Source: Planctomycetota bacterium (lineage in GTDB: Bacteria; Planctomycetota; Planctomycetia; Planctomycetales; Planctomycetaceae). Taken from it: DNA of 40,467 bases. Positions 1 through 40,467 of this stretch are shown in pieces (position 1 is the first letter of the stretch; each line of letters starts with the position of its first letter). The notes beneath the pieces are model-generated. The model did not search any database, was not told the origin of the DNA, and was given only the letters and a program-made list of their open reading frames with translations. The translations under genes and the position numbers were made by a program. The stretch spans positions 1 to 40,467 of the forward strand of contig JAHZKX010000050.1 of NCBI GenBank assembly GCA_022600195.1, in the 5' to 3' direction.

Positions 1-16
1 GAATTACCAAACCCCT

Positions 17-80
17 GCGGCATTTGCCGCGCGGTGTTCTTCTTCCGTTCGGCCTACGGCCTCACTCCAGAAGAACACCG
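17..80. repeat. Tandem hairpin / inverted repeat element
   Basis: Two adjacent dyads are visible. The first is GCGGCA-tt-TGCCGC at 17-30. The second is a perfect 12-bp inverted repeat, CGGTGTTCTTCT at 32-43 and AGAAGAACACCG at 69-80, around a 25-nt loop with two GGCC words. The element lies 36 bp beyond the stop of the esterase on the minus strand. No T-run follows, so a classical terminator is unlikely; a REP-like dispersed element is an inference. Confidence 0.5.
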
Positions 81-116
81 ACCCCATGAACCCCGATTCT
101 CTCACTTAGGCTGGTA

Positions 117-2072
117 CTAACATCGGGGGAAGGTCACCTGGGGGTTGCCTAGATTCTTCTTTCGCTGGCCAAGCTTGATATATAAATCCATGGGAATATG
201 AAGACGATATTGTTTCGCATTCTCAATCGCGTTCAGCTTCATTTCAGGAATGCTCTGTAACACCTGATTCGTTCCCCAGCGGTTCCAGATTTCCTTGAGC
301 TCTTCGCCGGAGACACTTCCGATCGTGGTCTCGTAAAGACGCTGCTGAGTACGGAAGTCGGCTCGGGTATAGAATTCGGGATTGTAGCGTTCCAGATCAT
401 TGAGGTCCGTTCCCCACATGCCTTGATCCGCGGGACCCCACCAGAGCGCGAAGTCGGCACTGGATTTTGCTTTCATGATTTCCATGTAGTTGATGGCGAG
501 GTTCCTTCGATTTGCATAGCGGGCTGGAATCGGCTGTTTGGCATCTGGAAATTGAAGCCATTTCCAATCTTTGCCAAACTGCATCTGGCGCGCGATCTGA
601 TGCTTGCTATTTTGCACAAGCAAGTCTGCCTGACTGATCCGATCAAAGCCATCGGGTCCCGCGAGGAATTTCGCTGGATTCGCTGCAAAACGAGCGAACC
701 CTGACTCATCGGTGAATGGTGCGAGCAAATAGACAAGTCGTTTCGGATATTTGGGATGGGGGTAGAGCATGCTCACAACCTGATCCTGCAAGGGCAGATT
801 TAATCTGCCGTCGACGATCAATGAGTCCTTTTGAATCTTGAGCGGAAGTGCGGGCAGGATCGCCGCGCTGATACTGTTTTCTGCCGGGGTTCCAATTAGA
901 ACCAGATTGGAATTCGACTGTTGCTCGCGTGTGAGATCAATATCAGCCACGACCGGAAACATGCCGGGCATCTTCGCAAAATCGGGGCCCCCGTATTTTG
1001 CAAGTACCCGAGCAGCAGCGCGAAGTTGATTCGTGCGATCACCCTTGGTTCCATAGACGATGAGTAGCGGTTCACCCTGATATAAGTTCGCAGCAGCACC
1101 CGCATCGTAGGGGCGCGTTGTCGGTTCTGATGTCGTCTTTACGGATCGCCAAGTGCCATCCTGGAATTTAAAGTTCGCGGCCGCGTCGAGGCGGGTTTTA
1201 CCTATTTGCACCGTCTTGATGTGGAGTAACTGATCGAGGGCCAACGAAAAGGCGACGATATTCTGCGGGTGGATGATCACTGTCTCATCGTTAATCGTCG
1301 CCTCAACGAATGCGCGCTGGTGCGGATCGGCGAACTCACGAATGGTCAACCAGTAGGAACGGCCGAGTGACAGAGCTTCACAGTCGTGTGTGATTGACTT
1401 TGGAGTCGAGATACGCTTCTGATCGAAGAGCCAGGTCATCAGCGGGACATGCGATCCCGGGACGGAATGACCGACCCCCGGGTATTCCTTGAGGATCACC
1501 GGGCAACCCAGTTTCTGCATTCTTTGTGTCTGTACTCGTGCGTTGCAGATTGCTGACGTCCAGTCCCTGTCTCCATGGTGAAACGCAACGGGAAGGTTTT
1601 TGAAATTGGCAAGCGGGTAGTTGTTGCCTGCCGCCACTAAGGGAATCATGGCGGCGAATTGATCTGGATAACTGGAAGCAAGATGCATCGCGCCACTCCC
1701 ACCCGCGGAAGAGCCGACCAGGTAAACGCGATCGGCATCGATGGGATACTTATTTTTCATGCGGGCGATGACTTGCATCACGTCGTAAGTCGACATCGCG
1801 CGGTAGCCCCAGATACGGTTATAAGTGGGTGTTGCCTGAAAAAACGGAAACTTTTCGCTCGGGTCCACACGCAGTTTGCCGTTAAGGTTGATGACCAAAG
1901 GGTAAGCCTTCATTCCAGTGACCTCTGGAGGGGTCTGAACGCGGAACGATACCGGGGCACCTATCGCTTGACTCTGATAGGTCTCGTTGAATTTGGAATC
2001 CCAACGAACAGGGGGATCGGCGGCATGCACCAGAGTCGCCGAGAAAAATAAGATGATCAGGAATCGTTTCAA
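117..2072 (-). CDS. Secreted alpha/beta-hydrolase (esterase / prolyl-oligopeptidase-like)
   Basis: This 651-residue protein has a cleavable signal peptide (basic start, hydrophobic residues 4-15, cut near VHA-A at 17-18) and so acts outside the cytoplasm. Residues 45-215 form an alpha/beta-hydrolase domain: nucleophile elbow GSSAG at 120-124 (Ser122), candidate acid in HHGDRD (Asp168 or Asp170) and candidate base His202 in GVGHS. This resembles PHB-depolymerase/feruloyl-esterase and S9-like exported hydrolases of planctomycetes. Residues from about 330 on form a second region I cannot name, including a VYGTKGD stretch. The substrate is not evident; polysaccharide ester or small ester cleavage is an inference. 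The gene is monocistronic, with a hairpin element downstream and a long non-coding stretch upstream. Family call fairly sure, substrate unknown. Confidence 0.8.
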   Translation of the reverse strand: MKRFLIILFFSATLVHAADPPVRWDSKFNETYQSQAIGAPVSFRVQTPPEVTGMKAYPLVINLNGKLRVDPSEKFPFFQATPTYNRIWGYRAMSTYDVMQVIARMKNKYPIDADRVYLVGSSAGGSGAMHLASSYPDQFAAMIPLVAAGNNYPLANFKNLPVAFHHGDRDWTSAICNARVQTQRMQKLGCPVILKEYPGVGHSVPGSHVPLMTWLFDQKRISTPKSITHDCEALSLGRSYWLTIREFADPHQRAFVEATINDETVIIHPQNIVAFSLALDQLLHIKTVQIGKTRLDAAANFKFQDGTWRSVKTTSEPTTRPYDAGAAANLYQGEPLLIVYGTKGDRTNQLRAAARVLAKYGGPDFAKMPGMFPVVADIDLTREQQSNSNLVLIGTPAENSISAAILPALPLKIQKDSLIVDGRLNLPLQDQVVSMLYPHPKYPKRLVYLLAPFTDESGFARFAANPAKFLAGPDGFDRISQADLLVQNSKHQIARQMQFGKDWKWLQFPDAKQPIPARYANRRNLAINYMEIMKAKSSADFALWWGPADQGMWGTDLNDLERYNPEFYTRADFRTQQRLYETTIGSVSGEELKEIWNRWGTNQVLQSIPEMKLNAIENAKQYRLHIPMDLYIKLGQRKKNLGNPQVTFPRC

Positions 2073-2764
2073 GGTGAGTTCTCCTGGAAGATTTTGCTGT
2101 TTTCATACGCAAAGTATGACTTGTTGGTGGCTGATATTACGTGGTCGCTGGTTAGTTTGCGTTGTCCGGGATTGTCGCTCATGACACGTTGGGCAACGAA
2201 CCGCAATTGTACTTAGAATCATCAGGCATAGCCAGAAATATTGGTGGCCATTATTTGCGATCGATACTTCGCTCAGGAATCAATGGCCTGTTAAGAAACT
2301 CATCCAACTAAAGTAAGGATGTCCGGTAGTTTTCGTCGTCGCAAAACAAAGGAAAGAACGAGAATAGATAGTAACGCCGATTCCGAAATCACTGCTGAGT
2401 CACAAAAGAGAACAGATTTGTGCTTAGCGGTTTCTGGCACCTTTGATCCCCTTGACATTATCGCTTCACAGTACCATTCAGACCAAACCCTTTAAATCCC
2501 ACCCGGAGCCGGGCCAACGAGTTTGGCAATCTGCTGCCGGTTCAAATAGAATTGGATGTTGAAGAATGGTGGACCCTAAGTCGTTATGCCGCAAAGGAGG
2601 ATATCTCAATTCGTCAACTCGTCAGGAAAGAGTTAACGACACTCCTAAATCACGGCAAAGAGAAGTTTCCATATAAGAAAATCAGCGAAACACAATCGAC
2701 CAATTATGGTGCCGAAAAGACTGGGTAATAATATTTTACCGGCCAAAATTTTGAATCGTGTCTG
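2073..2764. other. Gene-poor stretch upstream of the esterase
   Basis: About 690 bp with no intact gene. It should contain the esterase promoter near 2073-2200. It also holds a start-less ORF (listed separately, 2531-2728) and a 20-bp word at 2481-2500 that recurs imperfectly at 4409-4428. I see no transposase, tRNA or clear terminator. Confidence 0.5.
2531..2728 (+). pseudogene. Start-less small ORF, ribbon-helix-helix-like remnant
   Basis: The frame is open from 2456 to the TAA at 2726-2728 but has no ATG or GTG. The best candidate starts are CTG 2531 or TTG 2552. From about 2531 the translation looks like a genuine protein: amphipathic and charged, with a strand-like LPVQIELDVEEWW followed by helix-like TLSRYAAKEDISIRQLVRKE and a basic C-terminus. 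The pattern recalls CopG/Arc ribbon-helix-helix DNA-binding proteins, as in antitoxins. Upstream of 2531 the frame reads as low-quality sequence, suggesting loss of the 5' end. It converges on the small membrane protein gene at 2765. A real gene with a non-standard start, or chance, are the alternatives. Confidence 0.3.
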
Positions 2765-2992
2765 TTAGACCGGTTTATTTCGTTTTATCAAAAATACAAT
2801 TGCCCCAATGAAAAAACCAATCATAAAGAATGCCATAATAAAAACGGCAAGTGCCTCTAGCGCACCACATCGTGGATTCAGACCAACGAACAATAAAATA
2901 TCTGTGAACAAATCACCCAGTTGTGATATGGATGATAAAATAAATCCCAAAAACATCGTTATGAAACCACCTGTAAAACCATATTTGAACAT
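2765..2992 (-). CDS. Small two-TM membrane protein, unknown function
   Basis: A 75-residue hydrophobic protein that I do not recognise. Two membrane segments are visible: roughly residues 7-40, broken by a Gln-Leu-Gly-Asp turn, and residues 46-68 (LAVFIMAFFMIGFFIGAIVFLI), ending in a short basic tail, KRNKPV. A single Cys lies in the loop between them. The ATG is at 2990-2992, without an obvious strong Shine-Dalgarno. It lies downstream of the attC-like site in the minus-strand reading direction, so it may be another captured gene, but it has no attC of its own. Small size and lack of homology cues keep confidence moderate. Confidence 0.5.
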   Translation of the reverse strand: MFKYGFTGGFITMFLGFILSSISQLGDLFTDILLFVGLNPRCGALEALAVFIMAFFMIGFFIGAIVFLIKRNKPV

Positions 2993-3091
2993 TAAATACT
3001 CATGTTATAAATAAAATTTAAGCATAACCAGTTTAATAAACTGACCTGCATTAAAAAGTGACCAGGTAACACGCATTACCCCGACATTCAC

Positions 3092-3117
3092 AGTGATTTT
3101 GTTTTCGCAAAATCACT
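3092..3117. repeat. Perfect 10-bp hairpin beside the attC-like site
   Basis: AGTGATTTTG at 3092-3101 and CAAAATCACT at 3108-3117 are perfect inverted copies with a 6-nt loop (ttttcg). The hairpin sits immediately past the attC-like element in the minus-strand direction. Neither strand has a following T-run, so I do not call a terminator. Confidence 0.5.
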
Positions 3118-3121
3118 CTAA

Positions 3122-3212
3122 GTTCAGCGACCCGCATCACCGGGCAGCGGGAGTTGACATTGATTTCTGAATCCGCTGGCCACCACCGCTCCGGTGCATA
3201 CGATGGTTCGGC
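3122..3212 (-). other. Integron attC-like recombination site (solitary)
   Basis: Read on the minus strand the element starts with core GCCGAAC (3212-3206) and ends with GCTGAAC (3128-3122), one base from the canonical GTTRRRY form GTTGAAC. Inside are inverted arms: on the plus strand CACCGG (3138-3143) and AGCGG (3146-3150) pair with CCGCT (3186-3190) and CCGGTG (3191-3196). Two extra bases (gc) on one arm resemble the extrahelical bases of attC hairpins. The ATGCACCGGAG...CCCGGTGATGC layout matches, from memory, attC sites of planctomycete cassettes. The site begins 20 bp after the stop of the 184-residue gene, where attC lies in a cassette. No integrase is present in the window. The degraded right core is the main doubt. 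Confidence 0.5.
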
Positions 3213-3232
3213 CTGTCGCCGGAAAGCGGAAG

Positions 3233-3787
3233 CTATTTCTTGCGGTCGGTCGGAGCGGCGGGTTTTTCAGGCGGTGGACCGATGAGGACGGCCACGTAGG
3301 GCATCCCTTGCTTCATCTTAAACTGTTCGACTGCCGCAATCGCGCGGGTACCCGGTTCATCCGTCAGTGAAACGGTCACATGGGCACCGCCGGGTCCCCA
3401 TCCGCTAAGGAGTACCTTGATGCGGCCCTCGGCCCGCTCAGGAATATCCGCGCCCACGGGACAACACCATATATCGACCAGTTCCCCACCATTCCACACC
3501 GAGTCGCGCACGAGAGTGCCAGTAAAGGGGTCAAGCTCCAGAGGCACCCACCCGGTCACGGCGGTGAACCTAGCCTGCCCGAGTTTCTTGAGATCCTCAG
3601 CAATCCAAGACTCGACGACGGGTCGATCCTTATCGTGATCCATCGGGTCAGTGGGCATGATGATCTTGACGTACACCTGATTGGATTTTGGTTGGGCAGC
3701 TTTCTTGGGTGTCGGCTCCTTCGCTTGCGTTGCACAGGGAACCAGAATGAGCGTGCTGAAGATCAAGACCAATAAGTGCCGAGTCAT
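3233..3787 (-). CDS. Exported hypothetical protein, possible integron cassette gene
   Basis: A protein of 184 residues when started at the ATG at 3787, which has a strong AAAGGGGG Shine-Dalgarno just upstream. An in-frame start 24 bp earlier lacks one. A signal peptide is clear (MTRHLLVLIFSTLILVPC..., probable cut after TQA). The mature protein begins with a Lys/Pro/Gln-rich linker, then a mixed alpha/beta domain with a WCC pair, and ends in a Pro/Ala/Lys-rich tail. The region LLSGWGPGGAHVTVSLTDEPG looks like a beta sandwich or hairpin. I do not recognise the family. The attC-like site just after the stop suggests a captured cassette. Confidence 0.6.
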   Translation of the reverse strand: MTRHLLVLIFSTLILVPCATQAKEPTPKKAAQPKSNQVYVKIIMPTDPMDHDKDRPVVESWIAEDLKKLGQARFTAVTGWVPLELDPFTGTLVRDSVWNGGELVDIWCCPVGADIPERAEGRIKVLLSGWGPGGAHVTVSLTDEPGTRAIAAVEQFKMKQGMPYVAVLIGPPPEKPAAPTDRKK

Positions 3788-4010
3788 AACATACCCCCTT
3801 TTATATTTCATCCCTAGAAATATCCATTACCAAGACAGAGCAAAACCCGATTAGAATGAATAAAAAAAAGAAAATGCGACCTCAACGTGAATTCGAATGC
3901 TGTACAACGCATTATCGAGTTTAGCAGCAGTGCTATTCATCGTTAACAACTTCGTATGTTTTGTCAAACATATTAGTCCGTTATTGTTGTCTTTCTTTTT
4001 GCCGATTCTA

Positions 4011-4277
4011 TTAAACCCACGTCACGGGAATTTGATCTCTCATAAAATCTTCAGAGATGTTTTTTTGAATTCGTGATTGTTCTTTATCTGAAATGGGAAC
4101 TTTATCATCGGGTGGATCCCATCTATCCAATCCAGCTGTGTAAATAACAATCCCATCATCCACCATCATTTCTGAAACCAGATTCATTTTTTTAGATCCT
4201 TCTGAATACACAATCTTGGATCTTCCTCTCATTTTTACATGGTAAGGTTTTTTCTTGAAAAACATAGGGCTACTCAT
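4011..4277 (-). CDS. Small protein resembling Imm74-type immunity proteins
   Basis: An 88-residue soluble protein. Basic N-terminal strands (PYHVKMRGRSKIVYSEGSKK) lead into SEMMVDDGIVIYTAGLDRWDPP, then a charged helix (ISDKEQSRIQKNISEDFM). The order of a short strand-rich start, a VIYxxxxxxWDPP turn, PIS-(D/E)KE and a C-terminal helix matches my memory of the Imm74 immunity family associated with polymorphic toxins. No toxin gene is adjacent, so it would be an orphan immunity gene or have an unrelated role. The start ATG is at 4277. Neighbours are other small orphan genes, typical of an accessory region. Family assignment is tentative. Confidence 0.5.
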   Translation of the reverse strand: MSSPMFFKKKPYHVKMRGRSKIVYSEGSKKMNLVSEMMVDDGIVIYTAGLDRWDPPDDKVPISDKEQSRIQKNISEDFMRDQIPVTWV

Positions 4278-4608
4278 TTAACAACGTGATAAATAATTTT
4301 TGTACCATTATCAAAAAGCTCAGGAAACTCCGTTGTTGTCCAAAGACTTTTGGGCCTTACCCGTTCACGCTAGATTGCCAGTAAAGGGGGCAGGTCTCAA
4401 TTCAACGAGACCAAACACTTTAAATCTCTTCCGAAGGGTTTTTGCTGTCGCTTCACTATAACGGAAGATGATGCGTTTATCTATTTCTTTTATGATGCAT
4501 CGTTCTGGTCACCAGTGATGAATTTTCATCTGCTGCCTGTTTGTGGCGATCGGGTAGAATCTCAGTTCGTAGGTTGGTTGGCCGACGTTGTTTTCGGCTT
4601 TTTTCTAC

Positions 4609-4635
4609 CACGAAAATCACGAAAGGCACGAAATG
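4609..4635 (+). repeat. Three-copy 9-bp tandem repeat CACGAAANN
   Basis: CACGAAAAT, CACGAAAGG and CACGAAATG follow each other without spacing. This A-rich CACGAAARN word is, from general familiarity, a recurrent intergenic element in planctomycetes and related phyla, often mis-annotated as His/Glu-rich small proteins. Its function is unknown. Confidence 0.6.
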
Positions 4636-4788
4636 GTTGTTGTTTCTGTTTTGCAACTTGCTTTTATTTCATTGGTTTCTCTAGCAGATTCCTGCTCGCT
4701 GCGTTCGGGCCGTATTTTATTCGGGCTTTCCCAAAGTGTCGGTGTTTTGACTGTGGTTGATTTTGCTGAAGGGCGTGGGGGTGTCAAG

Positions 4789-4893
4789 CCGAACCGTGTT
4801 CGAAACGCGTCGAACAGTAACCGAAGTCTGCCGAACGTGGGCCGATATGCGTTGAACGCGCGCCGAAGCGTGTCGATACGTTACGAGACATTG
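4789..4893 (+). repeat. Degenerate 21-bp tandem array with 10.5-bp phased GA motif
   Basis: Five 21-bp units can be aligned (starting 4789, 4810, 4831, 4852, 4873). Each has two half-units with the core YCGAA or a one-base variant. The G of the core falls at 4791, 4802, 4812, 4823, 4833, 4844, 4854, 4865, 4875 and 4885, so the spacing alternates 11 and 10 almost without exception. This equals the helical repeat of B-DNA. In one reading frame the units encode a heptad with Asn at position 2 and Arg at position 5, so a coding origin is the alternative. Confidence 0.7.
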
Positions 4894-5165
4894 AGAACCG
4901 ATGGCGATTTTTCAGGTGAAGATTTTCAAAACAGAGGGACTTTTATAGTAGTGAGATCTTCAATGTTCGCGAAAAGCAGTGCGCAAAACACTCATCTCGC
5001 GCGCGACGCTTATAACGCATAAATCAGAGCTTAGGCAGAGCGATGACGGTGTCAAGATACAAATTTGAGAGTGGTTTTTTGAGCCTATTTTTTTGTGATC
5101 GAAAATTCCAGCTGGAGCAAACGGGAGACACCTGCTGACGTGGAACGTTTAACAGTGCTGAAAAT

Positions 5166-6170
5166 TCAGAACCAGTTCTGTTTATCGGCGAGTGTGATGA
5201 AAGGTTTATTGGTGAGGAAGCAGCGGAGGTTTTCCAGTAATGTTTCGAGATGTCGTTCGGGAACACGTGTGGAAGCAGCGGCGATGTGGGGCGTGATGAT
5301 CACGTTTTCCATGCCCCAGAGGGGATGTTCGCGGGGTAGCGGTTCGATCTCGAAGACGTCCAGGGCGGCTCCCGCGATGTCGCCGTTTTGTAGTGCGGTT
5401 GTTAAATCATTGAGATCAACAATGGCGCCGCGACCGATGTTGATGAGATATGTCGACGATTTCATTTGCTGGAATTGTGCGGTGCGAAACAGTTTTTCTG
5501 TCTGGGGAGTGTGTGGGGCTGCGATGACGGTGAAGTCACTCAAGGCTAACAAGTCGTTCAGGCGGTCGACGTTCCAGACTTCCTCCACGACGCCGGGAAT
5601 TTCTGTTGCGATGGGATCGACGGCGTATACCTGCATGCCAAACGCTGCAGCGCGACGACAGATTTCTGCACCGATGGAACCGGCTCCGACAACGCCGAGC
5701 GAACAATCGGAAAGATGCATATGACTGCGATCGACTTCACTGACTTGTCCCGGTCCTGTGACGAAGTCGGGCTTGCCGGCTTTTCCGCCGATGGGTTGCC
5801 AGTTCGAATCGGCCTGCTGTCTGATGTAACGGTGCAGATTGCGGGCAAAGCAAAGTACGAAGCCCATGACATGGTCGGCGATGACATCATAAAACAGGCC
5901 GCGCATGTTGGTGAGTTGAACGGGGTGCTCGACCAGTTCGGGAAAGACATAATGTTCGAGACTTGCGGTGGGTGACTGGATCCATTGCAGTTTCTCTGCT
6001 GGTGCCAGGAGTTCGGGAGTAATTTTACCGAAGAAGGCGTCTGCGTCTTTGATTTCGTCCAGTGCTTCTGTCACATCTTGCGCGTTCACGATGGTTAACT
6101 GGTCGGAAACGTCCTGTATGCGGGAGAGGCGTTGGGCGTCGATCGCGGGGTAGATGAGTAGTTTTGTCAT
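5166..6170 (-). CDS. D-2-hydroxyacid dehydrogenase (NAD-dependent)
   Basis: A cytoplasmic oxidoreductase of the D-isomer 2-hydroxyacid dehydrogenase family, which interconverts 2-hydroxy acids and 2-keto acids with NAD(P). At 334 residues it has the usual family length. The NAD-binding glycine motif is GAGSIG at 162-167, and catalytic residues are Arg248 (NIGRGAIVD), Glu276 (DVFEIEPLP) and His295 (TPHIAA). The start ATG at 6170 gives MTKLLIYP, a normal N-terminal strand; the longer in-frame ORF to 6278 overlaps the biotin ligase gene. It is the last gene of a run STAS - birA - dehydrogenase, 17 bp after birA. The exact substrate (glyoxylate/hydroxypyruvate, phosphoglycerate-like or other) cannot be read from the sequence, and no ACT domain is present, arguing against SerA. 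Confidence 0.88.
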   Translation of the reverse strand: MTKLLIYPAIDAQRLSRIQDVSDQLTIVNAQDVTEALDEIKDADAFFGKITPELLAPAEKLQWIQSPTASLEHYVFPELVEHPVQLTNMRGLFYDVIADHVMGFVLCFARNLHRYIRQQADSNWQPIGGKAGKPDFVTGPGQVSEVDRSHMHLSDCSLGVVGAGSIGAEICRRAAAFGMQVYAVDPIATEIPGVVEEVWNVDRLNDLLALSDFTVIAAPHTPQTEKLFRTAQFQQMKSSTYLINIGRGAIVDLNDLTTALQNGDIAGAALDVFEIEPLPREHPLWGMENVIITPHIAAASTRVPERHLETLLENLRCFLTNKPFITLADKQNWF

Positions 6171-6187
6171 AGTTCTGGGAAGTTCGT

Positions 6188-6994
6188 TTAAAAGTGTTCG
6201 ATGGTGCCACTGATGATTCGTTCGATACCAGCTTCCGTTTTCAGAATCAGAAAACCGTGATCGTCTATTTCCAGGCATTGTCCTGTTTTCGTCTCGCGGC
6301 CTGTATTGACGCGGATCGTTTTACCACTCAGGAGGCAGTATTTGCGCCAGGTCTCCATGAATTGATTTTGTTCTCCCGCGACATCGTAAAGCCGATTCTC
6401 GATTCCATTGATGAGATCGATGAGCGTGGTGGTCATCGAAAATTTCTGGCCCGTTGTTTCGTAGAGCGAAGTGCCTGTCTGCTTTAAGTCTTCGACGGCT
6501 GAGAGAAATGAGTTATTCAGGTTGAGGCCAAGTCCGATGACGACGAGCCCGGGTACACTGGCTGCGGTTTCGACAAGAATGCCTGAGACTTTTTTGTTCT
6601 GCAAAAAGACATCGTTGGGCCATTTCAGCTGCAGCTTATTTTCGGGAAGATGTTTTTCGAGCGTTTCGCAAACGGCGAGCCCCGTTGCCAGTGCGATCAA
6701 TGGTTGCTGTTCGATTGGAATTTGTATCTGTGCCACATCGACGACGAGCGAAAATGTCAACGTTCCTTCGGGAGACCACCAGGAATGATTACCACGACCG
6801 CGACCTGCAGTCTGTTTTCCGGTGAGTACCAGAACGGGTAAATTGACGCCGCGTACTGGCGTTGTTTTTTTGGGAGAGCAGTGTGTGTGCAGGGCCCAGG
6901 AATTTGTGGAGGCGAGACTTTCGAAATAGTCGAGATGCTCGATGAATGTTTCCGTCTGAATTGCTTTTAAATCGTCAGCAGTAAACGGCAGCAT
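6188..6994 (-). CDS. birA: Biotin--[acetyl-CoA-carboxylase] ligase
   Basis: It activates biotin with ATP to biotinyl-AMP and transfers it to the biotin carrier protein of acetyl-CoA carboxylase and similar enzymes. The signature GRGRGNHSWWS lies at about 64-74, KWPND at 124-128 and the biotin-contacting lysine segment KKVSGIL at about 134-140, then the GLGLNLN strand. The protein (268 residues) starts directly with the catalytic domain and lacks the N-terminal winged helix of bifunctional BirA, so it should not repress biotin genes. I chose the ATG at 6994; an in-frame TTG two codons earlier is possible, and neither has a strong ribosome site. It is flanked by the STAS gene (33 bp upstream) and the dehydrogenase (17 bp downstream), probably one transcript. 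Confidence 0.92.
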   Translation of the reverse strand: MLPFTADDLKAIQTETFIEHLDYFESLASTNSWALHTHCSPKKTTPVRGVNLPVLVLTGKQTAGRGRGNHSWWSPEGTLTFSLVVDVAQIQIPIEQQPLIALATGLAVCETLEKHLPENKLQLKWPNDVFLQNKKVSGILVETAASVPGLVVIGLGLNLNNSFLSAVEDLKQTGTSLYETTGQKFSMTTTLIDLINGIENRLYDVAGEQNQFMETWRKYCLLSGKTIRVNTGRETKTGQCLEIDDHGFLILKTEAGIERIISGTIEHF

Positions 6995-7027
6995 TCCCAA
7001 CTCATTTTCAGAAAAGAGATCGAATGA

Positions 7028-7399
7028 TTAAGATTTTTCAGACAAAGCTGCGATCGCCTCTTCCCGGGAATCGAACAATGGCCAGAGCGTTCCGACTTTG
7101 ATGCAGCTTAAAATGTTCTGCATGTTTTCACAGGCTTGGCAGAAGACCGCCTGACCGCCTGCCTGCTTCGCGCGTTGCAACAGACGAATAATGGCACCGA
7201 TCAGAATGGAATCGAGATATTCGACCTGATTCAGATCAATAATCACATTTTTGATCTCGGGTGCATCTAACAATCGCAACACTTTGTTGGATTCGATCTG
7301 AACATTGCTATATTGAAATTGCAAGGTTGAACCCTGGGGCACCACAATCAGATTGGGTGCAGTCAGCTCTACCTCAAAAATTTCCAAGTTTTCTACCAT
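7028..7399 (-). CDS. STAS-domain protein, anti-sigma factor antagonist-like
   Basis: A 123-residue single-domain STAS protein. The core VIIDLNQVEYLDSILIGAIIRLLQRAKQAGG (residues about 52-82) has the conserved D-S pair where partner-switching kinases phosphorylate anti-anti-sigma factors of the SpoIIAA/RsbV type. The N-terminal strand region and the C-terminal helix after LWPLFDSREEAIAAL also fit. Such proteins control anti-sigma factors or act as scaffolds in signalling complexes. No anti-sigma kinase or phosphatase gene is adjacent, so partners are unknown. It is the first gene of the birA run, and a perfect 22-bp palindrome lies 21 bp upstream of its ATG, suggesting transcriptional control. 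Confidence 0.85.
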   Translation of the reverse strand: MVENLEIFEVELTAPNLIVVPQGSTLQFQYSNVQIESNKVLRLLDAPEIKNVIIDLNQVEYLDSILIGAIIRLLQRAKQAGGQAVFCQACENMQNILSCIKVGTLWPLFDSREEAIAALSEKS

Positions 7400-7920
7400 G
7401 ATTCACTTCCAGAAGCACACTATTTCAGGAATTCCTGAAATACATCGATCAATTCTAATTATTGAGAATGAAGTTTTTTTATTTCTCTTACAAAGCATAG
7501 CTTACTTTCATCCATATTTCAGGTATGGAATGAGTAAGACTCTATAAATATGAGACGATTGTTACAAAGTGTACATCATATTCACTCATGTGATACAGAT
7601 AAAATAACCTGCAATTCAAGTATTTTAAGCGGGTCTGACTCGGACTGGTAATTTCGGTTGCCTAATGATAAATACCATCACTAGAATAGAAACCTGTTGG
7701 GAGAAAAAGACGAATTTATGGCTTTCAAGCAGGTTGCATTCCTTATAATCATACCTACCGAGATAGTCGTCTGAGACAACATGACCGTCTTAATCCAATA
7801 ATTCCATAAACGAGAGATATTTTACCTTGAATTGGTCGATATAATTAACCAAATCGTCGGTAAAATGATTTGAACAAGCTTCTAGATTGATCTCTCAATA
7901 TTACTTTTTGAATCGCCTGT
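7400..7920. other. Divergent intergenic region, STAS / DUF2062
   Basis: About 520 bp between divergent genes. It contains the 22-bp palindrome (7421-7442), a second copy of the half-site TATTTCAGG at 7515-7523, and otherwise AT-rich sequence. A tiny hydrophobic 18-codon ORF at 7718-7774 is not convincing. No RNA gene was recognised. Confidence 0.5.
7421..7442. promoter_or_regulatory. Perfect 22-bp palindrome, operator candidate
   Basis: The half-site TATTTCAGGAA (7421-7431) is followed directly by its exact reverse complement TTCCTGAAATA (7432-7442). The site ends 43 bp before the STAS ATG at most, and a half-site copy, TATTTCAGG, lies at 7515-7523. A spacer-free perfect dyad of this length just upstream of a start codon is typical of a homodimeric repressor operator; the regulator is unknown. 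Confidence 0.6.
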
Positions 7921-8514
7921 ATGTCATCTTCTTCAAAATTAGCCTGGAATAGCAGCCCCCGAACTCTTCTGCGTTCAATTTTAATGCTGGATGACAGCGC
8001 ACACTCCATAGCGCTGGGTACAGCAATCGGGATGTTTATCGCCTTAACTCCCACAGTGGGCATTCAAATGCTGATTGTGATTTGTTTTGCATTTCTGACT
8101 CGTCCTTTATTTCGATTTAATCAAATTGCATCTTTGATTACCGTTTATGTCTCGAACCCACTGACCATCGTTCCCATCTATTGGTTTGATTATAAAATCG
8201 GGACGTATTACGTTGGTGGATCGATGACTCAGGCTGATTTCGCCAAAATTCTTGAATTTGAAGGCTTCAGCGGATGGTGGGAGACCGTGAAACAACTTCT
8301 GCTGGAAGTGGGATCACCTCTGATTATTGGCTCTTTAATTGTAGCCACGTTTTTTGCTCTGGTGACTTATCCAATAATGCTCAGGCTGGTTATGCACTTT
8401 CAAAAGCAGACACCGGCTGCCCACCCGGTTGATTCCGAAACTTCGACTGTCATTCCTCATAAACCGGTCGACTCGGAGCAGAATACAAAATCTGCGCATC
8501 TTCATTCCAGTTAG
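7921..8514 (+). CDS. DUF2062 domain membrane protein
   Basis: A 197-residue inner-membrane protein of the DUF2062 family. The family pattern is clear: an amphipathic start with RSILMLDDSAHSIALGTAIGMFIALTPTVGIQM, a second hydrophobic stretch, then NQIASLITVYVSNPLTIVPIYWFDYKIG, and a long last hydrophobic segment (PLIIGSLIVATFFALVTYPIML, about residues 133-155). The function of DUF2062 is not established. The C-terminal 45 residues are a hydrophilic tail. The ATG at 7921 is the first possible start, because a stop lies three codons upstream in frame. It precedes the PfkB kinase gene by 84 bp and could share a transcript. Confidence 0.82.
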   Translation: MSSSSKLAWNSSPRTLLRSILMLDDSAHSIALGTAIGMFIALTPTVGIQMLIVICFAFLTRPLFRFNQIASLITVYVSNPLTIVPIYWFDYKIGTYYVGGSMTQADFAKILEFEGFSGWWETVKQLLLEVGSPLIIGSLIVATFFALVTYPIMLRLVMHFQKQTPAAHPVDSETSTVIPHKPVDSEQNTKSAHLHSS

Positions 8515-8598
8515 GTGTTGAACTCAAGCTTAACTCTCTGATATTAATCAATCACTCTATTGCCTGTCAGATTTAGTCGAGACATAAAGGGGCATCCA

Positions 8599-9567
8599 AT
8601 GTCGTCTCCCAAGCCCAAATATGACTGTTTATGTGCGGGTATCATCGTTGCTGATCATGTTTGCCAAGCCATTGATCATATGCCGAAACCGGGAGAGCTC
8701 ATTCTTACCGATGAGATGGAGCTGACCATCGGTGGCTGTGCTTCCAACGTGGCTGCCGATCTGGCGAGGCTCGACCGGCAGGTTGCTATCGCGGGCATTG
8801 TGGGGCAGGATGTATTTGGTCGTTATGTCGAAGAGAGCCTGATCGATTCGGGAGTCCACTGTGATTACCTGATGAAATCAGAGGAATTGCCGACCAGTGG
8901 TTCTTTTGTGATTAATGTCAAAGGAGAAGACCGACGTTTTATTCATTCGGTCGCCGCGAATTCTCTCTTTACAGGTGAAACGGTCAAGGAAGAACAGATT
9001 CAGTCCAGCCAAATTCTGTATCTGGGTGGATATTGCCTTTCTGAAGAATTATCACCTGAAAACGTGGAAACCATGTTTCGCATTGCCAAGGCGGCTGGTG
9101 TGACGACGGTTCTGGATGTGGTGACGCCGCGGCCTGATGACTACTGGAAAATGCTCAAGCCGATTCTTCCTTTAAGTGATTACTTTCTGCCGAATAATGA
9201 CGAAGGAGAATTAATCACGGGAGAATCTGACCCGATCGCTCAGGCGCGTGCTTTTAAAGCAGCAGGGGCGAACACCATAATTATTACCTGCGGCGGGGAA
9301 GGTAGTATTTTGATGGATGATGATCGTACGATTCAATCTGAAGTTTATCCTGTAAATCTCGTTGATGGCACTGGTAGCGGTGATGCGTTTGTCGCAGGTT
9401 TTATCCACGGTTTACGTGAGGGGGTCAGCCCGGAAGAATGCCTCAAATTCGGTTCCGCACTGGGCCACAGTTGTGTGCGTGCCTCTGGTGCGACAACGGG
9501 TATTTTCAGTCGCGATGAACTGAATGATTTTGTCGAGTCTCATGAATTGCTGATCAAAACGATCTAA
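8599..9567 (+). CDS. PfkB family carbohydrate kinase
   Basis: A cytoplasmic ATP-dependent kinase of the ribokinase/PfkB family, 322 residues. The N-terminal substrate-binding signature GGCASNVAADLARL is at 45-58 and the C-terminal signature with the catalytic base is DGTGSGDAFVAGF at 256-268 (Asp262). The start ATG at 8599 has an AAAGGGG ribosome site at 8586-8592; a longer reading with a TTG start at 8560 lacks one. The substrate could be a sugar, sugar phosphate or nucleoside; nothing nearby decides it. Its stop codon (9565-9567) directly abuts the stop of the convergent SGNH hydrolase gene. Confidence 0.9.
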   Translation: MSSPKPKYDCLCAGIIVADHVCQAIDHMPKPGELILTDEMELTIGGCASNVAADLARLDRQVAIAGIVGQDVFGRYVEESLIDSGVHCDYLMKSEELPTSGSFVINVKGEDRRFIHSVAANSLFTGETVKEEQIQSSQILYLGGYCLSEELSPENVETMFRIAKAAGVTTVLDVVTPRPDDYWKMLKPILPLSDYFLPNNDEGELITGESDPIAQARAFKAAGANTIIITCGGEGSILMDDDRTIQSEVYPVNLVDGTGSGDAFVAGFIHGLREGVSPEECLKFGSALGHSCVRASGATTGIFSRDELNDFVESHELLIKTI

Positions 9568-10263
9568 TCAACGCCTGGATGATCCTTGCTCTATAAAAGG
9601 TTGAACCGCTTTTTTCCAGATGAGATAGCCCTCGTGATTCAAATGCAGGCCATCGGATTTGAATAGTTCAGGCTTTGGTTTGCCATCGGTGCCCAACATG
9701 GGTTTCCAGACATCGGCGTAATCCAATAATGCATTTTTTGCACATTGTGCAGCGATCTTTTGATTAGCTTTTATCATGGTCTCAGAAAGATTCCAGCGGC
9801 TGAGACTGGGTTTAATTGCGATGAAGACAATGCGTGTTTCCGGAAGCGTTTGATGGACGACTTTCACAAAGTTCTGAAAATCAGAGGCCACTTCATCGGC
9901 TGTTCGTTTCCGTGAAATATCATTATCACCTGCATATAAAAAGATCTGCCTGGGTTTGTGCTTCAAAATGATGCGATCTGCAAAATGCGTGGAATCGACG
10001 ATTTCCGAGCCACCAAAGCCACGATTGATTGTTGGTTGATTCGGGAAATATTTTTCCAAATCCCATAATCGAATACTGGAACTCCCGACAAACAGAACTC
10101 CCTTTTCCTGAATTCCCTGCTCCCGATCCTGCTGTTCGAACCGGGAAATCGTGTTCTCCCACCGGGCAAAATCGTGCTTTTGTTTTTCCGCTGCCAGACT
10201 GGTTAATGAATAGAGACAGAATAAAATCAGGACTGGTGATAAATGAATGACACTCTTTTTCAT
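9568..10263 (-). CDS. Secreted SGNH/GDSL-type hydrolase
   Basis: A 231-residue exported esterase-like protein. The signal peptide (MKKS start, hydrophobic 5-24, cut near LAA) is clear from the ATG at 10263, while the longer ORF adds an unlikely leader. SGNH blocks: block I VLFVGSSSIRLWD with nucleophile Ser62, block II glycine in NRGFGGSEI (about 80-88), block III Asn114 in AGDNDIS, and block V DGLHLNHEGY with Asp204 and His207. Such proteins deacetylate or hydrolyse esters of sugars and lipids; planctomycete copies often accompany sulfatases or glycosidases, not seen here. It lies 73 bp downstream of folP on the same strand and may be cotranscribed. Confidence 0.88.
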   Translation of the reverse strand: MKKSVIHLSPVLILFCLYSLTSLAAEKQKHDFARWENTISRFEQQDREQGIQEKGVLFVGSSSIRLWDLEKYFPNQPTINRGFGGSEIVDSTHFADRIILKHKPRQIFLYAGDNDISRKRTADEVASDFQNFVKVVHQTLPETRIVFIAIKPSLSRWNLSETMIKANQKIAAQCAKNALLDYADVWKPMLGTDGKPKPELFKSDGLHLNHEGYLIWKKAVQPFIEQGSSRR

Positions 10264-10336
10264 GATGTTTCCTCGAGGTGAGAATAGAGTAAGGCTTCTA
10301 TGTAACAATTTTGTATCGCTGTAGTATATGGGTGCT

Positions 10337-11218
10337 TTAAGTCACTCTTTGTGAAATGGCATCCCAGGCAGACAAGGCATCCCGATTGGCAGCCACATCA
10401 TGCAGACGCAGGATATCAACCGATTGGCAAGCCAAAGCCAGGGAAACGCCAATCGTGCCTGCCAGGCGTTCTTCCACAGGACGATTGAGTAGTTTAGATA
10501 AAAAACGCTTGCGGGAATGCCCAATGAGCACGGGAAAACCCAAGTCTTTCAGATCTTGAATCTGGGATAGTATGTCCAGATTGTGCTCTGCTGTTTTTCC
10601 AAAACCGATGCCGGGATCAATCACAATCTGCTCGCGATCAACTCCGGAATCAAGTAATTTTTGAATTCGATCCTTAAACCAGACCATCAGATCTGAAACG
10701 ACATTCTGATATTCAGGATGGTCCTGCATGGTTTGCGGCGTTCCCTGAATGTGCATACAAATCACACCGGCCTTTGTTGACGCGGCGAGCGAAATCATTT
10801 CAGGATCAAATGTGAGCCCGGAAATATCATTGATGATGATTGCACCGGCCTGGAGCGCCTGCCGAGCCACCTCTGCCTTTGTGGTATCGATAGAAATGGG
10901 GATCTGTATTTGTGCTGATAAGGCTTTGATGACGGGAATGACTCTCTTCAGTTCTTCTTCTACCGTAACCGGCTCTGCTCCCGGACGGGTCGATTCTCCC
11001 CCCACATCGAGAATGTCAGCACCATCCTCTTCTAACTGCAATCCTTTTTTTACAGCAGCAGCGAGATCAGAGGCTTCTCCTCCATCAGAAAAACTGTCGG
11101 GAGTCACATTCAAAATTCCCATCAGGAGCGGCAACCGCTTTAAAGGAATGAATGAAGAACCACATTTCCAGAAGGGCTGATCTTCTGAGGGTTTGATGGG
11201 AGAATTATTCAATGGCAA
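10337..11218 (-). CDS. folP: Dihydropteroate synthase
   Basis: It condenses p-aminobenzoate with dihydropterin pyrophosphate to dihydropteroate, in folate synthesis in the cytoplasm. Signature 1 is LLMGILNVTPDSFSDGG at about 31-47 and signature 2 is DVGGESTRPGAEPV at 71-84; PISIDTTKAEVARQAL, INDISG and VLIGHSRKRFL follow in the usual order of the TIM barrel. Full length (293 residues). No ATG lies upstream of the first motif, so the start is a TTG at 11218 or at 11212. The next gene on the strand is the SGNH hydrolase; no other folate gene is adjacent. Family identity is certain, only the start is open. Confidence 0.95.
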   Translation of the reverse strand: MPLNNSPIKPSEDQPFWKCGSSFIPLKRLPLLMGILNVTPDSFSDGGEASDLAAAVKKGLQLEEDGADILDVGGESTRPGAEPVTVEEELKRVIPVIKALSAQIQIPISIDTTKAEVARQALQAGAIIINDISGLTFDPEMISLAASTKAGVICMHIQGTPQTMQDHPEYQNVVSDLMVWFKDRIQKLLDSGVDREQIVIDPGIGFGKTAEHNLDILSQIQDLKDLGFPVLIGHSRKRFLSKLLNRPVEERLAGTIGVSLALACQSVDILRLHDVAANRDALSAWDAISQRVT

Positions 11219-11550
11219 AGTCAGTCAACGATCTACAAGAAAATGGTTGTTTCGGAAAGTTTTACATCTACGAACCCGGTTTTACTCCGCGACCCCGACA
11301 GTTGCAAGGATATTGGCTGAAAGTACTTACTACTGAAAAATTATCCTGATTTTCTATACGCGAACAGAACTCTGTTTACTTCCTTTCTTTCGAATTTCTG
11401 ATTCAAAATGATTGCAGAATCATAATTCACATACCTAATCAAATGTAAAGTTGAGCATGATTCAATAACATCGGAAAAACCATCCCAATCGTAACACTTC
11501 AGGATATAGAGGATTTTTAGAGAAACTTATTTTTTTGTATTCCCTTTACT

Positions 11551-11578
11551 TTGACAACGTAATTCGTTCTGGTATTGT
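11551..11578 (+). promoter_or_regulatory. Sigma-70-like promoter of the Cys-rich gene
   Basis: A consensus -35 TTGACA at 11551-11556 is followed after 16 bp by TATTGT at 11573-11578 as a -10. A T-rich tract precedes the -35. Transcription would start near 11585 and give a leader of roughly 155 nt before the ATG at 11741. Confidence 0.5.
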
Positions 11579-11619
11579 AAACAACGTATTTGTCGTAACC
11601 GGCAAATCTTACCAAGCTA

Positions 11620-11714
11620 GAAAAACAGACCTGTTTTTCCCTAAGTACGTAGGCTTAGGGACATCGTTGAAAGATAAGCTCAAGTGGCTTAATTTCAGCG
11701 AAGTGGAACCACTT
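11620..11714 (+). promoter_or_regulatory. Structured 5' leader with three perfect hairpins
   Basis: Three perfect stems occur in order: GAAAAACAG / CTGTTTTTC (11620-11639), CCCTAAG / CTTAGGG with an 8-nt loop (11639-11660), and AAGTGG / CCACTT (11701-11714). The first two share a base at the junction and could be mutually exclusive. An AGGAG ribosome site follows at 11730-11734. This is consistent with a cis-acting RNA control element or an mRNA stabiliser; no known riboswitch class was recognised. Confidence 0.5.
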
Positions 11715-11740
11715 TATTTAATGAATCTCAGGAGTACACC

Positions 11741-12202
11741 ATGATTCAAAAAGCTGTCACACTCTCAATGATTGCTGCACTGACATTATTGTCTGCATCA
11801 TTCAGCTCATCCGACGCAGAAGCTGGTTTATTGAACCGCTGCTGCAAACCAGAACGCGTTAAGTGCTGCAAGCCAGTTCGTACACGTTGCTGCAAGCCAG
11901 TACGTACACGTTGCTGCAAGCCAGTTCGTACACGTTGCTGCAAGCCAGCTCGAGTTCGTTGCTGCAAGCCAGTTCGTACAACTTGCTGCAAGCCAGCTCC
12001 AGCTCCTGTATGCTGCAAACCAGCACCAACTTGCTGTGCACCAGCTCCCAAGTGCTGCACTGCCGCACCAAAGTGCTGTGAAGCATCACCTTGCTCAAGC
12101 TGCTCACCAGAAAAACCTGCTGCTGCAGCTCCTAAGAAAAAAGCACAAAACGCACCAGCTCCTCCAAAGAAAGCTCCAGCACCTGCTCCTAAAAAAGCAT
12201 AG
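11741..12202 (+). CDS. Secreted Cys/Pro-rich repeat protein, envelope candidate
   Basis: A 153-residue exported protein. The signal peptide covers about 1-28 (probable cut near AEA-G). The mature part has eleven consecutive Cys-Cys pairs, 24 cysteines in all: six octads of the type RCCKPVRT (about residues 33-80), then shorter CCKPAP, CCAPAPK and CCTAAPK units, a CSSC motif, and a Lys/Pro/Ala-rich tail without cysteine. The DNA of the octads is a near-exact 24-bp tandem repeat. Vicinal Cys pairs in an exported protein suggest disulfide cross-linking or metal binding. Planctomycete cell walls have been described as protein-rich with much cystine and proline, so a wall or surface role is a reasonable inference. 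The ATG follows AGGAG at 11730-11734, and a terminator follows the gene. Confidence 0.8.
   Translation: MIQKAVTLSMIAALTLLSASFSSSDAEAGLLNRCCKPERVKCCKPVRTRCCKPVRTRCCKPVRTRCCKPARVRCCKPVRTTCCKPAPAPVCCKPAPTCCAPAPKCCTAAPKCCEASPCSSCSPEKPAAAAPKKKAQNAPAPPKKAPAPAPKKA
11838..11990 (+). repeat. 24-bp coding tandem repeat
   Basis: About six copies of a 24-bp unit built on TGCTGCAAGCCAGTTCGTAC encode the CCKPxRxR octads of the Cys-rich protein. Copies two to four are nearly identical at DNA level, while the first and fifth are more diverged, which suggests recent slippage or unequal recombination. Confidence 0.85.
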
Positions 12203-12270
12203 TGTTGTCTTTCCGACAATAACACACTTCGAGTGTGTGATAGTCTAAGAGCTATGGTAAAACTGAAATG

Positions 12271-12305
12271 GCCCCCATTGCCTTGTGCAATAGGGGCTTT
12301 TTTTG
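12271..12305 (+). terminator. Intrinsic terminator after the Cys-rich gene
   Basis: A stem GCCCCcATTG (12271-12280) pairs with CAATaGGGGC (12288-12297) with one internal mismatch and is followed by a run of eight T. It lies about 70 bp after the stop of the Cys-rich gene. Confidence 0.85.
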
Positions 12306-12410
12306 TGTTACGTCGGTAAGATTGAATATCGCAAGAGTACGATCATTTGAATCTTGATTTTCTGGCGAGAGGCTGTGAAATCCTTGACTCTCGGGGCTCA
12401 AAATGATCCC

Positions 12411-12827
12411 TCAGGCCGACTTAGCATAGGGAAGATCCGATTCGGGACCTTCTTCAGCACCTATGCTATTGATTAACTTCTCCAGCTTGGGAAGCATTTT
12501 CTCTCCCTCGCGAGTCAGTTGATAGAACACTCCGGAGTCCCGCCCAGAAATCTGAAATTTCAGTAAATCGAAGGCTATGAGTTTGCCGTGAATACGAGGC
12601 AGGCGCTCTTTCACGACTCCAGAGATATCATTCTGACGGATAATCCATCCGTCAAACTCTGGATTTTGGGATTTGGTCTGAAGTTGTAGCTGGCTGTAAT
12701 GGCTCAGTACAAGGCACCATTCTGGATTTTCCATCATCTGTTCTAGTTCAAAGTCGATCATACAAAAACTATCGACCTTGCCCGAAAACCAGTCGCACGG
12801 AATTTTCTCTGTCGACACGACCGACAT
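12411..12827 (-). CDS. Winged-helix-like regulator, unassigned
   Basis: A 138-residue soluble protein without signal or membrane segments. The middle and end (about residues 48-125) read as a winged-helix domain: a helix with DGWIIRQNDISGVVKERLPRI resembling helix-turn-helix, then KLIAFDLLKFQIS and a wing-like GVFYQLTREGEKMLPKLEKL, the ending typical of MarR/PadR-type and related regulators. The N-terminal 45 residues are variable and Cys-containing. The target is unknown. The ATG at 12827 is preceded by a weak AGAAG. It stands alone, transcribed towards the terminator of the Cys-rich gene, and could in principle regulate a neighbour. Confidence 0.55.
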   Translation of the reverse strand: MSVVSTEKIPCDWFSGKVDSFCMIDFELEQMMENPEWCLVLSHYSQLQLQTKSQNPEFDGWIIRQNDISGVVKERLPRIHGKLIAFDLLKFQISGRDSGVFYQLTREGEKMLPKLEKLINSIGAEEGPESDLPYAKSA

Positions 12828-13000
12828 AACAGGACTTCTATCTCACCTGTTCAGAGGAAAAATTCAAGAAAAAGGCTCAAGAACCGGGAGCAACTTGCGC
12901 ATCAGCGAAGACGTCATAATCCTTATTTCTGTTCAATCTTCTGTAGACTCCAACATACACAGAACTCGTCATGAATGGGGCACAAGAGTTTAGATGGGTT

Positions 13001-14407
13001 TTACATATTAGTTTTCGAATCTGAGACTTCACCTAAAGCTGCGTTCAGGGCATTTGTCATCTCAAGATCATGTAGATGATCCCGTGTATAAATTCGAAAT
13101 ATCAAAAAACTGACAGGCAAAGCGCGAAATAATTCATCATCATTGAGTTCCTGGGTCTGTTCGGTACCCGGATCCAGTAGAAAATTTTGACCGCCGGCAG
13201 GTAGTCTTCCACTGGGGCGATGATAATGTCTGGCGATATCGATTTTAAGTGGGATCTGCTTTAAAGTGTCTGGCAATTTAGAACGCACGCGTTTTTCCAT
13301 TAAATCTGGTTCAGAAAAGATTGACGTATGAACTGCGGAACCAGAATGAAAATTGATCGACCTTTCACAGGCCATTTTCCATTCAACATTACGAGAAAGT
13401 ATTTCCTGCCAGCGTTCTCCTAATTTCCGGACGTTCCCATCAGGACTTTTCTGAAACCTGCCGACATCCACCAGAAAAGAGGATTCGGTCAAACCGAGAT
13501 AATCACCCAGTTTCTCAAGAGGATTTCCCTGAAAAAGATGTTGCATTGTATCCGGAAAGATCTCTTCCAGAGCCAGATCGAGAGCACGAACGGTACGGTG
13601 ATAATAAATTGTGCGAAACAAATTTGCGCGGGTTTCAATAAAATTCACTAATGTCGGTAAGCCCCGACCATGAATTGTGAGCCCCTCTGATGTAAAAAAA
13701 CTGTAATGAATCAATCGGGAAACATCGACAGCCCGGATGTTATAACCTGACATATAAGCATCTCGTAGAACAAAATCCATATTGTCGACCGTATAAATCC
13801 CGCTGAACATGGCCCGCAATTTACAAAGCCAGTCCGGATTGCCCTGCTCACTTTCAGCATCGCCGGCGGGTCTGCGAATCAGCCAGCCTATCTGTTTGGG
13901 ATCCAGCTCTTCCAGAGCGTTCAGACGACCGTTTGGATTTCTGCGAATTCCGCGAATCAAATCTCCCAGTTGATGCTCAATAATGTGAGCACCAATGTCT
14001 TCATGTGTCAGATCGTATTGGTCCAGATAATGATCATCAAAAAAATGCCCGAACGGACCATGGCCCACGTCATGTAATAATGCGGCAAGCCTAACCAGAC
14101 TCTCGACATAAGGTAAGGAAGGGACGTTTCTGCATGCGGTGTTCAGAGAATCATACCAGGCATTAATGGCAACCGATGACAGATGCATTGCCCCAAGCAC
14201 ATGCTGAAACCGCATATGCTCTGCAGAAGGAAAGACCCACCAGGCAGTCTGTAGCTGATGAATGTGTCTTAGCCTCTGCACCCAGGGATGGTCTATGATT
14301 TCCTGTTCAGAGACTTCTCCTTCAGAAATCCCCGTTTTTGAAGTAAAGGGGATGTATCCATGAATCGGATCATGCGTCAAACTTTCGGAAATAAAATCGC
14401 GTACCAT
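13001..14407 (-). CDS. HD-domain phosphohydrolase (SAMHD1/dGTPase-like)
   Basis: A 468-residue cytoplasmic HD-superfamily hydrolase. The N-terminal DPIHGYIPF...VQRLRHIHQLQTAWWVFPSAEHMRFQHVLGAMHLS arrangement is characteristic of the SAMHD1/YwfO-type group. Metal-binding residues include His69 (FQHVLG), His112-Asp113 (LLHDVGHGPFGH), the downstream THEDIG segment at about 134-139 and Asp in DNMDFVLRDAYMSG. Relatives hydrolyse dNTPs to nucleosides and triphosphate, or related nucleotides; the substrate here is inferred only. The ATG at 14407 gives a typical start. It is divergent from trkH with an 86-bp gap. Confidence 0.87.
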   Translation of the reverse strand: MVRDFISESLTHDPIHGYIPFTSKTGISEGEVSEQEIIDHPWVQRLRHIHQLQTAWWVFPSAEHMRFQHVLGAMHLSSVAINAWYDSLNTACRNVPSLPYVESLVRLAALLHDVGHGPFGHFFDDHYLDQYDLTHEDIGAHIIEHQLGDLIRGIRRNPNGRLNALEELDPKQIGWLIRRPAGDAESEQGNPDWLCKLRAMFSGIYTVDNMDFVLRDAYMSGYNIRAVDVSRLIHYSFFTSEGLTIHGRGLPTLVNFIETRANLFRTIYYHRTVRALDLALEEIFPDTMQHLFQGNPLEKLGDYLGLTESSFLVDVGRFQKSPDGNVRKLGERWQEILSRNVEWKMACERSINFHSGSAVHTSIFSEPDLMEKRVRSKLPDTLKQIPLKIDIARHYHRPSGRLPAGGQNFLLDPGTEQTQELNDDELFRALPVSFLIFRIYTRDHLHDLEMTNALNAALGEVSDSKTNM

Positions 14408-14493
14408 TTTCTCACTGTTTCAATTGCATTATAGTGCTAGCAGAGTCTGAACAGGTTTTCATAATTTCAAATCTTGTTACAGTTTAACTACTT

Positions 14494-16314
14494 ATGACTT
14501 TATCTCATCTTCCAAGCCGACTTCACTATCAAACGCATCATCCAAAGAGATGCCGACTCTTGCGGCGTTTGGAGATCATTGCGATCATCATCGGACTGAT
14601 TTCCACTGTTATTCTACATGGCTTGCTGAAGATTACCACCATCGTGCATTGGGAATTAGGGGCCACCATCGTTCTCGCGATGTTCTACTTCACATTGAGT
14701 CTACTAATCCGCTATGTGTGGAATCTCTCTCGAAAAGAATTTCTCAAGCAAAATCTGATCTATCTGACAATTTCCGGTTTATGGTTGCTTGCCATTTTGG
14801 TCATTCTGATCATTCACGACCTGATTCCCAAATCTCCTGGTCGGCTGGAATTGATTCTAGATGTCTCAGAAATCTGTATCGTCCTGCGAGGACTCTATGA
14901 AACGATTATTTTAATTCGTCGCGTTTCATCCCGCGGCTGGAATCCTGCCTTAATTGTTGTTGGTTCCTTTGTGGTTTTAATTTCCATTGGAACGATCTTG
15001 CTGATGTTTCCCTCGGCACGTGCACAAGATCCTGCTGCGACAACGACCCAGGGGGCTCCTTTTCTAGTCGCATTATTTACTTCCACCAGTGCCAGTTGTG
15101 TCACAGGATTGATCGTCGTTCCCACGGGGACCTACTGGAGCAGAACCGGACAGACCATCATTATGTTTCTGTTTCAAATTGGTGGGTTAGGAATTTTGAC
15201 ATTTGGTGCTTTCTTTGCCGCCGCTTTTGCGAAGACGATGCAAATCCGTGAGAGTGTCACATTCAGTGAGATGCTGGAATCTCATCAACGGGGAGGCGTG
15301 AGACGCTTGCTGTTGGCGATTCTGGGAATCACCATCTTTACAGAACTCACCGGTGCATTCTTTTTGTCAGGCCTCTGGCCAGAACTTCCCTGGCATGATC
15401 GTATCTATCACAGTTTATTCCATTCGATCAGCGCCTACTGTAACGCAGGTTTCAGTTTGATGAATAATAATTTAATGGGCATGGGAGATCATTGGCAAAT
15501 CTCGATAGTCATGCCGGCCTTAATCATCATTGGTGGTCTTGGATTCGTAGTAAATTATAATTTTTTGCTGTATGGAATTACCCATTTCTCAAACATGACG
15601 GTGCGAAAACCGTTATTCAATCATCCTACTCAAAAAGTCAGGCTTACGATTTCGTCACGCCTTGTATTTCTGTCAACGATCTTTCTGCTGGTCGGAGGCA
15701 CCCTTGGACTCTATCTACTTGAGTCAATTCATCCGGAAAAAGACGTTTCTTCCTGGGAGTTATTAAATTCGGCCTGGTTCCAATCTGTTACATTCAGGAC
15801 AGCAGGTTTTAATACTGTTGACTTAGGGGCCTATCAACCACAGTCGAAATTATTTGCCATTTTACTCATGTTTATCGGAGCCTCTCCCGGTTCAACGGGG
15901 GGAGGTGTCAAAACGGTTGTCATTGCCCTGGCACTACTATCCGTCTGGTCGCTCCTCAAAGGTAGAGACCGTGTCGAAATTATGGGCCGCACAATATCCA
16001 GCACTTTGATCAACCGTTCTTTAACCATTATCTCGCTCGGCATCCTGGTCTTGATGTCTTCTACGCTGCTAGTTGTATTATTCGAAAACAGACAGGACAT
16101 TTTTCTGGATCATTTGTTTGAAACGACTAGTGCCTTCGCCACAGTGGGAGTGAGCACGGGGATCACATCTGAGTTAACAGCTCCTTCGCAATGGGTCATC
16201 ATGATTACCATGCTCATTGGAAGAGTAGGACCACTTACGGTTATGATTGCACTCTCTAATCGCGGCCCTTCCTATAATTATAGATACCCGGAAGAAAGCA
16301 TCCACTTAGGTTAA
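14494..16314 (+). CDS. trkH: TrkH/KtrB-family potassium uptake channel with N-terminal extension
   Basis: The membrane subunit of a Trk/Ktr potassium uptake system, 606 residues. The C-terminal 450 residues carry the four pore repeats with filter-type segments: TSTSASCVTGLIVVPTG, HSISAYCNAGFSL, TFRTAGFNTVDLG, TTSAFATVGVSTG, plus the conserved GASPGSTGGGVKT. Before the family core, which begins near SSRGWNPALIVVGSF (about residue 145), there are about 140 additional residues with roughly four predicted membrane helices and a basic linker (LIRRVSSR). Family members are usually near 450-490 residues. The gating partner TrkA follows 72 bp downstream on the same strand, so the two form an operon. 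Confidence 0.93.
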   Translation: MTLSHLPSRLHYQTHHPKRCRLLRRLEIIAIIIGLISTVILHGLLKITTIVHWELGATIVLAMFYFTLSLLIRYVWNLSRKEFLKQNLIYLTISGLWLLAILVILIIHDLIPKSPGRLELILDVSEICIVLRGLYETIILIRRVSSRGWNPALIVVGSFVVLISIGTILLMFPSARAQDPAATTTQGAPFLVALFTSTSASCVTGLIVVPTGTYWSRTGQTIIMFLFQIGGLGILTFGAFFAAAFAKTMQIRESVTFSEMLESHQRGGVRRLLLAILGITIFTELTGAFFLSGLWPELPWHDRIYHSLFHSISAYCNAGFSLMNNNLMGMGDHWQISIVMPALIIIGGLGFVVNYNFLLYGITHFSNMTVRKPLFNHPTQKVRLTISSRLVFLSTIFLLVGGTLGLYLLESIHPEKDVSSWELLNSAWFQSVTFRTAGFNTVDLGAYQPQSKLFAILLMFIGASPGSTGGGVKTVVIALALLSVWSLLKGRDRVEIMGRTISSTLINRSLTIISLGILVLMSSTLLVVLFENRQDIFLDHLFETTSAFATVGVSTGITSELTAPSQWVIMITMLIGRVGPLTVMIALSNRGPSYNYRYPEESIHLG

Positions 16315-16386
16315 AATATGATCTAAGAAAATGAAAGATACAGCAATACTTAAGACCATTTCATCATCTGTGGGAGAAACGATCCA

Positions 16387-17076
16387 GTGATAAAAGTAGC
16401 AATCATCGGGCTAGGACGATTTGGAACAGAACTGGCCAAGAGTCTGGGAGCCAGCAAAGTAGAAGTCATTGCGATTGATAATTCTGACAAGCTGGTCAAC
16501 GTAGTCAAAGATGACGTCGCCATTGCCGTCCGTCTGAATTCCACAGATGAAATGGCACTCAAGAGTCAGGAAATTGACAAAGTAGATGCCTGTGTCATCT
16601 CGATTGGTGAGAACTTCGAAGCAGCCTTATTAACGACAGTGATTGTCAAAAAACTGGGCGTCCCCAAAATCATCTGCCGTGCTCAGTCAAAGTTTCATGC
16701 TGAAATTTTCATGCAAATTGGTGCCACAGATGTGATTCAACCTGAAGTGCAGGCGGGAGCACACCTCGCGCGATTGCTGGCGAACCCCCATCTGGAAGAT
16801 TATCTGCAGGTGGGTGATGGGTATACGATGATTGAGCTTTTAGTACCGCATGAATTTGTGGGAAAAAATCTGACCGAACTGAGTCTTCGCTCTAAATACT
16901 CGGTTAACGTCGTCGCCATCCGAAAACGAAATTCCGAAGAAGTAGAAAAAGCAACGGACAAGATTTATACGACCGATTGCGTTCCACATCCGGATTATCA
17001 GATTCAGGAATCGGACATCTTATTAATTATCGGTACGGATCAAGATCTGGCACGACTCCCTACCAGCAATACTTAA
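16387..17076 (+). CDS. trkA: TrkA/KtrA-family potassium channel gating protein
   Basis: A cytoplasmic RCK protein that binds nucleotides and opens the TrkH pore. In 229 residues it has one RCK_N Rossmann domain (IIGLGRFG motif, glycines at 8, 10 and 13, acidic Asp31 ending the second strand) and one RCK_C domain from about residue 138 (YTMIELLVPHEFVGKNLTEL). One N plus one C domain is the KtrA-type organisation, not the doubled E. coli TrkA. The start is a GTG at 16387 with GGGAGAAA a few bases upstream. The adjacent trkH gene supplies its membrane partner. It converges on glpK. Confidence 0.93.
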   Translation: MIKVAIIGLGRFGTELAKSLGASKVEVIAIDNSDKLVNVVKDDVAIAVRLNSTDEMALKSQEIDKVDACVISIGENFEAALLTTVIVKKLGVPKIICRAQSKFHAEIFMQIGATDVIQPEVQAGAHLARLLANPHLEDYLQVGDGYTMIELLVPHEFVGKNLTELSLRSKYSVNVVAIRKRNSEEVEKATDKIYTTDCVPHPDYQIQESDILLIIGTDQDLARLPTSNT

Positions 17077-17182
17077 TCAAAGTTGCAGGTGATTCTACTC
17101 TGACAGTGTAATCCGCTCTCTTCTCACAAAGGCAGAAGAACCAGAGGGAGTCCGAATTGAAACCTCGGCCTGAGATGTAAGA

Positions 17183-18670
17183 CTAAGCCCAATCCCTGGA
17201 TCGTTCGACTGCTTTCTGCCAGCGCTGATACAAGTGATCGCGTTTTGTTGACTCCATCGCTGAATGATATTCCGCATCAAGTGCCCAGTTTTGGGTGACT
17301 TCCTCCTGATCCTGCCAAAACCCGACTGCCAGACCCGCCAGATAGGCGGCTCCCAAAGCCGTCGTTTCATGAACAACGGGCCTTTGAACCGGAACATCTA
17401 ACATGTCTGCCTGAAACTGCATTAACAAATTGTTGGCAGCAGCGCCGCCATCCACCTTCAGAGTTTTGAGCTGAATCCCAGAATCCTGTTCCATCGCGTG
17501 CAAAACATCACAGCTTTGATATGCCAATGATTCCAGAACAGCGCGGGCAATATGCTCCTTTGTCGACCCCCGGGTCAAGCCGATGAGAGTGCCGCGGGCG
17601 TTTTGATTCCAGTAAGGTGCCCCCAATCCGACAAATGCGGGCACAAAGAACACATCGCCTGAATCCTCGACTTGCGCTGCGAGTTCTTCGACTTCAGGTG
17701 CTGACTTGATGATTTGTAATCCATCGCGTAACCACTGGATTGCAGCTCCTGCAATAAAAACAGATCCTTCCAGACAATAAGTGACTTTTCCATTAATGCG
17801 CCACCCAATCGTGGTTAACAGTCCATTACTGGAAGGGACTGGCTCTGCGCCTGTATTCATTAACATGAAACAACCAGTGCCATAAGTATTCTTGGCTGCG
17901 CCCGATTCAAAACACCCCTGACCAAAAGTCGCCGCCTGCTGATCACCGGCGATTCCTGCAATTTTAATCGGTGCCCCAAACAACTCGGGTGCCGTCTCTC
18001 CATACACTTCACTCGAATCTTTCACTTCCGGCAACATACAACGGGGAATGTCGAATACCGCTAACAATTCGTCATCCCAGTCATGAGTATGAATATTGTA
18101 GAGCAAAGTCCTGCACGCATTACTCGGATCGGTGACATGCACTTTCCCACCAGTCAATCGCCAGATTAAAAAAGTGTCGATCGTTCCCACTAGAATCTTG
18201 CCAGCCTGGGCCTGACTTCTCAGACCCTCAATTTCATTCAACAGATACTCAATTTTGCTGCCGGAAAAGTACGCATCGAGGACCAGACCGGTTTTCTCAC
18301 GGAATAATGTTTCATAACCCTCCGCTTTGAGTTGATCGCAGCGTCCAGCCGTTAATCGGCTTTGCCAGACGATGGCATTCGAAACCGGCTTTCCCGTCTC
18401 ACGATCCCAGAGCACAATCGTTTCACGCTGATTTGTGATTCCAATGGCGGCAATGTCTGCAGGCTCGGTACCTGACTGCTGGATCACTTTTTGAGCTGTT
18501 GCTAACTGGGAATCCCAGATGGCATCCGGATTATGCTCAACCAGTCCCGGAGAGGGAAAAATCTGTTCGAACTCTTGCTGCGCGGTTGCTTCGATCTGCC
18601 CCTGATGGTTAAACAAAATGGATCGGCTGGACGTCGTTCCCTGATCGAGGGCCAAAACATATTTTGTCAT
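17183..18670 (-). CDS. glpK: Glycerol kinase
   Basis: It phosphorylates glycerol to sn-glycerol 3-phosphate with ATP in the cytoplasm, the entry step of glycerol catabolism and a source of lipid precursor. At 495 residues it has full family length. Visible signatures: [14 protein letters not shown] at the N-terminus, [19 protein letters not shown], the glycerol-binding [41 protein letters not shown] and the C-terminal [21 protein letters not shown]. The ATG at 18670 is preceded by a GGGAG ribosome site. No glpF or glpD is adjacent. It lies downstream of amt on the same strand but behind a strong terminator, so it has its own promoter. Confidence 0.96.
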
Positions 18671-18827
18671 CTACATCTCCCGGAGTTGGATACGAGTGAA
18701 TGGATTTCTTGTAAAGATTGTTGCTGCCTGATTATCTATTATCTTCACATTAAGTAAACCACTCGTAGTTCTCAAGGAAATCTTGTGATTTCTTCTGAAT
18801 CAAGAAACTGTTGCTTATCACGGCGCA

Positions 18828-18871
18828 TAAAAAAACTGATGGCAAGAGAATTCATTTCTCGAGCCATCAGT
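18828..18871 (-). terminator. Intrinsic terminator of the ammonium transporter gene
   Basis: Read on the minus strand, ACTGATGGC (18871-18863) pairs perfectly with GCCATCAGT (18843-18835), followed by a run of seven T (18834-18828 region). It lies about 70 bp after the amt stop and separates it from glpK. Confidence 0.9.
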
Positions 18872-18939
18872 CAGTCACACTTTAAGTACCTCCTGCAAAG
18901 TACCAGTGTTTTCAAATATCACTTTTCAGAAACTAAGGC

Positions 18940-20298
18940 TCAGTGATAAGCCTGCATACCATGTTCGGAAAGGTCCAGACCCTTCAATTCGTCTTCTTCG
19001 GAAACTCGGAGTTGTTTAATCACTTTCAAGATTGAGAAGAGGGCAAACATGGTTACAAAAGCGTAAACAGGAATCACAACAGAACCCAGAATCTGGACTC
19101 CCAGGTTATAGTCACCAAAGATGCCGGTGGCAACTCCACCCCAGATGCCGCAAAGACCATGCACGGGGAAAGCACCGACGGGATCGTCGATTTTCAGTTT
19201 TTCCAAGGCAAGAATTCCAAACACAACAAGTAGTCCTGCAATACCACCAATGGCGATTGCTTCGATATTAGTCACGCTGTCACAGTTGGCAGTGATCCCC
19301 ACTAATCCTGCCAGCACACCATTCAAAGCCATCGAAATATCTGGTTTTCCATACATGAGCCAGCCCAGAATCATGGCTGCCACACCGCCGGTAGCAGCGG
19401 CTAGAGTGGTATTTGTCGCAATTAACATCACAGCATTCGTATTGTCTGTTCCACCGAATGCCAATTGACTACCAGGGTTAAACCCGTACCAGCCTACCCA
19501 GAGAATGAATACTCCAAGAGTAGCCTGTGCGATATTATGCCCGGGAATAGGAGCTGATTTTCCAGCTTTGAATCGTCCAATTCTTGGTCCTAATACAATG
19601 GCACCCGCCAGACCTGCAAATCCACCTACGGCGTGAACAACAATGGAACCAGCAAAATCATAGAAGCCCATTGCGTCTAACCAACCGCCGCCCCATTTCC
19701 AGTATCCACTAATCGGGTAAATAATCCCTGTCAATACAATACTATAGATCAGATAAGAGCTGAACTTCATACGCCCGGCGACGGCTCCGGAAACAATCGT
19801 AGCGGCTGTCGCTGCAAAGGCGACCTGGAATAAAAAGTCGACTTGGGGATGTAAAACTCCGGGACCGGGATCTCCTGCCTCACCAATCCCAAACTGGGCG
19901 AAGCCAAAGTATCCATTACCACTATCACCGGGATACATCAATCCATATCCGACCGTATAATAGATTAAAACGCCAGCACAAACATCCATGAGATTCTTGA
20001 AGAGAATATTGATTGTATTCTTGGAAGAGTTAAATCCTGACTCAACCATTGCAAAACCGGACTGCATAAACAGCACGAGAACTGCACATAGAAATAACAT
20101 ACTGTTATCGAGTGCATAATATAGTTCAGACAATGAAAGTTGAGGAGCTTCTTCCTCTGCTGCAGATGCTTCTTCAGTCGCTTCGGCTGCCGGCTTCTCT
20201 GCGGTTTCCGCCTCGTCAAAAGCCAAAGTCGGTTGTGAGAACGCTAATAAAACGACCATAGTAGCCGTTAATCCTGTGAGCGCATGTTTCCAGTTCAT
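18940..20298 (-). CDS. amt: Ammonium transporter with acidic N-terminal extension
   Basis: A 452-residue Amt/Mep/Rh channel moving ammonium across the inner membrane. Signal peptide (about 1-26, ending TLAF) is followed by a 30-residue Ala/Glu-rich, strongly acidic segment before the first membrane helix (LFLCAVLVLFMQSGFAMVESG). The twin conduction histidines are His222 (IVVHAVGGFAGLAGA) and His380 (FPVHGLCGIWG); the family motif DFAGSIVVHAVGG is intact. No glnK/PII gene is adjacent, unusual for amt loci. A sigma-54-type promoter at 20429-20445 predicts nitrogen control, and a terminator closes the gene. Confidence 0.96.
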   Translation of the reverse strand: MNWKHALTGLTATMVVLLAFSQPTLAFDEAETAEKPAAEATEEASAAEEEAPQLSLSELYYALDNSMLFLCAVLVLFMQSGFAMVESGFNSSKNTINILFKNLMDVCAGVLIYYTVGYGLMYPGDSGNGYFGFAQFGIGEAGDPGPGVLHPQVDFLFQVAFAATAATIVSGAVAGRMKFSSYLIYSIVLTGIIYPISGYWKWGGGWLDAMGFYDFAGSIVVHAVGGFAGLAGAIVLGPRIGRFKAGKSAPIPGHNIAQATLGVFILWVGWYGFNPGSQLAFGGTDNTNAVMLIATNTTLAAATGGVAAMILGWLMYGKPDISMALNGVLAGLVGITANCDSVTNIEAIAIGGIAGLLVVFGILALEKLKIDDPVGAFPVHGLCGIWGGVATGIFGDYNLGVQILGSVVIPVYAFVTMFALFSILKVIKQLRVSEEDELKGLDLSEHGMQAYH

Positions 20299-20428
20299 TT
20301 TTGATACAAACCTTTCCCGGAGTCTAAATCACTCGATGTTTTACTTGTTGCTTCCAGATCTAACTAATCTGATAAAGACCCCTAATCACCATTCAATAAG
20401 TTGAGCACTTTTTGGTGAAAGCTCACAA

Positions 20429-20445
20429 AGCAAAGAGTGTGCCTC
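20429..20445 (-). promoter_or_regulatory. Sigma-54-type promoter of amt
   Basis: On the minus strand the sequence reads AGGCAC-ACTCT-TTGCT, one base from the TGGCAC-N5-TTGC consensus. The invariant GG and GC are separated by exactly 10 bp. Transcription would start about 12 bp further, near 20418, giving a leader of about 120 nt. Confidence 0.6.
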
Positions 20446-20775
20446 AATACTGTTTCCGGAAAGGTACTATGCTCTTATCATGTTTAATTTCAGTATCTTA
20501 TGGCTTCACATAATATATTAATCTGGAGAAGATTCGGCATTGGCTTCGCTTTCTATTGCGGGTTATTCGGGCAACAATATCTGGACCTGCCTTTCAATTA
20601 AGCACGGGATTTCCGTTTCTGAACTGTGTAATCTTAGTAATCTTTGACGTGTGAAATCATGGCTCCCATTCTCATCGACGACTTTCAGTTCAATAAACCG
20701 TACGATCATCTCGCGCGCCAACTCAGAGAATTGATCCCTGTCCAACATAGGGCAGAGACCAAAACCGGTCAGAGA

Positions 20776-20831
20776 TTTCTTTCAGATGAGTCGCTGCCAA
20801 CTTGGCAGTCCCATATCACAATCTGAAAGAA
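20776..20831. promoter_or_regulatory. Nested palindrome, enhancer-site candidate
   Basis: Perfect 11-bp arms TTCTTTCAGAT (20776-20786) and ATCTGAAAGAA (20821-20831) enclose a second dyad, CTGCCAA-c-TTGGCAG (20793-20807). The inner dyad lies about 80 bp upstream of the predicted -24 element of groEL1, where sigma-54 activators normally bind. The ten bases CTGCCAACTT recur at 20936-20945. Confidence 0.5.
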
Positions 20832-20883
20832 GAAGATTTCATAAATCATTATATATCTGTCTCTTACAGACTGTGATTTCAAT

Positions 20884-20899
20884 TGGCATGATGATTGCT
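20884..20899 (+). promoter_or_regulatory. Sigma-54-type promoter of groEL1
   Basis: TGGCAT-GATGA-TTGCT differs from the consensus TGGCAC-N5-TTGCW in one base; GG (20885-20886) and GC (20897-20898) are separated by exactly 10 bp. The predicted start near 20910 would leave a leader of about 160 nt before the GTG at 21073. Confidence 0.55.
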
Positions 20900-21063
20900 T
20901 TTAGAGGCTGTGATGGTCGGGGTACAGGTATGACCCTGCCAACTTTGTTGTATAACACCTAACGTACTCACACGCCGACCCGCATTTGATTTGCAGATAG
21001 AGTTAATCGTGTGAGATATCATCGTGGTCATGGACAAATTTATTGGCCATTATTGCTGGTTGA

Positions 21064-22803
<1,740 letters not shown>

Positions 22804-22944
22804 TGATACCGGGCATCCTATCCGGGATGACCACGAAGCCCTGACTCACTTTGCTTTGTAACAATCAACATCGTTTTTTTCCGGGAACTGATCCTGGATT
22901 CACATATACAACAAGACTAACTGGAATAATCGGGAGTTAACACA

Positions 22945-23235
22945 ATGGAACTGAATCCCCTTGATGACCGTATCGTTATTGAACCCAATATTGCCGAAGA
23001 AACAACCGCCGGTGGTATTGTTCTTCCTGACGCTGCTCAGGAAAAACCCCAGAGCGGCACTGTTGTCGCTGTCGGACCTGGACGACTTCTGGAAAGCGGC
23101 GAACGTTGCCCGGTTGCCGTCGAAGTCGGAGACGAAGTTCTCTACGGTAAATATGGCGGAACAGATATTGAAGTCAGTGGCAAAGAAGTAAAGATTTTAC
23201 GCGAGAGTGATATTCTTGCCAAAATCATCAAATAA
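22945..23235 (+). CDS. groES: Co-chaperonin GroES
   Basis: The 96-residue heptameric lid of the GroEL chamber. The N-terminal LNPLDDRIVIEP, the mobile-loop region EETTAGGIVLPDAAQEKPQSGTVVAVGPG, the VEVGDEVLYGKYGGTDIEV strand and the C-terminal ILRESDILAKI match the family throughout. The ATG at 22945 follows a CGGGAG ribosome site. It sits between two groEL genes, 141 bp after the first and 162 bp before the second, and could serve both paralogues. A long hairpin follows the gene. Confidence 0.97.
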   Translation: MELNPLDDRIVIEPNIAEETTAGGIVLPDAAQEKPQSGTVVAVGPGRLLESGERCPVAVEVGDEVLYGKYGGTDIEVSGKEVKILRESDILAKIIK

Positions 23236-23259
23236 AAATTGAATTGTTATCGGAGCATC

Positions 23260-23301
23260 AGACAGACTTTTCAATCGTTAACTGCGTTTGAATGTCTGTC
23301 T
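23260..23301 (+). promoter_or_regulatory. Hairpin between groES and groEL2
   Basis: AGACAGAC (23260-23267) and GTCTGTCT (23294-23301) are perfect inverted copies; further pairing inside (TCAA with TTGA) extends the stem. No T-run follows, so it may be a processing or stability element, not a full terminator. Confidence 0.5.
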
Positions 23302-23397
23302 ACCTGAAGAATCCAATCCAAACAACATAATCACGCAGGGGTGAACGGAGAAATCCGATCAATTTTTCGTTCCTGTTAAACAGAGGAGTTTATAAGC

Positions 23398-25017
23398 GTG
23401 GCAAAGCAACTATTATTTGAAGATTTCGCACGTGCCAAGCTTCAAAAAGGCGTGCAAACCATCAGCAAAGCTGTAGCAATCACAATGGGTCCCACAGGGC
23501 GCAACGTGATCATCGACAAAAGCTTTGGAAACCCATTGGTAACCAAAGACGGTGTTACAGTCAGTAAGGAAGTTGATGTTGAAGATCCTTTTGAAAACAT
23601 GGGCGTAAAGCTGGTTAACGAAGTTGCTTCCAAAACCAGCGACGTGGCCGGTGATGGCACAACAACTGCCACCGTTTTAGCTCGCTCAATCTATCAGGAA
23701 GGTTTACGAGGATTATCATTGGGAGCCAATCCGATGATTGTTCGCCGTGGAATCGACAAAGCTGTCGATGCAGCCGTGGCGGCCATTGAAGATCTCGCAA
23801 AACCTGTCACAGCAAAATCGGAAATTGCCCAGGTCGGTGCGATCTCGGCAAACAACGATTCTGTCATCGGTGATTTAATTGCCGATGCCGTCGAAAAAGT
23901 GGGTCGTGATGGAGTGATTACCGTTGAAGAAGGCAAAGGGAATGAAACGACCCTGAGCTTTGCTGATGGGATGCAGTTCGATAAGGGATACATTTCCCCT
24001 TATTTTGTAACCGACACCGAAGGCATGAAGTGCATTCTTGAGGATTGCTACATTCTGATTCATGAGTCAAAGATTTCCGCTTTGCGGGATCTGGTACCAC
24101 TGCTGGAAAAAGTGTCGCAGACCGGTAAACCTTTATTGATTATTGCTGAGGATGTTGAAGGCGAGCCTTTAACTGCTTTGGTCGTCAATAAATTACGAGG
24201 CGTACTGAATGTCGCTGCTGTGAAAGCTCCTGGTTTTGGTGATCGTCGTAAATCCATGTTAGCCGACATTGCCGTGCTGACTGGTGGTACAGTCATTTCT
24301 GAAGATCTGGGCATCAAGCTGGAATCGGTTGAATTGAGCCAGCTCGGTCAGGCCAAGCAGATTGAAATCACCAAAGATTCCTGCACCCTGATCGAAGGTG
24401 CCGGAGAAACCGAAGCCCTGCAGGCACGTGTTGCACAGATCCGCGGACAACTGGAAAAAACGGAGAGCGAATACGATCGCGAAAAATTCCAGGAACGGCT
24501 CGCCAAATTGACTGGCGGCGTGGCGATTATTTCTGTGGGTGCAGCAACCGAAACAGAAATGAAGCAAACGAAAGCCCGCATGGAAGATGCTTTACACGCA
24601 ACTCGTGCTGCTGTCGAAGAAGGAATTCTTCCCGGTGGTGGAGTCGCACTTCTCAGAGCTATTGAAGCTGTTGAACAGGTCAAAGGCAAAAACAGTGACG
24701 AAAAGATTGGCATCAGTATTGTCGCTCGTGCTTTAGAAGGTCCGATTCGTCAAATTGCAGAAAACTGTGGAACTGACGGTGCTGTGGTCGCTGATGAAGT
24801 GAAACAACTTTCCGGTTCCAAAGGCTATAATGCCAATACTGGAGAGTACGTTGACATGTTCAAAGCGGGAATTATTGATCCTGCCAAGGTCGTAAAAAAT
24901 GCCTTGAAGAACGCCGCCTCTATCGCAGGCCTGATGTTAACCACGCAGGTTCTTGTCACAAACAGTGACGGTACTGAAGGTGGTAAACTGGCTGATGTCG
25001 AAGGAAGTGTTCGATAA
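23398..25017 (+). CDS. groEL: Chaperonin GroEL (paralogue 2, no GGM tail)
   Basis: A 539-residue chaperonin with the same intact ATPase motifs: TMGPTGRN (29-36), KDGVTVSKE with Asp51, GDGTTT with Asp86 and [19 protein letters not shown]. Unlike paralogue 1 its C-terminus ends in [25 protein letters not shown] sequence, without the flexible Gly-Gly-Met repeat that normally lines the chamber floor. The GTG start at 23398 follows GAGGAGT. The two paralogues differ clearly in sequence, so they are not a recent duplication. Loss of the GGM tail together with a separate groEL suggests division of labour. A strong terminator follows before dnaJ. Confidence 0.97.
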
Positions 25018-25076
25018 TTTCTGAATTTTACTGAAATTCGCCTCATTGAAATTCGGTATAATTTATATGATATCAG

Positions 25077-25109
25077 ACGGGCCGCCGTAAAATGGTGGCC
25101 CGTTTTTTC
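25077..25109 (+). terminator. Intrinsic terminator after groEL2
   Basis: ACGGGCCGCC (25077-25086) pairs with GGTGGCCCGT (25094-25103) with one G-U pair and a 7-nt loop, followed by a T-run. It separates the groEL cluster from dnaJ. Confidence 0.9.
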
Positions 25110-25193
25110 AGTTCTAATGGAACAGCTGAAATCAGAAATTTCACCAGCGCTGGAATGGTAAATTTCAAAACCTTTAAAGACGAGTTGTGATCA

Positions 25194-26336
25194 ATGGCAT
25201 CGAAACGCGATTATTATGAAATTCTCGGTGTATCGCGCGAAGAGACCAGCGTTGAAATCAAGAGGGCATACAAGAAACTGGCGCTGGCAAATCATCCGGA
25301 CCGAAACCCGGGTGACGAAGAAGCGATCAAACGTTTCAAAGAAGCTGCAGAAGCCTTTGAAGTCCTGAATGATGACAATAAGCGCGCTCACTACGACCGA
25401 TATGGGCATGCCGATTTTGGTGCAGGGGCAAGTGGTAGTCAATTCCATGATGTCTCAGATATCTTCAGTGCATTTGGAGATCTTTTTGAAGGCTTCGGGT
25501 TTAAAGGCTCCTCTCAACGGGGCAGAGGCAATCGCCCGCAACAGGGAGAAAGCCTGCGTACGAGTCTCCAGATTGATCTTTTGGATGCTGCTTCTGGCTG
25601 TGAACGGGAAATTAATATATCGCGTAAGGAAACTTGTGAAACCTGTCACGGCTCGGGTGCAAAACCGGGTACAGAACCTGATGACTGCGATTACTGCGGC
25701 GGGGCAGGACAGGTGGTGCAATCTCAAGGATTTTTCCGGGTTCAGACAACATGCCCGCGCTGCCAAGGTGCAGGCAAAGTCATTTCGGATAAATGTACTG
25801 ACTGCCGTGGAGAAGGGCGGGTTACCAACGACGCTGCTTTGGACATCAAAGTACCAGCGGGTATCGACAATGGGATGCAGCTTTGTCTGAGAGGCGAAGG
25901 AAATCCAGGTTTAAACGGAGGGCCACGGGGAGATCTATATGTTGTGATTAGTGTCGATGAGCACCCTTTGTTCCGACGTCAGGAGCAGGAGCTCAGTTGT
26001 CATGTTCCTATCACATACACTCAGGCCGCCCTGGGTGCAGAGATCGAAATCCCGACATTGGAAGGACGACACGAACTAAAAGTTCCATCAGGAACTCAAC
26101 CTGGTGAAATCTTCCGCCTGAAAGGTCTGGGAATGCCAAATCCACACGGTGGTGGTCGCAAAGGGGACCTGCATGTCATCATCCAGATTGATGTACCGAA
26201 GAAAATTTCAGAACGTGAAGAAGAATTACTGCGAGAGTTAGCAGAAGTTGAACATGCAGAAGTTTCTTTACACCGCAGCCCCAATCGAAATTCGTTTCTT
26301 GACAAATTAAAAGAATACTTTACACACTCCGATTAA
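25194..26336 (+). CDS. dnaJ: Chaperone protein DnaJ
   Basis: The Hsp40 co-chaperone that delivers substrates to DnaK and stimulates its ATPase. Full type-I layout in 380 residues: J-domain with HPD at 34-36, Gly/Phe-rich linker (about 75-115), four CxxCxGxG zinc motifs at Cys148/151, Cys165/168, Cys187/190 and Cys201/204, then the C-terminal substrate-binding domains with ALGAEIEIPTLEG and RLKGLGMPN. The ATG is at 25194. grpE follows 87 bp downstream, so the pair probably forms an operon; dnaK is not in the window. Confidence 0.97.
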   Translation: MASKRDYYEILGVSREETSVEIKRAYKKLALANHPDRNPGDEEAIKRFKEAAEAFEVLNDDNKRAHYDRYGHADFGAGASGSQFHDVSDIFSAFGDLFEGFGFKGSSQRGRGNRPQQGESLRTSLQIDLLDAASGCEREINISRKETCETCHGSGAKPGTEPDDCDYCGGAGQVVQSQGFFRVQTTCPRCQGAGKVISDKCTDCRGEGRVTNDAALDIKVPAGIDNGMQLCLRGEGNPGLNGGPRGDLYVVISVDEHPLFRRQEQELSCHVPITYTQAALGAEIEIPTLEGRHELKVPSGTQPGEIFRLKGLGMPNPHGGGRKGDLHVIIQIDVPKKISEREEELLRELAEVEHAEVSLHRSPNRNSFLDKLKEYFTHSD

Positions 26337-26423
26337 CAATGATCAAAGTGTGTTTGTAATAAATGATCCCTTTTGTTTCTCTCATATACAAACTGTTTAA
26401 AAGAAGTGCGACAGGTTGGAAGA

Positions 26424-26981
26424 ATGGCAGACATGGAACAGCCCGAAGAAATTCAAAACCAAGCGGAAAACGATCCGGTTAAAGAAAATGAAGTAACTGA
26501 TGAGTCACCTTCCATGGAAGAACAACTACAGACAGCGATTTCTGAACGTGATGAAGCCCAGGATCGTTTTCTTCGATCACAGGCGGAATTAGATAATACT
26601 CGTAAACGCTATCACAGAGAGCTGGAACAATTGCAGCTCTACGCCGCCGCTCCCTTCATTCAAGATTTGTTACCAGCTTTGGACAATCTGAAACGAGCCA
26701 GCGACGCCGCAGAAAATGCGGAGCAGGTTAATGATCTCAAACAAGGTGTGGAAATGGTGGCGAAACAAATCCTGGATGTATTCCAGAAGCATAATGTCAA
26801 GTCGATTGATGCTTTGGGAAAACCATTTGACCCTAATTTACATGAAGCGCTCCAGCAGTTACCTTCAGATGAACATCCTGCCATGACTATCACACATGAA
26901 CTCGAACAGGGCTTTATTCTCAATGACAGAGTCGTTCGCCCCACGAAAGTGATTGTTTCTTCCGGCCCTGCAGAGAGTTGA
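26424..26981 (+). CDS. grpE: Nucleotide exchange factor GrpE
   Basis: It releases ADP from DnaK. From the ATG at 26424 (GGTTGGAAG just upstream) it has 185 residues; a longer frame with a TTG at 26373 overlaps sequence without a ribosome site. The acidic, disordered start is followed by a coiled-coil (EEQLQTAISERDEAQDRFLRSQAELDNTRKR), the helix DLLPALDNLKRA and the C-terminal beta-wing with GKPFDPNLHEAL and VVRPTKVIVS. All are standard. It follows dnaJ and precedes the FmdB-type gene with a 37-bp gap. Confidence 0.96.
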   Translation: MADMEQPEEIQNQAENDPVKENEVTDESPSMEEQLQTAISERDEAQDRFLRSQAELDNTRKRYHRELEQLQLYAAAPFIQDLLPALDNLKRASDAAENAEQVNDLKQGVEMVAKQILDVFQKHNVKSIDALGKPFDPNLHEALQQLPSDEHPAMTITHELEQGFILNDRVVRPTKVIVSSGPAES

Positions 26982-27018
26982 TTAGTTTCTCATTGTCTTT
27001 TTTGTGAGAAGATGAACG

Positions 27019-27312
27019 ATGCCAACATACGATTATGAATGTTCCCAGTGCGATAATAAATGGGAAGAGTTTCAATCCATTAAAGCCAAACCGCTTAGAA
27101 AATGCCCTGCTTGCGGCAAACTCAAAGCCAAACGAGTGATCGGCGCCGGTGCCGGAATCATCTTTAAAGGGTCTGGATTTTACCAAACCGATTACCGTAG
27201 CAGCTCTTATAAAAAAGCGGCGGAGGCAGACAGTAAAGCACAATCGGAAAGTTCAAAGCCCAAAAGTGACAACACAGACTCATCTAAAAAGAGTTCCTCG
27301 TCTGATTCCTGA
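27019..27312 (+). CDS. FmdB-family zinc ribbon protein
   Basis: A 97-residue protein starting MPTYDYEC, the hallmark of the FmdB/CxxC zinc-ribbon regulatory family. One zinc site is formed by Cys8, Cys11, Cys29 and Cys32, then VIGAGAGIIFKGSGFYQTDY, a conserved family segment. The last 35 residues are a disordered Ser/Lys/Asp-rich tail. The molecular role of this family is poorly defined; it is often placed near chaperone or translation genes, as here behind grpE. Probably cotranscribed with grpE. Confidence 0.9.
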   Translation: MPTYDYECSQCDNKWEEFQSIKAKPLRKCPACGKLKAKRVIGAGAGIIFKGSGFYQTDYRSSSYKKAAEADSKAQSESSKPKSDNTDSSKKSSSSDS

Positions 27313-27391
27313 TTACCTTTGAAATTCTGCCTGAATTGATCTATAAAAGCATCAGACTTTTCAAATGCTCCTCTTTTCGTCTGAGAGTTCG

Positions 27392-27598
27392 ATGATTCAG
27401 CCTCAAACATGCCCTATTTGTCGAAAGGTCGTCACAGCAAAAGCAAATGACGCCCAGTCTGCGTTTCCGTTTTGCAGCAAAAAATGTCGCGATGTGGATT
27501 TTTTCCGCTGGTCTGAAGGACGTTATGCAATCATTGAGGAACTGGACCCACACATGATCGAGTTGCAACGTCTGGAGCAAGAGGGTGAAGACGAGTAA
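27392..27598 (+). CDS. yacG: DNA gyrase inhibitor YacG / zinc-binding protein
   Basis: A 68-residue zinc-finger protein. CPIC at 7-10 and CSKKC at 28-32 give the four-cysteine site, followed by the family hallmark RDVDFFRWSEGRYAI. E. coli YacG binds GyrB and inhibits gyrase. I chose the ATG at 27392, which gives a usual N-terminus and has GAGAG upstream; the in-frame ATG at 27365 adds nine residues with no ribosome site. The next gene overlaps its 3' end by 14 bp, pointing to translational coupling. Confidence 0.88.
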   Translation: MIQPQTCPICRKVVTAKANDAQSAFPFCSKKCRDVDFFRWSEGRYAIIEELDPHMIELQRLEQEGEDE

Positions 27599-28679
27599 CG
27601 TGACTTCACCAAATAACACTCCTACTCTCTCCTCAACTGAAAACTCGGAAAGCCCGCACCACCCTGGTCTCTCTCCTGCAGCACGGGGGACCATTTTTGG
27701 GTTGATCTCAGCTTTGGCCTATACAGCCGCCAATATTGCACTGCGTGAGGCTGCCACCGATAACAACGTGGATTGGGCCATTTGGATTTCTGCATTGAAA
27801 TCGATACCGGCAACCGTCGTTGGTTGGGTTCTGGTAGCCTATCGCGGTTCAAAAGGCCTGCCATCTTTACCTCCCCGGCGGTTGATCATGCCGTTTATCC
27901 TCACCGGGCTGGTAATGCAGTTTGGTGGTAATGTCATGTTTCAATGGTCGCTTAGCCTGGGTGGTCTGGCATTAAGCGTGCCGCTCTGCTTCGCAACGCT
28001 TCTGACGACAGGTGCCTTACTGGGACGAATTTTTCTGAGTGAAGCGATTACGTCACGCATGTTTGCTTCCATGGTCGTTTTAACAGCTGCGATCGTATTA
28101 TTAAGTCTGGGAGCCCACCAGGCAGAAGAATCGGTTTACGAGCATATGGAGCACCATACCAACTCGATGGCGACTGTCGCTCTCACCATCTTCGTGGCCT
28201 GTTTTGCCGGCTGTGCATACGGTGTCGGCGGCGCAGTGATCCGCGGTTCTGTCCGCGAGAAACTTTCGATTTCAGCCACTTTAGTTTTGATCAGCACGAC
28301 AGGTTTAGTATGCCTCACAGGCACAGCCTTCTATCGACTTGGTTTTTCAATTTTATGGGAAACGACCGCCTGGCAGTATCTGGTCATGTTGGTGGCAGGT
28401 CTCATGAATGCCGTCGCATTTTTCTCTATCGGTGCTGCAATGAAGTATCTGACTGTCACACGTGTGAATTTATTGAATGCTTCCCAAACTGCGATGGCCG
28501 CCTTTGCCGGTGTGCTCTGTTTTGGTGAAGAGTTAACGGTCTGGTTATTAAGTGGTACGGCACTCACCATTGGCGGTCTCTTTCTCATGGAAAAAAAGAG
28601 ACCGACCATTCCGAATAGTACAACAATTGAAACATCCACACCGGACGTGAATCAACAAGAGGTCAAATCAAATGGATAA
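27585..28679 (+). CDS. EamA-family (DMT) membrane transporter
   Basis: A 364-residue inner-membrane protein with about ten helices in two EamA halves (GTIFGLISALAYTAANIALREA at the start; LMNAVAFFSIGAAMKYLTVTRVNLLNASQTAMAAFAGVLCFGEELT as the signature of the second half). Members of the drug/metabolite transporter superfamily export metabolites or amino acids; the substrate is unknown. A hydrophilic loop with HQAEESVYEHMEHHTN between the halves is distinctive. The likely start is a GTG at 27585, overlapping yacG by 14 bp; a GTG at 27600 is possible. It overlaps the following carbonic anhydrase-like gene by 8 bp. Confidence 0.88.
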   Translation: MKTSNVTSPNNTPTLSSTENSESPHHPGLSPAARGTIFGLISALAYTAANIALREAATDNNVDWAIWISALKSIPATVVGWVLVAYRGSKGLPSLPPRRLIMPFILTGLVMQFGGNVMFQWSLSLGGLALSVPLCFATLLTTGALLGRIFLSEAITSRMFASMVVLTAAIVLLSLGAHQAEESVYEHMEHHTNSMATVALTIFVACFAGCAYGVGGAVIRGSVREKLSISATLVLISTTGLVCLTGTAFYRLGFSILWETTAWQYLVMLVAGLMNAVAFFSIGAAMKYLTVTRVNLLNASQTAMAAFAGVLCFGEELTVWLLSGTALTIGGLFLMEKKRPTIPNSTTIETSTPDVNQQEVKSNG

Positions 28680-29313
28680 AGAACATTCTTCACCGGACTG
28701 GCCCCTCATTACATCTTCCGTACCAGCCGCCCCGGAATTACCTTACCCGGATATAGACTGCGACTGGGAGGCCCTGCATTGTCAGCCTATCATCGATCCC
28801 ACCGCCTGGGTCACATCAGATGCCATCGTTACAGGCAGAGTGCGGCTTAAAGCCCACAGTTCCGTCTGGCATCAGTGCGTATTGCGAGGTGATTTAGAAT
28901 ACATTGAGGTCGGTGAAGAGACCAACGTGCAGGATGGATCCATTCTACATACAGATTACGAACATCCCTGCATTCTTGGAAATCGAGTGACCCTGGGACA
29001 TTCTGCAATTGTACATGGTTCGATCGTGGAAGATGACGCCATGATCGCCATCGGTGCCACCGTTCTCAGTCGTTGCGTGATCGGCAAAGGCGCTTTGATA
29101 GCTGCGGGTGCTCTGGTCCGAGAAGGAATTCATGTCCCCCCCAATACACTATGGGCAGGCTGTCCTGCGCGGCAGATCAAGGTACTCACCGATCAACAGC
29201 AAGAACGATTAAAGGCAAACTGGCAGCATTACGTTAATCTGGGAGCCGCCAGTTTACAACGATTTGGACGTTTGCATATTGATGCGCTCTCACAGAACTT
29301 GTCGACTGAATAG
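28672..29313 (+). CDS. Gamma-class carbonic anhydrase family protein
   Basis: A 213-residue left-handed beta-helix protein of the gamma carbonic anhydrase/YrdA family, a trimer with zinc between subunits. The putative zinc ligands are His93 (ILHTD), His110 and His115 (LGHSAIVHG), with the family spacing. Hexapeptide repeats are clear through GNRVTLGHSAIVHGSIVEDDAMIAIGATVL. An N-terminal extension of about 40 residues precedes the helix. Reaction inferred: CO2 hydration, though many relatives lack measurable activity. Its ATG lies inside the end of the EamA gene, suggesting coupled translation with that transporter. Confidence 0.88.
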   Translation: MDKEHSSPDWPLITSSVPAAPELPYPDIDCDWEALHCQPIIDPTAWVTSDAIVTGRVRLKAHSSVWHQCVLRGDLEYIEVGEETNVQDGSILHTDYEHPCILGNRVTLGHSAIVHGSIVEDDAMIAIGATVLSRCVIGKGALIAAGALVREGIHVPPNTLWAGCPARQIKVLTDQQQERLKANWQHYVNLGAASLQRFGRLHIDALSQNLSTE

Positions 29314-29454
29314 TCATTGGACCTGACCACTGGTTCAGAATTCGTTCCAAAAACCTGCTTTCCGATCCCTTTTTTGCCTCGAAAATGGTCTCTCGACTAT
29401 GGTATCCTAAGGGTTCGATTTTTCAATGAAACTAATTAACTTCAGGATCATTTC

Positions 29455-30786
29455 ATGAATACCAAACCATCGCAGACTTCTCCTTCAACAACACGTCGTG
29501 AATTCATCAAAACGGGATCGGTGGCAGTGGCTGCTGCCTCTACTTTTTCTGGTACCGCTTTTGCGAGTACGCCCCCGTCGGCTGCACTGCAATCCAGTCT
29601 GTTTGCAGGTGGAACAGATACGCTTCGTGTTGGCCTGGTTGGTTGTGGTGGGCGAGGAACTGGAGCTGCTGCGCAAGCCCTGGCTGCTGACCCCAATGCC
29701 AAGCTGGTAGCGATGGGTGATACATTTTACGATCATCTCGAATCGAGCTACAAAAACTTGAAAAAGAACCCTGTTGCCGAACAGGTGCAAGTTGATGCCG
29801 ACCATAAATTCATTGGCTTTGATGCCTATCAGAAGGTCATCGACTCTGTAGATGTCGTCCTCTTGACCACACCTCCTCACTTTCGTCCGATGCAACTGCG
29901 GGCCGCCATCGAAGCAGGCAAGCATGTATTCGCTGAAAAACCAGTAGCCGTTGATGCTCCAGGTGTTCGTTCCATTCTGGAAACCTGTAAACTGGCCAAA
30001 GAAAAAAATCTCTCCATCGTTTCAGGACTCTGCTGGCGTTACCATCAGGGAATGCGGGAAACATTTAAACAGATTCACGACGGCTCAGTCGGCGATGTGA
30101 TGGCCATTCAGTGTAGCTATAACACTCGTGGTTTATGGATGTTCAAGCGGGAACCAGAATGGAGTGATATGGAATGGCAAATGAGAAACTGGCTCTATTT
30201 CACCTGGCTTTCAGGTGACTTTAATACCGAACAGCATGTTCACAGCCTGGATAAAATGGCCTGGACGATGAAAGATGAAACCCCCATTTCCTGCAGTGGA
30301 ACCGGTGGTCGACAAACTCGAATCAGCAAGGATTATGGCCACACTTTTGATCACTTTGCCGTTGTTTACGAATATGCAAATGGTGTGAAAGGCTTCAGTC
30401 GCTGTCGTCAGCAGGATGGTTGTGCCGTCGACGTTTCTGATCACGTCTTTGGAACTAAAGGGCGCGTCGATGTGTTTAAGCATCGTATCTATGACACTAA
30501 AGGGAAAAAAACCTGGGAGCATCGTCCGAAAAGCAAAAACATGTATCAGGTCGAACATGATGAATTCTTCAAAAGCATCCGTTCTGGAAATGCACTTAAT
30601 AATGGTGACTACATGACGAAGAGCACCATGCTCGCCATTATGGGGCGAATGGCCGCCTATACGGGTAAATCTATCACCTGGGAAATGGCCATGAATTCCA
30701 CAGAAGATTTATCGCCGGCAAGCTATGAGTGGGGCCCCTTACCGGTTCCCCCTGTTGCCATGCCCGGTATCACTGCTTTCAAATAA
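29455..30786 (+). CDS. Tat-exported Gfo/Idh/MocA family oxidoreductase
   Basis: A 443-residue NAD(P)-dependent oxidoreductase. A twin-arginine signal is evident (TRREFIKTGSVAVAAAS, Arg14-Arg15), so the folded, cofactor-loaded enzyme should be exported. The Rossmann motif GLVGCGGRGTG is at about 60-70 and the catalytic-type EKP at 161-163 in HVFAEKPVAVD. Planctomycetes carry many such exported paralogues; substrates are probably sugars or inositols but cannot be read here. The gene ends with a strong symmetric terminator (30821-30852) and appears monocistronic. Confidence 0.92.
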   Translation: MNTKPSQTSPSTTRREFIKTGSVAVAAASTFSGTAFASTPPSAALQSSLFAGGTDTLRVGLVGCGGRGTGAAAQALAADPNAKLVAMGDTFYDHLESSYKNLKKNPVAEQVQVDADHKFIGFDAYQKVIDSVDVVLLTTPPHFRPMQLRAAIEAGKHVFAEKPVAVDAPGVRSILETCKLAKEKNLSIVSGLCWRYHQGMRETFKQIHDGSVGDVMAIQCSYNTRGLWMFKREPEWSDMEWQMRNWLYFTWLSGDFNTEQHVHSLDKMAWTMKDETPISCSGTGGRQTRISKDYGHTFDHFAVVYEYANGVKGFSRCRQQDGCAVDVSDHVFGTKGRVDVFKHRIYDTKGKKTWEHRPKSKNMYQVEHDEFFKSIRSGNALNNGDYMTKSTMLAIMGRMAAYTGKSITWEMAMNSTEDLSPASYEWGPLPVPPVAMPGITAFK

Positions 30787-30820
30787 TCGAGAACATGACT
30801 TGAGTCTATGAAATTGAACT

Positions 30821-30852
30821 AAAAACGCTCGTAGATCTCTGCGAGCGTTTTT
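30821..30852. terminator. Symmetric intrinsic terminator
   Basis: AAAAACGCTCG (30821-30831) and CGAGCGTTTTT (30842-30852) are perfect inverted copies with a 10-nt loop. A/T tracts on both sides allow function in both directions. It follows the oxidoreductase gene by about 35 bp. Confidence 0.9.
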
Positions 30853-31052
30853 CTATTCAGGCTGATCTTTGATGTGAATAAGATTACATCGAAAAACTTC
30901 CAGATTGTTTATTTTTTCGAAACCTTTTTTAGTACCCCGTGTTTGATTTTACGTACCTTGAAGCAAGTGTCCTGTTTTAGCCTGACAAACATGTAAATCA
31001 CTTATTTGCAAAGACTTACCATATCAAAACCACATTTCCGGAGACATTACTA

Positions 31053-31793
31053 ATGCGAATCACACATCTTCTTTCCGTAGGCACTACTTTGCTCGCCGTC
31101 TGTGCTACCACATTAGTGACTGCTCAGCCCCCTAAACAGGGTGATCAAGGAGACCGACCAGAACGGCGAGAACGTGGTGACCGGGGAGAGAGACCGGAAG
31201 GGAGGGAACGCGGCGACCGTGATGGAGGCCCCCCTCGTGAGGGAAGAGGAGGACCGGGTGGCCGTCCTAGTTTTATGAAAATGTTACCAATCATCGTCGT
31301 ACTAGACGCAAATAAAGATGGAGAGATTTCCAAAGAGGAAATGGAAAATGCAACTGCGGCTCTTCAAAAACTGGACAAAGATAAAAATGGAAAACTAACA
31401 GAGGATGAATTACGTCCTAATTTCGGCAGACGCGGCGGTGATCGTCGTGGCCCGGGTGGACCCGGAAACGTTGGTGGACGTGATGGAGATCGTCGCGGGC
31501 CCGGTGGACCTGGTGGTCCCGGAAACCGTGAAGGATTCAGTTCAGAAAGCTTCATCAAAAAGATCATGGATAACGATAAAAACAAAGATGGCAAATTGAC
31601 TAAAGAAGAGCTTCCGGAACGGATGCAGTCCATGTTTGACCGAATTGATACCAATAAAGATAAGGAAATCGATAAAGCAGAGTTGACCAAGATGGCTGAG
31701 AATTTTAGCTCTCGAAATCGTTCAGGAGGCAGAAATCGTGGTGATCGAGATTCTGGAAAGGATCGCCCCAAACGTCCTGAATTGGAAAATTAA
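31053..31793 (+). CDS. Exported EF-hand calcium-binding protein with Arg/Gly-rich regions
   Basis: A 246-residue exported protein. The signal peptide (about 1-24, cut near VTA-Q) is followed by an Arg/Gly/Asp/Pro-rich disordered region, then EF-hand loops in two pairs: Asp85-Glu96 and Asp108-Glu119, then, after a second RGD/GGP-rich linker, Asp175-Glu186 and Asp199-Glu210. Loops 1-3 have the usual DxNxDG or DxDxNG pattern; loop 4 has Lys instead of Gly at position 6. Calcium binding is predicted; the partner is unknown. It starts 51 bp upstream of the PQQ-like gene and is probably cotranscribed with it. Confidence 0.88.
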
Positions 31794-31844
31794 TCAAAGT
31801 CTGGATTTTGGTTCCTCACCGCATCTGGTTTTAAGGGTCTCCTT

Positions 31845-33200
31845 ATGCAATTCAAAATGACTGTGTTCGTTTTGTTGATGTTGATTGCCTCAAGCGTTCA
31901 GGCAGACTGGATGCGGTTTCGTGGACCAAATGGATCGGGGGTTTCTGATGAAAAACAGGCAATGCCCGTCAAGTGGAGTGATCAGAAAAATCTGAAATGG
32001 AAAGCGGCTCTGCCCGGTCGCGGATCCTCCAGCCCGATCATCGTCGGTGATAAAGTATTTATCACCTGCTGGTCAGGTTATGGAATGAATCGGAGTGATC
32101 CCGGCGATCAAAAAAATCTCAGACGGCATTTAGTTTGCCTTGATCGAAAGTCGGGAAAAATCTTGTGGGATAAATCGGTCAAACCGGTTTTGCCTGAAGA
32201 TACCTATACCGGCATGTTTGCTGAGCATGGTTATGCTTCTCATACACCCACTTCTGATGGCAAGCACGTGTATGTCTACTTTGGAAAGTCGGGAGCCCTC
32301 GCTTATGATTTTGATGGCAACCAGCTTTGGCAAACTATCGTAGGAGATGAGCTTGATCCTCGCAGATGGGGTTCTTCATCGAGTCCCATTTTATATAAGA
32401 ATCTCTTAATCGTCACTGCGACTGCGGAAAGTGAAGCGATCGTTGCTCTGAATAAAGAGACGGGCAAAGAAGTCTGGCGTCAGGAATCAACGGGTTTCAA
32501 CGCAACCTGGGGAACTCCAATTTTAGTTTCCATTAATGACGAGCGAACTGATTTGGTCATCGGCGTTCCTTTTGAAATCTGGAGTCTGAATCCAAACACC
32601 GGTAAATTGCGGTGGTATTGTGAAGCGATGTCTACCGAGACGTATTGTTCCAGTGTGATTGCTCATCATGGTGTGGTTTATGGAATTGAAGGGCGCGGCG
32701 GTGGATCCATCGCCGTACGTGCGAATGGAAAAGGAGACGTTACCAAATCACATGTGCTCTGGTCAGGTCGCGATTCCAACCGGATTGAAACACCTCTTAT
32801 TTACCAGAATCGGATTTACTTCTTCTCCAAGGGCATCGCCAACTGTATCGATGCCAAGACCGGCGAACGCATCTTTCGTGGGCGTCTGGATTCTGAAAAT
32901 GCCGCCGCTTCTGATCAACGCGAGGAGCAAGCGGGAAATCGCGCTGGCGGCCGTCAAGGCAGAGGGGGATTTCGTGGCAGTGACTATTCTTCACCGGTGA
33001 TTGCTGATGGTAAAATATATTTCACCTCCCGATCAGGTGAAACCTACGTAATCAAGGCCAGTGACAAGCTGGAACAACTCTCTGTGAATCGTTTGACCGA
33101 AGACAATGAGGACTTCAGTGCGACTCCCGCAATCAGTGGTGGACAACTCTTTATCCGCTCTGACAGGCACTTGTATTGTATTGCTGAACAGGACAATTGA
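31845..33200 (+). CDS. Exported PQQ-like beta-propeller protein
   Basis: A 451-residue secreted protein with a signal peptide (about 1-20, ending VQA-D). The mature part begins DWMRFRGPNGSGVS, the standard planctomycete opening, and continues with quinoprotein-type propeller repeats (LVCLDRKSGKILWDKSV, IVALNKETGKEVWRQES, IWSLNPNTGKLRWYCE, NCIDAKTGERIFRGRL), similar to BamB and quinoprotein dehydrogenases. No PQQ-ligand set is obvious, so enzymatic activity is doubtful. A low-complexity Gly/Arg-rich insert is at residues about 360-375. It follows the EF-hand gene and converges on yjbQ with a 9-bp gap. Confidence 0.9.
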   Translation: MQFKMTVFVLLMLIASSVQADWMRFRGPNGSGVSDEKQAMPVKWSDQKNLKWKAALPGRGSSSPIIVGDKVFITCWSGYGMNRSDPGDQKNLRRHLVCLDRKSGKILWDKSVKPVLPEDTYTGMFAEHGYASHTPTSDGKHVYVYFGKSGALAYDFDGNQLWQTIVGDELDPRRWGSSSSPILYKNLLIVTATAESEAIVALNKETGKEVWRQESTGFNATWGTPILVSINDERTDLVIGVPFEIWSLNPNTGKLRWYCEAMSTETYCSSVIAHHGVVYGIEGRGGGSIAVRANGKGDVTKSHVLWSGRDSNRIETPLIYQNRIYFFSKGIANCIDAKTGERIFRGRLDSENAAASDQREEQAGNRAGGRQGRGGFRGSDYSSPVIADGKIYFTSRSGETYVIKASDKLEQLSVNRLTEDNEDFSATPAISGGQLFIRSDRHLYCIAEQDN

Positions 33201-33209
33201 ACCTGATTT

Positions 33210-33638
33210 TTACTGTGAAGACTCGCCTTGAATCGTCACCACCAGCCTGCGCCCGCCTGCCCGATTGCGATGCTCACAGAGATAAATGCCCTGCCAGATT
33301 CCCAGGCAGAGTCGACCACCGCTGATGGGAATGGAAAGCGAATTACCAATCATCGAGGCTTTCACATGTGCAGGCATGTCATCAGGGCCTTCGCAGGTAT
33401 GCACATAGGGTAGCGATTCGGGGGCAATTGTGTTGAAAGCCATCTCGAGATCAACGGGAACATCGGGATCCGCGTTTTCATTGATCGACAAAGAAGCCGA
33501 CGTATGCATGATAAACACATGCATGATTCCCACTTCAATCTGCGAGAGCTCTGGCAATTCGCTGATCACTTCTCGCGTCACGAGATGAAAACCTCGATTG
33601 AAAGCCGGTAATCGGATTTGTTTTTGTATCCATGCCAT
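33210..33638 (-). CDS. YjbQ/UPF0047 family protein
   Basis: A 142-residue single-domain protein of the YjbQ (secondary thiamine-phosphate synthase-like, UPF0047) family. Conserved motifs are HVFIMHTSASLSINENADPDVPVDLE, HTCEGPDDMPAHVKASMIGNSLSIPISGGRLCLGIWQGIYLCEHRNR. The histidines in IMHTSAS, PAHVK and CEHR are the expected metal-binding set. E. coli YjbQ has weak thiamine phosphate synthase activity; the real role is unclear. It follows aroC by 15 bp on the minus strand and is probably cotranscribed. Confidence 0.88.
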   Translation of the reverse strand: MAWIQKQIRLPAFNRGFHLVTREVISELPELSQIEVGIMHVFIMHTSASLSINENADPDVPVDLEMAFNTIAPESLPYVHTCEGPDDMPAHVKASMIGNSLSIPISGGRLCLGIWQGIYLCEHRNRAGGRRLVVTIQGESSQ

Positions 33639-33653
33639 ATCAGGTCACTCTCT

Positions 33654-34802
33654 TCACTCGTGATGAGTTCGATCGGGAGCCGCCTCACACTGTGCTCGCC
33701 AACGGAGCCAATGATCGGCCAGGGTGATCGCGATCATCGCTTCCGCGATAGGGACAAAGCGGGGCAATAGACAGGGGTCGTGTCGGCCTTTTGTTTTGAT
33801 CGTGGTGGGCTGGCCTTGTTTTGTCACAGTTGGCTGTTCGATCAGCAGGCTGCTTGTTGGTTTGACCGCAGCGCGAAACACGAGTGGTTGCCCTGTGGAA
33901 ATGCCCCCCAGATTCCCGCCGTGACGATTGGAGTCTGTCGTAATTACGGGGCCACCCTCCTCCGCATCTTCTTCGGCAATGAAGTGATCATTATTCTGAC
34001 TGCCTCGCATTGTGGCACATGCGAAGCCCGAACCATATTCGACACCTAAAACAGCAGGAATACTGAATAAGGCTTTGGCAATGTCTGCCTTCAATTTGTC
34101 GAACACCGGCTCACCTAACCCGGCAGGCACATGGCAGGCTACAATTTCAGCCACTCCACCAATGGAATCGCCCTCTTTTCGTACCTGATCAATAAACTCA
34201 ATCATCTGAGTTGCTATTTGATGATCTGGACAACGTACCGGATTCAAACTGCCATCGGAAAAATGCTCAACCTGATCAGCGGTAATCGAAGCGGGATCAG
34301 AAATTTGTGCCTGCAAGTGACCGACTTGAGTCACATATCCCACAATTCGTCCCCCAAAGCCGGCTTCCAGTATTTTCTTGGCAACTACGCCAGCGGCAAC
34401 GCGGACGTTCGTTTCCCGCGCGCTTGATCGACCACCACCTCGATAATCACGAAATCCATATTTTGCATCATAAGTGTAATCTGCATGCCCGGGACGGTAC
34501 TTGTCTTTAATGTCGCTGTAATCTTTACTGCGTTGGTCTTCATTACGAATCAAGATTGCCAGGCTGGTTCCCGTGGTGACACCTTCAAAAACGCCTGCCA
34601 GAATTTCAGGGTGGTCCGCTTCTTTGCGCTGGGTCACAATCTTGCTTTGCCCCGGTTTGCGTCGGTTCAAATCTACGAGCAGATCTTCCACGCTGAGTGG
34701 AATCCCCGGAGGAATACCATCAATAATCACTACATTGCCCGGACCGTGGCTCTCGCCTGCTGTTGTAATCCGAAACGCTTGTCCAAAAGAATTTCCTGCC
34801 AT
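33654..34802 (-). CDS. aroC: Chorismate synthase
   Basis: The last shikimate-pathway enzyme, converting 5-enolpyruvylshikimate 3-phosphate to chorismate with reduced flavin. At 382 residues it carries all signatures: GESHGPGNVVIIDGIPPGIPLS at the start, RKPGQSKIVTQRKEADHPEILAG, the GRSSARET motif following RPGHADYTYDAKYGFRDYRGGG, and the C-terminal RHDPCLLPRFVPIAEAM. The ATG at 34802 gives the usual MAGNSFGQAFRITTAGESHG. yjbQ follows. Divergent from the DUF1614 gene, with about 230 bp between. Confidence 0.97.
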   Translation of the reverse strand: MAGNSFGQAFRITTAGESHGPGNVVIIDGIPPGIPLSVEDLLVDLNRRKPGQSKIVTQRKEADHPEILAGVFEGVTTGTSLAILIRNEDQRSKDYSDIKDKYRPGHADYTYDAKYGFRDYRGGGRSSARETNVRVAAGVVAKKILEAGFGGRIVGYVTQVGHLQAQISDPASITADQVEHFSDGSLNPVRCPDHQIATQMIEFIDQVRKEGDSIGGVAEIVACHVPAGLGEPVFDKLKADIAKALFSIPAVLGVEYGSGFACATMRGSQNNDHFIAEEDAEEGGPVITTDSNRHGGNLGGISTGQPLVFRAAVKPTSSLLIEQPTVTKQGQPTTIKTKGRHDPCLLPRFVPIAEAMIAITLADHWLRWRAQCEAAPDRTHHE

Positions 34803-35031
34803 ACACTGATTGTAACCGAAGGTTCTGGAATTTCATCCTTTCCATGCGGGTCCTGTTGATGAATTCGCCGAGAAGGTAGGAATTGTTCCGAATATTCCCA
34901 CTTCGCACCTGCAGGAATTGCTCTTCATTGGTTAAAATGACTCTCAAAAGTGATTCCAGCCAATAATTACTCTGTTTAAATGTATCGATTCCCTCCTTCG
35001 CGTATCACGTTTCACGGAAAGAAGTCCACTC

Positions 35032-35784
35032 GTGTCTGATCAGCAACAGAATCAATTTCAAGCCGTCCAGTTATCAGGTTGTATGATTCTGAGTCTGATG
35101 ATTTTTATGGGTTGTCTGCTGCCTTTAATTTTTGTTGATCTGGCAGAAACTGCTTTAACCAATCTTCATCTCAGTCCACAAGCGGCGATTCTGGTTTTGA
35201 TTGGCATGATTTTCGGATCTTTGATTAATCTGCCTGTTTCCCGTTTTCCACTCGACCGTGAGGTAAATGTCCCGGTCTTTGAATCTGTGGCAGGCTTGAA
35301 GTTAATGCCACAAATGCAACGATTAAGACAAGAAGCGATCATCGCCGTCAATCTGGGAGGATGTGTGATTCCCGTTTTCCTGGCGATCTGGCTGTCGCGA
35401 TTCATCATCGCTGGTGGACTCACGCCCATCCTCGTCACTTTAACGGGAATGTGTATCAATACTGTGATCTGCTATCGTACTTCGCGCCTGGTCCCTGGCA
35501 TGGGGATTGCGATGCCGTTCTTCATCCCGCCACTGGCTGCTGTGATAGCGACGTGGTTTGGATTTGCAATCATTGGACCAATCACAGGAGACGTGGGAGT
35601 CCACTTTCATCCGCTTTACGCTCCTGTTGCGTTCGTGATTGGGATCTCGGGACCACTGATCGGCGCGGACTTAATGCACTGGAAAGATTTCAAAAAACTG
35701 GACTCGCCTTCCGTCAGCATCGGGGGAGCCGGAACCTGGGATGGTATTGTTTTATCCGGAATGATTGCCTCACTTCTTGCCTGA
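35032..35784 (+). CDS. DUF1614 integral membrane protein
   Basis: A 250-residue membrane protein of the DUF1614 family, function unknown. The pattern PLIFVDLAETALTNLHLSP, GSLINLPVSRF, AVNLGGCVIPVFLAIWL and the end IGADLMHWKDFKKLDSPSVSIGGAGTWDGIVLSGMIA is diagnostic. About seven hydrophobic segments are seen. The start is a GTG at 35032 with GGAAAGAAG upstream. It is followed 184 bp later by the TauE/SafE gene in the same direction; a joint role is not evident. Confidence 0.85.
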   Translation: MSDQQQNQFQAVQLSGCMILSLMIFMGCLLPLIFVDLAETALTNLHLSPQAAILVLIGMIFGSLINLPVSRFPLDREVNVPVFESVAGLKLMPQMQRLRQEAIIAVNLGGCVIPVFLAIWLSRFIIAGGLTPILVTLTGMCINTVICYRTSRLVPGMGIAMPFFIPPLAAVIATWFGFAIIGPITGDVGVHFHPLYAPVAFVIGISGPLIGADLMHWKDFKKLDSPSVSIGGAGTWDGIVLSGMIASLLA

Positions 35785-35968
35785 TGTGAATTGAGGACGA
35801 TTCCAACTGATTCCGATCCAATAGGGGTTCGATTTAAATTTCACCATTATTCGATTGGTACTCTGTTGCTGAAACCTATAAACTCTCAGTAGCGGTAAAG
35901 GAATGACCAACCTCAGTCATCTGATGACGAACTGAACGCGATATCAATCCATTGAGAGGAAACAGATC

Positions 35969-36766
35969 TTGGAATGGTGGCAAAATCTATTATTGGCGGG
36001 CGTCGGTTGTATAGCTGGTATATTAAATGTACTGGCGGGCGGTGGTTCATTGCTGGTAATGCCCATAATGGTTTTTCTAGGTCTTGATGGTGCAGTCGCC
36101 AATGGGACAGCGCGTGTTGCCATATTCGGGCAAAATGTTACCGCCATTGTCGGCTTCCGAAACAAGGGTTTTTCTGACTTCCGCCTCAGTCTTTCTTTGG
36201 CGCTCTGCGCACTCCCCGGTACTTTACTGGGTGCATTTCTGGGATCCAAACTCAATAACATCTGGTTTAATCGTGTTTTAGCCGTGGTGATGCTGAGCGT
36301 ATTGATCACAATGGTCCTGGGCAGACGTAAAAAGAAAAAGCCGGAGGTTGAACAGAAAAAACCAATTACAGAACAAAATGATTCGGATCTAGAAGCTTCG
36401 GGCGTTCGAATTCCTCACACAGTGACAGGGCATCTTTTGATGGTACTGGCGGGATTTTATGGGGGATTTATTCAGGCGGGAGTTGGTTTTATCTTAATCG
36501 CCATCATGCATGGTGTCATGAAAATCGATTTGGTACGTACGAATATGCATAAAGTTTTCATTGTGGCCATTTACACGATAGCAGCGATAGGAATTTTTGC
36601 ATGGCAGGGCCGGATCTATTGGACCACCGGTTTGATCTTGATGGTGGGGATGTCCATCGGGGGCTGGATCGGTTCTCATCTAGCAGTCAAAAAAGGGGAA
36701 CCTTTCATCCGAGCGGTGCTTTATATTGCTATTGTTTGTTTATCGATCAAACTATTATTAACCTAA
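35969..36766 (+). CDS. TauE/SafE-family anion permease
   Basis: A 265-residue inner-membrane protein of the TauE/SafE family, reported to move sulfite, sulfoacetate or other organic anions. The N-terminal NVLAGGGSLLVMPIMVFLGLDGAVANGTARVAIFGQN and the second-half GFYGGFIQAGVGFILIAIMHG are the two repeats. A hydrophilic, Lys/Glu-rich loop divides the halves (about residues 115-145). The start is a TTG at 35969, supported by GAGAGGA immediately upstream. The substrate cannot be assigned. Confidence 0.87.
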   Translation: MEWWQNLLLAGVGCIAGILNVLAGGGSLLVMPIMVFLGLDGAVANGTARVAIFGQNVTAIVGFRNKGFSDFRLSLSLALCALPGTLLGAFLGSKLNNIWFNRVLAVVMLSVLITMVLGRRKKKKPEVEQKKPITEQNDSDLEASGVRIPHTVTGHLLMVLAGFYGGFIQAGVGFILIAIMHGVMKIDLVRTNMHKVFIVAIYTIAAIGIFAWQGRIYWTTGLILMVGMSIGGWIGSHLAVKKGEPFIRAVLYIAIVCLSIKLLLT

Positions 36767-36848
36767 CGTATATAATACATTTATCTGATTGGATCATCTC
36801 TGATTCAAGAACATTTTACTCAGCAGATAATCAGGGAAGCGTATAAAT

Positions 36849-37790
36849 ATGAGACAAGGAATGCAAAAGATGAAATTCCTGGTTCTGATGGTCCTGCTCG
36901 TGGTAAAAATGCCCGCTAGTGTTATCGCAGCCGAACCCGCTGTCCGACCTGTATTTGATGCAGCGCGCTCGTATTCCTATCTGAAAAAAATCTGCCGTCT
37001 CAAATCACGTGTGAGTGGTTCCCCGGGGATGGCTGCACAGCAAAAACTCATATCTGAACACTTCAGAGAATTAAAAGCAAAAGTATATTTTCAGACATTT
37101 GATGCCCCTCATCCCTTAAATGGAACTCCCGTGCGGATGAACAATCTGATTGTCAGCTGGTATCCGGAAGCAAAAAAACGGATTCTCCTGGCCTGCCATT
37201 ATGATACACGCCCTTTTCCTGATCGAGATCGTTCACAACCACGGGGCCTTTTTATTGGCGCTAATGATGGAGCCAGCGGTGTTGCTTTCCTGATGGAACT
37301 GGGAAACGTGATGCGCGATCTTAAAATCAGTCATGGTTATGGAGTCGATTTTGTCTTTTTTGATGGCGAAGAACTCGTCTACCGTGAAAAAGATCCTTAT
37401 TTTCTTGGTTCAAAATATTTTGCAAATCAATACAAAACCCAGACAAGGGATTTTGAATATGTGTATGGGGTTCTGCTTGATATGATTGCAGACAAGAATC
37501 TTGCGATCTATATGGAAAAAAACAGTCTCAAATATGCACCCCGATTGACCCGGAGTCTCTGGGATGCAGCGCGTAAGACGGGTGTCAGACAATTTATTGC
37601 CCAGGCAAAATATGAAATTCGAGACGATCATTTGCCTTTGAACGAAATCGCTCGCATTCCCACTTGTGATATTATCGACTTTGACTATCCCGCCTGGCAC
37701 ACCACACGGGATATTCCTCGAAACTGTTCAGGTACCAGCCTGGGAAAAGTCGGAAAAGTGCTTATTTACTGGCTGCAAAATATGCCCTGA
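36849..37790 (+). CDS. M28-family zinc hydrolase, glutaminyl-peptide cyclotransferase-like
   Basis: A 313-residue exported protein (signal about 1-28, ending VIAA-E). Zinc ligands and catalytic residues of the M28/QC fold are visible: His117 (ACHYDTR), Asp140 (GANDGASG), Glu174-Glu175 (DGEEL), Asp211 (LLDMIADKN) and Asp260-His261 (RDDHLPL). Then DFDYPAWHTTRD, with Trp283-His284, matches the QC-type Trp-His pair. This favours glutaminyl cyclisation over aminopeptidase activity. It acts outside the cytoplasm, modifying N-terminal Gln of exported proteins, as an inference. A terminator follows. Confidence 0.85.
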   Translation: MRQGMQKMKFLVLMVLLVVKMPASVIAAEPAVRPVFDAARSYSYLKKICRLKSRVSGSPGMAAQQKLISEHFRELKAKVYFQTFDAPHPLNGTPVRMNNLIVSWYPEAKKRILLACHYDTRPFPDRDRSQPRGLFIGANDGASGVAFLMELGNVMRDLKISHGYGVDFVFFDGEELVYREKDPYFLGSKYFANQYKTQTRDFEYVYGVLLDMIADKNLAIYMEKNSLKYAPRLTRSLWDAARKTGVRQFIAQAKYEIRDDHLPLNEIARIPTCDIIDFDYPAWHTTRDIPRNCSGTSLGKVGKVLIYWLQNMP

Positions 37791-38114
37791 TTGAGAAATC
37801 CAGGGAGCCGTCTCATTTTTAATCTCCCTGTTTGTATTTACGGAGCCATTTCTCTCTTCATTTTCACATAACGCCAAAGCCAGATACAATTTCCTCTGCT
37901 TCTCAGCGCATCGAGTCAAGCGAGAGAGAATGTTCCCCAAACGCAACATTTCCGTTTATTCCAATCAGCTCGATTTTGATTAGAAAGAAATCACTGATTG
38001 TCGAATATTCACCATGTTTCCTGTCTGTGTCCGTCTCCAAAATAAACATCATCAAACACGTTTCATCTTAACCTGATTTTGTTAAACTAAGAATCCACAG
38101 ACGGGAAGACAGGC
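37791..38114. other. Intergenic region with terminator
   Basis: About 320 bp. It contains the terminator of the M28 gene (37801-37833) and, presumably, the promoter of the next membrane protein gene. Nothing else recognisable. Confidence 0.5.
37801..37833 (+). terminator. Terminator of the M28 gene
   Basis: CAGGGAG (37801-37807) and CTCCCTG (37824-37830) are perfect inverted copies with a 16-nt loop, followed by TTTGTATTT. The short T-run makes it weaker than the others in the window. Confidence 0.6.
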
Positions 38115-38639
38115 TTGGTAACATTTCATACTTCAGAGAGATTTTCCCCACCACCGATCAAGGATGCAGAGATTGTGACAGATACGATTCCGGGCATTAT
38201 CGTTGGAGCCTTCCTGGTTTTATTTGGTGCCGGACTGATTCAACTACATCGCACGTCCTGGTTTAACCATCAACATGATGCGGATATCAGCGACAACGAT
38301 TTAAAATTCTTCGCGAAACAATATCGCAGGCGAATGCAAACTTCGAGTCTGTTGATTCTGATCGGTTTTCTGATTGTGATCGGCGATGCCCCTTATATGC
38401 CCTGGAAAACGTATCCGGCATTATTCGGAGTTTACTGGGGAGGAATTCTGTTAATCGCATTCTGGGTCATCCTGAGCGCCATGGGTGATATGAGTGCGTC
38501 TCGGGTCAGGTCCACAGCAATGATCGCGCGAATCCAGGATCAACAACGACTTCTGGAGAAACAGATTATGGACTTGAAGAACAAAAAACAGAATTCAGAT
38601 GAAAAGCAATCATCTCCGGAAGAGGAACAAAAACAGTAA
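38115..38639 (+). CDS. Small membrane protein with C-terminal coiled coil, unknown
   Basis: A 174-residue protein not recognised as a family. Three membrane segments are seen: about 26-45 (IPGIIVGAFLVLFGAGLI), 77-92 (LLILIGFLIVIGDAPY) and 107-125 (YWGGILLIAFWVILSAMG). A basic loop with KFFAKQYRRRMQTSS lies between the first two. The C-terminus is a charged helix (IARIQDQQRLLEKQIMDLKNK) and a Glu/Gln/Ser-rich tail, possibly a coiled coil. The likely start is a TTG at 38115; a GTG at 38178 (MTDTIPG) is an alternative. Neighbours give no functional clue. Confidence 0.6.
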   Translation: MVTFHTSERFSPPPIKDAEIVTDTIPGIIVGAFLVLFGAGLIQLHRTSWFNHQHDADISDNDLKFFAKQYRRRMQTSSLLILIGFLIVIGDAPYMPWKTYPALFGVYWGGILLIAFWVILSAMGDMSASRVRSTAMIARIQDQQRLLEKQIMDLKNKKQNSDEKQSSPEEEQKQ

Positions 38640-38689
38640 TCGGGCACCGTCTAGTTCTCTATGCTCTGTTTTCCATTTTATTCAGAGTG

Positions 38690-38709
38690 AGTAGTTCGAT
38701 GCGACTACT
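38690..38709. repeat. Hairpin between convergent genes
   Basis: AGTAGT-t-CG (38690-38698) pairs with CGACTACT (38702-38709) with one bulged T. It overlaps the end of the sulfotransferase stop codon and could act as a weak bidirectional transcription stop; no T-run is present. Confidence 0.4.
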
Positions 38710-39869
38710 TAGGAAGCAACACGGGTTTTTATTAACTCATCCGATTGTAAACGGTCATAGCCTAACATCTCGAATGCTTTTTGCCAGATCTCGTAGATTT
38801 TCTTTTCCTGATCAGCATCCATTTCGTACTTGTTCTGTTTATAAGATTTTTGATCCTTCAAATACGGCTGCACATTCTTTACTAAATCATCAAAACCGGG
38901 AAGATTCAGATTCTCGTAAACTTTTCTGAGTTCAGCCACAGGATCTTCTTCGAGGTCTTCAAAACGTACCTCATGTAACTGGCCTTCCGGAACGTTTTTC
39001 CGATCCTGCTCATAAACGTCCAGATGTCTGAGATAGATATTCGACATATCCTCTTCTAATTTTTCCATATCAAGAGGAGCAAAGCCGTTATCGCCAAACA
39101 TGGTCTTTCTGAGATGGAGTGTTGAGTTATAAACTTTGTACGGGTCTCGATAAATGTAAACGAACTGAGCATCAGGAAACATTTTGAGAAGAAACGGTAT
39201 CCGAAACGTATGAGTGGGAGACTTTAATAAGACACGCTTGTTTTCGCCTCCTTTACAAGTCACTTTTTTCAAATAATACAAAAACGTTTTTTTCCAGGTC
39301 GATTCTTCTCTGGGAGTCAGTGCATCTAATTCATAGTAACGATCATAAACTTCTGGTTGATCACTGAAGCCAATCGCAAGATAAGGCGACATCAAATGCA
39401 GCAGCATGATAGACGTCTCGTCTTCCTGAGGTAAGTCCCATTCGACGGGCATGTTGTCCATCGGACGTTGTTTCGGTATCAGCAATTTCACCACATGCTT
39501 CAGCAGGGACTCTGTCAAAAGAAAGTGAGAGGGAAACAACATCGCTCCCATATTGGGATAGATGAATTTCTCATCCATTGACATCAGATTATGCAGAAGC
39601 GTTGTTCCACTTCGCCAATGTCCGATGATGAATACGGGTGGTTCCAATTTTGTCCGATTGATTTTACGGCTGAAAAACAATTTTTCTAATAAGCCGAAGC
39701 AGGAATTAGAAATGCTGAGTAACGCGGAAGAAATCAAACGAGATAAGCCTGACCACCGAATTGTAGGACGCAGCCTCATCAATTTGATGAAATTTGTGAA
39801 TCCAATTCCAGACCAGACGCAAAAGGGGCCTTTGGTAGATACCGTTTTATTTTCCTGTCTTTTTGTCAT
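38709..39869 (-). CDS. Sulfotransferase family protein
   Basis: A 386-residue PAPS-dependent sulfotransferase-like enzyme. The 5'-phosphosulfate loop is PPVFIIGHWRSGTTLLHNLM (His84-Leu91 core), and the 3'-phosphate site is near QFVYIYRDPYKVYNSTLHL. The fold ends with the acidic dimer-like C-terminal helices. The acceptor may be a carbohydrate or a lipid; unknown. The chosen ATG is at 39869, with AGGA 12 bp upstream; a GTG at 39899 is an alternative. Sulfated polymers are common targets of planctomycete enzymes, so a role in making or modifying sulfated surface sugars is an inference. Confidence 0.87.
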   Translation of the reverse strand: MTKRQENKTVSTKGPFCVWSGIGFTNFIKLMRLRPTIRWSGLSRLISSALLSISNSCFGLLEKLFFSRKINRTKLEPPVFIIGHWRSGTTLLHNLMSMDEKFIYPNMGAMLFPSHFLLTESLLKHVVKLLIPKQRPMDNMPVEWDLPQEDETSIMLLHLMSPYLAIGFSDQPEVYDRYYELDALTPREESTWKKTFLYYLKKVTCKGGENKRVLLKSPTHTFRIPFLLKMFPDAQFVYIYRDPYKVYNSTLHLRKTMFGDNGFAPLDMEKLEEDMSNIYLRHLDVYEQDRKNVPEGQLHEVRFEDLEEDPVAELRKVYENLNLPGFDDLVKNVQPYLKDQKSYKQNKYEMDADQEKKIYEIWQKAFEMLGYDRLQSDELIKTRVAS

Positions 39870-40467
39870 CTGAAACGACAGTCCTACTCTATTCAACACA
39901 AGTCAGAGGGTAGCGCATCAAATTATGTCCGAACTGAGAACGCGTTGATCAATGCAACTTGGCTGAATTGTAAAGTATGTGCTATAAATTATTTCTGAGA
40001 TTGTATTCTGGAAGGCAATTTTGGTGAACGGCAATTCTGTTGATTTTGTACCTCAAGATCCATTTACCTTGAATTGAACAGAAAATTGTTCAAAGGGTCT
40101 CTCATGAACTTCTTTCGGCATCCCATGAGAAAGACTAGAACCACTCTTGGCCCTTAAACGGGATTGACCAAATAGAGCAGATCCAACACTCTGGAAACCG
40201 TGCGTCCATACCCTCTAAATTAACTGTTTGCCCCCAATTCTACAATTAACAAGACAGAAATTGTTTTGAATCGTTCTGTTCCTCTATGTTAAATCCAGAT
40301 AGAGAGAATCAGGGCATTTCTTTTATTTGAGAGACCAAAGAGTGAACACCAGCTTAGTGCTTTGTCAAGCTTGGAATTGAGGGCCAGGAGTGTTGTTTAC
40401 GTGCTCTGTTGTCGCACTCCCGTGATCTCGATCACCCGAAAATTCAAAAATGACACTCCACTAGTCC
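39870..40467. other. Gene-free window end
   Basis: About 600 bp without a credible ORF. It holds a perfect 7-bp dyad TTGAACA-gaaaat-TGTTCAA (40074-40093), small inverted repeats around GGAGTG/CACTCC (40387-40420) and GTGAT/ATCAC (40422-40435). Their role is not evident. The sulfotransferase promoter must be in the left part. Confidence 0.5.

Follow-up and report, generated by a model that had tools for sequence, protein, structure and literature searches.

The array of ten GA cores found in the window (the whole stretch of 40,467 nucleotides analyzed here) forms the center of the ~300-bp core of a dispersed unit, and this unit is genus-specific, with dozens of copies per chromosome in most of the Gimesia lineages examined. 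Since arrays with differing cores keep a phase of ~10.5 bp, phasing rather than sequence appears to be conserved. The unit is tentatively read as a free-standing convergent-promoter unit with an operator array inside it, a reading drawn from sequence features and given somewhat less than an even chance of being correct. The array itself may be bound cooperatively by a protein that lines up on a single helical face.

Recounting in the window places the GA cores at 4791, 4802, 4812, 4823, 4833, 4844, 4854, 4865, 4875, and 4885, with a further GA at 4887. The resulting spacings of 11, 10, 11, 10, 11, 10, 11, 10, and 10 bp are far beyond chance, and the number of cores, spacings, strand and coordinates given in the initial annotation were all borne out. 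The last core is ACGA, and the other nine are YCGA or YTGA. The GA power at 10.5 bp reaches 10.1 (11 sites, in the 105-bp stretch from 4783), which is the highest of the 40-kb window, with runners-up of 5.8 on the same strand and 6.05 on the opposite strand; when the window was shuffled 60 times (first order), no value exceeded 6.9. The array is not listed by Tandem Repeats Finder at a score of at least 30 and is therefore degenerate, as had been described.

Anatomy and distribution of the unit

Alignment of 30 copies from the same genome gives a core in which the left end (GGCGTGGGGGTGTCAAG) is followed by the array, then by a conserved middle and the palindrome TCGCGCGCGA, and lastly by a right end closing in GTCAAG (Table 1). 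The ends of the unit are direct repeats, not terminal inverted repeats, and the putative promoter P_R points in the same direction as P_L, ~260 bp further out (268 bp in the window, where the copy carries a 9-bp insertion beside the P_R -10). Over 32 ortholog pairs from other genomes, the conserved middle shows 8.1% substitution with two gap openings, and the palindrome differs at 8 of 446 sites, a figure obtained from copies picked by a pattern that contains the palindrome. The core is gap-free over 309 bp in 21 of these 32 pairs, and gaps are rarer in the core than in the flanks. Among the array-spanning copies of the own genome, none has a gap within the array except the window copy and its closest relative, on contig C5, both of which have three bases missing and cores in shifted columns that are still 10 or 11 bp apart; in L060, a diverged copy, a gap immediately precedes the array. 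Other small repeats lie to the left of units, with pieces of CCACGAAAA(N)CACGAAA, GGGCGGACACATGGGT, and GGCGGCTAGCGCCG seen at 4609–4633 of the window and in several left flanks, and the left part is thus a mosaic.

Table 1. Features of the unit in the window copy, with coordinates in the window.
Feature	Position	Strand	Description or basis
Putative rightward promoter region	4523..4560	+	TTTTCATCTG box; -10-like TAGAAT 4555-4560; without clear -35; by eye
Open frame across whole core, 144 codons from TTG	4588..5022	+	Stop-gain tests, pN/pS
Left direct repeat, putative inner leftward promoter P_L	4760..4787	-	TTGAC 4783-4787; -10-like CAAAAT 4760-4765; GCC within spacer; end-motif match, spacer-16 peak
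Phased array of ten GA cores, period ~10.5 bp	4789..4887	+	Directly upstream of P_L on the P_L strand
Conserved middle, array to palindrome	4888..4996	.	Copy alignment
Palindrome TCGCGCGCGA, most conserved block	4997..5006	.	Copy alignment
Right direct repeat, putative outer leftward promoter P_R	5028..5055	-	TTGACA 5050-5055; -10-like TAAGCT 5028-5033; spacer 16; family end motif, window site by eye

Searches of the own genome returned 24 matches with a query of 171 bp around the array, and 33 with a 361-bp copy as query. Contigs C14, C78, and C84 of this genome (G000) end inside units (L028, L056, and L025, respectively), so that the draft assembly is interrupted at these repeats and the number of own-genome copies is a minimum. 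Matches were present in 14 of the 40 genomes searched (own included), all from one genus; a pattern scan of named genomes, which possibly left out near relatives of the own genome, gave only two loci, in an uncultured Gimesia MAG. Similar arrays, whose absence from the genome and its relatives had been named as evidence against selected phasing, are thus present in both.

The right-end pattern was found in all 17 Gimesia genomes, with 24–63 strict matches in ten, 11 and 15 in two incomplete genomes (74 and 76% complete), and 1–4 in five. Two of these five low-count genomes, G012 and G009, hold 38 and 24 further matches to a variant ending in ATCAAG. In other genera of the order, 13 of 153 genomes had a match, with at most two in each, similar to reversed-pattern controls. 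In three other genomes, 58 of 60 loci have a unit free of overlap with any called gene.

There is no support for a structured RNA on either strand. Folding of one copy gave z scores of 0.17 and -0.11, with a two-sided change in 1 of 35 pairs on either strand; the mean z of the end region ranged from -0.35 to 0.64 in six groups, and no Rfam family reached its gathering score. Intrinsic DNA bending, which the initial annotation had offered as one cause of the phasing, finds no support in the window copy, with a curvature, computed from wedge values, of 22 degrees vs. 33 ± 16 in shuffles. Group mean curvature elsewhere is somewhat above that of shuffles, at 58 vs. 39 in G012/G009.

Helical phase in arrays with different cores

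Across 25 copies of the own genome the period is 10.5 bp, with a GA power of 6.6 vs. 0.80 ± 0.14 in shuffles. The GA peak falls at 10.4 in 16 copies of G013 and at 10.3 in 12 copies of G014, with periods in these two genomes spanning 10.3–10.6 overall, and under one of three motif definitions in G014 a control region had nearly equal power (2.41 vs. 2.60). In the 14 copies of G003, GA alone peaks at 8.3 and YGA, weakly, at 10.7, with a power of 1.40 at 10.5 vs. 0.84 ± 0.21. The claim that helical phasing is under selection is therefore supported at ~10.3–10.75 bp across species and cores, but weakly in G003.

Two array types coexist in G012 and G009, and the TGTCC/TGGCC core of one is unrelated to the YGA core of the other. 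In scans from 9.5 to 11.5 bp over both genomes, YGA-type arrays have a period of 10.55 bp, and TG[TGA]CC-type arrays (those with TGTCC/TGGCC cores) one of 10.7–10.75 bp. The sequence after the palindrome, judged by eye, tracks the type, being AAGCA in 15 of 15 YGA-type copies and AGCCA in 13 of 13 TGTCC-type copies. A third type is represented by two copies, L235 and L245. The TGTCC-type copy L237 (G009), with successive 12-bp TTTTTGTCCTGG repeats, is an exception to the 10.5-bp phase, and a possible further core type, TTTGTCGCAC in 10–11-bp steps, was seen by eye in L139 (G013) and L199 (G016).

At the locus of L143 in G013, the own genome has a YGA-type copy (L050), G012 a TGTCC-type copy (L244) and G009 a copy of the third type (L245); likewise, the counterpart of L140 of G013 in G016 is another subtype between conserved flanks. 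Types that differ at shared loci suggest that units exchange their contents there while the helical half-period stays. As copies within a genome are related, the group scores are not independent tests, and the weight rests instead on recurrence across types and species.

Promoter-like ends and the plus-strand frame

Both ends carry TTGAC on the minus strand, except that in G012 and G009 the right end has TTGAT. With TTGAC/TTGAT as the anchor, the -10 score peaks at a spacer of 16 in all 17 group-end classes tabulated from nine genomes, where the genomes include three pairs of sister species, scoring uses E. coli weights and TTGAC is the anchor itself. An extended end motif occurs at 40 sites in the own genome vs. 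2 for reversed-pattern controls, with 37 of the 40 at units and 3 elsewhere; in G003 there are 31 sites vs. 3 for controls, 23 of them at strict units and 8 elsewhere. Most end-motif sites thus lie at units, which rejects a general housekeeping promoter, and P_L and P_R are regarded as putative sigma70-like promoter motifs. A survey covering 77 upstream regions yielded two loose hits and was uninformative.

Measured from P_L, YGA-type arrays have a mean phase that stays within 1.6–3.9 bp across the nine genomes (71 of 115 copies with a clear signal), and the window copy is ~2.5 bp off the majority of its own genome. Rightward sites resembling TATCGG(G/A)TAGAAT were found in 9 of 27 own copies, 3 of 20 in G003, 4 of 20 in G013 and 1 of 20 in G014, using a narrow pattern that missed the window copy; one of the G013 sites (L144) looks like chance.

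Of 156 copies, 119 have a plus-strand frame that stays open between the left end and the palindrome; minus frames are open in 52 of the 156, and 40 of 131 control windows on the left-hand side, in which genes may lie, have an open frame. Because minus frames and controls are also often open, openness alone is weak evidence, and a stop-gain test with a minus-strand control was relied on instead. Ortholog pairs from sister genomes (48 ordered pairs, each pair counted twice, gapped pairs dropped) showed one stop gain in plus-strand open frames vs. 22.5 expected, whereas minus-strand open frames showed 6 vs. 10.5 expected and other frames 0.71–0.85 of expectation. Counting each pair once gave 1 vs. 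13.9 expected, over 16 of 32 pairs, with those dropped being without an open frame or having gaps in the core. The deficit fades past the palindrome (1 vs. 1.0, then 4 vs. 7.8), and stop avoidance is weak among own-genome paralogs alone (5 vs. 7.3 expected). The phase and pN/pS comparisons of own copies used 21 of 30, with nine short or diverged ones left out, and the stop test on own paralogs dropped L038 as well. The pair L145–L211, whose partner belongs to L155, was excluded from the ortholog analyses, and a stretch with N in L172 was left out.

The peptide, on the other hand, shows no amino-acid constraint in pN/pS, and a conserved peptide is rejected on these grounds. For ortholog pairs, pN/pS is 0.78 in the open frame vs. 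0.88–0.89 in other frames; for own paralogs it is 0.88 vs. 0.99 ± 0.17 in column shuffles (0.77 to 1.95 over the six frames), and between species it ranges from 0.82 to 1.74. In G013 another frame is apparently used over the same conserved DNA, as judged by reading, and the position at which the frame ends differs among copies. Only 56 of 157 copies have a start with a good ribosome-binding site; a start with an RBS-like sequence is present in one member of 15 of 32 pairs, with ATG kept in 13, one CTG and one gap. N-terminal hydropathy over 56 frames is 1.24 vs. 1.08 when shuffled, which is close to what base composition gives and rejects a transertion anchor acting through a hydrophobic N-terminus. 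For four peptides, Pfam gave only a sub-threshold PsbX match to one (E 0.074), and searches of NCBIfam, PHROGs and PADLOC with four peptides, among them the window frame, had no hits. These findings suggest that translation itself, rather than the peptide, may be under selection. With TGA-bearing cores, a strict alternation of 10 and 11 bp would keep the third frame open.

In the preferred reading, the array would be a row of half-sites along which a protein binds cooperatively on one helix face, just upstream of the leftward sigma70-type P_L, with P_R pointing the same way further out. A weaker rightward promoter would produce an RNA whose frame crosses P_L, the array and the palindrome in the opposite direction, and the bound protein could act as a switch that sets the balance of leftward and rightward transcription. 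The frame would then be open only so that translating ribosomes shield the rightward RNA from early, Rho-dependent termination across the opposing promoters. Protein binding, promoter activity, the switch and protection from Rho are all presumed parts of this reading.

Chromosomal placement, alternative explanations and known systems

In 13 of the 15 genomes that could be tested, the D-isomer dehydrogenase gene that flanks the window copy also has a unit on its 3′ side, as judged by palindrome and ends; G002 and G003 have the locus without a unit, and the contig of G005 ends too early. When 20 units from each of three genomes were compared, 21 of the 60 sampled loci had a flanking gene in common with a unit of another species. 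There were 31 directed flank matches (51–94% identity), 25 of them on the same side, with reciprocal matches counted twice and the weakest perhaps being paralogs. Strict copies on three closed chromosomes are spaced more evenly than random, with a spacing CV of 0.59 in G003 (n = 39, P = 5e-5, minimum 55 kb), 0.59 in G014 (n = 52, P = 1e-4, minimum 19 kb) and 0.76 in G013 (n = 41, P = 0.04, minimum 27 kb). Missed copies would blur such regularity, not create it. Unit orientation shows no bias relative to neighboring genes (counts of 14, 13, 10, and 9 for the four arrangements, from the 46 of 60 loci that a crude codon-score gene caller could classify), which speaks against a terminator or promoter of the neighboring gene.

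This placement bears on a chromosome-organizing site, at which the phased array would load a protein filament that anchors or structures the nucleoid, with the promoters or frame opening or tethering the site. The even spacing, the missing orientation bias and the places common to several species all agree with such a role. Loss of close repeats by recombination could, however, also produce even spacing, and the kept-open frame is left unexplained; the role is considered unlikely. A further reading, a genus-wide system of chromosomal addressing, is possible but doubtful. Here the dozens of evenly spaced, anciently placed units per chromosome would each offer about ten phased protein sites with cores swappable by exchange between units, together with co-directional promoters and a translated frame whose peptide is indifferent; the array would polymerize a protein on one DNA face, and the chromosome would be marked or given structure by the units acting jointly. 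The shared places also count against a non-autonomous mobile element spread by transposition, with the array as a transposase or integration-factor site, as do the unit beside one dehydrogenase gene in most genomes, the direct rather than inverted ends and the lack of anything similar in phage and plasmid records with one copy as query. Similar copies dispersed within a genome and different subtypes at the same locus in sister species fit an element of this kind, which is nevertheless judged improbable. A clean empty site with target duplication did not turn up at the two loci tried in one sister genome, where one held another subtype and the other gave no clear ortholog.

Another alternative is a multicopy, antisense-controlled small gene resembling a type I toxin-antitoxin locus, in which the plus frame would encode a small peptide and P_L and P_R would drive antisense RNA. 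The promoter-like sites are antisense to the frame, with P_L aimed at the start region, the frame is kept open, ATG is kept in 13 of the 15 pairs with an RBS-like start, and some copies are annotated, with twelve relatives of one copy's peptide all being hypothetical proteins of Gimesia aquarii. Against this, amino acids are unconstrained, N-terminal hydropathy is near composition, frame ends vary among copies and the peptides tried match no family above cut-off, and such a gene is thought quite unlikely. The initial annotation had itself raised a decayed heptad-coding repeat; the phase would then be a by-product of a 21-bp (seven-codon) duplication. Seven codons do span 21 bp, and the array is crossed by an open frame, but the 10/11-bp half-period is not a codon multiple and is common to array types with unrelated cores. 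The pN/pS of ~0.8–0.9 lies within the shuffle null, and the codon-level test across relatives revealed no synonymous-site conservation of the kind named as contrary to phasing; the explanation, which codon statistics do not support, is scarcely credible.

Dispersed repeats that carry promoters and binding sites are already known. REP/ERIC/BOX-like repeats are palindromic and fold as RNA or single strand, and small Correia-type elements carry promoters and IHF sites and have inverted ends. In PhoB/OmpR-type operators, a promoter is preceded by a few head-to-tail sites of 10–11 bp that share one helix face, lie at a fixed helical phase and are bound by a response regulator. ParR-parC centromeres have a row of 10–11-bp direct repeats able to load a protein filament, with partition genes beside it, and type I toxin-antitoxin loci, in several copies per genome, have a small frame for a hydrophobic peptide and an antisense promoter whose RNA neutralizes the toxicity. 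The Gimesia unit resembles REP/REPIN, ERIC, BOX, and STAR in its many intergenic copies that are similar within a genome, but it has no stable fold, its places are shared across the genus, and it carries a phased array with an exchangeable core, promoter-like direct-repeat ends and a stop-free frame. With Correia-type elements it shares the combination of promoters and a DNA-bending or binding site (promoter-like sites and a presumed binding array in Gimesia), while differing in its direct ends, shared places and ten-site array. Its 10–11-bp direct repeats on one helix face (weakly so in G003) recall PhoB/OmpR-type operators, but with about ten sites per unit and dozens of units, and form a row as in ParR-parC, but in dozens of chromosomal copies with a promoter-like pair and an open frame. 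Like type I toxin-antitoxin loci it is multicopy and has a small frame with predicted antisense promoter-like sites, although the frame lacks amino-acid or hydropathy constraint and is accompanied by two co-directional antisense sites and a phased array. Sources on these systems cover dispersed intergenic bacterial repeats including REP/REPIN, ERIC, BOX, and STAR (PMC3116915; PMC3532100), a VicR response regulator for PhoB/OmpR-type operators (PMC4168254) and ParR-parC type centromeres (PMC5016525). In the literature excerpts searched, shared places, even spacing, phase-keeping exchangeable cores and a stop-free unconstrained frame were not found together, and for intergenic repeats of Gimesia only rRNA operons turned up.

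If true, each Gimesia chromosome would carry helix-phased binding arrays by the dozen, evenly placed and constant in phase while their letters change, which would amount to a natural experiment in which selection acts on the geometry of DNA and not on its sequence. A frame held open for a freely varying peptide would point to translation as the selected act, and the units would offer a handle on the planctomycete nucleoid.

Two further repeats were observed in the window. A 153-aa frame with a signal-peptide-like start at 11741–12202 contains a 24-bp tandem repeat encoding CCKPVRTR-like units, a cysteine-rich octapeptide repeat. Tandem Repeats Finder also lists a short-period repeat (9/18/21 bp, ATGGGTGGCATGCC) at 22692–22797, which is perhaps Met-Gly-rich coding sequence.
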